A DNA stretch of 64,000 nt from Arenimonas composti TR7-09 = DSM 18010 (GTDB taxonomy: Bacteria > Pseudomonadota > Gammaproteobacteria > Xanthomonadales > Xanthomonadaceae), in assembly GCF_000426365.1 (NCBI RefSeq), contig NZ_AUFF01000009.1:1-64000 (forward strand), in the 5' to 3' direction. Position 1 is the stretch's first letter, and each line of letters opens with the position of its first letter. The position numbers were made by a program, and so were the translations under genes. Positions 1 to 64,000 of the stretch are shown here, in pieces. Under the pieces are notes generated by a model. That model was not told the origin of the DNA. It did no database searches and saw only the letters and a list, made by a program, of their open reading frames with translations.

Positions 1-216
1 TACGAGCCGCGCAGCGAGCCGCGTCCGGCACCGACGCCGCGTTACGAGCCGCGCAGCGAGCCGCGTCCGGCACCGACACCGGCGCCGACACCACGCTACG
101 AACCGCGCTCCACGCCGACGCCGGCGCCGGCACCGACGCCGCGTTACGAGCCGCCGCGGCGTGAATCGGGAGGTGAAACGAGACGTGGGTCACAGAATCG
201 GGAACGCGAGGACTGA
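1..216 (+). CDS. C-terminal part of a YEPR/PAPTP-repeat low-complexity protein (partial)
   Basis: The reading frame is open from base 1 and ends at TGA 214-216, so only the last 71 residues are present and the start lies outside the window. It is built from imperfect repeats of the type YEPRSEPRPAPTPR, about 14 residues each, alternating with PTPAPAPTP stretches. It ends in a charged RESGGETRRGSQ-type tail. No domain or catalytic motif is visible. Proline-, arginine- and tyrosine-rich tails like this occur on secreted or envelope proteins and often act as spacers, but that is inference. The frame is supported by the repeat periodicity and by the absence of an alternative repeated frame. Function unknown. 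Confidence 0.6.
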   Translation, partial: YEPRSEPRPAPTPRYEPRSEPRPAPTPAPTPRYEPRSTPTPAPAPTPRYEPPRRESGGETRRGSQNRERED

Positions 217-342
217 GCGGCTCGCGATGGCCTCGTTTCGTATTGCGAAGCGTATCCGTGCGGCGCATTCTTGGGCCGCCAACTGACCTTATGCGTCGCT
301 AAGTGACGCTGGCGCGCCGCCCCCCTTTGGCGCGCACCCTGT

Positions 343-408
343 TCGGCGCCCGGCATCAGGTCCCCTGGATTCCCCCTGTTCCAAGACCCGCCGGGCGCCG
401 ACTTTTTT
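343..408 (+). terminator. Plus-strand intrinsic terminator with a long loop
   Basis: A perfect 12-bp stem pairs 343-354 with 390-401. The 35-nt loop contains its own small CAGG/CCTG hairpin. Six T residues follow at 403-408. It would end transcription coming from the repeat-protein gene at 1-216, leaving an untranslated tail of about 130 nt. Confidence 0.65.
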
Positions 409-520
409 CGAGTCGCGGCACCGCCGACACGCCACCGACGCACGACGCGCAACGCCCGTCGAGGCGACAGCGCTGCTTACCGTTGCGCGAGGCGACGCGG
501 GCACGCGTTCGCGGCGAGAA

Positions 521-558
521 TAAAAAAGGGCCGGCAATTCCCCCCGGAATTGCCGGCC
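521..558 (-). terminator. Minus-strand intrinsic terminator without an assigned gene
   Basis: A perfect 14-bp stem pairs 528-541 with 545-558 around a CCC loop. On the minus strand it is followed by a run of six T (plus-strand A-run 522-527). There is no T-run on the plus side, so its direction is minus. The next annotated gene to the right, mnmG, is on the plus strand. Confidence 0.75.
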
Positions 559-700
559 CCAGGCGACCCTGCCACGCGCCTGACCAGCCCCTGTTCAGTC
601 TGGTCGACGCCCCCCGGCGTTGGCCGTGGCAGGTGCCCTCTTGGGAATGCAGGAAGCGTGCCAAGCTCTGCACGTCGTCTTCACGCCGATCCGCGCAGGC
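521..700 (-). ncRNA. Candidate structured small RNA ending at the minus-strand terminator
   Basis: Just upstream (on the minus strand) of the terminator lies a branched fold. The outer stem pairs 568-576 with 625-633 (9 bp, perfect). It encloses two hairpins, 582-587/600-605 and 607-611/616-620. This three-way junction next to an orphan terminator suggests a transcript reading leftward from somewhere near 640-715. The 5' end is not defined. I compared it by eye with 6S RNA, RNase P RNA, 4.5S RNA and tmRNA hallmarks and did not recognise any. It could instead be an antisense or leader element of mnmG. Confidence 0.3.
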
Positions 701-742
701 GACGCAGTCACCGATAATCACCCCGGTTCCAGGGATCGAGTC

Positions 743-2632
743 ATGCAGGAATACGACGTCATCGTCATCGGCGGGGGGCATGCCGGTACCGAGGCTGCGC
801 TCGCCGCGGCGCGTGCCGGCGCGCGCACGCTGCTGCTGACGCACAGCATCGAGACGATCGGGCAGATGAGCTGCAACCCGGCGATCGGTGGCATCGGCAA
901 GGGCCACCTGGTGCGCGAGATCGACGCCCTCGGCGGGGCGATGGGGCGCGCCGCCGACCGCGCCGGCATCCAGTGGCGCACGCTCAATGCCAGCAAGGGG
1001 CCGGCGGTGCGCGCGACCCGCGCCCAGTGCGACCGCGTGCTCTACAAGGCCGCGATCCGCCGGATCGTCGAGAACCAGCCGAAGCTGCAGCTGTTCCAGC
1101 AGGCGGTCGACGACCTGCTGATCGAGGGTGACCGCGTCGCCGGCGTGGTGACGCAGAGCGGGCTGAGCTTCCGCGCGCCGGCGGTGGTGCTGACCGCCGG
1201 CACCTTCCTCGCCGGCCGTATCCACGTCGGCCTGACGAACTACGCCGGCGGCCGTGCCGGCGACCCGCCGGCGACGACGCTGGCGCAGCGCCTGCGCGAC
1301 CGCGCCGGCGACGGCCTGTTCGCGGTCGACCGCCTGAAAACCGGCACGCCGCCACGCATCGACGGCCGCACGATCGACTACACCGGCCTCGCCGAACAGC
1401 CCGGCGACACGCCGATGCCGGTGTTCTCCTTCCTCGGCAGCACCGCCGAACATCCGCGCCAGATCTCGTGCTGGATCACCCATACCAGCGAGCGCACGCA
1501 TGAGATCATCCGCGGCGCGCTCGACCGCTCGCCGATGTATTCCGGCGTGATCGAAGGCGTCGGCCCGCGCTACTGCCCGTCGATCGAGGACAAGGTCGTG
1601 CGCTTCGCCGAGAAGGCCTCGCACCAGATCTTCATCGAGCCGGAAGGACTCGACACCCACGAGATCTATCCGAACGGCATCTCGACCTCGCTGCCCTTCG
1701 ACGTGCAGCTGGAGCTCGTGCGCTCGATCCGCGGCTTCGAGCACGCGCACATCACCCGCCCGGGTTACGCGATCGAATACGACTATTTCGATCCGCGCGG
1801 GCTGAAGGCCTCGCTGGAGACCAAGTCGGTCGCCGGCCTGTTCTTCGCCGGCCAGATCAACGGCACCACCGGCTACGAGGAAGCGGCGGCGCAGGGCCTG
1901 CTCGCCGGCCTGAATGCCGCGCGCTTCGTGCAGCAGCGCGAGGCCTGGTGCCCGCGCCGCGACGAGGCCTATCTCGGCGTGCTGGTCGACGACCTCGTCA
2001 CCCACGGCACCACCGAGCCCTATCGCATGTTCACCAGCCGCGCCGAATACCGGCTGCAGCTGCGCGAGGACAATGCCGATGCGCGCCTGACCCCGGTCGG
2101 GCGCGAGCTCGGTGTCGTCGACGACGCACGCTGGGCGGCGTTCGCGCGCAAGTGCGACGCGGTCGAGGCCGAGCGCGCGCGCCTGCAGGCGATCTGGATC
2201 AGTCCCGGTTCGCCGGCCGCGCGCGACCTCGAGGCCGCGACCGGCGTGACGCTGAGCCGCGAAGCGACCGCGCTCGACCTGATGAAGCGGCCGGAGCTGG
2301 ACTACGCCACGATCACCGCGCTGCCCGCGCTGCAGCCGGCGGTGGCCGATGCCGCGGTCGCCGAGCAGGTCGAGATCGGCGTGAAGTATTCCGGCTACGT
2401 CGAGCGCCAGCGCGAGGAGATCGAGCGCCAGCGCCGGCACGAGGCGACGCGCATTCCGGCCGATTTCGAATACGCCGGCGTGCCCGGCCTGTCCGCCGAG
2501 CTGCAGGACAAGCTCGCGCGCGTGCGTCCGGAAACGATCGGCCAGGCGCAGCGCATTCCCGGCATGACGCCGGCAGCGATCTCGCTGCTGCTGGTGCGGC
2601 TGGCGAAGCAGCGCGGCCGCCAGGTCGCCTGA
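743..2632 (+). CDS. mnmG: tRNA uridine-5-carboxymethylaminomethyl modification enzyme MnmG (GidA)
   Basis: With MnmE, MnmG installs the carboxymethylaminomethyl group on the wobble uridine (U34) of several tRNAs, using FAD and methylene-tetrahydrofolate in the cytoplasm. The 629-residue product has the usual length. It opens with the dinucleotide-binding motif [14 protein letters not shown] at residues 6-19, followed by the signature [24 protein letters not shown]. The Cys of the SCNPA motif and the C-terminal GidA-associated helical domain (about 490-629) are present. I chose ATG 743 because the family motif starts six residues later and an AGGGA sits seven bases upstream. The frame is open further upstream to 620 but that part has no homologous look. 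The DUF2062 gene follows after four bases. Confidence 0.97.
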
Positions 2633-2636
2633 ACCG

Positions 2637-3203
2637 GTGACGCCCCACCGTCCCTGGCAGGCGCGGCGGCTGGCGCGCCGGCGCCGCCTGCGCCGCTGGC
2701 TGCGCAGGCTGCCGCGGCGGGCCACGGTCGGCCGCTACCCGGTGATCCGCCGCTTCGCCGACGCCGCCCGCGCGCGGCCCTGGCTGTGGTCGTTCCGGCA
2801 CCGCGAGGTGATGGTGTCGATCTACGCCGGTTCGGTGCTGGCGCTGCTACCGACCTATGGCTTCCAACTGCTGCTCGGCTTCGCGCTCGCGGTGTGGCTG
2901 CGCGGCAATCTCACGGTGATGACGGCGCTGCAGATGGTCGTCAACCCGCTGACGATCGCGCCGATCTACGCCGGGACCTGGGCGCTCGGTTCCTGGCTCG
3001 CCGGCGCCGCCGGCGTCGACCTCGGCGACGGCGGCGATCCGCGCACGCATGCCGCGGCGCTGGTGATCGGTGGCATCGTGGCGGGGCTGGGGTTTGCGCT
3101 CGTGCTCGATGTGCTCTGGCGGATTGGTGCGTGGGAGGCGGCGGTGTTTCGGGAGCGGGTGCGGGCGGAGGCGGGGGGAGCGTTTGAATCTGAAGGCAAG
3201 TAG
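2637..3203 (+). CDS. DUF2062 family membrane protein
   Basis: 188 residues starting at GTG 2637, four bases after the mnmG stop, so probably co-transcribed. After a very basic N-terminus (about 12 Arg in the first 35 residues) comes the DUF2062 core: a segment near 58-92 with LLPTYGFQLLLGFALAVWLRGN, then the MVVNPLTIAPIY motif, and a second membrane segment near 140-165. DUF2062 proteins are small inner-membrane proteins of unknown function common in proteobacteria. The stop codon TAG (3201-3203) lies inside the left arm of an inverted repeat (3191-3357), so the last residues may have been reshaped by repeat insertion. Confidence 0.8.
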   Translation: MTPHRPWQARRLARRRRLRRWLRRLPRRATVGRYPVIRRFADAARARPWLWSFRHREVMVSIYAGSVLALLPTYGFQLLLGFALAVWLRGNLTVMTALQMVVNPLTIAPIYAGTWALGSWLAGAAGVDLGDGGDPRTHAAALVIGGIVAGLGFALVLDVLWRIGAWEAAVFRERVRAEAGGAFESEGK

Positions 3204-3357
3204 TGGATAACAAACAGCAAGTAGCAGGCGGGCGGCGCGGCCGCGCCGGGGGGGGGAGAATGAAAGAAAGAAATTCGATGACGTGGCAGGCGCCCGCGAC
3301 CCGTTCGCCGCGCACCCGCTCACTACTTCTTATTTGTTATCCCTTACTTTTCCTTCT
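3191..3357. repeat. Inverted pair of AAGTAG/GGATAACAAA-type repeats
   Basis: The left arm (about 3191-3227) and the reverse complement of the right arm (about 3319-3357) share GGATAACAAA flanked by AAGTAG blocks, roughly 28 of 36 positions by eye. The left arm holds the stop codon of the DUF2062 gene. The right arm lies inside the next gene and encodes part of its signal peptide. A related string occurs at 48756-48790. Confidence 0.7.
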
Positions 3358-4561
3358 CAACAGCCCCGAAGCCGCCGCCGCCGAGCCCGCCCCCTGGCCA
3401 CTCCCCGCCCCGGCCACCGCCTCCGCCCCCAACCTCACGCTCACCTCCGACAACGGCCTGCTGCTGAGCTGGCTCGAGCCGTTCGGCAACGGCCACCGGC
3501 TGCGCTACGCGATCCATCGCGGCGACGACGCCGGTGCCGGCTGGAGCGACGTCGCCACCGCGGCGGCGGGCGAGGACTGGTTCGTGAACTGGGCCGACGT
3601 GCCGTCGATGCTCGCCACCGACGACGGCGCGCTCTGGGCGCACGTGCTGGTGCGCAACGGCAGCGCCACCTACGCCTACGACACCCGCCTGTTCCGCAGC
3701 GACGACGGCGTCGCGTGGCAGGCGCTGGGGCCGGTGCACGACGACGGCACCGCGACCGAACACGGCTTCGCGACGCTGTGGCCGCGCCCCGGTGGCGGCC
3801 TCGGCATCGCCTGGCTCGACGGCCGCGAAACCCGCGCGGGTAGCGGCCACGACGGCGCCGACGCGCATGCCGGCCACGGCGAAGGCGGCGGCCTCGAACG
3901 CGCGATGACGCTGCGCGCCGCCAGCTATCGCGGCGCCGCGAAGCTCGGCGACGTACGCCTGGACGCCGCCACCTGCGACTGCTGCCAGACCGACAGCGCG
4001 GTCGACGGCGATACCGTCTGGCTCGCGTGGCGCGATCGTGCCGAAGGCGAGGTGCGCGACATCCTCGTGATCCGCAACGACGACGGCCGCTGGGACGCGC
4101 CGGTCGTGGTGCACGCCGACGGCTGGGTGACCCCGGGCTGCCCGGTGAACGGGCCGGCGGTGACCGCCCGCGACGGCACTGCCTGGGTCGGCTGGTACAC
4201 CGAAGCCGGCGGCGAGCCCGAGCTGCGCGTCGCCCGCAGCGCCGACGGCGAAACCTTCGCGCCGCCGCGCACGGTGACCGCCGGCGCGCATGTGCTCGGC
4301 CGCGTCGACATCGCCGCGGATGCCGACGGCGTCTGGTTCGCGTGGCTCGAGGAAGAGGCCGGCGCGCAGTCGCTGTGGCTCGCGCGCTTCGACCCCGCGC
4401 TCGGTAGCGAAACCTTGCGCGTGAAGGTCGCCGACATCGCCGGCCGCGGCCGCGCCACCGGTGTGCCGCGGCTGCAGGTACGCGACGGCGCGGCGTGGCT
4501 GGCTTGGACCGAGGTGGTCGACGGCAAGCCGCGCCTGCGCGGCGCCCGCGTGCGTCCCTGA
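3260..4561 (+). CDS. Exported sialidase-like beta-propeller protein with a CDCC motif
   Basis: About 433 residues with an N-terminal signal peptide whose hydrophobic core reads LLLICYPLLFLL. The mature part starts after the alanine run near AAAAE. The rest has repeated blade-like segments (WSDVATAAAG, FRSDDGVAWQALG, LWLARFDP) ending in aromatic/Asp positions, typical of BNR/sialidase-like six-bladed propellers. A CDCCQTDSAV motif near the middle is seen in a family of sialidase-like proteins of unknown substrate. I cannot identify the full catalytic set of a true sialidase, so enzymatic activity is open. The start is uncertain: ATG 3260 has a GGGAG very close to it, ATG 3278 is an alternative, and both leave the signal peptide intact. 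Confidence 0.65.
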   Translation: MKERNSMTWQAPATRSPRTRSLLLICYPLLFLLNSPEAAAAEPAPWPLPAPATASAPNLTLTSDNGLLLSWLEPFGNGHRLRYAIHRGDDAGAGWSDVATAAAGEDWFVNWADVPSMLATDDGALWAHVLVRNGSATYAYDTRLFRSDDGVAWQALGPVHDDGTATEHGFATLWPRPGGGLGIAWLDGRETRAGSGHDGADAHAGHGEGGGLERAMTLRAASYRGAAKLGDVRLDAATCDCCQTDSAVDGDTVWLAWRDRAEGEVRDILVIRNDDGRWDAPVVVHADGWVTPGCPVNGPAVTARDGTAWVGWYTEAGGEPELRVARSADGETFAPPRTVTAGAHVLGRVDIAADADGVWFAWLEEEAGAQSLWLARFDPALGSETLRVKVADIAGRGRATGVPRLQVRDGAAWLAWTEVVDGKPRLRGARVRP

Positions 4562-4597
4562 GCCGTACCCGCTAGTACGGTTTCGGGCTTTGTTTTA
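4562..4597 (+). terminator. Probable intrinsic terminator after the propeller gene
   Basis: The stem CCGTAC/GTACGG (4563-4568 with 4575-4580, extended by G-U and A-U pairs) closes a six-base loop. It is followed by an interrupted T-rich stretch to 4597. It starts directly after the stop codon of the upstream gene. Confidence 0.6.
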
Positions 4598-4637
4598 AGG
4601 TGACGCGGTTCCGCAGGGACCCAACAAGGAGTTACCG

Positions 4638-6464
4638 ATGCCCCGCTTCCACCGTCTGGCCGGCGCCGTCGCGCTCGCCCTCGCCTGTGCCGGCACTGCC
4701 CAGGCGCAGCAGTTCAGCAGCTTCGTCGTGTTCGGCGACAGCCTCAGCGATTCCGGCAACATCGCCGCGTTCCAGGGCCTGCCGCCGGGCAACAGCTTCA
4801 CGACCAATCCGGACGCGGTCGCGGCCGAACTGATCGCCGCCGCCTACGGCCTGCCGGGCGGCCCGTCGCTGGCGGGTGGTCCGAACTTCGCCTGGGGCGG
4901 TTCCTGCGTGAATCCGGTCGGCCCCTGCCTCAACCCGGTGCCGCGCATCCCGACCCAGATCGACCAGTACCTGGGCCTGACCGGCGGCCGCGCCGACCCG
5001 AACGCGCTCTACAGCATCTGGGGCGGTGCCAACGACATCTTCGCGACGCTCGCGCTGGATCCGCTGAATGCGCAGGCGAACACGCTGGCGGCGGCCTCGG
5101 CCTACGTCGGCCAGATCGCCCGCCTGCAGGCGGCCGGCGCCAACTACGTGATCGTCTACAACCTGCCGAACCTCGGCATCACCCCGCAGTTCGGTCCGAC
5201 GGCGAATGCCGCCGCGGTCACCCAGATCACCTACCTGTACAACACCGCGGTGAACACCGGCCTCGCCCAGCTCGGCGACGGCATCATCCCGATCAACACG
5301 TTCGGGCTGATCGAGGAGATCGTCGCGAACCCGTCGCTGTACGGCTTCACCAACGTCACCGGCCAGGCCTGCGGCGCCGGCTCGAGCTCGGTGGCCTGCG
5401 GCCCGGCCGGTTCCGGCCTGCCGTACACCTACGCCCCGGGCAGCGCCACCTGGCTGTTCGCCGACGGCGTGCATCCGACCGGTTACGCGCACCGCATCCT
5501 CGCCAGCGTCGTCGTCTCGACGATCGCCGCGCCGATCCAGGTCTCCTACGCCGGCGAAGCGGGCGTGCAGGCGGCCGACGACCATTCGCGTGCCGTCAGC
5601 GACGAGCTGATGGCCGACTTCGCCCTCGACCTCGAGGTCGGCAGCGTGCGTGGTTACGCCACCGCGCAGTTCGGCGAGCAGGACTTCGAAGGCCAGCCGG
5701 GCGTGAGCGCCGGCAGCGCCGACATCGTCTCGCTGACCCTCGGCGCCAACCAGCGCATCAGCGAGAACGCGTGGTGGGGCGCGGCGCTGACGATGGGCCG
5801 TCACGACAACGACATCGCCGGTGCCAACCTCGACAGCCGGCCGGTGATCGCCTCGCTGCACGGCGCCCTGCAGTTCGGCGGCGGCGGCTGGGTCAGCGGC
5901 TCGATCGGTGGTGGCAGCACCGACATCGACATCAGCCGCTTCATCGAGATGGGCGCCACCGTGCGCACCGAGCGCGGCTCGACGAGCGCCTCGCAGTGGA
6001 ATGCCGAGATCGGCCTCGGCTGGCTGTTCGGCCAGCCCGGCGGCTTCCAGCACGGTCCGTTCATCGCCGGCCGCTGGGTGAACCAGGACATCGACGGCTA
6101 CGCCGAGGAAGCGGCGACCTCGACCTCGCTGAACTACGCCGAGTTCAGCCGTGACTCGATGGTCACCTCGTTCGGCTACCAGCTGTTCGGTGGCGGCAAC
6201 AGCACGGTGCGCCCGTACCTGCGCGTCGCCCACAACGAGGAATCGGAAGACGGCCAGATCTGGGTCAACGCCGGTTCGAACTCGATGAACGGTCGTTTCA
6301 CGATGCCCGGCTTCACCCCGACCCAGGACTGGATCAGCGCCGACCTCGGCCTGAACTGGGCCTTCGGCGAGTCGTCGTCCTTCTTCGCGTCCTACAGCGG
6401 CATCTTCAGCAACGACGATCAGGACCGCTCCAGCATCAGCATCGGTCTGCGCACCACGTTCTGA
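4638..6464 (+). CDS. GDSL esterase autotransporter (EstA-like)
   Basis: 608 residues, secreted through the outer membrane by a type Va mechanism, with a cell-surface lipase/esterase passenger. A signal peptide ends in AQA (cleavage near residue 23). Block I of the GDSL hydrolases is FGDSLSDSGN with Ser35 as nucleophile. Block III has Asn132 in GGANDIF, and block V has Asp276 and His279 in FADGVHPTGYAH, so the full catalytic set is present. Residues from about 340 to 608 form the autotransporter barrel, which ends in the outer-membrane signature phenylalanine (GLRTTF). An AAGGAG Shine-Dalgarno sequence lies about eight bases before ATG 4638. A strong terminator follows, so it is a single-gene unit. 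Confidence 0.93.
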   Translation: MPRFHRLAGAVALALACAGTAQAQQFSSFVVFGDSLSDSGNIAAFQGLPPGNSFTTNPDAVAAELIAAAYGLPGGPSLAGGPNFAWGGSCVNPVGPCLNPVPRIPTQIDQYLGLTGGRADPNALYSIWGGANDIFATLALDPLNAQANTLAAASAYVGQIARLQAAGANYVIVYNLPNLGITPQFGPTANAAAVTQITYLYNTAVNTGLAQLGDGIIPINTFGLIEEIVANPSLYGFTNVTGQACGAGSSSVACGPAGSGLPYTYAPGSATWLFADGVHPTGYAHRILASVVVSTIAAPIQVSYAGEAGVQAADDHSRAVSDELMADFALDLEVGSVRGYATAQFGEQDFEGQPGVSAGSADIVSLTLGANQRISENAWWGAALTMGRHDNDIAGANLDSRPVIASLHGALQFGGGGWVSGSIGGGSTDIDISRFIEMGATVRTERGSTSASQWNAEIGLGWLFGQPGGFQHGPFIAGRWVNQDIDGYAEEAATSTSLNYAEFSRDSMVTSFGYQLFGGGNSTVRPYLRVAHNEESEDGQIWVNAGSNSMNGRFTMPGFTPTQDWISADLGLNWAFGESSSFFASYSGIFSNDDQDRSSISIGLRTTF

Positions 6465-6489
6465 CCGCTGCGGGTTCGTGTCTCATCGG

Positions 6490-6519
6490 AAAGGCCGCCT
6501 CCGGGCGGCCTTTCTCTTT
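6490..6519 (+). terminator. Strong intrinsic terminator of the esterase gene
   Basis: The stem AAAGGCCGCC/GGCGGCCTTT (6490-6499 with 6504-6513) has a TCCG loop and is followed by TTTCTCTTT. The 3' half of the terminator also forms the left edge of a much larger palindrome (6504-6835). Confidence 0.92.
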
Positions 6520-6835
6520 GCCCTTCGCGTGTGGTGCGTCCCGCGCGTGCGGCCGCTCCGGTGCATCGGCGGCGTCGCCGCGCTGCAGGGCAGCTTCCGG
6601 CGGATGCGGACGCCGGGGTGAGGGTTCTCGCGCCGGCCTCGCCGAGGACCACGAGCTCGTTTCCTCCTCGCGGCTCGGAAAGCGACTCGTGGCCCTCGAC
6701 GAGGCCGGCCCGGAATCGCGTCACCCGGCGACGGCTTCGCCGGAAGCCGCCACGCAGCGCCGCCACGCCTCGATGCCCGGCCGTGGCCGCAAGCGCGGGA
6801 GATCCGCAGGCGAAGGACAAAGCGAAACGCCGTCC
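6504..6835. repeat. Long imperfect palindrome 1 (arms about 160 bp)
   Basis: Arm 6504-6664 pairs with arm 6677-6835 around a 12-base centre. The best-matching block, 6633-6655 against 6686-6708, agrees at 21 of 23 positions. Matching continues to the outer edge (6504-6526 against 6812-6835, a GAAGG.CAAAG.GAAA block), with small gaps. The left edge includes half of the esterase terminator. Confidence 0.75.
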
Positions 6836-7017
6836 GCATGCGCCTTCGCGCGCACGCGCAGCAGCGCCCGGAACGTCGTGCAGTCTTGTGGTCGTTCGTC
6901 CGCGCGGTTCGTCATTCGCGTGTCGCGGGACGATTTGCGACATCGCGATCGCGAGCGTCGTCACGACCGAACGGCGGCTCGCTCGGCTGGTGACGTGAGT
7001 TCGGGTGTACACGTGCT

Positions 7018-7256
7018 CTTGCGTGGCCGTCTGGCTGTTTTCCGGGCGGGATGACCGCCGGGGGAAATCGGGGCGCCGCCGTGATGCATGGTCGTTGCCT
7101 TGAGCGGAGGCAGGATGCCGGAGCGCACCCGCCTGAGCTGGCCAGGGATGGCGCTCGCGACGGCGGGGCAAGGTAACGAGCATGCAGCGCGGTGGCGCGG
7201 CCTCGGATGTCGCTGCGGTCGCGCCCGCCCGGAAAACAGCCGGACGGCCACGCAAG
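7018..7256. repeat. Long imperfect palindrome 2 (arms about 90-100 bp)
   Basis: The outer 33 bases 7018-7050 match the reverse complement of 7224-7256 at 32 of 33 positions (core GGCTGTTTTCCGGGCGGG). Weaker matching continues inward, including TGATGCATG.TCGTT.CCTTG near 7082 against its partner near 7165-7195. It ends 12 bases before the tamB stop codon, so it may affect the 3' end of the tamAB transcript. Confidence 0.8.
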
Positions 7257-7268
7257 CCGCAGCGGGGG

Positions 7269-10200
7269 CTAGCGTTCGCGGCGCCAGTTGAGGGAGGCGG
7301 CGTTTTCGGCGCCGGATTCGATGCTGATGTCGAAGTCGCGCGTGAGCAGGTATTTGAGCGTGACGACCTGCCCCGTCCCGATCAGCGACACCCCGTAACT
7401 GAGGAAGAGCCGCGGCGACACGTACTTGCCGACCGTCAGCGTGGCGCCGCCGAGGTTGCGCGAATCGGCGACACCGGCCTCGTCGAGGCCGAGCTTGGCG
7501 CCGAGCTGCTGGGCGACGAGGTTGCCGCCGGCGCCCAGCGCCAGCGCGGCGGCGCCGAGCTGTTCGCTCTCGCCGCTGGTCGTGGTGCGCAGCGGCCGGC
7601 CGAACACCAGCCAGCTCAGTGCCTCGCTGGTCGACATCGCCGGCGTCGAGGTGATCGTCGTCTGCGGCCGGCGCGCGGTGCCGCGCACCTGCACGCCGAC
7701 GGTGACGCTGTCGAACTCGCGCTCGGCGCGGATGTCGAGGGTCGGATCGTCGTAGGGCGAATCGGCGAATCCGAGGCGGGCCTGGGTGATGCGCAGCGAC
7801 TGGCCGTAGGCGCGGTAGTCGCCGCTGACGGTCAGCGTGCCGGAAGCGGTGGCGCGGCGGCCCGGGCGCTCGCTGAGCGCGAGGTTGCCGGCGATGCGGC
7901 CGTCGAGGCCGAAGCCGAGCAGTTTCACGTCGTCGCCGAGACGCACCTGGAACTGCAGGTCGAGCGGGCGGCTGCGTTCCCCGGCCGGATCCACCGGGTC
8001 GACCACGATGACGTCGGCCGAGGTGCCGACGCTGCCGTCGAGCGCCTCGAGGTCGATTCGGGCTTCCGGCACCGTCAGCGAGCCGCGCACTTCCAGCCGG
8101 TCCGGCAGCCAGCGCAGCGCCAGGTCCGGGGCCGCGACCGCGTACAGCTCGGCGGTGCTGGCCAGGGTCACATTCTCGCCGCGCAGCGTGAGCACCAGCG
8201 GCACGGTGTCGTCGTCGACATCGAGGCTGCCGCCGACGTGCAGCACACCTTCGCCCGAGCTCACCCGGCCGTCGAGCACGACGCTGCCGTCGGGGGCGCC
8301 GGTCAGGCGGATATCGCCGTCGTGCAGCTTCACGCCCAGCGCCGGCAGTTCGGCGGCGAAGCCGGCGAGGCGGGCATCGCCGGACAGCAGCGGCGTGGCG
8401 CGCGTGCCGGCGAGGCGCAGCTGCCCGCTCAGCGTGCCGACCGGTACCGCGACGTCCTCCGAGAACAGTTCCAGCCAGGTGAGGTCGCGCACGTCGAGGT
8501 TGAACTCGCCGGTGAGCGCCGCGTCGTCGGCGAGGCCGGCGCTGAGGTCCGCGCCGAGGCTGCCGTCGTCGGCGAGGCCGGCGCGCAACCCGGCCTGCAG
8601 GCGGCCGCCGCCGTCCGGGCTCAGTTCGGCGGTGAGCACGAGGTCGCGCCAGCCGAAGACTTCGCGCTCCAGGTCCTCGGCCAGACGCAGGCCGGCGCTT
8701 GCGGACGTGAGCGTCAGGCGGCCACCCCAGCCGGCGGCGGTCTGCTGCAGCCGACCCTCGAGGTCGAGCGTGCCGACCGCCTGCAGGGCCACGCCGGTGT
8801 CGTCCGGCAGCCAGGGCTGGACCAGCGCCAGCGGCAGACCGTCGCCGTCGACGTCGATGACGCGGCCCTCGGCGCGCGCGCACAGGCGGCCGCCGGGGTC
8901 GGAGGCGAGCAGGCAGGTGCGCTCGAGCTGGACCTGGTCGCCCGCGAACCGGAAGCCGGCTGGTGCTTCCAGACGCAGGCTCGGTCCGCGCTGCGGGACC
9001 AGCTGCAGGCGGTCGAGGCGGCCGCGCCAGCCGTCGGCGGCATCGACGAGCAGGCCGGCGAGGGCCAGCCGGCCGGCGGCCGCTTCGGCTTCCGCGGCCA
9101 GTTGCAGTTCGGCGCGGCTGCCGCGGCCTTCGACGTGCAGGCGCTCGACGGCGGTGCCGGCCAGCTGGAGACCTTCACCATCGAGGCGGAGCTGGCCGTC
9201 GCCGCCGCGGGCGGGCAGGGTCCCGGCCAGGCGCAGGGCCGTGGCGCGGTGGTCGCCGAAGGCCAGGTCCTGCGCCTGCAGGTCGGCGTCGATCGCCAGC
9301 GCCGCGCTGGCGCCGTGCAGGCGGAGATCGCCTTCGAGCCGGCCGGCGAGGTCGCCACGCGCGTCGACGAGCTGCAGCGGCGACGCGCTGATCGCCAGGT
9401 CCCAGCGCGCACCGAAGACGCCGCGCGCCCGCAGCTGCGAGTCGCCCAGACGCAGGTCGGCCTCGCCCTCGCCGCGGTCGCCCCGCCAGTCGACGTGGAC
9501 GTGGCCGGCGAGCGGGCGCTCGCGCAGCGTGCCGCCGAGATCGTCGAGGCGCAGCGTGGCAGCCCAGTCGCCGCCGGCGTCCTGCTGCATGCGCAGCTGC
9601 GCCCGGCCGTCGACGTGGCCGGGGAAGTCGGGCGCGAAGAAGCCGGGGTCGAAGCCCGCCAGGCCGGCCTCCAGCGCGATCTCCGGTGCCGGTGCCCAGC
9701 GGTAGCCGCCGCTGCCGTCGAGGCGGCCGTCCGGGGTCGTCGCGCGCAGGGTGTCGAGGCGCAGGTGCTCGCGGTCGCCTTCGCCCGCGGCGACGACCTC
9801 GGCGCGCAGGCCGGCGCGCGCGGCGACGAGTTCGGCCTGCAGGGTCCAGGCATCGAGCGTGCCCTGCACGTTCGCGCTGCCGGCCAGGTCGACGGCGGGC
9901 TGCGCCGGATCCCCCGGCTGCAAGTGCAGGCCGGGCGTCGTCGCGCGCAGGTCGACGACGCCGGCATCGGCGAAGGCCAGGGTGCCGGCGATTTCGAGCG
10001 GCCCCTGCGCCAGTTCCAGCGCCAGCGGCGCGGCGGTCACCGCGGTTTCGGCCAGCACCAGGCGCGAAGGCGCGATGCCCGCGACGAAGCCGCCGAGGTC
10101 GACGTCGCCGTGCAGGTCGAGCGCGGCGCCGGTCCCGTCGACGGTCAGGTGGCCGCGCCAGCGCGTCGCTTCCGAAGGCTCGCCGGTCGGGTCGAGCAGC

Positions 10201-11069
10201 GCCGGGTCGAGGCCCTCGACATCGGCGCGCAGGGTCCAGCGCGGTGCGTCGCTGTCGCCGTCGCGCACGACCGCCTGCAGCACGACCGGCTCCGGCAGGG
10301 CGCCGCCGATGTCCAGTTGCAGCGCGCTGTCGAGGTCGCCATGCAGGCGCAGGTGCAGTTCCGGCGCCGTCGTGCCGTCGCCGGCCGGCAGCCTGAGGTC
10401 GACCTGCAGGTCGCTGGCGAAGCGGCGTGCCGGCCGGTAGTGGCCACGCAGCACGGCGTCGCCGCGGTCGCTCGCCAGCCGTGCTTCCTCCAGTTCGAAG
10501 CCGTCGTCGCGCAGGCGCACCGCGCGGGCGTCGAGGCGGCGGATGTCGACCAGCTCGTCGTCGCCGCGGCGCACGGCGAGGCCGTCGATCGCCAGTACCG
10601 TGGTGTCGATGGCCAGGGGCATCGGCAGGCGCGGCAGCAGGTCCGGCCAGGTCGGCAGCGTGAACGGCGCGGGTTCGGCCTCCGGCGGCAGCACGAGTTC
10701 GGCGTCCTCGACTTCGAGCCGGTCGAGCTGCAGGCGGCGGCCGAGCACCGGCAGCAGGTCGGGGTCGAGCAGCAGGCGCTCGGCACGGAAGACCACGCCG
10801 TCGTGGTCCCAGACCACGCCGCGCAGTTCCAACGGGCCGCTGACGACGCCTTCCGCGGATTCCCAGCGCAGCGCCCCGGGTGGCAGCCGGGAAACAATCT
10901 GGCCGAGCAGGGTGTCGCGGCCACCGGTGGTCGCCAGCAGCCAGAACAGCAGCGCGCAGGCCAGTACCAGCACGCCGCCGACGAAGACCGCCGCCCAGTT
11001 CAGGCCACGGCGCAGGCGGCTGCGCGGCGGCCGCGGGGCAGGGGCGGGGGCGGTGTTCGCGGCGTTCAC
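7269..11069 (-). CDS. tamB: Translocation and assembly module subunit TamB
   Basis: 1266 residues. TamB is an inner-membrane-anchored AsmA-like protein that spans the periplasm as a long beta-taco groove. It works with TamA in outer-membrane protein assembly and phospholipid transport. A basic N-terminus is followed by one membrane segment (about 25-47). A long, low-complexity beta-repeat region rich in LDG, LRL and DLD patterns comes next, and the conserved DUF490 domain occupies roughly the last 350 residues. The C-terminus carries LGGATLTVGKYVSPRLFLSYG. I chose GTG 11069 because it overlaps the tamA stop codon (GTGA) and gives the anchor at the right place. Upstream in this frame there is only shadow sequence of tamA. 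Confidence 0.93.
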   Translation of the reverse strand: MNAANTAPAPAPRPPRSRLRRGLNWAAVFVGGVLVLACALLFWLLATTGGRDTLLGQIVSRLPPGALRWESAEGVVSGPLELRGVVWDHDGVVFRAERLLLDPDLLPVLGRRLQLDRLEVEDAELVLPPEAEPAPFTLPTWPDLLPRLPMPLAIDTTVLAIDGLAVRRGDDELVDIRRLDARAVRLRDDGFELEEARLASDRGDAVLRGHYRPARRFASDLQVDLRLPAGDGTTAPELHLRLHGDLDSALQLDIGGALPEPVVLQAVVRDGDSDAPRWTLRADVEGLDPALLDPTGEPSEATRWRGHLTVDGTGAALDLHGDVDLGGFVAGIAPSRLVLAETAVTAAPLALELAQGPLEIAGTLAFADAGVVDLRATTPGLHLQPGDPAQPAVDLAGSANVQGTLDAWTLQAELVAARAGLRAEVVAAGEGDREHLRLDTLRATTPDGRLDGSGGYRWAPAPEIALEAGLAGFDPGFFAPDFPGHVDGRAQLRMQQDAGGDWAATLRLDDLGGTLRERPLAGHVHVDWRGDRGEGEADLRLGDSQLRARGVFGARWDLAISASPLQLVDARGDLAGRLEGDLRLHGASAALAIDADLQAQDLAFGDHRATALRLAGTLPARGGDGQLRLDGEGLQLAGTAVERLHVEGRGSRAELQLAAEAEAAAGRLALAGLLVDAADGWRGRLDRLQLVPQRGPSLRLEAPAGFRFAGDQVQLERTCLLASDPGGRLCARAEGRVIDVDGDGLPLALVQPWLPDDTGVALQAVGTLDLEGRLQQTAAGWGGRLTLTSASAGLRLAEDLEREVFGWRDLVLTAELSPDGGGRLQAGLRAGLADDGSLGADLSAGLADDAALTGEFNLDVRDLTWLELFSEDVAVPVGTLSGQLRLAGTRATPLLSGDARLAGFAAELPALGVKLHDGDIRLTGAPDGSVVLDGRVSSGEGVLHVGGSLDVDDDTVPLVLTLRGENVTLASTAELYAVAAPDLALRWLPDRLEVRGSLTVPEARIDLEALDGSVGTSADVIVVDPVDPAGERSRPLDLQFQVRLGDDVKLLGFGLDGRIAGNLALSERPGRRATASGTLTVSGDYRAYGQSLRITQARLGFADSPYDDPTLDIRAEREFDSVTVGVQVRGTARRPQTTITSTPAMSTSEALSWLVFGRPLRTTTSGESEQLGAAALALGAGGNLVAQQLGAKLGLDEAGVADSRNLGGATLTVGKYVSPRLFLSYGVSLIGTGQVVTLKYLLTRDFDISIESGAENAASLNWRRER

Positions 11070-12856
11070 AGGTCCGGCCCGATGTTCAGGTGCAGCTGGA
11101 TCGCGCCCTGCGCCTGGTCGCCGAAACCGTGCGCGATGTCGATGCGCACCGGCCCGACCGGCGAGCGCCAGCGCAGGCCGATGCCCGCCGCCGGCTGCAC
11201 GTCGAACGCCTCGTCCCAGGCGCTGCCGGCGTCGACGAAGACCGCGCCGCCCCAGGAGCGGTTGAACATGCGCTCGAACTCGACGCTGGCGACGAACAGG
11301 TGCTTGCCGCCGAGCACGTAGCGGCGCTGGTCGGCCGGGTCGGTCACCGATTCGCCGATCTCGCGCCAGCCGTAGCCGCGCACGCTGCGGTCGCCGCCGG
11401 CGTAGAAGCGCAGCGACGGCGGGAAGGCCGCGAAGTCGTCGCTGAGCGTGGTGCCGGCCTCGGCGCGCAGCAGCAGGCGGTCGCGGCGGCCGAAGGCGTG
11501 GATCCAGCGGCCTTCGGCGCGCAGCTGCACGAAATCGATGTCGGAGCCGATGCCGGTGTGGCCGGCGCGCAGCTCGACGGTCAGGGCGCGGGCGTTGCGC
11601 GGGTAGAGGATGTCGTCGCTCTCCGACCACTGCGCCAGCAGCGACGGGAACACCAGCGAGCTGTAGCGGGTCTCGAAGCCGGTGCTGAAGTCGGCCCAGC
11701 GCTCGCGGCGCAGGTTCAGCGCCGCGCTCAGGGTCCAGTCGCCGAGCTTGCCGCTGCGGCCGCCGACCACTTCCAGCAGTTCGGTGTCGAGGCCGTCGAT
11801 CTGTTCCTGGCGCAGGCTCAGGCCGAAGGTGTACCAGCCGTCGAGCCAGGTGAAGGCCGGGATCCGGTACTGCGCGCTGAGGTCGTTGCGGCGCTCGGCG
11901 AGGCTGGCCTGGGCACGCAGCTTGTGCCCACGCGCATTCACCCAGCGCCGCTCCAGGCCGCCGGTCAGGCCCAGGCCGGTGTCGGTGCCGTAGCGCACGC
12001 CGGCGCTCCAGATGTCGCGCCTGGCCGGCGCCAGCTCGACCCGTATCGGCACCTGGCGATCGGCGCCGGCGTTCCCGGGTTCGGCGTGGATGTCGATCGC
12101 GCCGAAGTAGTCGAGCTCGGCCAGCGAGGTGTGCAGGCGCAGCAGTTCGCCCTGGTCGAACAGTTCGCCGGGCGTCCACGGCACCAGCTTCTCCAGCAGC
12201 TCGGGCACGAAGGGATGGCCGCTGAAATGCGCCTCGCCGAGCCGGTAGCGCTCGCCGCTGGTCCAGGTCAGGGCGATGTCGGCGCGGTGGTCGGCGCGGG
12301 TGACCCGGACCTCGTGCACGGTCTGTTCGGCGTCGAAATAGCCGCGTTCGGCCAGCGCGCGGTCGATCGCCGCCTTGCTGTCCTCGTACTGGCCGTGGTG
12401 GAAGGGCTGGCCGATGCCCGGGCGGAAGCGCTGCAGGCGGCGTTGCAGGGCCGCGTCCCCGCCGGCGGCGCCGAGCAGGTGCAGGTCGTGCGCGGCCACC
12501 CGCACCGGTTCACCGGGGTCGACGGTGACGACGACATCGACCGCGTCGCCGTCGCGGACCACCTCCGGGGTGACCACCGGGTCGTAGTAGCCGAATGGTT
12601 CGAGCGCCCGCCGGGCCTCGTCAGGGGCCTGCCGCAGCAGGAAGGCCAGGCGGCTTTCGGTGAGCTGGCGGCGGCGGGCCGGGTTCAGGCGCTGCAGGGA
12701 CAGGGCGTCGTCGACGTTGTCGAGCATCGCCTCGTCCTCCAGCCCACGGACCTCGACCGTGCGCAGTTCCAGCGCGGCGGCCGGCAGCGGCGCCAGCAGG
12801 AGGACGAGGGCGACGGCGGCCGGGGCGGAGGCGGGGGCGGGGGCGGGGGACGGCAT
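11066..12856 (-). CDS. tamA: Translocation and assembly module outer-membrane subunit TamA
   Basis: 596 residues of the Omp85/BamA superfamily. A signal peptide (hydrophobic core AAVALVLLLAPLPAAA, mature part near LELRTVEV) precedes POTRA-like domains (about 30-270). The 16-stranded barrel with surface-antigen-family features follows, including the GGDRSVRGYGWREIG motif near 475-490, which corresponds to the VRGY/F signature of the family. Length and partner fit TamA: tamB follows with a four-base overlap, so the two are translationally coupled. The opposite-strand TonB receptor gene starts 134 bases away. That intergenic region carries a probable Fur box belonging to the other direction. Confidence 0.93.
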   Translation of the reverse strand: MPSPAPAPASAPAAVALVLLLAPLPAAALELRTVEVRGLEDEAMLDNVDDALSLQRLNPARRRQLTESRLAFLLRQAPDEARRALEPFGYYDPVVTPEVVRDGDAVDVVVTVDPGEPVRVAAHDLHLLGAAGGDAALQRRLQRFRPGIGQPFHHGQYEDSKAAIDRALAERGYFDAEQTVHEVRVTRADHRADIALTWTSGERYRLGEAHFSGHPFVPELLEKLVPWTPGELFDQGELLRLHTSLAELDYFGAIDIHAEPGNAGADRQVPIRVELAPARRDIWSAGVRYGTDTGLGLTGGLERRWVNARGHKLRAQASLAERRNDLSAQYRIPAFTWLDGWYTFGLSLRQEQIDGLDTELLEVVGGRSGKLGDWTLSAALNLRRERWADFSTGFETRYSSLVFPSLLAQWSESDDILYPRNARALTVELRAGHTGIGSDIDFVQLRAEGRWIHAFGRRDRLLLRAEAGTTLSDDFAAFPPSLRFYAGGDRSVRGYGWREIGESVTDPADQRRYVLGGKHLFVASVEFERMFNRSWGGAVFVDAGSAWDEAFDVQPAAGIGLRWRSPVGPVRIDIAHGFGDQAQGAIQLHLNIGPDL

Positions 12857-12925
12857 CGGCAGCAGGATAACCGCTGCGGTGGTTGCTCCAGATGAGAAAG
12901 GTTCTTGTCATTCGGGTGGCATGCC

Positions 12926-12944
12926 AATAAGATTGATTCGCATT
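12926..12944 (+). promoter_or_regulatory. Probable Fur box upstream of the TonB receptor operon
   Basis: The 19-bp sequence, read on the minus strand as AATGCGAATCAATCTTATT, follows the Fur pattern of an inverted AATGA-GAAT / ATTCTCATT type with a few mismatches. It lies 47 bases before the start codon of a siderophore receptor gene, where iron-responsive control is expected. A second, poorer match (GATGAGAAAGGTTCTTGTCAT) is near 12891-12912. The two could form an extended Fur-binding region. Confidence 0.6.
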
Positions 12945-12990
12945 AGCCAGTCGCCCCGACCGAGCGAACAACAACAACAAGGGTTTCCCC

Positions 12991-15324
12991 ATGCCTTCCG
13001 TCCCGTCTGCCGGCCGCGCGCCGGCGCGTCGCCTCGTGTGCCTCTCGATCGCCGCCGCCCTGGCCGGCGCCGCCGTACCGGCCTTCGCCGCCACTGGAAC
13101 CTGGGACGAGGCCTACGCCGGGCTGGCCCCCGACGGCGCCGACCGCGCCACCCGCCTGGACGGGGTGGAGGTCACCGGCGACCGCGTCGACGGCCCGAGC
13201 AGCGTGAAGTACACCGAGCCGCTGCTCGACACCCCGCAGACGATCACCGTCGTCGACCGCCAGACGATGGACCAGCAGGGCCTGCTGTCGCTCAACGACA
13301 TCCTGTCGACCCTGCCGGGCATCACCTTCGGCGCCGGCGAAGGCGGCGGCGGCTATGGCGACAGCATCAACCTGCGCGGCTTCAACGCCAACGCCGACAT
13401 CACCGTCGACGGCGTGCGCGACGCGGCGCAATACTCGCGCACCGACAACTTCAACCTCGAGTCGCTGGAGCTGGTGAACGGCGCCAACTCGGTGCACTCC
13501 GGCGCCGGCGCGGTCGGCGGCAACATCAACCTCGTGAGCAAGGCGGCGCAGCTGGCCGAGTTCCACCAGCTGCAGCTCGGCGCCGGCAGCGACGACTACG
13601 GCCGCGCGACGGTCGATTCGAACTGGGTGCTGGGCGACGGCGAGGCGCTGCGCCTGAACGCGATGGTCCACCGCAACGACGTGCCGGGCCGCGACCACGA
13701 GCGCTTCGAGCGCTGGGGCGTGGCGCCGTCGTTCGGCTTCAACCTCGACGGCGACACCCGGCTGACGCTGTCGGCGTTCGTGCAGCGCGACGACAACGTG
13801 CCGCAGTACGGCGTGCCGTACTTCCCGCTCGTCGGCGGCCTGCCGGCCGGCGCGCGCATGGATGCCTACTACGGCTACCGCAACGTCGACACCCAGGAAG
13901 TCGACGCCGACATCGCCACCGCGGTGCTCGAGCACGACTTCTCCGACGCGGCGACGCTGCGCTCGCTGCTGCGCTGGTCCGACATCTCGCAGCACCTGAT
14001 CGTCAATCCGCCGCAGGGCACGTTCTGCACCGTCGACGGCATCAACCCGGCCACCGGTGGTGCCTGCACCGGCGGCCTGCTGCCGGGCCAGTACCAGCCG
14101 AGCGGTCCGCGCGGCACCCTGCGCGACACCGACACCACCCAGCTGGCCAGCCAGACCGACCTGGTCGTCGACTTTTCCACCGGCGGCGTCGAGCACGCGC
14201 TGGTCGCCGGCGTGTCGCTGAACCGCGAGGACTACGCGCTCGACAACGGCAACGTGCAGCGCAACGCCGACGGCAGCACGCCGGTGTATCCGGTGATGGA
14301 TCTTGCCGATCCGGACAATGTGTACACCGGCCCGCTGAACTACATCCGCAGCGGCCGCACCGAAGGGTCGCTCGACACCACCGCGCTGTACGTATTCGAC
14401 ACCCTGAAGTTCTCCGGCCGCTGGCACGTGAACCTCGGCGCGCGCTGGGAGAACGTCGACGGCGACCTGCGCGTGCGCACCTTCGCCGCCGACGGCACGG
14501 TCACCGCCGACACCCGCTTCGAGACCGACGAGGACCTGTTCTCGTGGCGCGCCGGCGTCGTCTTCAAGCCGGCGGCGCAGGGCACGATCTACCTGGCGTG
14601 GTCGAACGCGCTGGTGCCGTCGCGCGCCGCCGCCAACGGCAGCTGCACGGCGCTGACCTGCGCGACCGATCCGGAAGAATCCGGGCTGGTCGAGCTCGGC
14701 ACCAAGTGGGAACTGCTCGACGGCCACCTGGCGCTCACCGCCTCGGCGTTCCGCAACGAGCGCGAGAACTATCGCGTGCGCGCCTGGGACCCGGTGAGCG
14801 GGCTGGAGATCGAGCAGCAGAACGACGGCCGCGCCCGCGTCGACGGCGTGAGCCTCGGCCTCGCCGGCAACCTCGGCGAGCGCTGGTCGGTTTTCGCGAA
14901 CGCCACCTGGCTCGACAGCGAGGTGCTGCAGGGCGTCTCCGACGAATGCCTGGCGAACCCCGGCACCGGCGCCTGCGGCAATACCCCGGCCGATCCCGAC
15001 CCGACCCGCGGCGACCGCATCGAGAACACCCCGGAACGCGCCGCCAGCCTGTGGACGACCTATGCCGTCTCCGACGCCTGGACCATCGGCTACGGCATCA
15101 CCTACCAGGGCAGCTTCAACGGCGGCCGCGGCGCCTATCCCGACGTGCCTTCGTACACCACGCACCGGGCGATGGTCGCCTGGCAGGCCGGCGACCGCCT
15201 GACCCTGCAGCTGAACATCGACAACCTCACCGACGCCGAATACTTCACCCGCGTGCGCAACAACGGCTGGGCCACCCCCGGCGAGGCGCGCTCGGTGACG
15301 CTCACCGCCAACTGGCTCTTCTGA
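12991..15324 (+). CDS. TonB-dependent siderophore receptor (catecholate type, Fiu-like)
   Basis: 777 residues; an outer-membrane gated channel for ferric siderophores driven by TonB-ExbBD. The signal peptide ends in AFA near residue 33. A TonB-box-like LDGVEVTG follows near 57. The plug domain (about 70-190) contains DTPQTITVVDRQTMDQQG and LRGFNANADITVDGVRD, characteristic of the siderophore-receptor subfamily. The barrel ends in the outer-membrane insertion signature (TLTANWLF). It is the first gene after the probable Fur box and the next gene starts 11 bases after its stop, so it heads an operon of up to seven genes. AAGGG lies upstream of ATG 12991. The real ligand cannot be told from sequence. 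Confidence 0.9.
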   Translation: MPSVPSAGRAPARRLVCLSIAAALAGAAVPAFAATGTWDEAYAGLAPDGADRATRLDGVEVTGDRVDGPSSVKYTEPLLDTPQTITVVDRQTMDQQGLLSLNDILSTLPGITFGAGEGGGGYGDSINLRGFNANADITVDGVRDAAQYSRTDNFNLESLELVNGANSVHSGAGAVGGNINLVSKAAQLAEFHQLQLGAGSDDYGRATVDSNWVLGDGEALRLNAMVHRNDVPGRDHERFERWGVAPSFGFNLDGDTRLTLSAFVQRDDNVPQYGVPYFPLVGGLPAGARMDAYYGYRNVDTQEVDADIATAVLEHDFSDAATLRSLLRWSDISQHLIVNPPQGTFCTVDGINPATGGACTGGLLPGQYQPSGPRGTLRDTDTTQLASQTDLVVDFSTGGVEHALVAGVSLNREDYALDNGNVQRNADGSTPVYPVMDLADPDNVYTGPLNYIRSGRTEGSLDTTALYVFDTLKFSGRWHVNLGARWENVDGDLRVRTFAADGTVTADTRFETDEDLFSWRAGVVFKPAAQGTIYLAWSNALVPSRAAANGSCTALTCATDPEESGLVELGTKWELLDGHLALTASAFRNERENYRVRAWDPVSGLEIEQQNDGRARVDGVSLGLAGNLGERWSVFANATWLDSEVLQGVSDECLANPGTGACGNTPADPDPTRGDRIENTPERAASLWTTYAVSDAWTIGYGITYQGSFNGGRGAYPDVPSYTTHRAMVAWQAGDRLTLQLNIDNLTDAEYFTRVRNNGWATPGEARSVTLTANWLF

Positions 15325-15334
15325 CCTTCCACCG

Positions 15335-17479
15335 ATGACCACCGGAACCAGGAATCCGTCCCGCGGGCGGGCGACAACGGCGCGCCTGCCGGCCGCCCTG
15401 CTGCTCGCCCTCGCCAGCGCGGCCCAGGCCGCGCCGGATCCGGCGGGCGACACGACCGAACTCGACGAGATCGTCGTCACCGCCGCCGGCTTCGCGCAGG
15501 TGATCCGCGAGGCGCCGGCGAGCATCTCGATCATCACCCGCGCCGAACTCGAGGCGAAGCCCTACCACGGCCTCGCCGAGGCGCTGGCCGACGTCGAAGG
15601 CGTCGACGTCGGCGATGCCGTCGACAAGACCGGTGCGCCGAGCATCGCGATCCGCGGCATGCCGGCCGAGTACACGCTGATCCTGATCGACGGCCGCCGC
15701 CAGAACGCCGCCGGCAACGTCACCCCCAATGGTTTCGGCGGCACCGCCAACAACTTCATCCCGCCGCTGTCGGCGATCGAGCGCATCGAGGTGATCCGTG
15801 GCCCGATGTCGACGCTCTACGGTTCGGATGCGATGGGCGGCGTGGTCAACATCATCACCCGCAAGGTCGCCGACGACTGGGGCGGCAGCGTCGGCGCCGA
15901 CCTCACCGTGCAGCAGCACGGCGAATTCGGCGACATGGGCAGCGCGACCTTCTACGCGAATGGCCCGCTCTCCGCCGACCGCCTCGGCCTGGCGCTGTGG
16001 GGCGGCTACTTCACCCGCCGCCCGACCGACATCACGTATGTCGAGGACGACGGCGACGAAGTCTTCCCGTGGATGGGCGGCAATCCGGTCGCCTACGACA
16101 ACTTCAACCTCGGCGCCCGCCTGAGCCTGCGCGCCGGCGACTACCACGACCTCTGGCTCGAGGCGACGACGAACCGGCAGAAGTACGACAACCGCGCCGG
16201 CCAGGTCGGCACGCTCGGCAGTGGCGGCTATGCGGAGGAACAGCGCTACGACCGCGACCAGGCGACGCTGGCGTGGACCGGCCGCTTCGAGGCGGTGACC
16301 GTCGACGCCAGCTGGATGGACAGCCGCACCGAAACCATCGGCCGGCTGATCCCGCCGGGCGTGCCGGGCGCGGGCGCGCCTCGACGGCTCGAAACACAGA
16401 ACCGGGTGTTCGACCTCAAGGCGGTGACCGGCTTCGCCGACCACACGCTGTCGGTCGGTGGCCAGCACTGGGACGCGGAAATGGTCGACGGCGTCGCGCC
16501 GGCGCCGTTCGCGTTCACGCAATGGGCGCTGTTCGCGGAAGACGAATGGCGCTTCCACGAGGACTTCAACCTGACCCTGGGCCTGCGCCACGACGACCAC
16601 AGCACCTTCGGTTCGCAGCTGAGCCCGCGCGCCTACCTGGTCTGGAACGTTTCGGCGCACTGGGTGGTCAAGGGCGGCGTCAGCCAGGGTTACAAGACGC
16701 CGCGGCTGGAACAGCTGGCCGAGGGCATCAACGGTTTCGGCCAGCAGGGCCGGCTGCCGCTGATCGGTACCCCGGGCCTGAAGCCGGAAACCAGCCGCAC
16801 CGCCGAGATCGGTGTGTACTACGCGGCCGACGACGGCTTCAGCGCCAGCGCGGGCCTGTTCCACAACACCTTCGAGGACAAGATCGCCACCGGCGTGCCG
16901 GTGCCGAACTGTACGTTCGCGGCCTCGCCGAACCGTCCGGGCTGTGTCGACGTCGGCTGGTGGCCGCTGGTCGACAGCTTCGGGCAGAGCGTCAACATCG
17001 ACGAGGCGGTGACCCGCGGCGGCGAGTTCTCGCTGCGCCTGCCCTTCGCCGACGTCTGGTCGTGGTCGGCGAACTTCACCTACACCGACAGCGAGCAGAA
17101 GTCCGGCGCCGCCGCCGGCCAGCCGCTGACCAATACCCCGGCGCGGATGCTCAACAGTGCGCTGGAGTGGCGACCCGACGCGGCGTGGTCGTTCTACCTG
17201 CGCGGTGAATACCGCAGCGCGCGCTACCGCGGCGTCGGCCCGGCCCAGGACCAGCTCGGCGACTACGCGGCGTACTCGGTCTTCCATCTGGGTGCCCAGT
17301 TCCGGGTGAACGAGCGCCTTCGCTTCGGCGCCGCGATCTACAATCTGCTCGACCGCGACTTCATCGATTACCGGCCCTACGTCAGCAATCCGGCGACGGG
17401 CGAGGTCGCCTACAGCAACACCTACGTCAACAACGAGGACGGCCGCCGGCTCTGGCTGTCGGTCAATATGGACTTCTGA
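15335..17479 (+). CDS. Second TonB-dependent receptor (FepA/CirA-like)
   Basis: 714 residues with a signal peptide (LPAALLLALASAAQA). A TonB box ELDEIVVTA lies near residues 45-53. The plug domain includes IAIRGMPAEYTLILIDGRRQ and IEVIRGPMSTLYGSDAMGGVVNIITR, typical of the FepA/CirA/colicin-receptor subfamily. The barrel contains the YKTPRLEQL motif and ends with LSVNMDF. It differs in subfamily from the preceding receptor, so the pair probably handles two different iron chelates. It starts 11 bases after the first receptor and its stop codon overlaps the start of the PepSY gene (TGATG), indicating translational coupling to the reduction genes downstream. Confidence 0.9.
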   Translation: MTTGTRNPSRGRATTARLPAALLLALASAAQAAPDPAGDTTELDEIVVTAAGFAQVIREAPASISIITRAELEAKPYHGLAEALADVEGVDVGDAVDKTGAPSIAIRGMPAEYTLILIDGRRQNAAGNVTPNGFGGTANNFIPPLSAIERIEVIRGPMSTLYGSDAMGGVVNIITRKVADDWGGSVGADLTVQQHGEFGDMGSATFYANGPLSADRLGLALWGGYFTRRPTDITYVEDDGDEVFPWMGGNPVAYDNFNLGARLSLRAGDYHDLWLEATTNRQKYDNRAGQVGTLGSGGYAEEQRYDRDQATLAWTGRFEAVTVDASWMDSRTETIGRLIPPGVPGAGAPRRLETQNRVFDLKAVTGFADHTLSVGGQHWDAEMVDGVAPAPFAFTQWALFAEDEWRFHEDFNLTLGLRHDDHSTFGSQLSPRAYLVWNVSAHWVVKGGVSQGYKTPRLEQLAEGINGFGQQGRLPLIGTPGLKPETSRTAEIGVYYAADDGFSASAGLFHNTFEDKIATGVPVPNCTFAASPNRPGCVDVGWWPLVDSFGQSVNIDEAVTRGGEFSLRLPFADVWSWSANFTYTDSEQKSGAAAGQPLTNTPARMLNSALEWRPDAAWSFYLRGEYRSARYRGVGPAQDQLGDYAAYSVFHLGAQFRVNERLRFGAAIYNLLDRDFIDYRPYVSNPATGEVAYSNTYVNNEDGRRLWLSVNMDF

Positions 17480-18105
17480 TGCCCGTGGATCCGCGCCGTC
17501 GCGCCTGGTGGCTGAAACAGCTGCACCAGTGGCACTGGATCAGTGCCGCGGTGTGCCTGGTCGCGATGCTCGGCTTCAGCATCACCGGCATCACCCTGAA
17601 CCACGCCGGGCAGATCCCGGCGCGTCCGGCGGTGACCGAACGGAGCGCGACCGTGCCGGCGGAACTGCTGCGGTCTTTCGCCGATATCGCCGTCGAAGAC
17701 GATGTGCAGGCACCGCTGCCGCCGGCGCTGCGCGACTGGATCGCCGACGCGCTCGACGTGCGCACCGGCGCGGGTGCGGCGGAATGGAGCGCGGAGGAGA
17801 TCTACCTGTCGCTGCCGCGCCCCGGCGGCGATGCCTGGCTGAGCATCGACCGCGATACCGGCGCGCTGGTCTACGAGCGCACCGACCGCGGCTGGATCGC
17901 CTACTTCAACGACCTGCACAAGGGCCGCCACACCGGCGCGGCCTGGGTGTGGTTCATCGACGTGTTCGCGCTGGCCTGCATCGTGTTCACCGTCACCGGT
18001 CTGTTCCTGCTGCAGCTGCATGCGCGGCAGCGGCCCTCGACCTGGCCGATGGTCGGCCTCGGCCTGGTACTGCCGGCGGTGCTGGCCCTGATCTTCATCC
18101 ACTGA
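17479..18105 (+). CDS. PepSY-associated transmembrane protein
   Basis: 208 residues with the PepSY_TM-like topology. The N-terminal motif WWLKQLHQWHWISAAVCL leads into a membrane helix (about 20-40). A periplasmic loop of roughly 110 residues includes a PepSY-like stretch LSIDRDTGALVYERTDRGWIAYFNDLHKGRH, and two more helices lie near 153-175 and 187-207. The His residues at LHQWHW and DLHKGRH are the kind that bind haem or metal in siderophore-reducing PepSY proteins such as FpvG and FoxB. Its position between a TonB receptor and ApbE-linked proteins suggests a transmembrane electron path to periplasmic ferric chelates. This role is inference from context. Confidence 0.8.
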   Translation: MPVDPRRRAWWLKQLHQWHWISAAVCLVAMLGFSITGITLNHAGQIPARPAVTERSATVPAELLRSFADIAVEDDVQAPLPPALRDWIADALDVRTGAGAAEWSAEEIYLSLPRPGGDAWLSIDRDTGALVYERTDRGWIAYFNDLHKGRHTGAAWVWFIDVFALACIVFTVTGLFLLQLHARQRPSTWPMVGLGLVLPAVLALIFIH

Positions 18106-18121
18106 CCCGAGCGAGAAGCCC

Positions 18122-18646
18122 ATGTCCCGGAAGTTCCTGCTGTCCGCCGCCGCGCTCGCGGCCGCATTCGCCGCCGGCAACGCCGCCGCGGCCGATGTGC
18201 GCGTCGAGGTCGAGATCCCGCGCCTGGACGTCGCCGAATACCACCGCCCCTACGTCGCGGTCTGGCTCGAGACCGCCGACGGCCAGGTCGTCGCCGACCT
18301 CGCGCACTGGTACCAGCAGGAGAACGGCCGCGAGGACGGCCGCAAGTGGCTCAAGGACGTGCGCCAGTGGTGGCGGCGCAGCGGCCGTGCCCAGGAATTC
18401 CCCGTCGACGGCGTCAGCGGCGCGACCCGGCCGGCCGGCCGGCACACGCTGCGCTTCGACGATCGCAGCGGCCCGTTCGCGAGCCTCGCCGCCGGCGACT
18501 ACCGCCTGGTGGTCGAAGCCGCGCGCGAAGTCGGCGGCCGTGAACTGCTGCAGCTCGACTTCGCCTGGCCGGGCAGCGCGGCGCAGCACGCGGAGGCCGC
18601 CGGCGGCAGCGAGCTCGGCAAGATCACTCTCGACATCACCCCCTGA
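18122..18646 (+). CDS. DUF2271 periplasmic protein with a flavinylation motif
   Basis: 174 residues with a clear signal peptide ending in NAAAA near residue 24. The mature part matches the DUF2271 family ([49 protein letters not shown]). Residues 96-102 read D-G-V-S-G-A-T, which fits the DxxSGAT-type motif where ApbE attaches FMN covalently to the Thr (here Thr102). The ApbE gene is two genes downstream. The protein is therefore probably a periplasmic flavoprotein that carries electrons between the membrane components and a ferric substrate. Motif and neighbours are seen directly; flavinylation itself is predicted. Confidence 0.85.
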
Positions 18647-18657
18647 GGACTCCGCGC

Positions 18658-19464
18658 ATGAAGACGTCACTGAAGCTCGCCACGCTGGTGCTCGCCGCCG
18701 CGCTGCCGTTCGCCGCCCAGGCGCACAAGGCCTGGCTGCATCCTTCGGCGACGGTGCTGTCGTCGAACGACTGGATCACCGTCGATGCCGCGGTCTCCAA
18801 CGACCTGTTCCATTTCAACCACGTGCCGCTGCGCGCCGAATCGCTGCGGATCACCGCGCCCGACGGCAGCACGGTGCCGGCGCAGAACCTGCAGACGGGC
18901 CAGCTGCGCACGGTATTCGACCTGCAGCTGGTGCAGGACGGTACCTGGCGCATCGCTTCGGTGAACCAGGGCCTGTTCGCGAGCTGGGAGGAGAACGGCC
19001 AGCCGAAGCGCTGGCGCGGCCATGCCGAGGCGTTCGCGCGCGAGGTGCCGGCGAATGCCGAGAAGCTGCAGGTCGTACAGTCCGCCGGCCGCAACGAGAC
19101 CTATGTGACCGCCGGCGCGCCGACGACGGCGGTGTTCGCGCCGACCGGTGTCGGCCTCGAGCTGCAGCCGGTCACGCATCCGAACGACCTGTACGCCGGC
19201 GAGGAAGCGCGCTTCCGCCTGCTGATCGACGGCGCGCCGGCGGCCGACCTCGAGGTCACCGCGATCCGCGGCGCCCAGCGTTACCGCGACGGCCAGGACG
19301 AGATCGTCGTGCGCACCGGCGCCGACGGCGAATTCCGCATCACCTGGCCGGCGCCGGGCATGTACTGGCTCGAAGCGACGCTGCAGGACGACAAGGCATC
19401 GCTGCCGCAGGCGAGCCAGCGCCGCGCCAGCTACGTCGTGACCCTGGAAGTGCTGCCGCAGTAA
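18658..19464 (+). CDS. DUF4198 periplasmic protein
   Basis: 268 residues, with a signal peptide ([17 protein letters not shown]) and a mature N-terminus starting [12 protein letters not shown], as usual for DUF4198. Two immunoglobulin-like beta regions follow: about 40-130, and a carboxypeptidase-regulatory-like part at 165-260 with [21 protein letters not shown] and [21 protein letters not shown] conserved His just after the signal cleavage site suggests metal or haem contact, as in proteins of related iron-transport clusters. It lies 11 bases after DUF2271 and four bases before apbE. Its exact job is unknown; in this setting it is likely a periplasmic partner of the flavinylated protein or receptor. 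Confidence 0.85.
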
Positions 19465-19468
19465 GTCG

Positions 19469-20548
19469 ATGCGCGCCCTTTCCCCGCGGCCGGACGCGAC
19501 GGACCGGCGCCGGCCGCGGTGGTTCATCGTTTCCGCGTGCCTGTTGCTGGCAGCGCTGCTCGCCGGCTGCGCCTCGTTGCCGCCGGCGCCGGCGACGCTG
19601 CAGGGCGAGAGCATGGGCAGCGTCTGGACGGTGAAGCTCGCCGCCGACCTCGACGACGCGACGCGCGCGCGGCTGCAGCGGGCGATCCAGCAGGAGCTCG
19701 ACCGCGTCGTCGCGCAGATGAGTCCCTGGGAAGCGGATTCCGACATCAGCCGCTTCAACCGCGCCCCGGCCGGCAGCGTGCAGGTGCTGGCGCCCGGGTT
19801 CGCCCACGTGCTGGCGGCGGCCCTCGAACTGGCGCGCGACACCGGCGGCGCCTACGACCCGACGATCGGGCCGCTGGTCGACCTGTGGGGCTTCGGCCCG
19901 GCGGGGCGGCGCTCGGCGCCGCCCCCGGAAGACGAGATCGCCGCCGCGCGCGCCCGCGTCGGCTGGCAGCGCCTCGCCTTCGATCCGGCGACGCGTGAGC
20001 TGGGGCAGCCCGGCGGTGTCGGTCTCGACCTGTCCTCGATCGCCACCGGCTTCGGCGTCGACCAGGTGGCGCGGCGGCTGCAGGCCGAAGGCTTCGCCGA
20101 TTTCCTGATCGAACTCGGTGGCGAGCTGCGCGCGGCCGGCACGCGAGGCGGTGCGCCATGGACAGTCGGCATCGAGCGGCCGCCGCTCGACCTCACCGCC
20201 GGTGCCGACGATGCGGCGGCGTTGCTCACGGCGATCCCGCTGCGCGACATGGCGATCGGCAACTCCGGCGATGCCCGCAACTTCTTCGTGCGCGACGGCG
20301 CGCGTTATTCGCATCACCTCGATCCGCGCACCGGTGTGCCGGTCGACAGCCGGCTGGCGATGGTCACCGTGCTGCATCCCGAATGCATGCAGGCCGACGC
20401 GCTGGCGATGGCGATCACCGCGCTCGGCGCCGATGCCGGCTATGCATGGGCGGAGGCGCGCGGGCTCGCGGCGCTGCTGGTCGTGCGCGAGGGCGATCGC
20501 CTGGTCGAACGCGCGACCCCGGCCTTCGCGGCGGTGCTGCCGCGGTGA
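19469..20548 (+). CDS. apbE: FAD:protein FMN transferase ApbE (lipoprotein)
   Basis: 359 residues. It transfers FMN from FAD to a Thr/Ser of periplasmic target proteins. A lipobox LLAGC puts the lipidated Cys at residue 34. Family motifs are in order: GSVWTV near 50, SDISRFNR near 90, GAYDPTIGPLVDLWGFG near 127, LDLSSIATGFGVDQV, LIELGGELRA, and the C-terminal SGDARNFF...YSHHLDPRTGVPV block that binds FAD and Mg2+. The likely target in the same operon is the DUF2271 protein, which has the DxxSGAT motif. The stop overlaps the GTG start of the next gene, indicating coupled translation. Confidence 0.95.
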   Translation: MRALSPRPDATDRRRPRWFIVSACLLLAALLAGCASLPPAPATLQGESMGSVWTVKLAADLDDATRARLQRAIQQELDRVVAQMSPWEADSDISRFNRAPAGSVQVLAPGFAHVLAAALELARDTGGAYDPTIGPLVDLWGFGPAGRRSAPPPEDEIAAARARVGWQRLAFDPATRELGQPGGVGLDLSSIATGFGVDQVARRLQAEGFADFLIELGGELRAAGTRGGAPWTVGIERPPLDLTAGADDAAALLTAIPLRDMAIGNSGDARNFFVRDGARYSHHLDPRTGVPVDSRLAMVTVLHPECMQADALAMAITALGADAGYAWAEARGLAALLVVREGDRLVERATPAFAAVLPR

Positions 20549-21996
20549 CCGACCTGCGCGCCCTCGCCGGCAATCTCGCGGTCGGCGTGCTGCTGCTGGC
20601 CGCGGCGCTGGCGCTCGCTGCCTGGCAGGCGCAGCCCTGGGCCTGGACCGCGCCGGCGCCGGCACGGCTCGCCGCCGCGATCGTGCTGGTCGCGTGCTAT
20701 GCCGGCGCGGTGGTGCTTGCCGTGCACCGGCGGCGTGCGCGGCGCACGGCCGCCGTCGCCACCGATGTCATGCCGGTCGTGCATGCCAGCCAGACGGGTT
20801 TCGCGCTGCAGCTCGCCGAGCGCACGGCCGAGGCACTGACGCGGGCCGGCTTGCCGGCGCGGCCACTGGCGATCGCCGACCTCGATGCCGCGACGCTCGC
20901 GGAGCATCCGCGGCTGCTGTTCATCGCCGCGACCACCGGCGAGGGCGACGCGCCCGACACCGCCGCCGCCTTCCTGCAGCGGGTGATGGCGGCGGCGCCG
21001 TCGCTGGCGCCGCTGCAGTACGGCCTGCTCGCGCTCGGCGACCGCAGCTATGCGGAGTTCTGCGCGTTCGGTCGCCAGCTCGACCACTGGCTGCAGCAGC
21101 AGGGCGCGACGCCGCTGTTCGACCGCATCGACGTCGACGACGGCGACCCCGGCGCCCTGCGCCACTGGCAGCACCATCTGCGCCAGCTCACCGGCGGCGA
21201 GATGGCCGACTGGGAAGCGCCGGCCTACGCGGCGTGGACGCTGCGCGCGCGCCGCCTGCTGAATCCCGGTAGCGCCGGCGGCCCCTGCTTCCACCTCGAA
21301 CTCGCGCCGCCGCCGGGCGCCATGCCGCAGTGGGAGGCCGGCGACATCGCCGAGATCGGCCCGCGCGATCCGGCGGATCCACAGGCGCCGCCGCTGCCGC
21401 ACCGCGAGTACTCGATCGCCTCGCTGCCGGCCGATGGCGCCGTGCATCTGCTGGTGCGCCTGCAGCGGCATCCCGACGGCCGCCCCGGCGCCGGTTCCGG
21501 CTGGCTGTGCGACTACGCGCCGATCGGGGGCCGTATCGACCTGCGCCTGCGCAGCAATCCCGGTTTCCATCCGCCGGCCGACGACCGCCCGCTGCTGCTG
21601 ATCGGCAACGGCACCGGCCTGGCCGGCCTGCGCGCGCTGCTGAAGGCGCGCGTCGCCGCCGGCCACCGGCGCAACTGGCTGCTGTTCGGCGAGCGCCATG
21701 CCGCCCACGACGCCTTCCACGGCGACGAACTCGAGGTCTGGCGGAGCCAGGGGTGGATCGAACGCCTCGACCGCGTCTGGTCGCGCGACCTCGGCGGCCC
21801 GCGTTACGTGCAGGACCGCCTGCGCGAATGCGCGCCGGAACTGCGGGCCTGGGTCGAGGACGGCGCCGCGGTCTACGTCTGCGGCAGCCTCACCGGCATG
21901 GCGCCGGGCGTCGATGCGACGCTGCGCGGGATCCTCGGCGACGCGGAGATCGCGGCGATGCTGGCCGAAGGCCGCTACCGCCGCGACGTCTACTGA
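20545..21996 (+). CDS. Membrane-anchored NADPH flavodoxin/flavoreductase (sulfite reductase flavoprotein-like)
   Basis: 483 residues starting at GTG 20545, which overlaps the apbE stop codon (GTGA). Two predicted membrane helices (about 6-27 and 40-60) are followed by a flavodoxin-like domain (about 72-215: VHASQTGFALQLAE, IAATTGEGDAPDT, LLALGDRSYAEFC). An FNR-type FAD/NADPH part (about 230-483) follows, with HREYSIASLP for FAD, LIGNGTGLAGLRALL for NADPH and the terminal YVCGSL...RRDVY. The domain order resembles CysJ, but the membrane anchor and operon point to feeding cytosolic NADPH electrons into the PepSY/DUF2271 path rather than to sulfite reduction. No cysI is nearby. Confidence 0.9.
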   Translation: MTDLRALAGNLAVGVLLLAAALALAAWQAQPWAWTAPAPARLAAAIVLVACYAGAVVLAVHRRRARRTAAVATDVMPVVHASQTGFALQLAERTAEALTRAGLPARPLAIADLDAATLAEHPRLLFIAATTGEGDAPDTAAAFLQRVMAAAPSLAPLQYGLLALGDRSYAEFCAFGRQLDHWLQQQGATPLFDRIDVDDGDPGALRHWQHHLRQLTGGEMADWEAPAYAAWTLRARRLLNPGSAGGPCFHLELAPPPGAMPQWEAGDIAEIGPRDPADPQAPPLPHREYSIASLPADGAVHLLVRLQRHPDGRPGAGSGWLCDYAPIGGRIDLRLRSNPGFHPPADDRPLLLIGNGTGLAGLRALLKARVAAGHRRNWLLFGERHAAHDAFHGDELEVWRSQGWIERLDRVWSRDLGGPRYVQDRLRECAPELRAWVEDGAAVYVCGSLTGMAPGVDATLRGILGDAEIAAMLAEGRYRRDVY

Positions 21997-22010
21997 CCTC
22001 CCCTTCCCCT

Positions 22011-22090
22011 GTAGGAGCGCCTTCAGGCGCGATCCGGATCCGGATGGCCGGGCCGGCGCGGTTCGGGATCGCGCCTGAAGGCGCTCCTAC
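22011..22090. repeat. Dispersed palindrome, TAGGAGCG family, complete inverted pair
   Basis: 25-bp perfect arms 22011-22035 and 22066-22090 (GTAGGAGCG...TTCAGGCGCGATCC) enclose a 30-base GC-rich centre. Each arm also contains the internal GCGCCTTCAGGCGC palindrome. It sits between convergent genes and could act as a two-way transcription stop. Confidence 0.9.
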
Positions 22091-22102
22091 AGCGGAGGGG
22101 GC

Positions 22103-24187
22103 TCAGGCGCTCAGCTGTTCGACGGCGGCGACTGCGGCGAAACGATCGGCGATCTGCTGCAGCAGGGCGAGGCGGTTGTCGCGCACCCCGGGGTCGTCGG
22201 CCATCACCATCACGTCGCGGAAGAAGCCGTCGACCGCCAGCTGCAGCGAGGCGAGGCGCTTCAGCGTGCCGACGTAGTCGCGCCTGGCCAGCAGCGGCGC
22301 GGTGTCGGCGAGCACGGTCTCGAGTTCGCCGTGCAGGCGCTTCTCGGCGTCCTCGTCGAGGCGGTTCGGATCGACCGCCGCCGGCACCTTGCCCTCGACC
22401 TTGCGCAGGATGTTGCGGATGCGCTTGTTCGCGGCGGCCAGCGCGGTCGACTCGCGCATGCGCGCGAACTCGGCGATGGCCTTCAGGCGGCGATCGAAGT
22501 CGAGCAGCGAACTCGGGTTCACCGCCGCGACGGCCTCGAAGTGGCTCGCCGGCACCCCGCGGTCGGCGTAGTAGCCGCGCAGGCGATCGGTGATGAATTC
22601 GCGCAGCTCGCGCACGTCGAGGTTCAGGCCTTCCGGCAGCGCACGGCCGGCGGCGACCAGCAGGGCGACGAGGTCGAGTTCCAGCCCGCCCTCGATGATC
22701 GTGCGCGCCAGGCCGAGCGCGGCGCGGCGCAGCGCGAACGGATCCTTGTTGCCGGTCGGCTTCAGGCCGGCGGCGAACCCGCCCGCCAGCGTGTCGATGC
22801 GCTCGGCGACGGCCAGCACCTGGCCCAGCTTCGACGGCGCGATCGCGTCGGCGGCGAAGCGCGGCATCCAGGCCTCGTCGATCGCCGCGGCGATCTCGGC
22901 CGGCTGGCCACCGGCGGCGGCGTAGTGGCGACCGGCGATGCCCTGCAGTTCCGGGAACTCGCCGACCAGGCGGCTCTGCAGGTCGGCCTTGCCGAGCTCG
23001 GCGGCGGTACGCGCCTGGCCGGCGTCGACGCCAACCTGGCCGGCGATCTGCTGCGCCAGCACGGCGACACGCGCCGACTTGTCGGCCAGGGTGCCGAGCT
23101 TGCCGTGGTAGGTCACCGAGGCGAGGCCTTCGGCCATCGCCGCCAAGCCCTGCTTCAGGTCCTCGTCGAAGAAGAAGCGGGCATCGGCGAAGCGCGGGCG
23201 GATCACCCGCTCGTAGCCCTTGCGGATCTCGTCCGGGTCCCTGCTCTCGAGATTGGCGATGCCGATGAAGCGGCTGGTCAGCCGGCCGTCGTTGTCGAGC
23301 ACCGGGAAGAACTTCTGGTTGCCTTCCATCGTCGAGATCAGCGCTTCCTGCGGCAAGCGCAGGAACTCTTCCTCGAAACCGCAGAGGATCGCCTTCGGCC
23401 ACTCGACCAGGCAGTTGACCTCGGCGAGCAGCTCGTCGCGCACGCGCGCCTGGCCGCCGGCCTGGCGGGCGGCGCCGGCGATCTCGCTGCGGATCGTGTC
23501 GATGCGCTCGCGCGGGTCGACGAGCACGAAGGCGCCGCGCAGGGCCTCGACGTATTCGCCGGCGTGGTTGAGCCACACGCCCTTGTCGTGGTGGAAGCGG
23601 TGGCCGCGGCTCATGCGGTCGGACTTCAGGCCGAGCACTTCGCCGGGGGCGACCTCGCGGCCGAACAGGATCACCAGCCAGTGCGCCGGGCGCACGAAGG
23701 CGACATCGCGGTCGCCCCAGCGCATCGGCTTCGGGATCGGCAGCGCCGCGACCGCCTCGGCGACGATCTCGGCGAGCAGTTCGCGGGTGGCCGCGCCCGG
23801 CTTCGTGCTGCGGGCGACGAAGCGCATGCCCTTGGCGTCGGTGACGCGGTCGAGCTTCTCCCAGTCGATGCCGTTCTTCTGCGCGAAGCCGAGCAGGGCT
23901 TGGGTCGGCTGCTTCTTCTCGTCGAGGGCGATGTTGACGTAGGGCCCCATCACCTCGACGTGCTGGATCGGCTGCTGCACGGCCACCGCCGGCAGGTAGC
24001 TGGCCAGGCGCCGCGGCGAGTACAGCGGTCGCGCGGGCAGGTCGCCGGCGGTTTCCTGCACCTGGATCCGGCGGGCCGCCAGGCCCTTCAGGATGCCGTC
24101 GTGGAAGGCCTGGGCCAGCTCGGGGAGGGCCTTCGGCGGCAGCTCCTCGGTTCCCAGTTCGATCAGCAGCGGCAGGAAGTCAGCCAT
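22103..24187 (-). CDS. glyS: Glycine-tRNA ligase beta subunit
   Basis: 694 residues, the expected length for the beta chain of the alpha2beta2 bacterial glycyl-tRNA synthetase. It begins [19 protein letters not shown], the classic GlyS opening, followed by the YSPRRLA and [12 protein letters not shown] motifs. The HD-like middle domain has [16 protein letters not shown] and [10 protein letters not shown]. The C-terminal anticodon-binding DALR-like domain is near 580-690. The ATG at 24187 overlaps the last eight bases of glyQ, so alpha and beta chains are translated together. The gene ends just before the palindromic repeat at 22011-22090. Confidence 0.97.
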
Positions 24188-25091
24188 GGGACGTTGCCTC
24201 GGTGGTCTTCAGTCCGGGGAATCCCAGCTTCTCACGCTGGGCGAAATAGGCTTCGGCCACGCTGCGCGACAGCGTGCGCACGCGCAGGATGTAGCGCTGG
24301 CGCTCGGTGACGCCGATCGCGCGACGGGCATCGAGCAGGTTGAAGCTGTGCGAGGCCTTGCAGACCTGGTCGTAGGCCGGCAGAGGCAGCCCGAGTTCGA
24401 CCAGCTTCTGCGCCTCGGCCTCGCAGGCGTCGAAACGGTGGCGCAGCTCGGCGACGTCGGCGTGCTCGAAGTTGTAGGCGCTCTGCTCGACCTCGTTCTG
24501 GTGGTAGACGTCGCGGTAGGTGACGGTGCCGCGCGGGCCGCGCGTCCACACCAGGTCGAACACGTCGTCGACGTTCTGCAGGTACATGCACAGGCGCTCG
24601 AGACCATAGGTGATCTCGCCGGTGACCGGCCGGCACTCGAGGCCGCCGGCCTGCTGGAAATAGGTGAACTGGGTGACTTCCATGCCGTTGAGCCAGACCT
24701 CCCAGCCCAGGCCCCAGGCGCCGAGGGTCGGCGATTCCCAGTTGTCCTCGACGAAGCGCAGGTCGTGCACCAGCGGGTCGATGCCCAGCGCCTTCAGCGA
24801 GCCGAGGTAGCGCTCGAGGATGTCGTCCGGGTTCGGCTTCAGCACCACCTGGTACTGGTAATAGCGCTGCAGGCGGTTGGGGTTCTCGCCGTAGCGGCCG
24901 TCGGTCGGGCGGCGGCAGGGCTGCACGTAGGCGGCGCTCCACGGCTCGGGGCCGAGCGCGCGCAGGAACGTGGCGGGATGGAAGGTGCCGGCGCCGACCT
25001 CGAGGTCGAGCGGCTGGATCAGCACGCAGCCCTGTTCCCCCCAGTACGCATTGAGTCGCTGGATCAGTTCCTGGAAGGTCGGGGCGGTCAT
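24180..25091 (-). CDS. glyQ: Glycine-tRNA ligase alpha subunit
   Basis: 303 residues; the catalytic chain that activates glycine and charges tRNA-Gly. The N-terminus [18 protein letters not shown], the motif [17 protein letters not shown], the [10 protein letters not shown] block, the [21 protein letters not shown] block and the end segment [22 protein letters not shown] are all diagnostic. ATG 25091 is preferred because the family starts there; the frame remains open further upstream only by chance. A possible sigma70 -10 element TATACT lies about 30 bases upstream on the minus strand. glyQ and glyS form an operon with an eight-base overlap. Confidence 0.97.
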
Positions 25092-25120
25092 GCGCGGGGC
25101 CGTGATTTCGGAAGCGGGGT

Positions 25121-25126
25121 AGTATA
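25121..25126 (-). promoter_or_regulatory. Possible -10 element for glyQS
   Basis: The minus strand reads TATACT (25126 to 25121), one mismatch from TATAAT, about 30 bases before the glyQ start. No good -35 box is at the standard spacing. The same bases (TAGTAT on the plus strand) could serve the divergent membrane-protein gene. Confidence 0.3.
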
Positions 25127-25154
25127 GCCGGCCGTTTTCAGCCCCGACCCGCCG

Positions 25155-26066
25155 ATGCCCAGCGCCCTGCCCGTGACGATGTCGTCCCCGTTCCAGTGGC
25201 TGCTCGCCGGCTTCGCGAGCCTGCGCCGCGACCCGCGCACGGCGATCGGCGCCTTCCTGCTGATCGCCGTGGTCGTGCTGGTGCCGAGTGCGCTGCAGCT
25301 GATCGCGACGATCGTACTGCCCGGCAGTCACGACGCGACGATGGTCGCGATGGGCCTCGGCCTGCTGTACGCGATGCTGGTCGTGCCCCCGGTCTTCGGC
25401 GCCGGCTTCCGGCTGGTGCACGCGTTGCAGGTCGGCGCGCCGGCGCGCGCCGGCGACGTGCTCGCGGCCTGGCGCGACGGCGACCATGCGCGGCGGATGA
25501 TCCTGACCTCGCTACTGCTGACCGTGGTGCAGCTGGTGCTGCTGCTGGTGCTCTACGTGCTGATGCCGGGCAGGGATTTCCTGGTCGAGGTCTTCCAGCG
25601 CGCGCTGGCGACGCCGCCCGGCACGCCGATGGACGTCACCGGCCTGCCGCCGGTGCCGCCGCCGGGCTTCCTGCTGTGGCTGCTCGCGGTCGCTTTCGTG
25701 CTGTTCGTGCTCGGCAATGCCTGGAGCTTCGCGAGCGCGCGCGCGGCGCTGGACCGGCGCCCGCCGGTGGCCGCGTGCATCGACGGTCTCGCCGCGACCT
25801 TCCGCTGCTTCCTGCCGCTGTGCGGCTTCGCGATCGTCGGCAGCGTGTTCATGTGCCTGTTGGGCGCCGTGCTGGGCATGGTCTTCGCGGTCGTCATCGC
25901 GGTGGCCAGCCTGGTCGGACCGGACGCGGTGCAGCTGGCGACGCTGCCGCTGAACCTGCTGGTCGCGGTGCCGATGTACGCGGTCGTGTTCGGCTTCTAC
26001 TACCACGGCTCGCGGCAGGTGTTCGGCGCCGCGCCGGAGCCGCCGGAAGACGCGATCGCCGTCTGA
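25155..26066 (+). CDS. BPSS1780-type multi-pass membrane protein
   Basis: 303 residues, divergent from glyQ. After a short N-terminus with [16 protein letters not shown] come about six hydrophobic segments (near 33-57, 67-90, 118-138, 172-195, 218-250 and 258-285). The C-terminus ends shortly after a [13 protein letters not shown] motif. The pattern agrees with the BPSS1780 family of predicted integral membrane proteins, which have no assigned function. ATG 25155 is the first start of the frame; ATG 25182 (MSSPFQW) is an equally good alternative. It converges with the RDD gene eight bases downstream of its stop. Confidence 0.7.
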
Positions 26067-26074
26067 GCCCGGCC

Positions 26075-26767
26075 TCAGCCGGCGACCAGCGCCGCCGCCT
26101 CGGCGTAGCGGTACATCACGAAGGCGAGCAGCGCGAAGAACGCCGCGCCCTGCAGCAGCAGCCACGACACCGCCCAGCGCGGCAGCGTCGCGGGCGCGTC
26201 CTCGGCGAGCACCACCCGGGTGCCGGCGACGAAGTCGTGGAAGGCGCGGCGGTCGCGGTTCCAGCCGGCGAGCGCATGGCCGAGGTGCAGCAGCAGCCAC
26301 GAGGGGATGCCGGCGGCGAAGCGCAGGCCGATGCGCCACGCCGGCGCCTTCGCGAAGTCGGTCCCGGTGACGCGCAGACCGAGCAGGCGCTTGCCGGGCG
26401 TCGCCTGCAGGCGCGAGGCCTCGAAGCCGACGAACCACAGCGCACCGGCGACCAGCAGCAGGCCCGCGGCCGCCAGCAGGGTCACCAGCAGCGTCGACGC
26501 CAGCGCCGCGATGCCGGCCTGCAGCTGCGGGTCGCCGGCCCAGTCGCGGGCCATCGCCAGCGGGTCGGGCAGGGCCAGGGAGTCATCGGTGGCGATCGCG
26601 GCGTCGAACAGTTCGAGCATCCGTGCCTGCAGCCCGGCCATCCCGCGTTCGAGTTCGTCCCAGCCGCGCCGCAGCCGCGGCAGCAGCAGCGGCGAGGCCA
26701 GCACCGTCACCGCCAGCGCATCGATGCTGTAGGCGGCGTAGCGGCGCCAGAAGCCGGCCGGGCGCAT
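26075..26767 (-). CDS. RDD family membrane protein
   Basis: 230 residues. The RDD domain is recognised from the N-terminal GFWRRYAAYSIDALAVTVLASPLLL, where the conserved Arg and Asp lie in the first helix. Further pieces are the later TPGKRLLGLRVTG block and the AFHDFVAGTRVVL motif, which supplies the last Asp of the family name. Three to four membrane helices are visible. RDD proteins are poorly characterised; some act as ion exchangers or transport accessories. The start ATG 26767 overlaps the tatC stop (ATGA), so it belongs to the tat operon as its last gene. Confidence 0.88.
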   Translation of the reverse strand: MRPAGFWRRYAAYSIDALAVTVLASPLLLPRLRRGWDELERGMAGLQARMLELFDAAIATDDSLALPDPLAMARDWAGDPQLQAGIAALASTLLVTLLAAAGLLLVAGALWFVGFEASRLQATPGKRLLGLRVTGTDFAKAPAWRIGLRFAAGIPSWLLLHLGHALAGWNRDRRAFHDFVAGTRVVLAEDAPATLPRWAVSWLLLQGAAFFALLAFVMYRYAEAAALVAG

Positions 26768-27504
26768 CAGCGCGCCTCCGCCGCCCCGCGCCGCAGCAGG
26801 GCGCCGGCGACGATGCCGAGTTCGTAGAGCAGGCACATCGGGATCGCCAGCATCAGCTGCGACAGCACGTCCGGCGGCGTGATGATCGCGGCGACGATGA
26901 ACACGCCGACGATCACGTAACCGCGGAACTCGCGCAGCTGCGCCGGCGTCGCGACCCCCGTCAGCACCAGCACGACCACCGCCACCGGCAGTTCGAAGCT
27001 CAGCCCGAACGCCAGCAGGATCACCATCACGAAGTCGAGCACCCCGGCGACGTCGGGCAGCAGCGTGACGACGTCGGACGCGAAGTTCGCCAGGAAGCCG
27101 AACACCGTCGGCAACACGAGGAACCAGGCGAAGGCGCCGCCGAGATAGAACAGCACCACCGCCGCCAGCAGCAGCGGCAGCGCCAGCCGCTTCTCGTTGC
27201 GGTACAGGCCCGGCGCGACGAAGGCCCAGGCCTGGTAGAGCAGGTAGGGCATCGTGATGAACAGGGCCACGAAGAACGCCAGCTTCATCAGCGTGAAGAA
27301 CGGCGACACCATCTGGGTCGCGATGATCTCGCTGTTGCCCTGCAGCTTCTCGACCAGCGGCGCCGCGAAACGGGTGAACATCGTCTTCGCCAGCGGCACC
27401 AGCGCGAAGAAGACCAGCAGCAGCACGACCACGCCGCGCAGCAGGCGCGTGCGCAGTTCGAGCAGGTGGCCCATCAGGGTCTCGGGCGGATCGACCTCGC
27501 TCAT
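26767..27504 (-). CDS. tatC: Sec-independent protein translocase TatC
   Basis: 245 residues; the multi-spanning receptor component that, with TatB, binds twin-arginine signal peptides before TatA is recruited. The N-terminal MGHLLELRTRLLR motif is the TatC signature, followed by six membrane helices. The first periplasmic loop is present, and the motif FALFITMPYLLYQAWAFVAPGLYRNEK-like region includes the conserved Pro and Glu residues of the cytoplasmic loops. It overlaps tatB by four bases upstream and RDD by one codon downstream. Confidence 0.97.
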   Translation of the reverse strand: MSEVDPPETLMGHLLELRTRLLRGVVVLLLVFFALVPLAKTMFTRFAAPLVEKLQGNSEIIATQMVSPFFTLMKLAFFVALFITMPYLLYQAWAFVAPGLYRNEKRLALPLLLAAVVLFYLGGAFAWFLVLPTVFGFLANFASDVVTLLPDVAGVLDFVMVILLAFGLSFELPVAVVVLVLTGVATPAQLREFRGYVIVGVFIVAAIITPPDVLSQLMLAIPMCLLYELGIVAGALLRRGAAEAR

Positions 27505-27920
27505 CGCGGGTCCGCCGACGGGTCACTGGGCAGCGGCGGCGCCGGGTCGGCAGCAGCCGGGCCGGTGGGGGCCGGGGTTTCGTCCGGGGCCGGAGCGGAC
27601 GTGGCGCCGTCGACGCCGGCGCGTGTCGCCGCGGCGAGGTCCTGGCCGGCCTGCGCGACCTCGCGGCCGGCGTCGGCGATGTCCGTGCGCACGCCGTCGA
27701 GGTCGCGGCGGACCTCGTCCGCCTGCGCCAGCAGGCTGCGCCGCAGTTCGTCGGCGGCCATCTCGCGCTCGAATTCCGACTTCACCGAATACCACTGCGC
27801 GCGGGCGCGCCGCACCCACAGGCCGGCGAAGCGGGCCGCCTTCGGCAGCCGCTCGGGCCCGAGCACGATCAGGGCGACGATGGCGATGACCGCCATCTCG
27901 AAAATGCCGACGTCGAACAT
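27501..27920 (-). CDS. tatB: Sec-independent protein translocase TatB
   Basis: 139 residues. It opens with MFDVGIFEMAVIAIVALIVLGPERLPKAARF, where the membrane helix (about 5-21), the conserved Glu8, and the hinge GPERLP mark TatB rather than TatA. An amphipathic helix follows (about 22-60), then an acidic, proline- and alanine-rich tail. In the Tat complex it forms the substrate receptor with TatC. It lies between tatA and tatC in the usual order; the stop overlaps the tatC start. Confidence 0.95.
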   Translation of the reverse strand: MFDVGIFEMAVIAIVALIVLGPERLPKAARFAGLWVRRARAQWYSVKSEFEREMAADELRRSLLAQADEVRRDLDGVRTDIADAGREVAQAGQDLAAATRAGVDGATSAPAPDETPAPTGPAAADPAPPLPSDPSADPR

Positions 27921-27947
27921 CGCGCTGGCTCCGGACGCGCGGCCCGG

Positions 27948-28169
27948 TCAGCCGTCCTTGCGCCGGGCTTCCTCACGCGCGGCTTCGGCGGCGTCTTCCC
28001 GCTTCTCGCTGCCGAGCTGGCCGGGCTTCTCGTCGCCCTTCAGGCCTTCCTTGAAGCCCTTGATGCCTTCGCCGAGGTCCTTGCCGACGTTGCGCAGCTT
28101 GCTGGTGCCGAACACGACGACGACGACAACCAGGACGATGATCCAGTGCCAGATGCTGAAGCTGCCCAT
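27948..28169 (-). CDS. tatA: Sec-independent protein translocase TatA
   Basis: 73 residues: [21 protein letters not shown] membrane helix, then FG hinge, then the amphipathic helix [21 protein letters not shown], then a charged tail. This is the standard TatA build, the pore- or weak-point-forming subunit of the Tat export system. I chose ATG 28169 because the membrane helix follows directly; the frame upstream has no related sequence. First gene of tatABC-RDD on the minus strand. Confidence 0.96.
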
Positions 28170-28207
28170 TGCGAGGCGTCCTGCGTGAATGCGATGCGGC
28201 AGGATAA

Positions 28208-28232
28208 CGCAGGCGGCCGCGGGCCGCCCTGC
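28208..28232 (-). terminator. GC-rich hairpin between the SYLF gene and tatA
   Basis: A perfect 7-bp stem GGCGGCC/GGCCGCC (28212-28218 with 28222-28228) has a GCG loop and an outer GCAGG/CCTGC extension with a bulge. It lies directly after the SYLF stop codon. There is no T-run, so termination is uncertain. Confidence 0.3.
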
Positions 28233-28236
28233 GCCA

Positions 28237-28923
28237 TCAGTCCTGCGGCACCGTGTTCTCTTCGAGGCGGTCGCGGAAATCGACCAGCGGCGACGGCGGC
28301 GCCTCGGTGCGGCCCTCGAAGATCGCCCGCGGCGTGGTGTTGCGGCCGTAGACGGACTGGTTGGCGCGGTGGTCGATGCGCAGCACCGTGCCGTCGAGCG
28401 CGACGCCGGCGAACAGGCCGCGCGAGCGCGAATAGCTGTAGATCTCGGCCTGCAGCTGGCCGTCGGTCGCGGCCTGGGCGGTGCGGCCGACCGGGCCGGC
28501 GGCCACCGAGGCATCGGCGCCGAGGGTGAACTTGCCGTTGACGATGCTCTCGACGCCGCGGGGGCTGCGGAAGACCAGGATCACGTCGGTCGACGAGACG
28601 CCGGCCTGGAAGCCGAAACTGCCGCCGCCGAGGCGGATGAAGCTCGGGTTCGACCAGGTGCCGTCCGCTGTCCGCACCGAGATCAGCCCGCGGCCACCGC
28701 GGCCGCCGAGCACGAGGCCGGCCTTGACGACGTCCGGGATCACCGCGATCGCGTAGGCGTCGGAGAACATCTTCTCCGGCACCGCCGTTTCGGGAATGCG
28801 CATGATCTCGCCGAGCACGCGGGCGGCATCGGCGGCCTTCTGTTCTTCGCGGACGCCGGCGGAGGCCGGCAGCGCCAGTAGCAGGATCAGCAGGGCGGAG
28901 AACGTGGCGAGCAGTCGCTTCAT
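28237..28923 (-). CDS. SYLF-domain (Ysc84-type) lipid-binding exported protein
   Basis: 228 residues. A signal peptide ([20 protein letters not shown]) is followed by an SYLF domain over almost the full mature length. Hallmarks are [48 protein letters not shown] and [12 protein letters not shown]...[23 protein letters not shown]/Ysc84 proteins bind phosphoinositides in eukaryotes; the bacterial exported versions are of unknown function, probably lipid-associated in the periplasm. I chose ATG 28923 because it starts the signal peptide. It is upstream of and in the same direction as the tat genes, separated by a hairpin. Confidence 0.88.
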
Positions 28924-29030
28924 CGGGAGGGCTCCGGAACGCGGGGGACGACCGAGTATCGCGCGGGGCAATGAACCGGCAGTGAGCCGGGCGATGATAG
29001 TTTGTGCGCCGACGCGATGGACAGATCCGC

Positions 29031-30041
29031 ATGAGCTCCCGATTCCGTGACGCCCCGACCGCGGCCGGCCCCGGCCGCACCGGCCTGCTGCTGGTCAACC
29101 TCGGCACCCCCGACGCGCCGACCCCGGCGGCGGTGCGTCGCTACCTCGGCGAATTCCTCTCCGACCGCCGCGTCGTCGAGCTGCCGCCGCTGCTCTGGCA
29201 GCTGCTGCTGCGGCTGGTGATCCTGCCGGTGCGCGGCGGCCGGTCGGCGGCGAACTACCGCAAGATCTGGCTGCGCGAGGGTTCGCCGCTGCTGGTGTAC
29301 ACCGCCCGCCTGGCCGGCGAACTGCAGCATGCGCTGCCGGAACTGATCGTGCGACCGGCGATGCGCTACGGCACGCCGTCGATTCCGGCGGTGCTGCGCG
29401 AGATGCAGGCGGCCGGCATGACCCGGCTGCTGGTGTTGCCGCTGTACCCGCAGTACTCGGCCAGCACCACCGCCTCGGTCTTCGACGCGGTCGCCGCGGA
29501 ACTGAAGACCTGGCGGCGGGTGCCGGCGCTGCGCCTGGTCGCCGACTACCACCTCGACACCGGCTGGCTCGACGCCCTCGAGGCGCGGGTGCGGGCGCAC
29601 TGGGACCTGCATGGCCGCGCTGCCCACCTGCTGCTGAGCTTCCACGGCATCCCGCAGCGCTTCGAACGGGCCGGGGATCCGTATCCGCGCCAGTGCGAGG
29701 CCGGTGCGCGCGCGCTCGCGCAGCGGCTCGGCCTCGCCGATGCCGACTGGACCCTGACGTACCAGTCGCGCTTCGGCCGCGAGCCCTGGCTGGAGCCGGC
29801 GACCGACCGCGTGCTCGACACCCTCGCCCAGTCCGGCATCGACACCGTCGACGTGATCTGCCCGGGCTTCGCGGTCGACTGCCTGGAGACGCTGGAAGAG
29901 ATCGCGATGCAGAACGACGAAGCCTTCCGCACCGCCGGCGGCCACGCGCTGCGCTACATCGGCGCCCTGAACGAGTCCGCCGGCCACGTGGCCGCGCTCG
30001 CCGGCATCGCCCGCCGCCACCTGCAGGGCTGGCCGGCGTGA
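29031..30041 (+). CDS. hemH: Ferrochelatase
   Basis: 336 residues; inserts Fe2+ into protoporphyrin IX, the last step of haem synthesis, at the inner face of the membrane. Diagnostic pieces are GLLLVNLGTPDAPTPAAVRRYLGEFLSD at the start, VLPLYPQYSASTTASVFD, the active-site His in LLSFHGIPQRF, and the C-terminal CPGFAVDCLETLEEI block with the conserved acidic residues. ATG 29031 gives the normal start; a GTG at 29004 would add nine unrelated residues. The stop overlaps the ATG of the hydrolase gene (TGATG). Confidence 0.96.
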   Translation: MSSRFRDAPTAAGPGRTGLLLVNLGTPDAPTPAAVRRYLGEFLSDRRVVELPPLLWQLLLRLVILPVRGGRSAANYRKIWLREGSPLLVYTARLAGELQHALPELIVRPAMRYGTPSIPAVLREMQAAGMTRLLVLPLYPQYSASTTASVFDAVAAELKTWRRVPALRLVADYHLDTGWLDALEARVRAHWDLHGRAAHLLLSFHGIPQRFERAGDPYPRQCEAGARALAQRLGLADADWTLTYQSRFGREPWLEPATDRVLDTLAQSGIDTVDVICPGFAVDCLETLEEIAMQNDEAFRTAGGHALRYIGALNESAGHVAALAGIARRHLQGWPA

Positions 30042-30898
30042 TGCGGGAGATCCGCCTGCCGGCCCCGCGTGGCGAACTGGCGGCGCTGCGCGGCGGCGAT
30101 CCCACCGGTCCGAAGTTGTTGTGCCTGCACGGCTGGCTCGACAACGCCGCCAGCTTCCTGCCGCTGGCGCCGCATCTGGCCGGCTTCGACCTGGTCGCGC
30201 TCGACCTGCCCGGGCACGGCGCCTCGGCGCACCGCGCGGCCGGCTACGACTACGCCTTCGTCGACTGGATCCACGACGTGCTCGACGCGCTGGACGCCCT
30301 CGGCTGGGACAGCGCCCGGCTGCTCGGTCACTCGATGGGGGGCGCGATCGCCTGTGCGGTCGCCGCCGCGGCGCCGGCGCGTGTGCACAAGCTGGCCCTG
30401 GTCGAGGCGCTCGGCCCGATCGCCGGCGACCCGGGGGCCGCGGTGACGCGGATGCGCGACGCGGTGGCGGCGCGACGCCGGCTCGAGGCCGCGCAGCGCG
30501 AGGCGCGCCCGCCACGCCGCATCGCCCGCATCGAGGACGCCGTCGCCGCGCGCCTGCAGGCCTCGGCGATGGCGCCGGAGGCGGCGAGGCTGATCGTCGA
30601 ACGCAACCTGCGCGCGGTCGACGGCGGTTGGGCCTGGCGCAGCGATCCGCGCCTGAAACTGCCCTCGACCCTGCGCCTGACCGAAGAGACCGTGCACGCG
30701 CTGCTGCGCGGCATCGAATGCCCGGTGCTGCTGCTCGCGGCGGAGCCTTCGCCGCCGTATTTCCCGCCGGCCGCGCGCATGGCGCGGGTGGCCTGCGTCC
30801 GCGAGATCCACGTGCGCGTGCTGGCGGGTGGGCACCATCTGCACATGGAGCAGGCGGAGCGCGTGGGGCCGCTGGTCTCGGAATTCCTCGGTTCGTAG
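30041..30898 (+). CDS. Alpha/beta-fold hydrolase
   Basis: 285 residues. An alpha/beta hydrolase with the oxyanion segment LCLHGWLDNAASF, the motif LDLPGHGAS, the nucleophile elbow GHSMGGAIA with Ser98, and a C-terminal His in the GGHHLHME block. Ser, His and a likely Asp near CPVLLLAAE/S complete the triad. The substrate is unknown; it resembles the serine hydrolase group seen next to hemH in several gammaproteobacteria. It is translationally coupled to hemH. Its stop TAG lies in a short palindrome shared with the convergent YgjP-like gene. Confidence 0.85.
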   Translation: MREIRLPAPRGELAALRGGDPTGPKLLCLHGWLDNAASFLPLAPHLAGFDLVALDLPGHGASAHRAAGYDYAFVDWIHDVLDALDALGWDSARLLGHSMGGAIACAVAAAAPARVHKLALVEALGPIAGDPGAAVTRMRDAVAARRRLEAAQREARPPRRIARIEDAVAARLQASAMAPEAARLIVERNLRAVDGGWAWRSDPRLKLPSTLRLTEETVHALLRGIECPVLLLAAEPSPPYFPPAARMARVACVREIHVRVLAGGHHLHMEQAERVGPLVSEFLGS

Positions 30899-30913
30899 GC
30901 GGACGAACTACGA
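30892..30913. repeat. Short palindrome carrying the stop codons of two convergent genes
   Basis: TTCGTAG (30892-30898) and CTACGA (30908-30913) are inverted copies of the TACGAACTAC-type repeat seen at 32773-32808 and 46583-46748. The TAG of the hydrolase and the TAG of the minus-strand protease gene both fall inside. Confidence 0.6.
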
Positions 30914-31672
30914 CCCCAGCAGCGCTGCCAGCCGCGACTTCAGGGCCATGCCCTCGGCGCTGCGCAGGTAATCGCGCTCGCCGCGCCACTGCGGCCAGCG
31001 CGCCTCGACCTCGCGCCAGAACGCGCGCGAGTGGTTGGCCTGGATCAGGTGGCAGAGCTCGTGCACCAGCACATACTCGAAGGCCTCCGGCCGGCCGAGC
31101 ACCAGCGACAGGTCGAGGGACACCGCGCCGGACGGACTCAGCGAACCCCAGATCGACGACAGCGCGCGGAAGCCGAAGCTGCGCGGCGCACGCGGCAGCC
31201 CGGGCAGGTAGCGCGGCAGCCAGGCGCCGAGATCGGCGCGAGCCTGCTGCAGGTAGAAGTCGCGCAGCGCCGCACGCGCCTGCGCGGCGCTCGCGCGCGC
31301 CGGCAGCTGGAAAGCGATGCCGTTCTCGCCGACGCCGACGCGGGCGTAGCGGCCTTCGCACCAGGCCACCGGCAGGTCGGCGCCGCGCAGCGGCAGCGTC
31401 GCGGTGATGCCGGCCTGCAGCGGCGGCGGCGGCGCCGGCCGCCGCGCCAGCTGCATCGCCAGCCAGTCGCGATGCTCGTGCAGGAAGGCGGTGGCGGCGC
31501 GCTGCGACACGCCGCGCGGCAGGGTCAGGCGCGGGCCGCGGTCGGTGACCAGCAGACGCAGCCGGCGCGCGCGCGGGTCACGCACCCAGCGCACGTCGAC
31601 GGACCGGCCGTCGGCGAGCTCGAGCGGGTGCAATGCCTCGACCGGTGCCGGCTTGGGGGCGCGGAAGAACAT
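30908..31672 (-). CDS. YgjP-like M48-related metalloprotease (SprT/DUF45 family)
   Basis: 254 residues. The zinc motif HELCH at 204-208 (VLVHELCHLIQANHS) is followed by FWREVEARWPQW, the usual arrangement of the DUF45/YgjP family. Upstream lie the family's RRLRLLVTDRGPRLTLPRGVS and RFGFRALSSIWGSLSPSG-like blocks, the latter containing the conserved SRWGSCS-type segment in altered form. The protein is cytoplasmic with no signal peptide. The physiological substrate is unknown. It is convergent with the hydrolase, ten bases apart. Confidence 0.88.
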   Translation of the reverse strand: MFFRAPKPAPVEALHPLELADGRSVDVRWVRDPRARRLRLLVTDRGPRLTLPRGVSQRAATAFLHEHRDWLAMQLARRPAPPPPLQAGITATLPLRGADLPVAWCEGRYARVGVGENGIAFQLPARASAAQARAALRDFYLQQARADLGAWLPRYLPGLPRAPRSFGFRALSSIWGSLSPSGAVSLDLSLVLGRPEAFEYVLVHELCHLIQANHSRAFWREVEARWPQWRGERDYLRSAEGMALKSRLAALLGS

Positions 31673-31716
31673 GCGATGACTCTAGCGGCTCGGGACGGGC
31701 GCGATGTCGACGCGGT

Positions 31717-32628
31717 TCAGGCCTCGACCCTGCTGAGCTTCAGCGCCGGCTCCAGCACCGCGAACAGGCGCTTGAGCTCGCCGGCCATCAGCGCATAGCG
31801 GGCGTCGAGTTCGGCGGCGAGCGAATCGCGTTCGGTGTTCTCCAGCGACTCGACGGCGCCGTCGAGGAACTTGAGCTTGCGCACGATCACGTCTTCGCCG
31901 AGCACGAACGACACGTGCTCGTCGAGCACCAGCGCCAGCTTCGTCGCCTGCTTGCCGGATTCGAGGTGCTTGCGGATCTCGTCGCTCTGCAGCTCGTGCT
32001 TGCTGCAGCGGACGACGGCGCCGCCGTCGACCGGATCCTTCAGCTCGCACTCGTCGCCGAGGCTCAGCCCCGGCGGCAGCGGCTCGCCGGCCAGCCAGCC
32101 GGTCATCAGCGCGCGCACCGAGGTCTCGGCGTTCAGCGGCAGCGCCGGGAAGCTGCCGAGCGCGTGCCGCAGCTCGGACACCAGGTTCTCGGCCGACTTG
32201 CGCGAGCTGGTGTCGACGGCGATGAAGCCGTGCTCGAGGTCGATCGTCGCGCCGGTGCGGACCGGGCGAACGAACGCGCGCGGCAGCAGCTCGAGCACGA
32301 TGTCCTCCTTCAGCCGCTTGCGCGCGCGGCCGCCGGGGCGCCGGCCCTCCTTCTCCTCGATCTCGGCGACCTTGCGCGCGAGCATGTCGTTGACGACCGA
32401 GGACGGCAGCAGCCGGTCCTCGCCGCCGAGGCTGATCCAGATGCCGTCGCCGACGCGGTGGCTAAGCAGCGGCTCGTCGCGACCGAACGGCGAGATGAAG
32501 CCGCGCGAGCTGAGCTCCGACGGCCCGACCGGCTTCAGCCGGCAGGCGTCGAGCAGCGTCTCGAGCTCGTCGAAGCTCCTGGCGAGGCTGGTGGGAAAGC
32601 GGAAAAACGTCAGATTTCTGAAGAACAT
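31717..32628 (-). CDS. rdgC: Recombination-associated protein RdgC
   Basis: 303 residues, standard RdgC length. RdgC is a ring-shaped dimer that encircles DNA and restrains RecA-dependent recombination. The start MFFRNLTFFRFP, the block GFISPFGRDEPLLSHRVGDGIWISLGGEDRLLP, the KEDIVLELLPRAF motif and LVLDEHVSFVLGEDVIVRKLKFLD are diagnostic. Its upstream region (32629-32802) carries two different dispersed repeats, so the promoter may sit in or between them. Confidence 0.97.
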   Translation of the reverse strand: MFFRNLTFFRFPTSLARSFDELETLLDACRLKPVGPSELSSRGFISPFGRDEPLLSHRVGDGIWISLGGEDRLLPSSVVNDMLARKVAEIEEKEGRRPGGRARKRLKEDIVLELLPRAFVRPVRTGATIDLEHGFIAVDTSSRKSAENLVSELRHALGSFPALPLNAETSVRALMTGWLAGEPLPPGLSLGDECELKDPVDGGAVVRCSKHELQSDEIRKHLESGKQATKLALVLDEHVSFVLGEDVIVRKLKFLDGAVESLENTERDSLAAELDARYALMAGELKRLFAVLEPALKLSRVEA

Positions 32629-32652
32629 GGTGTCGTTATCGCCTCGCAGAAT

Positions 32653-32677
32653 GTAGGAGCGGCTTCAGCCGCGATGC
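32653..32677. repeat. Dispersed palindrome, TAGGAGCG family, single arm
   Basis: GTAGGAGCGGCTTCAGCCG followed by CGATG, with the internal palindrome CGGCTTCAGCCG. It is a single arm without an inverted partner, lying between ttcA and rdgC. Confidence 0.75.
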
Positions 32678-32772
32678 GTTCATCACCGGATCCAGGCCGG
32701 CGTCGGGAATGGATACGGAATGGCGCGCGGGTACTCCGCGCAGGCCGTCGTCGCAAGCGACCGTCGCACCAG

Positions 32773-32808
32773 GCGCGACGACTACCTCGTACCTCGTGCG
32801 AACTACGA
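32773..32808. repeat. TACGAACTAC-family repeat, single copy
   Basis: The string GCGACGACTACCTCGTAC, continuing CTCGTGCGAACTACGAAC, is a close relative of the arms at 46583-46628 and 46701-46748. The minus-strand stop codon of ttcA (32803-32805) is inside it. Confidence 0.7.
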
Positions 32809-33672
32809 ACCGCCGTCATCCCCCGCCAGCCAGGAATGCACATCCGGCAGTTCACCCTCACCCCGCCGCCCCAGCGCCAGGAAATCGAATAGCTTCGGAT
32901 CGGCGAGCTGCGAAGGGCGCACGTCGGCGAGGGCGCGGGCGATGGTGTCGACGCGGCCCGGCGTCTCCTTCTCCCACTCGGCCAGCATGCGCCCGACCTG
33001 CTTGCGCTGCAGGTTCTCCTGCGAGCCGCAGAGCGTGCAGGGAATGATCGGGAACTGCTTCCAGTCGGCGTAGTCGACGATGTCGGCCTCGCGCACGAAG
33101 GCCAGCGGGCGGATCACCACGTGCTCGCCGTCGTCGCTGCGCAGCTTCGGCGGCATCGTCGCGATCTTCGCGTGGAAGAACAGATTCATGAAGAAGGTCG
33201 CCACCAGGTCGTCGCGGTGGTGGCCGAGCGCGATCTTCGTGAAGCCCTGTGCCTTCGCATGCGTGTACAGGGCGCCGCGGCGCAGGCGCGAGCACAGCGA
33301 GCACATCGTCTTGCCCTCGGGCACGACGCGCTTGACCACCGAATAGGTGTCCTGCTCGAGGATCGTGTACGGCACGCCGAGCGACGCCAGGTACTCCGGC
33401 AGCACGTGCTCCGGAAATCCCGGCTGCTTCTGGTCGAGGTTCACCGCGACGAGCTCGAAGCGCACCGGCGCCTTGCGCTGCAGCTGCAGCAGGATGTCGA
33501 GCATCGTGTAGCTGTCCTTGCCGCCGGACAGGCACACCATCACCTTGTCGCCGTCCTCGATCATGCCGTAGGTGGCGATCGCCTCGCCGACCTGGCGGCG
33601 CAGCCGCTTGGCCAGCTTGTGGCGTTCGTGCGCTTGCTTGCGCGGCACCGGGTCTTGCAGCAGCAGGGTCAT
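32803..33672 (-). CDS. ttcA: tRNA 2-thiocytidine(32) synthetase TtcA
   Basis: 289 residues; ATP- and iron-sulfur-dependent thiolation of cytidine 32 in tRNA. The PP-loop SGGKDS is at 49-54. Two CxxC pairs, Cys124/Cys127 ([11 protein letters not shown]) and Cys212/Cys215 (PCTLCGSQ), hold the cluster. The ALGHHRDD motif and [17 protein letters not shown] are also typical. The last residues and stop lie in a dispersed repeat, so the C-terminal end may differ from relatives by a few residues. Divergent from the DUF465 gene. Confidence 0.96.
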
Positions 33673-33776
33673 GGTCGGGCGACGGCGGAAATGGCCGGCA
33701 AGTTTACCCCTGTCGCGACCGCGCCCGGCGTGGCAAGCTCCTCGACGAACGTGAACGCCCCGGAACGGAGCCGCGC

Positions 33777-33983
33777 ATGATTCCGGAAGATCCCGCCCGC
33801 ATCGCCGCCCAGCTGGTGGAGCTGCGGGTGGAGCATCGCGACCTCGACGTCGCGATCGCCCGCATGAGCGCCGACACCACCGCCGACGAGCTGGCGATCA
33901 AGCGCCTGAAGAAACGCAAGCTGCGGATCAAGGACATGATCGCGGCGCTGGAGAGCCGGTTGATCCCGGACCTGGACGCATGA
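33777..33983 (+). CDS. YdcH family (DUF465) small protein
   Basis: 68 residues, an all-helical, highly charged hairpin: [16 protein letters not shown] followed by a turn and [23 protein letters not shown]. The motif LKKRKLxIKDxI is the DUF465 hallmark. The function is unknown; family members are short, cytoplasmic and probably dimerise through the coiled coil. A CGGAG Shine-Dalgarno-like sequence precedes ATG 33777. The stop overlaps the start of the CpeT-like gene by four bases. Confidence 0.88.
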
Positions 33984-34636
33984 GGGCGGCCGGTCTCGCG
34001 ACCAGGTTCGCGGGGATCACCCTCGCCGCGATGACCCTCGCGGCCTGCGCCCACCGGCCACCACCGGCGCCGGCCGATCCACTGGCGCGTGTCGCCACCT
34101 GGCTGCAGGGCGACTTCGACAACCGCGCCCAGGCCGCCGCCGATCCGCGCTTCCTGCCGCTGCGCCTGCGCTGGACGCCGCTGTGGCCCGAGCGCGACGA
34201 CGGCCGCTGGTTCCTCGTCGAACAGGCACTCGCTGGCGCCGCGACGCCCTATCGCCGCCGCATCCAGCGCCTGCAGGCCGAGCGCGACGGCGTGCGCATC
34301 GACGTCTTCCTGTTGCCGCGCGGCTTCCCCGACGCTGCCGCTGCCGACGCGCTGGCCGCACTCGATCCCGAGACGCTGCGCCCGCAGCCCGGCTGTGCGG
34401 TGTACCTGCACGCGGAGGCCGACGGCCGCCTGCGCGGCGGCACCGCCGGTCGTGACTGTCCCTCGCGCCTGCGCGGCGCCAGCTGGACGCGCGCCGACGT
34501 CGAGCTCGACGGCGAGCGCGTGCGCAGCTGGGACCGCGGTTTCGACGCCGACGGGAACCAGGTGTGGGGATCGGAGATCGGGGCCTACGAGTTCCGCCGC
34601 GCGGGGAACCCGCAGGAGCGCCAGGTCAGGAACTGA
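33980..34636 (+). CDS. CpcT/CpeT-family chromophore lyase-like lipoprotein
   Basis: 218 residues with a lipobox (LAAMTLAAC, lipidated Cys23). The mature part follows the CpeT fold: LARVATWLQGDFDNRAQAAADP, LRWTPLW, WFLVEQALAGAATPYRRRIQRL, GCAVYLHAEADGRLRGGT, LRGASWTRADVELDGERVRSWDRGFDADGNQVWGSEIGAYEF. In cyanobacteria such proteins attach bilins to phycobiliproteins. Here there are no phycobiliproteins, and the protein is an exported lipoprotein, so a different hydrophobic ligand is likely. It is translationally coupled to the DUF465 gene and overlaps the end of plsB on the other strand by 11 bases. Confidence 0.85.
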   Translation: MRAAGLATRFAGITLAAMTLAACAHRPPPAPADPLARVATWLQGDFDNRAQAAADPRFLPLRLRWTPLWPERDDGRWFLVEQALAGAATPYRRRIQRLQAERDGVRIDVFLLPRGFPDAAAADALAALDPETLRPQPGCAVYLHAEADGRLRGGTAGRDCPSRLRGASWTRADVELDGERVRSWDRGFDADGNQVWGSEIGAYEFRRAGNPQERQVRN

Positions 34637-37136
34637 CCTCGCGCACGGCTTCCGGCGACAGCTTCGCGATCGTGTGCCGCAGCTCGCGGCCGAGCACGAC
34701 CTTGGCGTCCTTCTCCCACAGCGCCAGCTGCTCGTCGAAGTCGAGCTTGCCGTTCTCGGCGACCCAGACCAGCTTGAGCTCGCGCAGTTTCTGGATGAAG
34801 CCGCGGAACAGCGACTTGTCGAAGAACTCCGGCGCCGCCGGCGCGTAGAGCAGGCTCAGGCGCTGGGCAGTGAGCTGGCAGAGGGTCTCGAGCTCGCCGG
34901 CGCTGAGCATGCGCGGACCGTTCTTCACCAGCGTCGTGATCGCGATGAAGTAGCGCTCGAAGGCCTGCTGCAGGCTGTGCGCGACCGCGCGCAGGCGGAA
35001 CACCTCGTCGGTCTGGCCGGGTCCGCGCGAGATGATGCCGCCCTCGTCCTCGCTGGCGACGCTCAGCAGCCCTTCGCCGACGAACAGGTCGATCGTCGCG
35101 TTCAGCTGCGCCGCGAAGCCCTCGGCGTCCCAGGTCAGGAACAGCTCCTCCTGCACGAACGGGTAGATCGTGCGCCCGAGCCGCAGCAGGCCGGCACGAC
35201 TCATGCGGCGGTTGTTCTGGAAGCACAGCGCGACCCAGGCCGCCGCCGAGAACAGGTGCAGCACGTTGTTGCGGAAGTAGCTCTGCAGCACCGCCGTCTC
35301 GCCTTCCATGCCGAGCACGTCGCCGAGCGGGTGCACGGTGCGGCTGAGCACGCCCATCTTCTCGCCGTAGGCGATGATCTCCGCCGGCGACAGCGTGGTG
35401 ACGGTGACGCGCTCGGAATAGGGCAGGGTGGCGAGCAGCTTCTTGTTCAGCGCCAGCTGCGCCAGCAGGTCGGCTTCCGACATCGCGTGCTTCGGCGTCG
35501 ACAGCACCGACAGCGCGAGCAGGTTCACCGGGTTCACGTCGGCGGCGCGGTTGATGTTCACCTGGATGCGGTGGGCGATGTCCTCGACCGCGTCGTTGAG
35601 CCAGACCGGGCGGTCCTCGGCGGCCTGCGCCTTCCAGTCCGGCGCGTGCGTCTCGAGCACGCGGTCCAGGAAGATCGGTTCGCCGAAGTTCACCGCGACC
35701 TTGCCGTAACGCTGGCGCAGGATGCCGGCGCCGGCCTTCACCAGCGCCCAGATCGTCTCCTTCTCCTTCGGCTGGCCGCTGAGCTCGTCGAGGTAACTCT
35801 TGCCCTCGATCAGCTTCTCGTAGCCGATGTAGATCGGCTGGAACACCACCGGCCGCCGCGGCGCGCGCAGGAAGGCCTTCAGCGTCATCGCGATCATGCC
35901 GCCTTTCGGCGCCAGCAGGCGGCCGGTGCGCGAGCGCCCGCCCTCGATGAAGTACTCGAGCGAAAAACCCTCACCGACCAGCTGCGCGACGTATTCGGCC
36001 AGGACCGCCGCGTACAGGGCATTGCCGCGGATGCTGCGGCGGATGAAGAAGGCGCCGCCGCGGCGCAGGATCGGCCCGATCACCGGCATGTTCAGGTTGA
36101 TGCCGGCGACGATGTGCGGCGGCACGATGCCCTTGGTGTAGAGCAGATAGCTCAGCAGCAGGTAGTCCATGTGGCTGCGGTGGCTGGGCACGTAGATGAT
36201 CTCGTGCCCGGGCGCGACCTGTCGCAGCGAATCCAGGTGGTTGACGACGACGCCGTCGTAGATGCGGTTCCAGAAGCCGGTCAGCGCGAACGAGGCCGAG
36301 CGCACCACCGGGTTGGAGTAGTCGGCGGCGATCTCCCAGGCGAAGGCATGCGCCTTCTTCCACGCCTCCAGGTACTGGCTGTTGTCGCGCCGCGCCTGGT
36401 CGGCGATCGCCTTGCGCACAGGCTCGGCGTCCAGCACGTGGTCGACCAGCAGGCGCCGCGTCGACAGGTCGGGGCCGATCACGGCGGTCTTGATGCGGCG
36501 GAAGTGCGCGCGCAACACGCGCGCGACCTTGCGGACCTGGCGCTCGTGCGGGATCTGCTCGTCGAGGATCTCCCAGACGCGCACGCTCGGCGAGAACTGC
36601 ACGACGGTGTCGCGGCCGTTCAGCAGGATCGCCAGCAGGCGGCGGAAGCGGCCGACGAGCGCCCAATTCTCCGAGAACAGCACCGAGAACCAGCCCGACT
36701 GCCGCGCCGGCGCGCGGCCGACGAAGATCGACACCGGCACCAGCTGCACGTCCTGGTCCGGATACAGGCGGTGCGCCATCAGCAGCCGGCTCAGGCCGTC
36801 GGAATGGCGGCGGTTCTTCGGCCGCCGGAACAGGCCGCCCTGGCGGCGCGACAGCGCCACGTAGGCGCGCTTGCGGCCGAGCGGGTCACCGGGCAGCGGC
36901 GCCAGCGGCGACGGCAGCCCGGCCTCGCGGCAGGCGCGGTCGAGGATCAGGGTGTTCGACAGGCCGTAGTGCTCGATCACGTAACAGACCGGGCGGTCGA
37001 GCTGGAACGGCGGGATGTCCGGCTCGCGGTGGATCTCGATCCACGGCTGCAGCAGCTTCTCCATCAGCCGCGCCCACAGCGGCGGCCGTGCGGTCTGCAG
37101 CGATGGGCGTGGCGCCGGCGGCGACGGTGAGTCCAT
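34626..37136 (-). CDS. plsB: Glycerol-3-phosphate 1-O-acyltransferase PlsB
   Basis: 836 residues; acylates position 1 of glycerol-3-phosphate at the inner membrane, the first step of phospholipid synthesis. The acyltransferase motif HRSHMD has His319 and Asp324. Further motifs are GAFFIRRS, the YFIEGGRSRTGR substrate-binding block and the PIYIGYEKLIEG block. The length and the N-terminal region beginning before SRRQGGLFRRPKNRRH fit PlsB and exclude PlsC. The upstream lipoprotein gene ends five bases before its start, so they may be co-transcribed. The 3' end overlaps the CpeT-like gene. Confidence 0.97.
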   Translation of the reverse strand: MDSPSPPAPRPSLQTARPPLWARLMEKLLQPWIEIHREPDIPPFQLDRPVCYVIEHYGLSNTLILDRACREAGLPSPLAPLPGDPLGRKRAYVALSRRQGGLFRRPKNRRHSDGLSRLLMAHRLYPDQDVQLVPVSIFVGRAPARQSGWFSVLFSENWALVGRFRRLLAILLNGRDTVVQFSPSVRVWEILDEQIPHERQVRKVARVLRAHFRRIKTAVIGPDLSTRRLLVDHVLDAEPVRKAIADQARRDNSQYLEAWKKAHAFAWEIAADYSNPVVRSASFALTGFWNRIYDGVVVNHLDSLRQVAPGHEIIYVPSHRSHMDYLLLSYLLYTKGIVPPHIVAGINLNMPVIGPILRRGGAFFIRRSIRGNALYAAVLAEYVAQLVGEGFSLEYFIEGGRSRTGRLLAPKGGMIAMTLKAFLRAPRRPVVFQPIYIGYEKLIEGKSYLDELSGQPKEKETIWALVKAGAGILRQRYGKVAVNFGEPIFLDRVLETHAPDWKAQAAEDRPVWLNDAVEDIAHRIQVNINRAADVNPVNLLALSVLSTPKHAMSEADLLAQLALNKKLLATLPYSERVTVTTLSPAEIIAYGEKMGVLSRTVHPLGDVLGMEGETAVLQSYFRNNVLHLFSAAAWVALCFQNNRRMSRAGLLRLGRTIYPFVQEELFLTWDAEGFAAQLNATIDLFVGEGLLSVASEDEGGIISRGPGQTDEVFRLRAVAHSLQQAFERYFIAITTLVKNGPRMLSAGELETLCQLTAQRLSLLYAPAAPEFFDKSLFRGFIQKLRELKLVWVAENGKLDFDEQLALWEKDAKVVLGRELRHTIAKLSPEAVREVSS

Positions 37137-37141
37137 GCGGA

Positions 37142-38122
37142 TCAGCGGGCGTCGTCGGCTTCGGGCGCGGGCACCGCGGCGTCACCGGCGGCGTCGGCGT
37201 CCGTGGTTTCGGCGTCCGTGGCTTCGGCGATGGCGTCGTCGGCTTCCGCCTCGACTTCGCGCAGGTCCGCCTCGATGTCGCGGACCGTGCTGGCGCTGTA
37301 CCAGCCGCCGTCGAAGCGCTGCATCGGCATCTCGAAGCGCAGGTCGCGGCCGAACAGCGGATAGCCGACGCGAACGACCGCGCCGTCGCCGTCCACCGAG
37401 ACCGCCTCGACCCGCACCGCGTCGAGGGCGGCGTCGAGATCGACGTCGTAGACCTTCGCGACCCGCTTCAGGCCGGCGAACACGATGCCGGCCTTCGCCA
37501 GCGCCTCGTCGAGCGGCAGCGCCTGCACCTGCTCGAGCGTCGGCAGGTCCAGCGCACGGGCGGTCGCGGTCACTTCGGCGATCGCCCTGCGCGCGCGCTC
37601 GCGGTCGGCCACCAGCGTCGGCTTGATCCAGTAGACGAAGCCGCCGGCGAGGTCGCGCGCATGCGCCTTCTCGCTGGCCTCGATGTCGCCGTTCGCCTCG
37701 ATCGCCGCCTGGATGAACATCGCCATCGCCGCCTGCATCAGCGGCCACTGGTCGCCGACCTCGGCCTCGAACTCGGCGAGCTTCGCGTCGACGTCGCGCA
37801 TCAGCGCGGTTTCGGCATCCGGCGCGGTCAGCCGCGCCATCCACTCGGCGTACTCGCGCGCGTCGTCCTCGTCGACCGGCTCGGTCGCGGTCCGTCGCCG
37901 CTGCGCGTCGAGGCGCGCGTACAGCGCCGGCGGCATCGCCAGCTTCGCCCAGCGCACCAGGTCGTCGTCGCGCAGCGCCTGCGCCTGCGCCTCCACCGCC
38001 GCCACCGGATCGTTCGGCGCCCGCGTGACCGGCGCCTGCGGCTCGTCGCGCCGGCAGCCGGCGACCGCGAACACGAGCAGCAGGACGCTGACGATGAGGA
38101 ACCTGGCGATGGATCGATTCAT
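37142..38122 (-). CDS. Putative lipoprotein with an acidic alanine-rich tail
   Basis: 326 residues starting at ATG 38122. A lipobox LVFAVAGC puts the lipidated Cys at residue 23. The body is helical and acidic with no recognised domain (blocks such as LVRWAKLAMPPALYARLDAQ, WPLMQAAMAMFIQAAIEANGDI and VVRVGYPLFGRDLRFEMPMQRFDGGWY). It ends in a tail of Glu, Ala, Thr and Asp (AEATDAETTDADAAGDA). It might bear on envelope lipid metabolism because plsB follows after five bases, but this is only positional. Confidence 0.65.
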   Translation of the reverse strand: MNRSIARFLIVSVLLLVFAVAGCRRDEPQAPVTRAPNDPVAAVEAQAQALRDDDLVRWAKLAMPPALYARLDAQRRRTATEPVDEDDAREYAEWMARLTAPDAETALMRDVDAKLAEFEAEVGDQWPLMQAAMAMFIQAAIEANGDIEASEKAHARDLAGGFVYWIKPTLVADRERARRAIAEVTATARALDLPTLEQVQALPLDEALAKAGIVFAGLKRVAKVYDVDLDAALDAVRVEAVSVDGDGAVVRVGYPLFGRDLRFEMPMQRFDGGWYSASTVRDIEADLREVEAEADDAIAEATDAETTDADAAGDAAVPAPEADDAR

Positions 38123-38246
38123 GCGTGGGTCGGGGATGGGTTGGGCCGAGAATCTAACAGACGAGCGGAGAACAGAGAGCAACGAGCGCAGCGCAGGCCC
38201 CCGCGTTCGGCGCGGGCTTCGGCTCCCACTCGCTCCACTGTCCTTG

Positions 38247-38942
38247 CTAAGTGCTTCGCGCCGCCGCGATCTGCGCCTGGATCGCCTCCGCCGCCGCACG
38301 CGGATCGGCGGCATTGCGGATCGGGCGGCCGACGACGATGTAGTCGGCGCCGTCGGCGAAGGCGGTCGGCACGTCGACGGTGCGCTTCTGGTCGTCACCG
38401 CCGGGACCGGCGGGGCGGATGCCGGGGCAGACGATCAGGCAGTCCGCGCCGGCGGCAGCGCGGATCGCCGCGGCCTCCTGGCCGGAAGCGACGACACCGT
38501 CGAGGCCGGCGGCGCGCGCCATCAGGGCGCGGTCGACGACCACCTCGCGTGGTTCATGGTCGATGCCCATGCGCTGCAGGTCGGCGGCATCCATCGAGGT
38601 CAGCACGGTGACGCCGAGCAGGCGGATGTCGCCCTTCTCGTCGGCGGCGGCGCGCATCATCGCCTCGTGCTGCGCATGGATCGTGCACAGCGAGACCGGA
38701 TACCGGCGCAGGCCGCGGATCGCCGAGGCGACCGTCGCCGGCACGTCGTGGAACTTCAGGTCGACGAAGACCTGCTTGCCGCGTTCGGCGAGTTCACCGA
38801 GCACGCGGAAATAATCGCCGCTGGTCAGCAGCTCCATGCCGAGCTTGTAGAAGGCGACGCTGTCGCCGAGGCGGTCGATCCACTGCCGCGCCTCGTCGGC
38901 GGTGGCGACGTCGAGGGCGAAGATCAGGCGGTCGCGGGACAT
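38247..38942 (-). CDS. pyrF: Orotidine 5'-phosphate decarboxylase
   Basis: 231 residues; converts OMP to UMP, the last step of pyrimidine synthesis. The catalytic Asp-Lys-Asp set is in DLKFHDVP (Asp61, Lys63, Asp66). The start [13 protein letters not shown] and the phosphate-binding end [24 protein letters not shown] agree with the family. It follows the HAD phosphatase gene by six bases on the minus strand, which could be a shared transcript. The 124 bases downstream hold a short AGCGGAGAACAGAG-like repeat fragment and no gene. Confidence 0.97.
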
Positions 38943-38948
38943 GGCGGC

Positions 38949-39821
38949 TCAGTAGCGCAGGTGGTCGAGCTTGCGCTGGCGACGGCCGGCCTCGTCGAGG
39001 CTGCGGTCGTTGTCGTAGAGCGCCGACTCCCAGCTCCCGTAGGTCGGCCCCGGCAGCACGAACCAGCGCTCGCCGATCCAGGGCGCGAACGGCGCCACTG
39101 CCTGCTCGCGACCCGACAGCGAGTTGTCGGTGATCGAGACCATGTCGCCGATCTGGTCGCCGATCTGCAGCAGCACGCGGTGGCTGCGGCCGACGTGGCG
39201 GCGGCGGCAACCCTTGTCGGACGGCTTCGGATCGACGCAGTCCTCGACCTGGTAGCCCATGCCCAGGTACTGCGCCGGATCGGGGATCGGGAAGCCGAGC
39301 GCACGCAGGTTGTCGACGGTCGCCGGGCCCTGCGCGTCGGTGCGGTTGCTGACGTAGAAGATCGTCACCCCCTGGGCGGCGGCGATGCGCGCGAACTCCA
39401 GCGCGCCGGGCACCGGCTTCGCCCGCCGCTGCTGCACCCAGGCGTCCCAGCTGGCGTCGTCGTAGACGGCGCCGTCGCGGACCAGCGCGGCCTGGTAGGG
39501 CGAGTTGTCGAGCATGGTCTCGTCGACGTCGACGATCACCGCCGGCGGCAGGCCGGTGGCGGGATTGCCGCGGTCGGCCGGCGCCAGCGCATCCCAGGCC
39601 GGATTCTTCAGCGCGCGATCGAGCTGCAGCAGGGCCTGGCGCCAGGTCTGGCCGGCGACCAGGCGGTATTCGAGCGAACCCTGCACCCAGGCGACGGCAT
39701 TGAGGTTGTCGTTGGCGGCCGGGCCGGTGGCGACCGGCGCACCCTCACGCGGCGCGGTGGTCTGGCAGGCGGCGAGGGCGAGCACCAGCGGCAGCAGCCG
39801 CAGCGGGCGGGAAAGGGTCAT
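38949..39821 (-). CDS. Lipoprotein e(P4)-type 5'-nucleotidase / HAD acid phosphatase
   Basis: 290 residues with a lipobox (LALAAC, Cys19). The HAD nucleophile motif DVDETMLDNS has Asp98 and Asp100. The FYVSNRTD motif II and the later GDQIGDMVSITD with conserved Asp residues complete the class C acid phosphatase set. Family members such as e(P4) of Haemophilus dephosphorylate nucleotides at the outer-membrane surface and serve NAD or nucleotide salvage. Placement directly before pyrF fits a nucleotide-related role. Confidence 0.92.
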   Translation of the reverse strand: MTLSRPLRLLPLVLALAACQTTAPREGAPVATGPAANDNLNAVAWVQGSLEYRLVAGQTWRQALLQLDRALKNPAWDALAPADRGNPATGLPPAVIVDVDETMLDNSPYQAALVRDGAVYDDASWDAWVQQRRAKPVPGALEFARIAAAQGVTIFYVSNRTDAQGPATVDNLRALGFPIPDPAQYLGMGYQVEDCVDPKPSDKGCRRRHVGRSHRVLLQIGDQIGDMVSITDNSLSGREQAVAPFAPWIGERWFVLPGPTYGSWESALYDNDRSLDEAGRRQRKLDHLRY

Positions 39822-39967
39822 CGTCGGTTCCTGGTGTTGTCCGGGGCGCAGTTTAGCCGGCCATGACGACCGGCACGGAGACCTGACTGGACTCTGAGCC
39901 CGGGCTGTCCCGTAACCTGCGTGGGCGGCGTGTCTGCGGGCTCGTGACCCTCACCGGCAGGCCTCCC

Positions 39968-42322
39968 ATGTTCGTCCAGCCCCTGAAGATCCGCGCCGCC
40001 GCCGCCCGCGCCGCCTGGAGCCGCCTGCCGCGCGCGCTGCGGTTCGGCCTGCTCGGTGGCCTGCTGCTGCCGGTCGGCGCCCTGGCGGCGGTCGCCACCG
40101 TCGGCGCCTTCGGCGGCGGTGGCGGCGTTCCCGCCGGCCTGTCCGCGGCGGCGCCGGACGCCGGCACCGGCACGATGCTGCGCGGCATCGCCGCGGTGAT
40201 CCCGGTCGATCCGGCCGACCTGCTCGCCGAATTGCGCGACGCCGGTCCACGCGTGGACCCGGTCGAGGCCGCGAAGGCCCCGGCCGCCGCCGACCCCGCC
40301 TGGACCGCCGCCGCGACCGCGCTGATGGAGGGGCTGCCGAAGGACGCCGCGGGCAATCCCGACTGGGCGCGCATCGACATGGACGCCTACTCCCGGGCGA
40401 TCCAGGACCTCGGACCCGCACCCACCGCGCCCGCGCCGACCGGCCCGGTCGACTACACCCCGCTCGACCTCGACGAGGCGCTGGCGCTGCTGCGCGAGCG
40501 TATCGACGCCGAAGACGACGCGGTCCTCGCCCGACTGCGCGGCGCCGACCATGGCGACCAGCCGTCGGTGCTGCTCGCGCACAGCCTGGCGCTGATGCTG
40601 CACGGCGACGTCTGGGGCGCCGCCGCGAACCTGCTGGTCGCGCACGAGGCCGACGAGGACGACGCCACCCCGCTGGTGAACCTGGCGGCGATCGCCAACG
40701 GCCAGAACCTGCCGGCGGTGGCGCTGGCCCTGCTCGACGCCGCCGCCGGGCGCGACATCGGCGACGACGACTCGCCGGTCGGCATCCGCGAAGCCGCCGC
40801 CATCGCCAACAACCGCGGCCACGCACTGCTGCTGCTGCGCCGCCACGACGAGGCCGAGGCGCCGCTGCGCGCGGCGCTGGCCGCCAATCCCGAGCTGTCC
40901 GAGGCGGCGCGCAACCTGATGCACCTGCTGCTGAAGACGGATCGCGAGGACGAGGCGCGCGCGCTCGTCCCGCGCGCGGTCTGGCGCCTGCGCGGGAACC
41001 CGGCGCAGCCGGTGACGCAGCGCGCGGGCGATCCGGAAGCGCCGGCACCGGCGGAACCGCCGGGCGGTAGTCCGGAGGCGATCGCGCAGTGGCTGCAGGC
41101 GCCATGGGTCGAGGAGCGCAGCGGCCTCCTCGCGCTGCCGTTGTGGATCAGCCTGGACCTGTCGAAACAGGGCCAGATCGCGTGGCCGGAAGTGCGCTAT
41201 CCGACGGCCGACGCCAGCTACGGCAGCTATTTCGCGCGCGCCGCCGCCGACTACGTCGCCGAACACGACGAGGCGCAGGCCCTGCGCGAACGCATGGGCG
41301 CGGCGATGCGGGCGATGGGGCCACGCCGGCCGAACCTGTCCGACCGCATCCAGCAGCTGATCGAGGTGAAGGCGACGACCCAGTCGGGGCTCGAGCCCGT
41401 CGACCGCGAGATGCACCGCCTGCAGGCCTGGAAGGAGACCCTGATCCTCGGCTCGCCGCAGCTCACCCGCTTCGCCGCGCTCGATGTCGCCCGCGGCGAG
41501 TTCCAGATGGAAGAGGCCGCCGAACGCCTGTACCAGCATTACCGCCGCGAGTCGGCCTGCCCGGTGAACAGCAGTCACGAGGAATGCTGCGCGATCCACC
41601 GGCGCGCGATCGCGAACGGCGTCGCCGGCATGACGCCCATCGCGCACGAATATGAAGACCGCATGCGCGTCTTCTTCCGCGAGTTCTACGGGCTGTCGAC
41701 CGCGATCGCGGCCAATCTTCCGTCCGGCGGCTGGCACGACCTCGCGCGGCTGGGCATCGAGCACGACGTGCGCATCGTGCACGCGCGGGCACAGCAGGAG
41801 ATCGCCTTCGCGTTCGCGCATGCGGCGCCGGCGGGCGGAGGCTGCTACGGGAATCCCGGCCGGCCGGAGGCGGCGATCGCCGACATCGTCGTCGACGCGC
41901 CCGCGTGCAGCGCCGGCGCGCAGTGGGGCTCGGGCAAGTGGGCGTTCTCGAACAACTTCAGCATGGAGGTCACCTGCGGCAAGGTGAAGTTCGTCGCCGA
42001 GGTCGACGTCATCGGCACGAAGAAGCTGAAGCTGCCGCGCGAGAGCGAACTCGGCGGCGCGATCGGCATGCATGCGGAGGTCGAGTTCTCGATCGACGGC
42101 ACCGTCACGGTGTTCGCCGGGCCGAAGGCGAGCGCGGCCGGCAAGGTCGGTCACATCGGCGCGGACTTCGGCGTCAAGGACGGCATCTACGCGGTGATCG
42201 GCCGCGACGGCGTCCGGGACGTCGGCATGCGGGTGGTGGTCGGCGGCGGTGTCAATGCCGGTCCGCTCGGCGGTACCCACGATGCCGAGGTGATGGATTT
42301 TTCCTTCGTATCGGCGCTGTAG
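39968..42322 (+). CDS. Unrecognised membrane-anchored TPR protein, paralog A
   Basis: About 784 residues (ATG 39968; a GTG at 39944 is possible). A single membrane helix (about 26-48) follows a basic N-terminus, then an Ala/Pro-rich region. A TPR-like region (about 200-335) contains HGDVWGAAANLLVAHE and ANNRGHALLLLRRHDEAEAPLRAALA. The middle is helical with a cysteine cluster (CPVNSSHEECCAIH). A beta-rich C-terminal domain runs from about 656, with KVKFVAEVDVIG and GTVTVFAGPKASAAGKVGHIGADFG, ending in VMDFSFVSAL. The next gene encodes a paralog with the same layout. I know of no named family. The most likely location is periplasmic, anchored in the inner membrane; function unknown. Confidence 0.8.
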   Translation: MFVQPLKIRAAAARAAWSRLPRALRFGLLGGLLLPVGALAAVATVGAFGGGGGVPAGLSAAAPDAGTGTMLRGIAAVIPVDPADLLAELRDAGPRVDPVEAAKAPAAADPAWTAAATALMEGLPKDAAGNPDWARIDMDAYSRAIQDLGPAPTAPAPTGPVDYTPLDLDEALALLRERIDAEDDAVLARLRGADHGDQPSVLLAHSLALMLHGDVWGAAANLLVAHEADEDDATPLVNLAAIANGQNLPAVALALLDAAAGRDIGDDDSPVGIREAAAIANNRGHALLLLRRHDEAEAPLRAALAANPELSEAARNLMHLLLKTDREDEARALVPRAVWRLRGNPAQPVTQRAGDPEAPAPAEPPGGSPEAIAQWLQAPWVEERSGLLALPLWISLDLSKQGQIAWPEVRYPTADASYGSYFARAAADYVAEHDEAQALRERMGAAMRAMGPRRPNLSDRIQQLIEVKATTQSGLEPVDREMHRLQAWKETLILGSPQLTRFAALDVARGEFQMEEAAERLYQHYRRESACPVNSSHEECCAIHRRAIANGVAGMTPIAHEYEDRMRVFFREFYGLSTAIAANLPSGGWHDLARLGIEHDVRIVHARAQQEIAFAFAHAAPAGGGCYGNPGRPEAAIADIVVDAPACSAGAQWGSGKWAFSNNFSMEVTCGKVKFVAEVDVIGTKKLKLPRESELGGAIGMHAEVEFSIDGTVTVFAGPKASAAGKVGHIGADFGVKDGIYAVIGRDGVRDVGMRVVVGGGVNAGPLGGTHDAEVMDFSFVSAL

Positions 42323-42356
42323 CGGCTTGCTGCACGCGCCAGGGAGAGGCGGAACG

Positions 42357-44480
42357 ATGGTGATCAGGGAAGGCGCGGCGCAGGCCGCGCGCGAGGGGCT
42401 GCGACTCCTGCAGCGGCTGCCGGGCAAGGCGAAGGTGGTGATGGCCGCCGGCGTGATCGGGTTGCCGGTGATGGCGATGATCTTCTCCGGCGGCGACGCG
42501 GATCCGCCGGCGGACGTCGCGGTCGGGCCGCAGGCGCCGGGCCACTACCGCAGCGTCGCGGCGGTGCTGCCGGTGGACATGGAGTCGCTGGTCGCGGACA
42601 TCGTCAATGCCCGCGACCAGCCGCATTTCGCGATCGACGACGACACCCGGGACCTGGACGACGCGCTGGCGCTGTTCGCCGAGCGCGTCGACGCGGCCGC
42701 GCCGGCGCTGCTGGGTACATTGCGCGACGGCGACCTCGAGGCGCCGGTGCTGGTCGCGCACGCGGCGGCCCTGCTGGCGGCCGGCGACGTCTGGGGCGCC
42801 GCCGGCAACCTGCTGGTCGCGCACGAGCGCGACGAGCGGCTGCCGGCGCCGCTGCTCGGCCTCGCCGCGATCGGCAACGGCCAGGGCCTGCCGGGCGCGG
42901 CGCTCGCTTTCGCCGACGCCGCAGGACGGATCGCCGGCAGCGATCGCCTGCACCACGCCGCGGCCGCCAACAACCGCGGCCACGCCCTGCTGCTGCTCGG
43001 TCGCGACCTCGCCGCCGAGGCGGCACTGCGCGAGGCGCTGGAGCTCGATCCCGAGCTGTCGGAAGCCGCCCGCAATCTCGCCCACCTGCTGATGCGCCGG
43101 GGCGACGACGAGGCCGCGCGACCGCTGCTGCCGCGCGTGGCCTTCCGCCTTCCGGGAACGAAGGCGCCGGAGGTGCGGGACCCGGTCGCGAAGCCACCGG
43201 CCGACGGCGGCCCGGTCGACACCGGCAGCCCGGAGCAGATCGCCGCGTGGACCCGGGCGCCGTGGCTGGAACGCGACAGCGACGGCGACTCGTCGCTGCG
43301 GCTGCCGCTGTGGATCGCGCTGGACCTGTCGCGGCAGGGACAGATCGCCTGGCCGGGCATCGAGCTGCCGCAGGCGGGCCCCGGCTACGTCGACTTCGCC
43401 CCGCGCGCGACCGCGCGCAGCATGGCCAACTGGCAGGCCTCGCAGGAGCGCGGCATGGCGGTGGCGCAGGCGCTGTCGCCGACCTTCACCCGGGCGCAGA
43501 CCGGTGCCGACAACGTGCAGTCGGTGATCCTGTCGATGATCCCGCTCGAGTGGAACGTGCACCCGATGGACGGCGAGATGTTCGACGTGTCCAGCGCCGA
43601 ATCGGCCGCCGTATACGACCGCCACCGCACCCGCTTCCAGTCGCTCGAGGTCGCGCGCGCGGAGTTCGCGATGGTGCGCAAGGCGCAGGCGCAGGCGGAA
43701 GAGGCCGCGGCGTTCCGCTGCAGTGCCGAGGACTACGAGGCCTGCTGCCGCCAGAGCCGCGAGTTCACCGCCGGCCAGGTCGATGCGCTGCTGCCGCTGG
43801 CGCGCGAGTACGAGGACCGGATGCGCATCCTCTTCCGCGATGCCTACGGGGTGAGTTCGGCCTACCTCGCCAACCTGCCGGAAGGGCCCTACCTGGACGC
43901 GGCACGCGCCGATCTGCAGGCCAAGGCGCTGGCGCACGTCGCGCACGGCCAGGCGCGGGTGATGGCCGCGTTCGAGATCGGGGCGCCGCGCGGGGGCATG
44001 TGCCTGGCCGACGGCCCGGCGGACGGGCAGGCCGCGGACGTCGCCGGCGACCTGCCGGGCTGCGGCCCGGGCAGCACCGACTACTCCGGCAAGTGGAGCG
44101 TCGGCGGCGGCTTCTCGGTCGAGGCCACCTGCGGAAAGATCAAGTTCGTCGCCGAAGCCGACGTGCTCGGCACCCGCAGCACCGCCTTCGGCAACGGCCG
44201 CGCCTGGGAAGCATCGATCGGCATGCATGCCGAGGCGGAGTTCTCGCTGATCGACGGCACGGTGACGGTGTTCGCCGGGCCGAAGGCCGGCGTCGCCGGA
44301 AAGGTCGGCGAGTTCGGCGGCGATTTCGGCATCAAGGACGGCCTCTACCTGGTCGTCGGCAGCGACGGCGTGCGCGACGCCGGCATGCGCGTGGTGGTCG
44401 GCGGCGGCGTCACGGCCGGCGCGTTCGGTGCGACGCACGACGTCGAGGTCATGGACTTCTCCTTCGTCTCCGCGCTCTGA
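42357..44480 (+). CDS. Unrecognised membrane-anchored TPR protein, paralog B
   Basis: 707 residues, 34 bases after paralog A, with a good Shine-Dalgarno sequence (AGGGAGAGG) before ATG 42357. Same layout: membrane helix about 26-43, the VAAVLPVDMESLVADI block (compare IAAVIPVDPADLLAEL in A), TPR-like GDVWGAAGNLLVAHE and AANNRGHALLLLGRDLAAEAAL, and a cysteine pair region (CSAEDYEACCRQ). The C-terminal domain from about 578 is nearly identical to that of A over the last 70 residues and ends VMDFSFVSAL. The cysteine clusters, the repeated C-terminal domain and the shared anchor suggest the two work as a pair. No known family recognised. Confidence 0.8.
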   Translation: MVIREGAAQAAREGLRLLQRLPGKAKVVMAAGVIGLPVMAMIFSGGDADPPADVAVGPQAPGHYRSVAAVLPVDMESLVADIVNARDQPHFAIDDDTRDLDDALALFAERVDAAAPALLGTLRDGDLEAPVLVAHAAALLAAGDVWGAAGNLLVAHERDERLPAPLLGLAAIGNGQGLPGAALAFADAAGRIAGSDRLHHAAAANNRGHALLLLGRDLAAEAALREALELDPELSEAARNLAHLLMRRGDDEAARPLLPRVAFRLPGTKAPEVRDPVAKPPADGGPVDTGSPEQIAAWTRAPWLERDSDGDSSLRLPLWIALDLSRQGQIAWPGIELPQAGPGYVDFAPRATARSMANWQASQERGMAVAQALSPTFTRAQTGADNVQSVILSMIPLEWNVHPMDGEMFDVSSAESAAVYDRHRTRFQSLEVARAEFAMVRKAQAQAEEAAAFRCSAEDYEACCRQSREFTAGQVDALLPLAREYEDRMRILFRDAYGVSSAYLANLPEGPYLDAARADLQAKALAHVAHGQARVMAAFEIGAPRGGMCLADGPADGQAADVAGDLPGCGPGSTDYSGKWSVGGGFSVEATCGKIKFVAEADVLGTRSTAFGNGRAWEASIGMHAEAEFSLIDGTVTVFAGPKAGVAGKVGEFGGDFGIKDGLYLVVGSDGVRDAGMRVVVGGGVTAGAFGATHDVEVMDFSFVSAL

Positions 44481-44485
44481 ACCCT

Positions 44486-44564
44486 GTAGGAGCGCCTTCA
44501 GGCGCGATGCCCTTCTTCCCTGCGCGAAGCGCAGGGAAAGCATCGCGCCTGAAGGCGCTCCTAC
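44486..44564. repeat. Dispersed palindrome, TAGGAGCG family, complete inverted pair with inner hairpin
   Basis: The perfect 25-bp arms 44486-44510 and 44540-44564 are closely related to those at 22011-22090. The 29-base centre itself forms a perfect 10-bp hairpin (TTCCCTGCGC/GCGCAGGGAA). It lies between the convergent paralog B and rep genes and could terminate both. Confidence 0.92.
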
Positions 44565-44578
44565 GGGAAGGAAGGGGG

Positions 44579-46564
44579 TTAGTCGTCGAAGAGGGCGGCG
44601 ATGGCGGCCATGTGGGCGCGACCGCGCTGCTTCTTCTCGGCGGTCTCGCGCTCGGGGTCGAGGCCGTCGCGCAGCAGGTCGCCGGCCGGCAGTTCGTCGA
44701 GGAAGCGGCTCGGCAGCAGATGCTCGATCGCGCCCCAGCGCTTCACCTCGGCGCTGTGCGCCAGGTACAGGCGTTCCTTCGCGCGGGTGATGCCGACGTA
44801 CATCAGCCGGCGTTCCTCCTCGAGCCGGCCTTCCTCGAGGCTGGCCTCGTGCGGCAGGTTGCCGTCCTCGCAGCCGACCACGAAGACCGTGCGGAACTCG
44901 AGGCCCTTGGCCGCGTGCAGGCTCATCAGCCGCACCGCATTGCCGGGTTCGCCGCGATCGGCATTGCTCAGCAGCGCCAGCTGCGCCGCGAGCTCGCCGG
45001 GGCCACCGCCGCGTGCGCCCTCGAACCACGAGGCGAGTTCGTCGAGATTGCCCTTGCGGCGCAGGAAGGACGCCTCGTCCTTGCACTGCGCACGCACCAT
45101 CGCCAGCAGGCCGGAGCGTTCGGCGAGCACCGGCACCAGCTCGGCCGGGGTCAGGCGCTCGGCCTCGTCACGCAGCGCGTTCACGATGCGGTTGAAGTCG
45201 TCGAGGCCGGCGGCGGCGCGCGGCGTCAGCTGCTTCAGGAAACCGATCTGGCCGGCGGCGCGCGCCAGCGACATGCCGGCGGTCTGCGCCATCGCCGCCA
45301 GTTTCTCCAGCGTGGTCGCGCCGACTTCGCGCTTCGGCGCCGCGATCGCGCGCAGGAAGGCGGCGTCATTGTCCGGATTGGCCAGCACCTGCAGCCAGGA
45401 CAGCAGGTCCTTGACCTCGGCACGGTCGAGGAAGCGGGTGCCGCCGGTCAGGTGGTAGGGAATGCGCAGCAGCTGCAGCGCCTTCTCCAGCGGCCGGCTC
45501 TGGTGGTTGCCGCGGAACAGGATCGCGAACTCGCCGAAGGGGATTTCCTTGGCCTGGTGCAGATAGTGGATCTCGGCGGCGACGCGTTCGGCCTCGTGCT
45601 CGCCGTTGCGGCACTGCCAGACACGGATCGGCTCGCCGTCGCCGTGCTGGCTCCACAGCTGCTTCAGGTGCGCGTGCGGGTTCTTCGCGATCAGGGTGTT
45701 GGCGCAGCGCAGGATGCGGCTGGTGCAGCGGTAGTTCTGCTCGAGCTTGATCACCTTCAGCTGCGGATAGTCGACGCCGAGCTGGTCGAGGTTCTCCGGC
45801 ATCGCGCCGCGCCAGGCATAGATGCTCTGGTCGTCGTCGCCGACGCAGGTCATCGCGCCCTTCGGTCCGGCCAGCTGCTTCAGCAAGCGGTACTGGGCGC
45901 CGTTGGTGTCCTGGCATTCGTCGACCAGCAGGTAGCGGATGCGCTCGCGCCAGCCGGCGGCGAGGTCGGGCTCGGCCTCGAGCAGCTGCAGCGGCAGCCG
46001 GATCAGGTCGTCGAAATCGACCGCATTGAAGGCCTGCAGTCGCGCCTGGTACTTCGCGTACACCGCCGCCGCCTCGTGTTCGCGCACCGAGCGCGCGGCC
46101 GCGGCCGCCTGTTCCGGTGACAGGCCGGCGTTCTTGGCGGCGCTGACCAGGTTGTGCAGCGCATACAGGGCGTCGTTCTTCGCTCCCGGCGGCGCCAGGT
46201 CCCTGATGATCGCCATCTGGTCGTCGCCGTCGAAGATCGAGAAGCCGCGGCGCAGCCCGGCGCGGTCGTGCTCGATCTGCAGGAAGCGCAGGCCCAGCGA
46301 GTGGAAGGTGGTGACGGTCAGCGCCTCCGCAGCCTCGCCCTTGACCCGCTTGCCGACACGCTCGCGCATCTCGCGTGCGGCCTTGTTGGTGAAGGTGATC
46401 GCGGCGATGTGGCGCGGCTCGACCCGGCGCGTCGCGACCAGGTGGGCGATCTTCTCGGTGATCACCTTCGTCTTGCCGCTGCCGGCGCCGGCGAGCACGA
46501 GCAGGGGGCCGTCGACGTACTCGACGGCGGCCTGCTGCTGGGGGTTCAGGGGGGAGGACGACAT
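44579..46564 (-). CDS. rep: ATP-dependent DNA helicase Rep
   Basis: 661 residues, a 3'-5' superfamily 1 helicase that helps replication forks past obstacles. Walker A is GAGSGKT in LVLAGAGSGKTKVITEKIAHL. Motif Ia is ITFTNKAAREMRER, motif II is LLVDECQDTN, motif III GDDDQSIYAWRG, motif IV LEQNYRCTSRIL, and motif VI is in MYVGITRAKERLYL. Length and the N-terminal LNPQQQAAVEYVDGPLLVLAG favour Rep over UvrD. The upstream region toward arfB contains a 46-bp inverted repeat. Confidence 0.95.
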   Translation of the reverse strand: MSSSPLNPQQQAAVEYVDGPLLVLAGAGSGKTKVITEKIAHLVATRRVEPRHIAAITFTNKAAREMRERVGKRVKGEAAEALTVTTFHSLGLRFLQIEHDRAGLRRGFSIFDGDDQMAIIRDLAPPGAKNDALYALHNLVSAAKNAGLSPEQAAAAARSVREHEAAAVYAKYQARLQAFNAVDFDDLIRLPLQLLEAEPDLAAGWRERIRYLLVDECQDTNGAQYRLLKQLAGPKGAMTCVGDDDQSIYAWRGAMPENLDQLGVDYPQLKVIKLEQNYRCTSRILRCANTLIAKNPHAHLKQLWSQHGDGEPIRVWQCRNGEHEAERVAAEIHYLHQAKEIPFGEFAILFRGNHQSRPLEKALQLLRIPYHLTGGTRFLDRAEVKDLLSWLQVLANPDNDAAFLRAIAAPKREVGATTLEKLAAMAQTAGMSLARAAGQIGFLKQLTPRAAAGLDDFNRIVNALRDEAERLTPAELVPVLAERSGLLAMVRAQCKDEASFLRRKGNLDELASWFEGARGGGPGELAAQLALLSNADRGEPGNAVRLMSLHAAKGLEFRTVFVVGCEDGNLPHEASLEEGRLEEERRLMYVGITRAKERLYLAHSAEVKRWGAIEHLLPSRFLDELPAGDLLRDGLDPERETAEKKQRGRAHMAAIAALFDD

Positions 46565-46582
46565 GGGGGCGCGATCTTACTC

Positions 46583-46748
46583 CAGGAGATAGTTCGTACG
46601 AGGTAGTTCGTAGTCGCCGCAGGCGGGTTGCCGTTGCTGCGGCCAAGCCGTCGCGGCGGGCGTATGCCGACAGCCAGCGCCTCCACCCGTAGAGCGCCGG
46701 ACCTGCGCCCGCGACGACTACGAACTACCTCGTACGAACTACCTCCTG
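46583..46748. repeat. Inverted repeat of the TACGAACTAC family between rep and arfB
   Basis: Arm 46583-46628 and the reverse complement of arm 46701-46748 share CAGGAG.TAGTTCGTACG, continuing AGGTAGTTCGTAGTCG, with one mismatch in the first 34 positions. The arms are about 72 bases apart. They flank the space from which rep (minus) and arfB (plus) must both be transcribed. Confidence 0.9.
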
Positions 46749-46764
46749 TCGTTAGAATCCGCCC

Positions 46765-47190
46765 ATGTTGCGCATCACCGCCACCCTCGCCATTCCGGAC
46801 GACGAACTGGTCGAGCGTTTCGTGCGTTCGGCGGGGCCCGGCGGGCAGAACGTGAACAAGGTGGCGACGGCGGTGGAGCTGCGTTTCGACGTCGCGCGCT
46901 CGCCGTCGCTGCCCGACGCCGTGCGCGAGCGCCTGCTGGCCCGGCGCGACCGCCGGCTGACCGATGACGGCGTGCTCGTGCTCAACGCGCAGCGCTTCCG
47001 CACCCAGGACCGCAACCGCGAGGACGCCCGCGAGCGCCTCGCGGCGGTGATCGCCGCGGCGACGCAGGCACCGAAGAAGCGGGTCGCGACCAAGCCCTCG
47101 CGCGCGGCGAAGGAACGCCGCCTCGGCGCCAAGCGCGAGCGCGCCACGGTCAAGCGCCAGCGCAGCGCCGCCGCCTGGGATCGCGAATGA
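46765..47190 (+). CDS. arfB: Alternative ribosome-rescue factor ArfB (YaeJ-type peptidyl-tRNA hydrolase)
   Basis: 141 residues. A stalled-ribosome release factor with the catalytic GGQ (residues 26-28) in SAGPGGQNVNKVATAVELRFD and the long basic C-terminal tail (PKKRVATKPSRAAKERRLGAKR) that enters the empty mRNA channel. It lacks the codon-recognition domain of RF1/RF2, as expected. It starts right after the right arm of the inverted repeat. The acyltransferase gene follows after 16 bases, probably the same transcript. Confidence 0.96.
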   Translation: MLRITATLAIPDDELVERFVRSAGPGGQNVNKVATAVELRFDVARSPSLPDAVRERLLARRDRRLTDDGVLVLNAQRFRTQDRNREDARERLAAVIAAATQAPKKRVATKPSRAAKERRLGAKRERATVKRQRSAAAWDRE

Positions 47191-47206
47191 CGCCGGATCG
47201 CCGCGC

Positions 47207-47794
47207 ATGAGCCTGGTCCCGCCGCTGTCGCCGCTCACGCCGGGCGACGGCAACCGCTTTTCCCGCTGGTTCGGCCGGACCCTGCTCCGGCTCGGCGGCT
47301 GGCGGGTGATCGGCGCCTGGCCGGCGGAACCGCGGCTGGTGGTGATCGTCGCCCCGCATTCCTCCGGCTGGGATGCCTACTGGGGTCTGGCGGCGAAGCT
47401 GGCGATGGGGGTCGACATCGCCTTCATCGCCAAGGCCGAGCTGTTCGTCGGCCCGCTCGGCTGGCTGCTGCGGCTGCTCGGTGGCCGGCCGGTGAACCGC
47501 AAGGCGCCCGGCGGCATCGTCGAGCAGACCGCGGCGCAGATCCGCGACAGCGAGCGGTTGTACTTCGTGCTCGCGCCGGAAGGCACGCGCAAGCGGGTCG
47601 AACGCTGGAAGACCGGCTTCTGGAAGATCGCCCGCAGTGCCGACGTGCCGGTGCTGTGCGCCTGGTTCCACTATCCGGACCGCACGATCGGGCTCGGCCC
47701 GCTGTTGCACCTGAGCGGCGACCCGGACGCCGACATGGCGCGCATCCGCGAGATCTACCGGCCGTACGTCGGCAAGAACCGCGGCACCGTCTAG
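47207..47794 (+). CDS. 1-acyl-sn-glycerol-3-phosphate acyltransferase-like protein
   Basis: 195 residues, a short PlsC-fold acyltransferase. Motif I is H-x4-D in APHSSGWDAYWG, motif III is LAPEGTRKRVERWKTGFWKIA, and the FIAKAELFVGPLGWLLRLLGGRPVNR segment is motif II with the usual Gly-Pro. The protein is shorter than PlsC and lacks an obvious membrane helix pair at the N-terminus. It resembles the small family next to glycosyltransferases that may acylate lipids or glycolipids. Nine bases separate it from the GT2 gene. Confidence 0.85.
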   Translation: MSLVPPLSPLTPGDGNRFSRWFGRTLLRLGGWRVIGAWPAEPRLVVIVAPHSSGWDAYWGLAAKLAMGVDIAFIAKAELFVGPLGWLLRLLGGRPVNRKAPGGIVEQTAAQIRDSERLYFVLAPEGTRKRVERWKTGFWKIARSADVPVLCAWFHYPDRTIGLGPLLHLSGDPDADMARIREIYRPYVGKNRGTV

Positions 47795-47803
47795 GAGGCC
47801 GCC

Positions 47804-48775
47804 GTGAGCAGCGTCCCGCGCATCGCCGCCGTGATCCCCTGCTACCGGGTGACCCGGCACCTGCTGCCGCTGCTGGCGGCGATCGGCCCCGAGGTCGAGC
47901 GCATCTACGTCGTCGACGACGCCTGCCCGGACGGCAGCGGCGACCTCGTCGCGCGCGACTGCCGCGATCCGCGCGTGCGCGTCGTGCGCAACCCGCGCAA
48001 CCTCGGCGTCGGCGGCGCGGTGATGGCGGGCTACCGCGCCGCGATCGACGACGGCATGCAGGTGCTGGTGAAGCTCGACGGCGACGGGCAGATGGATCCG
48101 GCATTGCTGCCGCGCTTCGTCGCGCCGATCCTCGCCGGCGAGGCGGACTACACGAAGGGCAACCGCTTCCACGACCTCGACCTGATCGGCCGGATGCCGC
48201 GCGTGCGCATCTTCGGCAATGCGGTGCTGAGCTTCATGAGCAAGCTGTCGACCGGGTACTGGGACATCTTCGACCCGACCAACGGCTACACCGCGATCCA
48301 CGCCGACGTCGCCCGCCGGCTCGCTCCTGGCAAGCTCAGCGAGCGCTGGTTCTTCGAATCCGACGTGCTGTTCCGCCTCGGCACCCTGCGCGCGGTCGTG
48401 GTCGACGTGCCGATGGTGCCGCGCTACGGCGACGAGGACAGCGGCCTGAAGGTGTCGCGCGTCGTCGGCGAGTTCGCGTTCAAGCACGCGCGCAATTTCC
48501 TGAAGCGGGTTTTCTACGGCTATTTCCTGCGCGACATGTCGGTGGCGTCGCTGGAGCTGGTCGCCGGCGTCGCCCTGCTGGCCTTCGGCACCGTGTTCGG
48601 CATCGTCAACTGGATCGAACTCGCCGGCACCGGCCGCGCCGCGCCGGCCGGTACGGTGATGCTGGCGGCGCTGCCGGTGATCCTGGGGCTGCAGTTCGTG
48701 CTCGCGTTCCTCGCCTACGACATCGCGGCCATTCCGCGCCGGCCGCTGACCAGGCAGGTAGCAAGTAGCAGGTAA
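47804..48775 (+). CDS. Family 2 glycosyltransferase (dolichyl/polyprenyl phosphate type)
   Basis: 323 residues from GTG 47804, with TAGGAGG just upstream. The GT-A fold is seen from IAAVIPCYRVTRHL at 7-20, the nucleotide-binding YVVDDACPDGSGD at 35-47 (DDxC-type pattern), the LVKLDGDGQMDP motif with the DxD near 87-92, and the DPTNGYTAIH acceptor region. Two membrane helices at the C-terminus (about 248-272 and 285-310) match the dolichyl-phosphate-sugar synthase type. The substrate is unknown. The last residues (QVASSR) and stop TAA are encoded by the dispersed GTAGCAAGTAG repeat. Confidence 0.87.
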   Translation: MSSVPRIAAVIPCYRVTRHLLPLLAAIGPEVERIYVVDDACPDGSGDLVARDCRDPRVRVVRNPRNLGVGGAVMAGYRAAIDDGMQVLVKLDGDGQMDPALLPRFVAPILAGEADYTKGNRFHDLDLIGRMPRVRIFGNAVLSFMSKLSTGYWDIFDPTNGYTAIHADVARRLAPGKLSERWFFESDVLFRLGTLRAVVVDVPMVPRYGDEDSGLKVSRVVGEFAFKHARNFLKRVFYGYFLRDMSVASLELVAGVALLAFGTVFGIVNWIELAGTGRAAPAGTVMLAALPVILGLQFVLAFLAYDIAAIPRRPLTRQVASSR

Positions 48776-48820
48776 CAAGTAGCAGGGAGCAAGGAGTGGG
48801 AGCGGCTTCGGCCGTGATCC
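48756..48820. repeat. GTAGCAAGTAG repeat followed by a TAGGAGCG-family arm
   Basis: 48756-48790 is a run of AAGTAGCAGG / TAACAAGTAGCAGG-like units related to the pair at 3191-3357. 48796-48820 (GTGGGAGCGGCTTCGGCC...) is a variant single arm of the TAGGAGCG family. The stop of the GT2 gene is inside the first part. Confidence 0.65.
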
Positions 48821-48868
48821 CTGCCCGCCTTTCCGGAGCGGCAACCCGGTCCCGGTACAATCCCGGCC

Positions 48869-50191
48869 GTGGACACGCTGCGCGCCTTCTACGACTCCAT
48901 CCTCCCGCATCCCTGGCTGCTGCTCGCGACGACGCTCGCGGTGCTGGCGCTGCTGGCCTGGCTGGCGGACCTGCTGACGCACCGGCTGCTGCTGCGGGTC
49001 GTCGGCGGACTCGTCCGACGGTCGCCGATGAAGTGGGACGACATCCTGCTCGGCCGCGGCATCCTGCGCCGGCTGGCGCATGCGGTGCCGGCGCTGATCT
49101 TCTTCCATGGCGTGGCGGTCGTGCCGGGCCTGCCGCCGGTGGCGGCGCAACTGCTGCGCAACCTCGCCGCCGCGCTGATCGTGCTGGCGATCGCGCAGGC
49201 GATCAGCGCCCTGCTGCGGGCGATCCAGGACGTCTACGAGCAGCGCGATCCCGAACGTGCCCGCGTCCGCCCGATCAAGGGCTACCTGCAGGTTGCGCGC
49301 ATCGTCCTGTACCTGATCGCCGCGGTGCTGATGATCGCGGTGCTGATCGAGCGTTCGCCGGTGCTGCTGCTGTCGGGCGTCGGCGCGCTGGCGGCGGTGC
49401 TGATGCTGGTGTTCAAGGACACCCTGCTGTCGCTGGTGGCGAACGTGCAGATCTCGTCCAACGACATGGTGCGGGTCGGCGACTGGATCGAGATGCCGAA
49501 GTACGGCGCCGACGGCGACGTGATCGACATCGCCCTGCACGTGGTCAAGGTCCGCAACTGGGACAAGACGATCACCACGATCCCGACGTATGCGCTGGTC
49601 AGCGAGAGCTTCCGCAACTGGCGCGGCATGCAGGAAGTCGGCGGCCGCCGGATCAAGCGGGCGCTGCCGATCGACCAGTCCACGGTGCGCTACCTCGGCG
49701 ACGACGAGGTCGTGGCGCTGCGCCGCTTCACCCTGCTGGCGCCCTACCTCGACGCCAAGGCCGCCGAGCTCGCCGCCTGGAACGCCGCCCGCGACGGCCA
49801 GGCACCGGTGAACCTGCGGCGGCTGACCAACATCGGCTGCTTCCGCGCCTACGCGCTGGCCTGGCTGCGCGCGCATCCGCGCATCCACCAGGCGATGACC
49901 CTGCTGGTGCGGCAGCTGCCGCCGGGTCCGCACGGGCTGCCGCTGGAGATCTACTGCTTCACCGCGACGACCGCCTGGGGCGAGTACGAGGGCATCCAGG
50001 CCGACGTGTTCGACCACCTGCTGGCGATCCTGCCCGAATTCGGCCTGCGCGCTTACCAGGCGCCGTCCGGCGCGGACGTCGTGCGGATCGGTGCCACCCT
50101 GCGCGACGGTTCGGGGGCGGCGCCGTTCGCGGTCGGCGAGGGCGGCCCGGACACCGCGCGGCCGGCCCCGGAGCCTCAGCGCTCGGAGTGA
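48869..50191 (+). CDS. MscS-family mechanosensitive ion channel (YbdG-like)
   Basis: 440 residues starting at GTG 48869. N-terminal helices (about 15-40, 68-92, 98-118) are followed by a linker rich in Arg. The pore-lining third helix and beta domain of MscS have SGVGALAAVLMLVFKDTLLSLVANVQISSNDMVRVGDWIEMPKYGADGDV. A long C-terminal cytoplasmic part distinguishes the YbdG/MscM type. Helices near 130-180 add to five in total. A possible TACAAT -10 element ends eight bases before the GTG, so the transcript could be nearly leaderless. The 3' end overlaps the LysR gene by 16 bases. Confidence 0.88.
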   Translation: MDTLRAFYDSILPHPWLLLATTLAVLALLAWLADLLTHRLLLRVVGGLVRRSPMKWDDILLGRGILRRLAHAVPALIFFHGVAVVPGLPPVAAQLLRNLAAALIVLAIAQAISALLRAIQDVYEQRDPERARVRPIKGYLQVARIVLYLIAAVLMIAVLIERSPVLLLSGVGALAAVLMLVFKDTLLSLVANVQISSNDMVRVGDWIEMPKYGADGDVIDIALHVVKVRNWDKTITTIPTYALVSESFRNWRGMQEVGGRRIKRALPIDQSTVRYLGDDEVVALRRFTLLAPYLDAKAAELAAWNAARDGQAPVNLRRLTNIGCFRAYALAWLRAHPRIHQAMTLLVRQLPPGPHGLPLEIYCFTATTAWGEYEGIQADVFDHLLAILPEFGLRAYQAPSGADVVRIGATLRDGSGAAPFAVGEGGPDTARPAPEPQRSE

Positions 50192-51135
50192 CCGCTGTCG
50201 AAGTAGTCGCGGCGCTCGAACAGTCCCGGCTTCACCAGATCGATGAAGGCGCGCGCCCGCGGGCTCAGGTACTTGCCTTTGCGCACGACCACGCCGTAGC
50301 TGCGCGGCGGGAAATACTCGCCGAGGCTGCGCGCGACCAGCCGGCCCTGGTCGGCCCCGGTCAGGCAGATGCCGGTGACGATGCTGATGCCCAGGCCCAT
50401 CGCCACGTACTGCTTGATCACCTCCCAGCCGCCGACCTCGAGCGCCACCGTGTAGGGCACGCGGCGCTGCTGGAACACCAGGTCGACCAGGCGCCAGGTC
50501 GTCAGCCGGCGCGGCGGCAGGATCAGGCCGTAGGGCGAGAGGTCCTCCAGCCGCAGGTCCGGCTTGTCGGCCAGCGGATGCCCCTTCGGACAGATCAGCA
50601 TCGGTTCGAAGGAATAGACCGGGGCGTAGGACAGGTCGGTGGGCACGTCGAGCATCGAGCCGACCGCCAGGTCGCAGCCGTCGCCGCGCAGCAGGCCGAG
50701 GCCGTCCTTGCCGGTGACGTTGTGCAGCACCAGCTGCACCTCCGGGTGGCGCTCGCGATAGGCCTGCACCAGCGGCGGCAGCAGGTAGAGGATCGTCGAG
50801 GTGCCGGCCGCGACGTGCAGTTCGCCGGCCTGCAGGCCCTTGATCCGGTTGCGGAATTCCCCGTCCAGGCCGTCGATGCCTTCGACCAGCGGGCGCGCCA
50901 GTTCATAGAGCACCGTGCCTTCCCGGGTCAGGCTGAAGCGGCGGCCGATGCGCTCGAACAGGCGGTGGCCGACGTCGCGTTCCAGTGCCTGCAGCTGCAG
51001 GGTCACCGCCGGCTGGCTCAGGAACAGCGCCTCCGCCGCGCGCGACACCGAACCGAGCCGGGCGACCTGGCAGAAGGCCCGCAAGGGCTTCAGGCGGTCG
51101 CCCTTGTAGTAGTAGCGGGGCGGAATCTCGCTCAT
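50176..51135 (-). CDS. LysR-family regulator (CysB-like), probable regulator of aceBA
   Basis: 319 residues. The winged HTH (about 18-75: LRAFCQVARLGSVSRAAEALFLSQPAVTLQLQALER) is followed by a substrate-binding domain with TSTILYLLPPLVQAYRERHPEVQL. It is transcribed away from aceB, and the shared region holds dyads typical for LysR sites (T-N11-A patterns). In Xanthomonads a CysB-like LysR gene sits next to aceB and aceA, which supports control of the glyoxylate shunt; this is context-based. The start MSEIPPRYYYKGDRLKPLRAF matches the CysB-like subgroup. Confidence 0.9.
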   Translation of the reverse strand: MSEIPPRYYYKGDRLKPLRAFCQVARLGSVSRAAEALFLSQPAVTLQLQALERDVGHRLFERIGRRFSLTREGTVLYELARPLVEGIDGLDGEFRNRIKGLQAGELHVAAGTSTILYLLPPLVQAYRERHPEVQLVLHNVTGKDGLGLLRGDGCDLAVGSMLDVPTDLSYAPVYSFEPMLICPKGHPLADKPDLRLEDLSPYGLILPPRRLTTWRLVDLVFQQRRVPYTVALEVGGWEVIKQYVAMGLGISIVTGICLTGADQGRLVARSLGEYFPPRSYGVVVRKGKYLSPRARAFIDLVKPGLFERRDYFDSGHSER

Positions 51136-51154
51136 AACACCATGATCCGGCGTC

Positions 51155-51202
51155 AGTATTTGCCAGACTTATAGCAGCTATCAAAACATTTGTTTTGGCA
51201 AA
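51155..51202. promoter_or_regulatory. Divergent control region LysR / aceB with nested dyads
   Basis: Four dyad parts lie between the genes: TTTGCCA (51159-51165) with TGGCAAA (51196-51202), the 11-bp ATAGCAGCTAT (51171-51181), and the perfect CAAAAC-ATTT-GTTTTG (51182-51197). On the minus strand TTGATA (51184-51179) and AATACT (51160-51155), spaced 18 bases, give a plausible sigma70 promoter for the LysR gene. The dyads overlap it and fit LysR autoregulation. Confidence 0.55.
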
Positions 51203-51251
51203 GGGAAAGGTGCGCACCTAGGGTCGAAGCCCCAGACCGAGGAGCATCGCC

Positions 51252-52892
<1,641 letters not shown>

Positions 52893-52959
52893 ACGGACGG
52901 GCGCAGGCTGCAGGCGCCGTTCCGGATCCAGATTCCGGTCCGGATCCCGATTTACCGCG

Positions 52960-52983
52960 ATCGCGCCTGAAGGCGCTCCTACA
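52960..52983. repeat. Dispersed palindrome, TAGGAGCG family, single arm between aceB and aceA
   Basis: GATCGCGCCTGAAGGCGC followed by TCCTAC matches the right arm of the elements at 22011-22090 and 44486-44564. The left arm is degenerate (GCGCAGGCTGCAGGCGCC near 52903-52920). A hairpin here could set the aceB:aceA ratio. Confidence 0.75.
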
Positions 52984-53009
52984 AGACCCCCACGACGAAG
53001 GTGAAGACG

Positions 53010-54314
<1,305 letters not shown>

Positions 54315-54325
54315 GTGAAGATTCC

Positions 54326-54354
54326 TTAACACCTCCTGGGCACGGCGCTACACT
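54326..54354 (+). promoter_or_regulatory. Sigma70-like promoter of the GGDEF gene
   Basis: -35 TTAACA (54326-54331; 5 of 6 to TTGACA), a 17-bp spacer and -10 TACACT (54349-54354; 4 of 6). The likely start of transcription is near 54361, about 22 bases before the GTG start codon at 54383. It separates this unit from aceA. Confidence 0.55.
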
Positions 54355-54382
54355 CGGGCGCATCCATGACCTCGGGTGCGCC

Positions 54383-55402
<1,020 letters not shown>

Positions 55403-55467
55403 CCACGCATGGCCGTGGACCTTCAGGGCCTGCGTTCCGATCGAAAGAACGTTTTCATGGCGTCCCG

Positions 55468-58098
55468 ATGAACCTCGACGAGTCCGGTCCCGGCGACAGC
55501 GCCGCGCCGCAGGTCAAACCCCTGCTGCGCACGGTGCTGCTCGCCGACATCGTCGACTCGACGGCGCTCGTCGAGCGCCTCGGCGACATGCGTGCGGCGC
55601 TGCTGCTGCAGAAGCACGACCAGCTGCTGCGGCAGTCGATCCAGTTCTGCCACGGCCAGCTGATCGACAAGGCCGACGGCGTGCTGGCGCTGTTCGAACG
55701 GCCGATCCAGGCGCTGGATTTCGCGCTGCGCTACCAGCGCGGCCTGCGCGAGCTCGGGCAGGCCGAGGGCATGTCCCTGCGCGTCCGCATCGGCGTGCAC
55801 GTCGGCGACGTCATGATGTGGGCGAACGAGCCCCAGCACGTGCGCGCCGGCGCCAAGCCCTTCGAGGTCGAGGGCCTGGCCAAGCCGGTCGCGGCGCGGC
55901 TGATGAACCTGGCGCTGCCGGGACAGATCCTGATGTCGGGCATGGCGCAGAACCTGTGCCAGCGCGCCGTCGGCGAGCTCGGCGAGGCCGGCCGCGAGCT
56001 GCGTTTCGTGCTGCACGGCCGCTACCGGTTCAAGGGCGTGCCGGCGCCGATGCTGGTGCACGAGGTCGGCGAGCCGGGGCTGTCGCCGCTGCGGGCACCG
56101 GATTCCGGGCCGAAGGCCTGGCGCGAGCTGCCGCTGTGGCGGCGGCCGCCGGTGCTGGCGCTGGAGCTGTTGCTGGTCGGCGTGCTGGTGCTCGGCGGCG
56201 TGTGGTCGACGCTGCGGGCGCCGCCGGCGATCGCGTTCGCCGAGCGCGACTGGGTCGTCGTCGCCGACCTGCAGAACCGCACCGGCGAGGCGCTGTTCGA
56301 CGACTCGCTCGACACCGCGCTGCGCGTCGGCCTCGAGCAGTCGCGACACATCAACCTGGTGTCGGAACTGCAGATCGACCGCGCACTGGCCCGCATGCAG
56401 CGGCCGGGGCAGCCGGTCGACCGCCAGCTGGCGACCGAACTCGCGCTGCGCGAGGGCGCGCGGGCGGTGATCCTGCCGACGGTCGCCGAGGTCGGCGGCG
56501 TGATCCGGGTGAGCCTGGAAGTCATCGACCCACGCAGTGGCGTCACCGTCTACAGCGAGAGCGCCGACGCCCGCGACGCGGCGCAGGTGCTCGACGCCCT
56601 CGACGACAACACCCGCCGCATCCGTGGCCACCTCGGCGAGGCGATCGCCGCGATCGACGCCACCAGCGAACCGCTCGAGCAGGTCACCACCGGCAATCTC
56701 GAGGCGCTGCGGGCGTTCTCGCTGGGGGTGCAGGCGCGCTACCGCGGCAGGCTGGACGAGGCGCGCCAGCTCTTCGAGGAAGCGATCCGGCTCGACCCGA
56801 GCTTCGCGATGGCGCACCTGCAGCTGGCCTTCATGCGCTATGTCGACAACGATGCCACGGGCACCCGCCACTTCGTCGACCTGGCCGCGCAGAACCGCAC
56901 CCACCTGACCCGGCGCGAGCAGCTGTTCCTCGACGCCGCCGCGGCGACCCTCGACGAGCCGGAACTGGCGCTGGAAAAGTTCCGCCTGCTCGCCAGCCTG
57001 TATCCGGAGGAATTCCGCGCCTACGGCAACTACGCCTGGTTCGCGCACTACGACCTGCTGCAGACCGAGAAGGGCCTGGCGCAGCTGACGCCGGCGCTGA
57101 CGCCGCGCAATCCGCGCGCCGGGCAGGCGCACTACACCGCCGGCGTGCTGAACCTGGCGCTCGACCGCTACGCCGAGGCGCAGAACCATTTCGAGCAGGC
57201 CAGCCTGCTCGGCGTCGGCGGCTTCAACCGCGAGCACGCCGAGACCTTCGTCGCCCAGCGCCGCTACGCCGACGCTGCGCGCGTGCTCGCGCTCGACAGC
57301 GCGACCGGCTCGGACGTCGTCGACCTGGAGATGCGGCTGATCGACATCAGCCTGCCGCTGGACCAGGGCGACATCGCCCAGGCGACGGCGGTCGCCGGCC
57401 AGCTCGCCGCCGCGGCCGCCGGCGCCAGCGAACTGCACCGCTGGAACCTCGAGGGCATCCGCCTTTCGGTGCGTGCGCTGGATCCGGACCCGGAATTCGC
57501 CGCCGACCTGCGAGCCCATGCCGCCGCCCAGGCCGGCCGCCTCGCCGATGGCGACGTGCTGCTGCAGCGGCATGTGCTGTTCCAGGCCCTCGCCGCCGGC
57601 TGGATGGCGGCCAACAGCGGCGACACCGTCACTGCACAGGCGATGCTCGACGTCGTCGCCGGCAACCGGCTCGTCGACACCTACCCGGCCAATGCGGGCA
57701 TGCGCCGGGCGCTGGAAGCCGAACTGGCGTTGGCCGCGGGCGATCCCGGCAAGGCGGTGGCCTTGCTGAAACGGGCGGTGACGCTGCCCGGCGCGAGCTA
57801 TTTCGAACGCGCGGTGCTGGCGCGCGCCCAGTACGCCGCCGGAGACTGGGAGGGCGCGGCCACCACCGCCGCATGGCTGGCCGACAACCGCGGTCGCGCC
57901 TTCGCCGAAAGCACCAGCATCGGCCATTGGCAGCCGATGAACGTCGTCGAGAGCACGCTCGCGCTGAAGCTGCGGGCGATGGCGCTGACCCGGGCGGGGC
58001 GTGCGAAGGAAGCGGGGGAGGCGGCGGCACGTTTCGCCGCGGCCTGGCCCGACGGGGAGAACGCCGCGATCGTGCAGCGGCGCTTCCCTGCCGACTGA
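55468..58098 (+). CDS. Class III cyclase-like/TPR membrane protein ('peptide modification system cyclase' type)
   Basis: 876 residues. N-terminal class III nucleotidyl cyclase homology domain (about 18-200): metal Asp27 in LLADIVDSTALVERLGD, second metal Asp70 in KADGVLALF, RIGVHVGDV, and the ARLMNLALPGQILMSG end. The transition-state Asn is replaced (Pro140 four residues before Arg144), so cyclase activity is doubtful. One membrane helix lies near 228-250. Then comes a region resembling TolB/FlgO-like nucleotide or sugar-binding folds (about 260-410), and TPR repeats (about 410-860). I remember this architecture as the predicted 'peptide modification system cyclase' found beside NHLP-type precursors in Xanthomonadales, and the next two genes fit. 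The stop is one base from the stop of the convergent precursor peptide gene. Confidence 0.8.
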   Translation: MNLDESGPGDSAAPQVKPLLRTVLLADIVDSTALVERLGDMRAALLLQKHDQLLRQSIQFCHGQLIDKADGVLALFERPIQALDFALRYQRGLRELGQAEGMSLRVRIGVHVGDVMMWANEPQHVRAGAKPFEVEGLAKPVAARLMNLALPGQILMSGMAQNLCQRAVGELGEAGRELRFVLHGRYRFKGVPAPMLVHEVGEPGLSPLRAPDSGPKAWRELPLWRRPPVLALELLLVGVLVLGGVWSTLRAPPAIAFAERDWVVVADLQNRTGEALFDDSLDTALRVGLEQSRHINLVSELQIDRALARMQRPGQPVDRQLATELALREGARAVILPTVAEVGGVIRVSLEVIDPRSGVTVYSESADARDAAQVLDALDDNTRRIRGHLGEAIAAIDATSEPLEQVTTGNLEALRAFSLGVQARYRGRLDEARQLFEEAIRLDPSFAMAHLQLAFMRYVDNDATGTRHFVDLAAQNRTHLTRREQLFLDAAAATLDEPELALEKFRLLASLYPEEFRAYGNYAWFAHYDLLQTEKGLAQLTPALTPRNPRAGQAHYTAGVLNLALDRYAEAQNHFEQASLLGVGGFNREHAETFVAQRRYADAARVLALDSATGSDVVDLEMRLIDISLPLDQGDIAQATAVAGQLAAAAAGASELHRWNLEGIRLSVRALDPDPEFAADLRAHAAAQAGRLADGDVLLQRHVLFQALAAGWMAANSGDTVTAQAMLDVVAGNRLVDTYPANAGMRRALEAELALAAGDPGKAVALLKRAVTLPGASYFERAVLARAQYAAGDWEGAATTAAWLADNRGRAFAESTSIGHWQPMNVVESTLALKLRAMALTRAGRAKEAGEAAARFAAAWPDGENAAIVQRRFPAD

Positions 58099-58099
58099 C

Positions 58100-58381
58100 T
58101 CAGCGGCGCGGCATTTCCAGCAGGATCGGGCTGTGCGCCGACTTGGCGGACAGCAGTTGCGCGCGCAGCGCGTCGCGGCTGGCGGCGATCGCGTCCTTGC
58201 TCGCCAGCTGGCTGACCGCCAGGCACATCCACGCGCCGCGCTGCACGCCGGCATCGGCGGCCGGGCCGTACCCGAGCGAGGCCAGCGCCTGGCGCGGATC
58301 GTTCTGGAAGGCGGCGCGGAAATCGTCGTCGGTCGCGAGCTTGTCGAGCAGCTTGTCGACGAGGCTGTCGGAAAGAGTCAT
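58100..58381 (-). CDS. NHLP-related RiPP precursor-like peptide
   Basis: 93 residues. The N-terminal part SLVDKLLDKLATDDDFRAAFQNDPRQALASLGY is the nitrile-hydratase-alpha-like leader pattern (DDxFRxxFxxDPxxALxxLG) known from NHLP precursor families and from the 'putative modified peptide' group of Xanthomonadales. The C-terminal part (about 48-93) has one Cys (Cys52 in GAWMCLAVSQ), seven Ser, no Thr, and ends PILLEMPRR. It is convergent with the cyclase-like gene and divergent from the SagB-like dehydrogenase gene. A Shine-Dalgarno AGGGGA is seven bases upstream of ATG 58381. The modification site and final product are unknown. Confidence 0.8.
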   Translation of the reverse strand: MTLSDSLVDKLLDKLATDDDFRAAFQNDPRQALASLGYGPAADAGVQRGAWMCLAVSQLASKDAIAASRDALRAQLLSAKSAHSPILLEMPRR

Positions 58382-58401
58382 GCGTTGTTCCCCTGGCTGG
58401 C

Positions 58402-58469
58402 GCAAGGCGCCTGAAAACGCCGGTTCGCCACGCGGCCACCGCGGTCGCGCCGCGCCGGCGGCGCCTTGC
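58402..58469. promoter_or_regulatory. Inverted repeat in the divergent precursor / dehydrogenase region
   Basis: The perfect 10-bp dyad GCAAGGCGCC (58402-58411) and GGCGCCTTGC (58460-58469) has 48 bases between the arms. It lies between the starts of the precursor peptide (minus) and the dehydrogenase (plus), so it is a candidate shared operator. Confidence 0.45.
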
Positions 58470-58522
58470 ACGATATCGCGCGTCGCTGGCACTGTCACCG
58501 CCCGTCCGGCGAGGGAAAGCGC

Positions 58523-59728
58523 ATGCGCGTGCGTCGTTGTGCCCATCTGATGCTCGAGCTCGACGAGGAGCCGCGCTTCGCGTTCGCGAGCCTGCTGTCC
58601 GGCGGCGACGGCCTCGATCGCAGCCCGCGCTGGCGGGCCTTCGCGGCGCATCTTCCGGCGCCGGTCACGATCGACGCGTCGCTGCTGCCGGCACTGCAGG
58701 CGGTGTCGCGCGACGACTGGACGACGGCCGATGCGCTCGCGGAACGCTTCGGCGACGCGACCGCGCAGGCGCTGCTCGCCAGCGGCCTGCTGGTCGGCGA
58801 CGACGCCGGTCCGGACGGAGGCGAGAGCGAAATCGCCCGCGACGCTCAGCGCCGCGACGCCGCCGCGCGCGACGTCGCCTGGTGGACGCCGGCGCTGGTC
58901 GCGCAGGCACACGGCGGCTGGCACGACGTCGACATCGAGGCGCGCAACGAGGAAGGCCTGACCCTCAACAGCGAAGAGCTGGTCGACGCCTTCGGGGTTG
59001 CGCCGACGCACGACTTCCGCCGCGTTCCGGCAATGTCGCCACAGCACTTGCCGCCGCCGCGGCGCAGTGGTTTCGACGATCTGCTCGCGGCGCGCCGCAC
59101 CTGCCGCAACTTCGACCCGCAGGCGGCGCTCGACGGCGCCGCGTTCGCGACGATGCTGCGCCGGGTCTGGGGCGCCCTGGGCACGAAGACGCTCGCCCCC
59201 GGCGCGGTGGCGGTGAAGAAGACCAGCCCGGCCGGCGGTGGCCTGCACGCGGTCGAGGCCTATGTGCTCGTGCAACGCGTCGACGGCGTCGCCCCGGGTC
59301 TGTACCACTACCTGGCGCTGGCGCACGCGCTCGAGCCGCTGCAGGCACTGGCGCCGGACGCGGCGAACGCGCTGGCGCACCGCTTCGTCGCCGGCCAGCA
59401 CTGGTTCCGCGACGTGCCGGCGATGGTGGTGATGGTCGCCCGCTTCGACCGGCTGTTCTGGAAATACCGCCGCCACACCAAGGCCTGGCGCGTCGTCCAT
59501 CTCGATGTCGGCCACCTGTCGCAGACGATGTACCTGTCCGCGGCCGAGCTCGGACTCGGCGCCTTCGTCACCGCCGCGATCAACGACCGGGCCGTCGACG
59601 CCGCCCTCGGCCTGCCGCCGCTGCGCGAAGCGGCGATCGCGATCGTCGGCTTCGGCGCCCGCTCGGCGGAGACGACGGTGATGGAACTCGACGACTACGA
59701 CGAGGTGCGAATAACGAGGGAAGAGTAA
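58523..59728 (+). CDS. SagB-related peptide-maturation dehydrogenase
   Basis: 401 residues from ATG 58523, with GAGGGA six bases upstream (an upstream TTG at 58466 is unlikely). Residues about 180-395 are a nitroreductase-like FMN domain of the SagB type: LLAARRTCRNFDPQAAL, VKKTSPAGGGLHAVEAYVLVQ, GLYHYLALAHALEPL, VHLDVGHLSQTMYLSAAELGLGAFVTAAIND. In thiazole/oxazole-modified peptides SagB oxidises azolines to azoles; here no YcaO cyclodehydratase is nearby, so the reaction may differ. The N-terminal 180 residues have no recognised domain and may bind the leader. It is the divergent partner of the NHLP precursor. Confidence 0.85.
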   Translation: MRVRRCAHLMLELDEEPRFAFASLLSGGDGLDRSPRWRAFAAHLPAPVTIDASLLPALQAVSRDDWTTADALAERFGDATAQALLASGLLVGDDAGPDGGESEIARDAQRRDAAARDVAWWTPALVAQAHGGWHDVDIEARNEEGLTLNSEELVDAFGVAPTHDFRRVPAMSPQHLPPPRRSGFDDLLAARRTCRNFDPQAALDGAAFATMLRRVWGALGTKTLAPGAVAVKKTSPAGGGLHAVEAYVLVQRVDGVAPGLYHYLALAHALEPLQALAPDAANALAHRFVAGQHWFRDVPAMVVMVARFDRLFWKYRRHTKAWRVVHLDVGHLSQTMYLSAAELGLGAFVTAAINDRAVDAALGLPPLREAAIAIVGFGARSAETTVMELDDYDEVRITREE

Positions 59729-59795
59729 CGAGTAACGAGGGTGGCCGGCGCTGCGCGCGAAGGGCTCGTCTGCCGCCTGCCTCGTACGGACTAGC
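59708..59795. repeat. TAACGAG-type repeat plus CGTACGGACTAG fragment
   Basis: 59712-59742 contains repeated AACGAGGG / AGTAACGAG units. The dehydrogenase stop TAA (59726-59728) is inside. 59783-59795 (CGTACGGACTAG) resembles the TACGAACTAC family and carries the yifB stop codon (59791-59793). Confidence 0.5.
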
Positions 59796-61299
59796 CCGGG
59801 GCACTCCGGTCGAGCATGCGGTAGCCGATCGCCTCCGCCAGGTGATCCGGGCCGATGTCGGCCGAGTCCGCGAGGTCCGCGATCGTGCGGGCGACGCGCA
59901 GGATCCGGTGCATCGCCCGCGCCGACAGTCGCAGGTTGGCCATCGCCCGTTCGAGCAGGCGCTGTTCGCGATCGGCGAGGTGGCAGGCCGCGTCCATCGC
60001 CGGCTGCGGCGCACGCGCGTTGAGGTCGCCGGCACGGGCGAGCTGGCGTTCGCGGGCGGCGAGCACGCGTTCGCGCACCACCGCGCTCGCCTCGCCGGGC
60101 GGCGCGCCCGGCCGCAGCTGTTCCGGTGGCAGGCGCGGCACCGCCAGCTGCAGGTCGATGCGGTCGAGTAGCGGCCCGGACACCTTCGCGCGGTAGCGCA
60201 GCACCTGTTCGGCGCTGCAGGTGCAGCGCCCGGACGGATCCCCGGCCCAGCCGCAGGGGCAGGGATTCATCGCCGCCACCAGCTGGAAGCGGGCAGGGAA
60301 TTCGGCCTGGCGGGCGGCCCGCGACACCCGTACCAGGCCTTCCTCGAGCGGCTGCCGCAGCACCTCCAGGGTGTGCCGTCCCCATTCGCCGAGCTCGTCG
60401 AGGAAGAGCACGCCGTTGTGCGCCAGCGAGAGTTCGCCGGGGCGCGGATTGGCGCCGCCGCCGGCGACCGCGATCGCGCTGGCGAGGTGGTGCGGGGCGC
60501 GGAACGGGCGCTGCCGCCAGCGTGCGAGGTCGATGCCGCGGGCGCCGACCGAATGGATCGCGGCGGTCTCCAGCGCCTCGGCCTCACTGGCCGGCGGCAG
60601 CAGGCCGGGCAGGCGGGAGGCGAGGAGCGTCTTGCCGCAGCCGGGTGGGCCGACCAGCAGCAGGTGATGGCCGCCGGCCGCGGCGATTTCCAGCGCCCGC
60701 CGGCCACCGGCCTGGCCGCGTACATCCGCGAGGTCGGGCAGCGGCAGCGGTGCCAACTCGGCCGCCGTCACCGCGCGCGGCAGCTCGCGCTGCAGGCGCA
60801 GCCAGGCCACGACTTCCGCCAGCGTGCGCGCGGTCCAGGCGCGCCCGCTGCCGGCCAGCGCGGCTTCGGCGCCATTACCGGCAGGCAGCAGCAGCCGGCG
60901 GCCCTCGGCGGCGACGGCCAGCGCCGCCGGCAGCACACCGTCGACCGGCTTGAGTTCGCCGGTCAGCGCCAGTTCGCCGAGCAGCTCCAGATCGGCCAGC
61001 CCCTGCACCGGCAACTGGCCGCTGGCGGCGAGGATGCCGAGCGCGATCGCCAGGTCGAAGCGGCCGCCCTCCTTCGGAAGGTCGGCCGGCGCGAGGTTCA
61101 CGGTGATGCGCCGCTGCGGGAAGTCCAGCTGGCTGTTGACGATCGCCGCCCGCACGCGTTCGCGGCTCTCGCGCACCGCCGCGGCCGGCAGCCCGACCAG
61201 GGTGAAGTTCGGCAGGCCGCCACCGAGGTGCACCTCGACCCGGACGGCGGGCGCGCGCACGCCCGTCCGGGCGCGGCTGTGGGCCAGCGCCAGGTTCAT
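59791..61299 (-). CDS. comM: YifB/ComM family Mg-chelatase-like AAA+ ATPase
   Basis: 502 residues. N-terminal domain with the family start NLALAHSRARTGVRAPAVRVEVHL and GLPNFTLVGLPAAAVRESRERVRAAI. Walker A is GPPGCGKTLL, the FRAPHH sensor region follows, Walker B is VLFLDELGEW, and the C-terminal Mg-chelatase-like domain has FQLVAAMNPCPCGW with a CPCG motif. ComM promotes branch migration during natural transformation. I chose ATG 61299 because the family starts there. The gene and ubiK lie on one strand 16 bases apart. Confidence 0.94.
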   Translation of the reverse strand: MNLALAHSRARTGVRAPAVRVEVHLGGGLPNFTLVGLPAAAVRESRERVRAAIVNSQLDFPQRRITVNLAPADLPKEGGRFDLAIALGILAASGQLPVQGLADLELLGELALTGELKPVDGVLPAALAVAAEGRRLLLPAGNGAEAALAGSGRAWTARTLAEVVAWLRLQRELPRAVTAAELAPLPLPDLADVRGQAGGRRALEIAAAGGHHLLLVGPPGCGKTLLASRLPGLLPPASEAEALETAAIHSVGARGIDLARWRQRPFRAPHHLASAIAVAGGGANPRPGELSLAHNGVLFLDELGEWGRHTLEVLRQPLEEGLVRVSRAARQAEFPARFQLVAAMNPCPCGWAGDPSGRCTCSAEQVLRYRAKVSGPLLDRIDLQLAVPRLPPEQLRPGAPPGEASAVVRERVLAARERQLARAGDLNARAPQPAMDAACHLADREQRLLERAMANLRLSARAMHRILRVARTIADLADSADIGPDHLAEAIGYRMLDRSAPG

Positions 61300-61315
61300 C
61301 GCGGTGGCGGAACGC

Positions 61316-61582
61316 TCAGCCGGCGCCGGGATCGGGCGCGGCGCGCTTCGTTTCGAGTTCGGCGAGCTGGCGCTCGAGGGCGTCGAGTTTCTCGCGCGTG
61401 CGCAACAGCACCGCGCGCTGCACCTCGAACTCCTCGCGCGTGACCAGGTCGAGCTTGCCGAGACCGGCCTGCAGCGTGGCACGGAAGTTCTGCTCGAGAT
61501 CGGAACGCGCATCGCGCAGCCCGGGCGGCACGAGATCGCCGAGCTTGCGCGCGAGGTCGTCGATGGTCTTGAGGTCGATCAT
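61316..61582 (-). CDS. ubiK: Ubiquinone biosynthesis accessory factor UbiK (YqiC/BMFP family)
   Basis: 88 residues from ATG 61582: IDLKTIDDLARKLGDLVPPGLRDARSDLEQNFRATLQAGLGKLDLVTREEFEVQRAVLLRTREKL is the BMFP/YqiC pattern, an amphipathic N-terminal helix followed by a trimerising coiled coil. UbiK with UbiJ helps assemble the aerobic coenzyme Q complex. Longer upstream frames add only shadow sequence. It precedes comM on the minus strand. Confidence 0.9.
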   Translation of the reverse strand: MIDLKTIDDLARKLGDLVPPGLRDARSDLEQNFRATLQAGLGKLDLVTREEFEVQRAVLLRTREKLDALERQLAELETKRAAPDPGAG

Positions 61583-61715
61583 TGCTGCGGCTCCATCCAT
61601 GGTCTTCGCGACCACATTGCCGCGGAAATTCGCCTGCCGGAAGCGGCGACGGCGTGAATCCCGTGTAGGAAATCCGCGCGCCCCGGCCGCGTCGGCACGG
61701 TTCGTCGCGGGGATC

Positions 61716-61731
61716 GACATGAAAACATGTC
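61716..61731 (+). promoter_or_regulatory. Perfect dyad upstream of amtB-glnK
   Basis: GACATG-AAAA-CATGTC is a perfect 6-4-6 inverted repeat about 90 bases before the amtB start, in an otherwise gene-free 240-base region. It may be a regulator site; its protein is unknown. Confidence 0.35.
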
Positions 61732-61821
61732 CGCCCGCGAGCAATCAATTGCCCTTCGCTGGGGCAGCTTCGGTTTCGTCCCCGACGTCTTCCCGATACC
61801 TGATTCCAGGAGGTGTTCCCG

Positions 61822-63463
<1,642 letters not shown>

Positions 63464-63470
63464 GCGGCCA

Positions 63471-63503
63471 GCGGCCGCGGCGGGCTCAGGCCGCCGCGGC
63501 CGC
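63471..63503. terminator. GC-rich hairpin between glnK and speE
   Basis: A perfect 13-bp stem pairs 63471-63483 with 63491-63503 around a GCTCAGG loop, between convergent genes. No T-run on either side, so it is a possible but weak two-way terminator. Confidence 0.4.
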
Positions 63504-63529
63504 GCTTCGCGTTTCGATCGGGAGCCGCC

Positions 63530-64000
63530 TCAGCCGAGCGCCTTCGCCATGATCGGCGGCATCGCCAGTGCACCCTGGTGCACGTCGGCGGTGTAGTACT
63601 GGGTTTCGAAGGGCTTCGCCGCGGCATCGGCCTTGCGGAACGCGGTGAGGTCACGCGCTTCCTTCGCCGCGATCGTGCAGCTCCACCAGCCGGTCGGGTA
63701 GCAGGGCTGCGGGAAGGGCAGGGTGCGGAAGGCGACGAAACCGGCGTCGCGCATCGCCTCGCGCATGTCCAGGATCAGCGGCATCAGCGCCAGCGGCGAT
63801 TCACTCTGCTGCACCAGCAGGCCGCCCGGACGCAGCGCCTTCAGGCAGGTTTCGTAGAACGCGCGGTTGAACAGGCCCTCGGCGGGGCCGACCGGGTCGG
63901 TCGAGTCGACGATGATCACGTCGATCGATTCCGGCGCGGCGTTCTTCATGTAGGCGATGCCGTCGTCGAACATCACCGTCGCGCGCGGGTCGTCGTTGCT
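63530..64000 (-). CDS. speE: Polyamine aminopropyltransferase (spermidine synthase), C-terminal part
   Basis: 156 residues visible; the gene continues past base 64000. The part begins in SNDDPRATVMFDDGIAYMKN. The catalytic region VIIVDSTDPVGPAEGLFNRAFYETCLKALRPGGLLVQQSESP contains the conserved Asp of the aminopropyltransferase signature (DSTDPVGP). The C-terminal FRTLPFPQPCYPTGWWSCTIAAK is typical for bacterial spermidine synthase. It transfers an aminopropyl group from decarboxylated S-adenosylmethionine to putrescine. Convergent with glnK. Confidence 0.94.
   Translation of the reverse strand, partial: SNDDPRATVMFDDGIAYMKNAAPESIDVIIVDSTDPVGPAEGLFNRAFYETCLKALRPGGLLVQQSESPLALMPLILDMREAMRDAGFVAFRTLPFPQPCYPTGWWSCTIAAKEARDLTAFRKADAAAKPFETQYYTADVHQGALAMPPIMAKALG

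What the first reader, a model, noticed from the sequence alone, without database searches (positions are those of the whole stretch)
55468..59728. Three-gene peptide-modification set: cyclase-like/TPR protein, NHLP-type precursor, SagB-like dehydrogenase
A 93-residue peptide with a nitrile-hydratase-like leader lies between a membrane cyclase-like/TPR protein (stops one base apart) and a divergently read SagB-type dehydrogenase. From memory these match three families predicted, but not experimentally explained, as a RiPP system of Xanthomonadales (names: putative modified peptide, peptide modification system cyclase, peptide maturation dehydrogenase). No YcaO, radical SAM, lanthipeptide synthetase or exporter is nearby, so the chemistry and export path are unknown. 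The dehydrogenase suggests oxidation; the cyclase domain may sense or signal.
Basis: partly seen in the sequence, partly recalled or inferred. Interest (0 to 1): 0.85.

Follow-up and report, generated by a model that had tools for sequence, protein, structure and literature searches.

The report
Swappable peptide-sensor cassette on guanylate cyclase
Three genes thought to make an unknown modified peptide turn out to be the swappable front end of a known bacterial cyclic-GMP signalling switch, which suggests that the peptide is the switch's own private signal.

Summary
In detail: the three proteins match NCBIfam TIGR04510, TIGR04509 and TIGR04511 far above cut-off, and the three families occur over cut-off in the same 55 of 200 genomes of the order.

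A cNMP-binding/GGDEF protein lies upstream (54383-55402); it is in 54 of 55 carriers and 4 of 145 non-carriers. It and the cyclase belong to the families of XC_0249 and XC_0250 of Xanthomonas campestris, reported as a cGMP-activated diguanylate cyclase and a guanylate cyclase (PMC3770947). So the set is wired to a cGMP-to-c-di-GMP pathway.

It is also a bounded, swappable cassette. GGDEF gene and cyclase domain are conserved; the periplasmic TPR half, peptide and dehydrogenase change together. Two genomes 92-100% identical on both sides share no alignable DNA across about 3.2 kb. Sensor and peptide types agree in all 28 typable genomes of one genus. YcaO is absent from 52 of 55 carriers.

Best reading: a polymorphic modified-peptide signal with its matching receptor guanylate cyclase. 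Ligand binding, chemistry and export are inferred, not shown.

The parts
54383..55402 (+). cNMP-binding + GGDEF protein (XC_0249 family): predicted cGMP-activated diguanylate cyclase; start codon GTG, inferred
   Evidence: Pfam cNMP_binding 59.7 bits and GGDEF 109.4 bits. Five of the seven cGMP-contact residues named in PMC3770947 (F73, E90, L91, H98, E146) are invariant in 53 of 53 relatives, window included; in the window V142 is L and N145 is G; GGDEF motif 53 of 53. Same strand and within 657 nt upstream of the cyclase in 50 of 55 carriers.
55468..58098 (+). receptor-like class III cyclase of the XC_0250 / TIGR04510 family: cytosolic cyclase domain (about residues 18-200), one predicted transmembrane helix (about 222-247), periplasmic alpha/beta domain and TPR array (about 255-876)
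   Evidence: the strongest hydrophobic segment starts at 214-249 in 58 of 58 relatives, with more K/R on its N-terminal side in 58 of 58; D28 and D71 (XC_0250 numbering) conserved in 58 of 58; TPR fold of the sensor half, pLDDT 91.7.
56190..59728 (.). inferred extent of the exchangeable cassette: periplasmic half of the cyclase + precursor + dehydrogenase (boundaries carried over from relatives; no close pair is available for this species)
   Evidence: Boundaries read and sliding identity; in the window's own genus mean identity is dgc 0.87, catalytic 0.80, TPR 0.45, peptide C-part 0.39, dehydrogenase N-half 0.47.
58100..58381 (-). NHLP-related RiPP precursor, 93 aa; conserved leader about 1-40, variable linker, LASK-D motif and helix, C-terminal tail (about 81-93) as the likely functional product
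   Evidence: TIGR04509; alignment of 54 relatives; within cassette types the tail is the best-conserved part (0.87-0.96) and the linker the least (0.66-0.72) in the three types with four or more members.
58523..59728 (+). SagB/ThcOx-like flavin dehydrogenase (TIGR04511), corrected start
58470..58498 (-). promoter-like site upstream of the precursor, in the 141-nt divergent gap (consensus match only)
   Evidence: 9 of 12 matches; 2 sites found in the region against 0.2 expected.

Best explanation
The locus is a signalling unit with a fixed output half and an exchangeable input half. Output: the cytosolic cyclase domain makes cGMP, and the upstream cNMP/GGDEF protein binds it and makes c-di-GMP (reported for the Xanthomonas relatives, predicted here by family and residue conservation). 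Input: the precursor is recognised through its NHLP-related leader by the SagB-like flavin enzyme, which oxidises it without a YcaO; the C-terminal tail is released and exported; the tail binds the periplasmic TPR domain of its own cognate cyclase and sets cGMP output. Tail, enzyme and TPR sensor are inherited as one cassette and exist as incompatible types that are swapped between strains and genera, as expected for a private signal-receptor pair. Shown here by sequence: four-gene association, cassette borders, co-variation of sensor and peptide, intact predicted active sites, absence of YcaO. Reported for relatives in print: cGMP synthesis and the cGMP effector. Inferred: leader recognition, the oxidation, release, export, binding of tail to sensor, and the sign of the response.
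For: Same 55 of 200 genomes carry all three families; GGDEF gene in 54 of 55 carriers against 4 of 145 others, and still present in four carriers where it lies elsewhere in the genome. XC_0250 / XC_0249 residues fit the relatives, and fit genus g6 at or within one residue of the published numbering. Cassette: G191 against G151 92-100% nt upstream, nothing alignable for 3.2 kb, 97-100% downstream. In g6, 28 genomes form six sensor types, and the peptide C-part gives the same partition (within-type minimum 0.63, between-type maximum 0.49), while the GGDEF protein and cyclase domain stay at 0.92-0.93 between types. Sensor-peptide correlation within g3 rho 0.73 (0 of 500 permutations), GGDEF-peptide -0.06. 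Genera are single clades on the cyclase-domain tree but not on the sensor tree; AU p 6.75e-5 for g6. Types need 11 changes on the tree of the conserved half, close to random. Topology puts the variable sensor in the periplasm. The tail is the best-conserved precursor segment within types.
Against: No exporter or protease is a conserved member of the locus, and C39 peptidase domains are missing from 17 of 55 carriers, so the export route is unknown. In X. campestris the cyclase domain alone restored biofilm formation (PMC3770947), so the sensor is not needed for output. The dehydrogenase is less strictly coupled: its N-half overlaps between and within types (within minimum 0.45, between maximum 0.58) and its tree does not recover every sensor grouping. 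Nearest neighbours agree for only 25 of 48 genomes between sensor and peptide. Linkage alone would also produce co-variation. G082 carries the set without the GGDEF gene. No binding or modification was measured.
Confidence: 0.5

Rival explanations
1. Toxin-immunity or bacteriocin cassette: the modified peptide acts on competitors lacking the cognate type; the TPR half protects the producer or senses attack and reports it through cGMP.
For: Polymorphic bounded cassette; extra sensor halves without a cyclase domain kept downstream in G087 and G163, reminiscent of orphan immunity modules (recalled); extra precursors in several genomes.
Against: One signalling output is kept in all carriers; no exporter in the locus; tails show no common toxin-like feature; the cyclase domain stays fused to the sensor in the carriers examined.
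Confidence: 0.17
2. Internal regulator: the peptide never leaves the cell; oxidised precursor acts on the cytosolic side as a redox or flavin report to the cyclase, and the ectodomain senses something unrelated in the envelope.
For: No exporter; no strong N-terminal hydrophobic stretch on precursor or dehydrogenase in a crude scan.
Against: The cytosolic cyclase domain is nearly invariant between types while the periplasmic half co-varies with the peptide; an internal ligand of the cyclase domain would predict the opposite.
Confidence: 0.13
3. Diversification driven by phages or predators: the ectodomain is a surface target or phage sensor, and the cGMP/GGDEF arm is a Pycsar-like alarm; the peptide is an accessory.
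For: The cNMP domain of the GGDEF protein has weak matches to Pycsar effector models (E 2.8e-7, 27.8 bits).
Against: No PADLOC match for the cyclase, precursor or dehydrogenase; the peptide co-varies with the sensor; conserved chromosomal position beside aceBA rather than in a defence island.
Confidence: 0.1
4. Ordinary azole-type (TOMM) pathway with the cyclodehydratase encoded elsewhere in the genome.
For: SagB-like enzyme with the conserved Lys-Tyr pair, and a fold match to McbC and ThcOx.
Against: YcaO (PF02624) found in 3 of 55 carriers and not in the window's genome; 33 of 57 precursor tails have no Cys.
Confidence: 0.03

Closest known systems
XC_0250 / XC_0249 cGMP pathway of Xanthomonas campestris (An et al. 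2013, PMC3770947)
   Same: Cyclase + TPR protein and adjacent cNMP-GGDEF protein; all six XC_0250 residues named there fit G057, and five of six fit G191 and G151, at offset 0; the seven named cGMP contacts of XC_0249 fit at offset 0 or -1.
   Different: The main text mentions neither XC_0251 nor XC_0248, and 'sensor' and 'periplasm' do not occur in it; no peptide, dehydrogenase or polymorphism. The window's cyclase shares four of the six named residues and its GGDEF protein five of the seven.
NCBIfam trio TIGR04509 / TIGR04510 / TIGR04511
   Same: All three proteins are members over cut-off.
   Different: The model descriptions are predictions; they name neither the GGDEF partner, nor the guanylate cyclase work, nor the cassette.
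SagB / McbC / ThcOx / BmdC azoline oxidases
   Same: Nitroreductase-type FMN fold and Lys-Tyr pair.
agr and comQXPA peptide quorum-sensing loci (recalled)
   Same: Hypervariable block of peptide, processing enzyme and sensor half, with conserved output half.
   Different: Here the output is a guanylate cyclase and a diguanylate cyclase, the enzyme is a flavin dehydrogenase, and the organisms are Gram-negative.
Animal natriuretic-peptide receptor guanylate cyclases (recalled)
   Same: Outside ligand-binding part, one membrane span, inside guanylate cyclase.
   Different: No homology of the sensor domain is claimed; ligand binding is not shown here.

Membership tests
NCBIfam TIGR04509/04510/04511 set | each protein over the curated cut-off | tested here: met
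   85/34, 856/400 and 447/240 bits
NCBIfam TIGR04509/04510/04511 set | three genes occur together | tested here: met
   identical 55 of 200 genomes
XC_0250/XC_0249 cGMP pathway | class III cyclase + TPR gene next to a cNMP-GGDEF gene | tested here: met
XC_0250/XC_0249 cGMP pathway | residues reported as needed for guanylate cyclase activity | tested here: inconclusive
   the window keeps D41, D71, A150 and A161; L73 is V and L157 is M, as in many relatives
XC_0250/XC_0249 cGMP pathway | cGMP-contact residues of the effector | tested here: inconclusive
   5 of 7 kept in the window, E146 included; V142 is L, N145 is G
XC_0250/XC_0249 cGMP pathway | cGMP made and sensed | not testable with these tools
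   needs an enzyme assay
RiPP (ribosomal modified peptide) | precursor with conserved leader beside a modifying enzyme | tested here: met
RiPP (ribosomal modified peptide) | a chemically modified product | not testable with these tools
   needs mass spectrometry
TOMM / azole RiPP | YcaO cyclodehydratase | tested here: not met
   no PF02624 match in the window's genome; 3 of 55 carriers
SagB-family peptide dehydrogenase | SagB domain over cut-off and Lys-Tyr pair | tested here: met
   TIGR03605 102 bits against cut-off 78.4; K333-Y334 in 56 of 57
NHLP leader family TIGR03793 (proteusin-type leader) | leader over the curated cut-off | tested here: not met
   16.7 bits against 50.9
Pycsar anti-phage system | Pycsar cyclase model match | tested here: not met
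   no PADLOC match for the cyclase at E 0.01
peptide quorum-sensing locus (agr-like) | variable block covering peptide and sensor half with conserved output half | tested here: met
   on relatives rather than on strains of this species
peptide quorum-sensing locus (agr-like) | peptide is secreted and binds the sensor | not testable with these tools
   needs experiment

The most novel reading that the evidence does not exclude
A bacterial peptide-receptor guanylate cyclase: a ribosomal, oxidised peptide acts as a type-specific pheromone that is read by the periplasmic TPR half of its own guanylate cyclase and converted through cGMP into c-di-GMP. The peptide, its enzyme and the receptor half form one exchangeable self/non-self cassette traded across the order. 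It would work like animal natriuretic-peptide receptors and like agr pheromone groups at once.
Probability: 0.4. Interest if true: 0.95.

Novelty: new variant of a known kind. Interest (0 to 1): 0.83.

Why it matters
The guanylate cyclase of X. campestris was published with a sensor half of unknown function and no known input. If the cassette reading is right, its input is a peptide encoded next door, and an orphan peptide-modification family gets a function. It would be a RiPP used as a signal through cGMP and c-di-GMP, in a group with many plant-associated bacteria, and the polymorphism suggests recognition of kin. It makes a clear prediction testable in a laboratory host: cognate peptide changes cGMP output, non-cognate peptide does not. 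It also adds a YcaO-free setting for a SagB-type enzyme, whose reaction is open.

Tried and rejected

Own errors mended: one search used the wrong frame of the GGDEF gene (one search showed it; repeated). I first took genus g8 for Xanthomonas (first checkpoint note); one search showed that g6 is the better match and a later note corrects it. One search used loci in mixed orientation; one search repeats it oriented and without G514. One search used the only genome-contig scan with a single protein and reached five Arenimonas loci and one distant hit.

Literature: 'peptide modification system cyclase' 0 papers; the three TIGR numbers and family names gave 2 unrelated papers; 'XC_0250' 3 papers, of which I read parts 1 and 2 of 4 of PMC3770947 plus passages, and one passage each of PMC8042644 and PMC6341742; neither passage mentions a peptide. 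Passages only of PMC8939145 and PMC7726476. No retraction or correction of PMC3770947 appeared among the 20 of 54 papers listed; the library does not hold most journals. Its PDB entry 4KG1 was not among the matches shown (1; 60 of 77); 5h5o, a related chain, was.
Full report
WHAT IS THERE. The window (from an Arenimonas-like genome: relatives in the same genus code include G112, whose contig of 170351 bases equals that of Arenimonas terrae NZ_SMDR01000005.1) holds the reported cyclase/TPR gene, the convergent 93-residue precursor and the divergent dehydrogenase. NCBIfam scores are 856, 85 and 447 bits, all over cut-off. The dehydrogenase most likely starts at 58523. Upstream of the cyclase, 65 nt away, lies a cNMP-binding/GGDEF gene; beyond it are isocitrate lyase, malate synthase and a LysR regulator, and downstream of the dehydrogenase a YifB-type ATPase.

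THE SET IS A UNIT OF FOUR. In 200 genomes of the order (the tool's even draw, 195 of them at least 90% complete and at most 5% contaminated), each of the three families is over cut-off in the same 55 genomes; one further genome has a precursor match below cut-off, and 10 more have dehydrogenase matches below cut-off. The GGDEF protein has a match at E <= 1e-40 in 54 of the 55 and in 4 of the other 145 (the tool scored the ten best candidates of each genome; Fisher p 8e-43, which treats genomes as independent although they are related). It is on the same strand and within 657 nt upstream in 50 of 55; in G013, G023, G170 and G185 it lies elsewhere, and G082 lacks it. In three of the four non-carriers with the gene (G097, G102, G181) the surrounding stretch shows the usual neighbours without cyclase, precursor and dehydrogenase; the fourth, G029, is a weaker match. 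In the wider phylum 6 of 299 genomes match TIGR04510, all in this order. No other gene family is shared across the loci apart from neighbours that are also kept in non-carriers.

LINK TO A PUBLISHED PATHWAY. An et al. (PMC3770947; I read parts 1 and 2 of 4 and passages) report that XC_0250, a cyclase domain joined to a TPR domain of unknown function, makes cGMP, and that the linked XC_0249, a cNMP-GGDEF protein, binds cGMP and then makes more c-di-GMP. All six residues they name for XC_0250 fit genus g6 genome G057 at offset 0 (5 of 6 in G191 and G151), and the seven cGMP contacts of XC_0249 fit g6 at offset 0 or -1. The cNMP domain of g6 is 94% identical to PDB chain 5h5o. In 53 relatives F73, E90, L91, H98 and E146 and the GGDEF motif are invariant; V142 and N145 vary, and in the window they are L and G. 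For the window's cyclase four of six named residues are kept.

THE CASSETTE. Within genus g8 mean protein identity is 0.95 for the GGDEF protein, 0.96 for the cyclase domain, 0.35 for the TPR part, 0.40 for the peptide after its leader and 0.39 for the N-half of the dehydrogenase; the other genera with more than one member (g3, g1, g2, g6, g36, g17, g12) show the same fall from cyclase domain to TPR part, weaker in g12. Between G191 and G151 (g6), 400-nt windows are 92-100% identical for 7 kb up to the cyclase domain, then 81% in one window, then without any match for eight windows (3.2 kb), 30% in one, and 97-100% for the next 6.8 kb. Of five between-type pairs, G501/G518, G502/G057 and G503/G516 show the same picture with one or two partial matches inside the block; for G497/G504 nothing downstream aligned, so the right border is not shown there. 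Two within-type controls (G057/G191, G191/G518) stay at 62-93% through the block itself.

SENSOR AND PEPTIDE GO TOGETHER. Of 34 g6 genomes 29 carry the cyclase; in the five others the GGDEF gene is absent at E <= 1e-40. One carrier (G514) is broken and was dropped. The 28 remaining form six types by TPR identity. The peptide part after the leader gives the same partition: 126 within-type pairs, minimum 0.63; 252 between-type pairs, maximum 0.49. The same pairs for the GGDEF protein and cyclase domain average 0.92 and 0.93 between types. Leader and dehydrogenase N-half are looser and overlap (0.65 against 0.70; 0.45 against 0.58). Within g3 (17 genomes) sensor and peptide identities correlate at rho 0.73, and 0.72 with the cyclase domain held constant (0 of 500 permutations); GGDEF against peptide gives -0.06. 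Over 48 genomes the nearest neighbour by sensor is also nearest by peptide in 25, against 13 for cyclase domain and peptide.

EXCHANGE. On the cyclase-domain tree (52 rows: 11 of 29 g6 genomes and 41 others chosen by genus; quick method) every genus is one clade. On the TPR tree g6 needs five changes, g3 six and g8 three; holding g6 together is rejected (p 6.75e-5), and the cyclase domain rejects the sensor's grouping of X_G151 with g8 and g11 rows (p 0.0024; that group was named after seeing the TPR tree). The dehydrogenase tree also splits g6 (five changes, three forced) but does not recover every sensor grouping. On the DNA tree of the conserved half of 28 g6 loci the six types need 11 changes (least possible 5); shuffled types average 12.2, and 40 of 200 shuffles are as low. 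G087 and G163 keep an extra membrane-anchored sensor half without cyclase domain just downstream, about 50% identical to the sensor of G142.

ANATOMY AND CHEMISTRY. The strongest hydrophobic segment of the cyclase starts at 214-249 in 58 of 58 relatives, with more positive residues on the N-terminal side in all, so the TPR half should face the periplasm. The sensor model (pLDDT 91.7) is a TPR array after a small alpha/beta domain. The precursor has a conserved leader, a variable linker, an LA-x-K motif and a tail; in the three types with at least four members the tail is the best-conserved part (0.96, 0.87, 0.93) and the linker the least (0.72, 0.67, 0.66). I take the tail as the product; cleavage is not shown. 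The dehydrogenase keeps the Lys-Tyr pair in 56 of 57 and has the McbC/BmdC/ThcOx fold. YcaO is in 3 of 55 carriers, and 33 of 57 tails have no Cys, so azole formation is unlikely; an alpha-beta or similar C-C oxidation, as in the AlbA-type fold also matched, is a guess.

MECHANISM AND ODDS. Anatomy and cassette I hold as about 0.95 certain. That the tail is the ligand of the sensor I put at 0.5. Against it: no exporter or protease in the locus, C39 domains missing in 17 of 55 carriers, the cyclase domain alone restored biofilm in X. campestris, and linkage alone could make co-variation. For it: the part that co-varies with the peptide is the periplasmic half, not the cytosolic half of the same protein, and the borders enclose sensor, peptide and enzyme.

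NOVELTY. The families and the cGMP pathway are known separately. In the held library I found no paper that names the three families, and the three papers naming XC_0250 show, in the parts I saw, no peptide. Hence: a new variant of a known kind (polymorphic peptide-receptor loci), with the receptor guanylate cyclase as the new element.

Noticed in passing
L117 (G185 C2:339500-359400): Array of nine TIGR04509 matches and five TIGR04511 matches (one below cut-off) around one cyclase; the GGDEF gene is about 181 kb away. Looks like a store of cassettes.
   Followed up: partly
L120 (G082 C2:519500-539000): Five tandem, nearly identical precursors, gene order precursor-dehydrogenase-cyclase, a divergent cyclase and no GGDEF match at E <= 1e-40.
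   Followed up: partly
L084:11001-12926 and L086:11023-12948: Sensor-only proteins (membrane helix + TPR half, no cyclase domain) directly downstream of the dehydrogenase: displaced older sensors or decoys.
   Followed up: partly
L174 (G514 C1:122000-140000): Broken copy: cyclase over several frames, dehydrogenase in two parts separated by about 1.2 kb, no precursor found; the GGDEF gene is intact.
   Followed up: partly
L093, L096, L101, L102, L118, L119: A distinct cassette type with a short precursor (mostly 78 aa, tails such as WVVFCR) and the dehydrogenase read in the opposite direction, spread over five genera.
   Followed up: partly
L064 (A. daejeonensis): Cyclase and dehydrogenase are each split over two or more frames in this record; decay or sequencing error.
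   Followed up: no
window 55468-58098, XC_0250 numbering: The paper names D41 and D71 as metal ligands; alignment with Ma1120 puts D28, also invariant (58 of 58), at the usual first Asp. The Arg of the AAR motif, which the paper calls substituted, is present in 57 of 58.
   Followed up: partly
window 54326-54354 (+): Promoter-like site upstream of the GGDEF gene; conserved position next to aceBA.
   Followed up: no
G132 against G153 (L080, L082): Cassette identical in protein (99-100% DNA) although flanks are mostly 95-98%: a possible recent transfer between species.
   Followed up: partly
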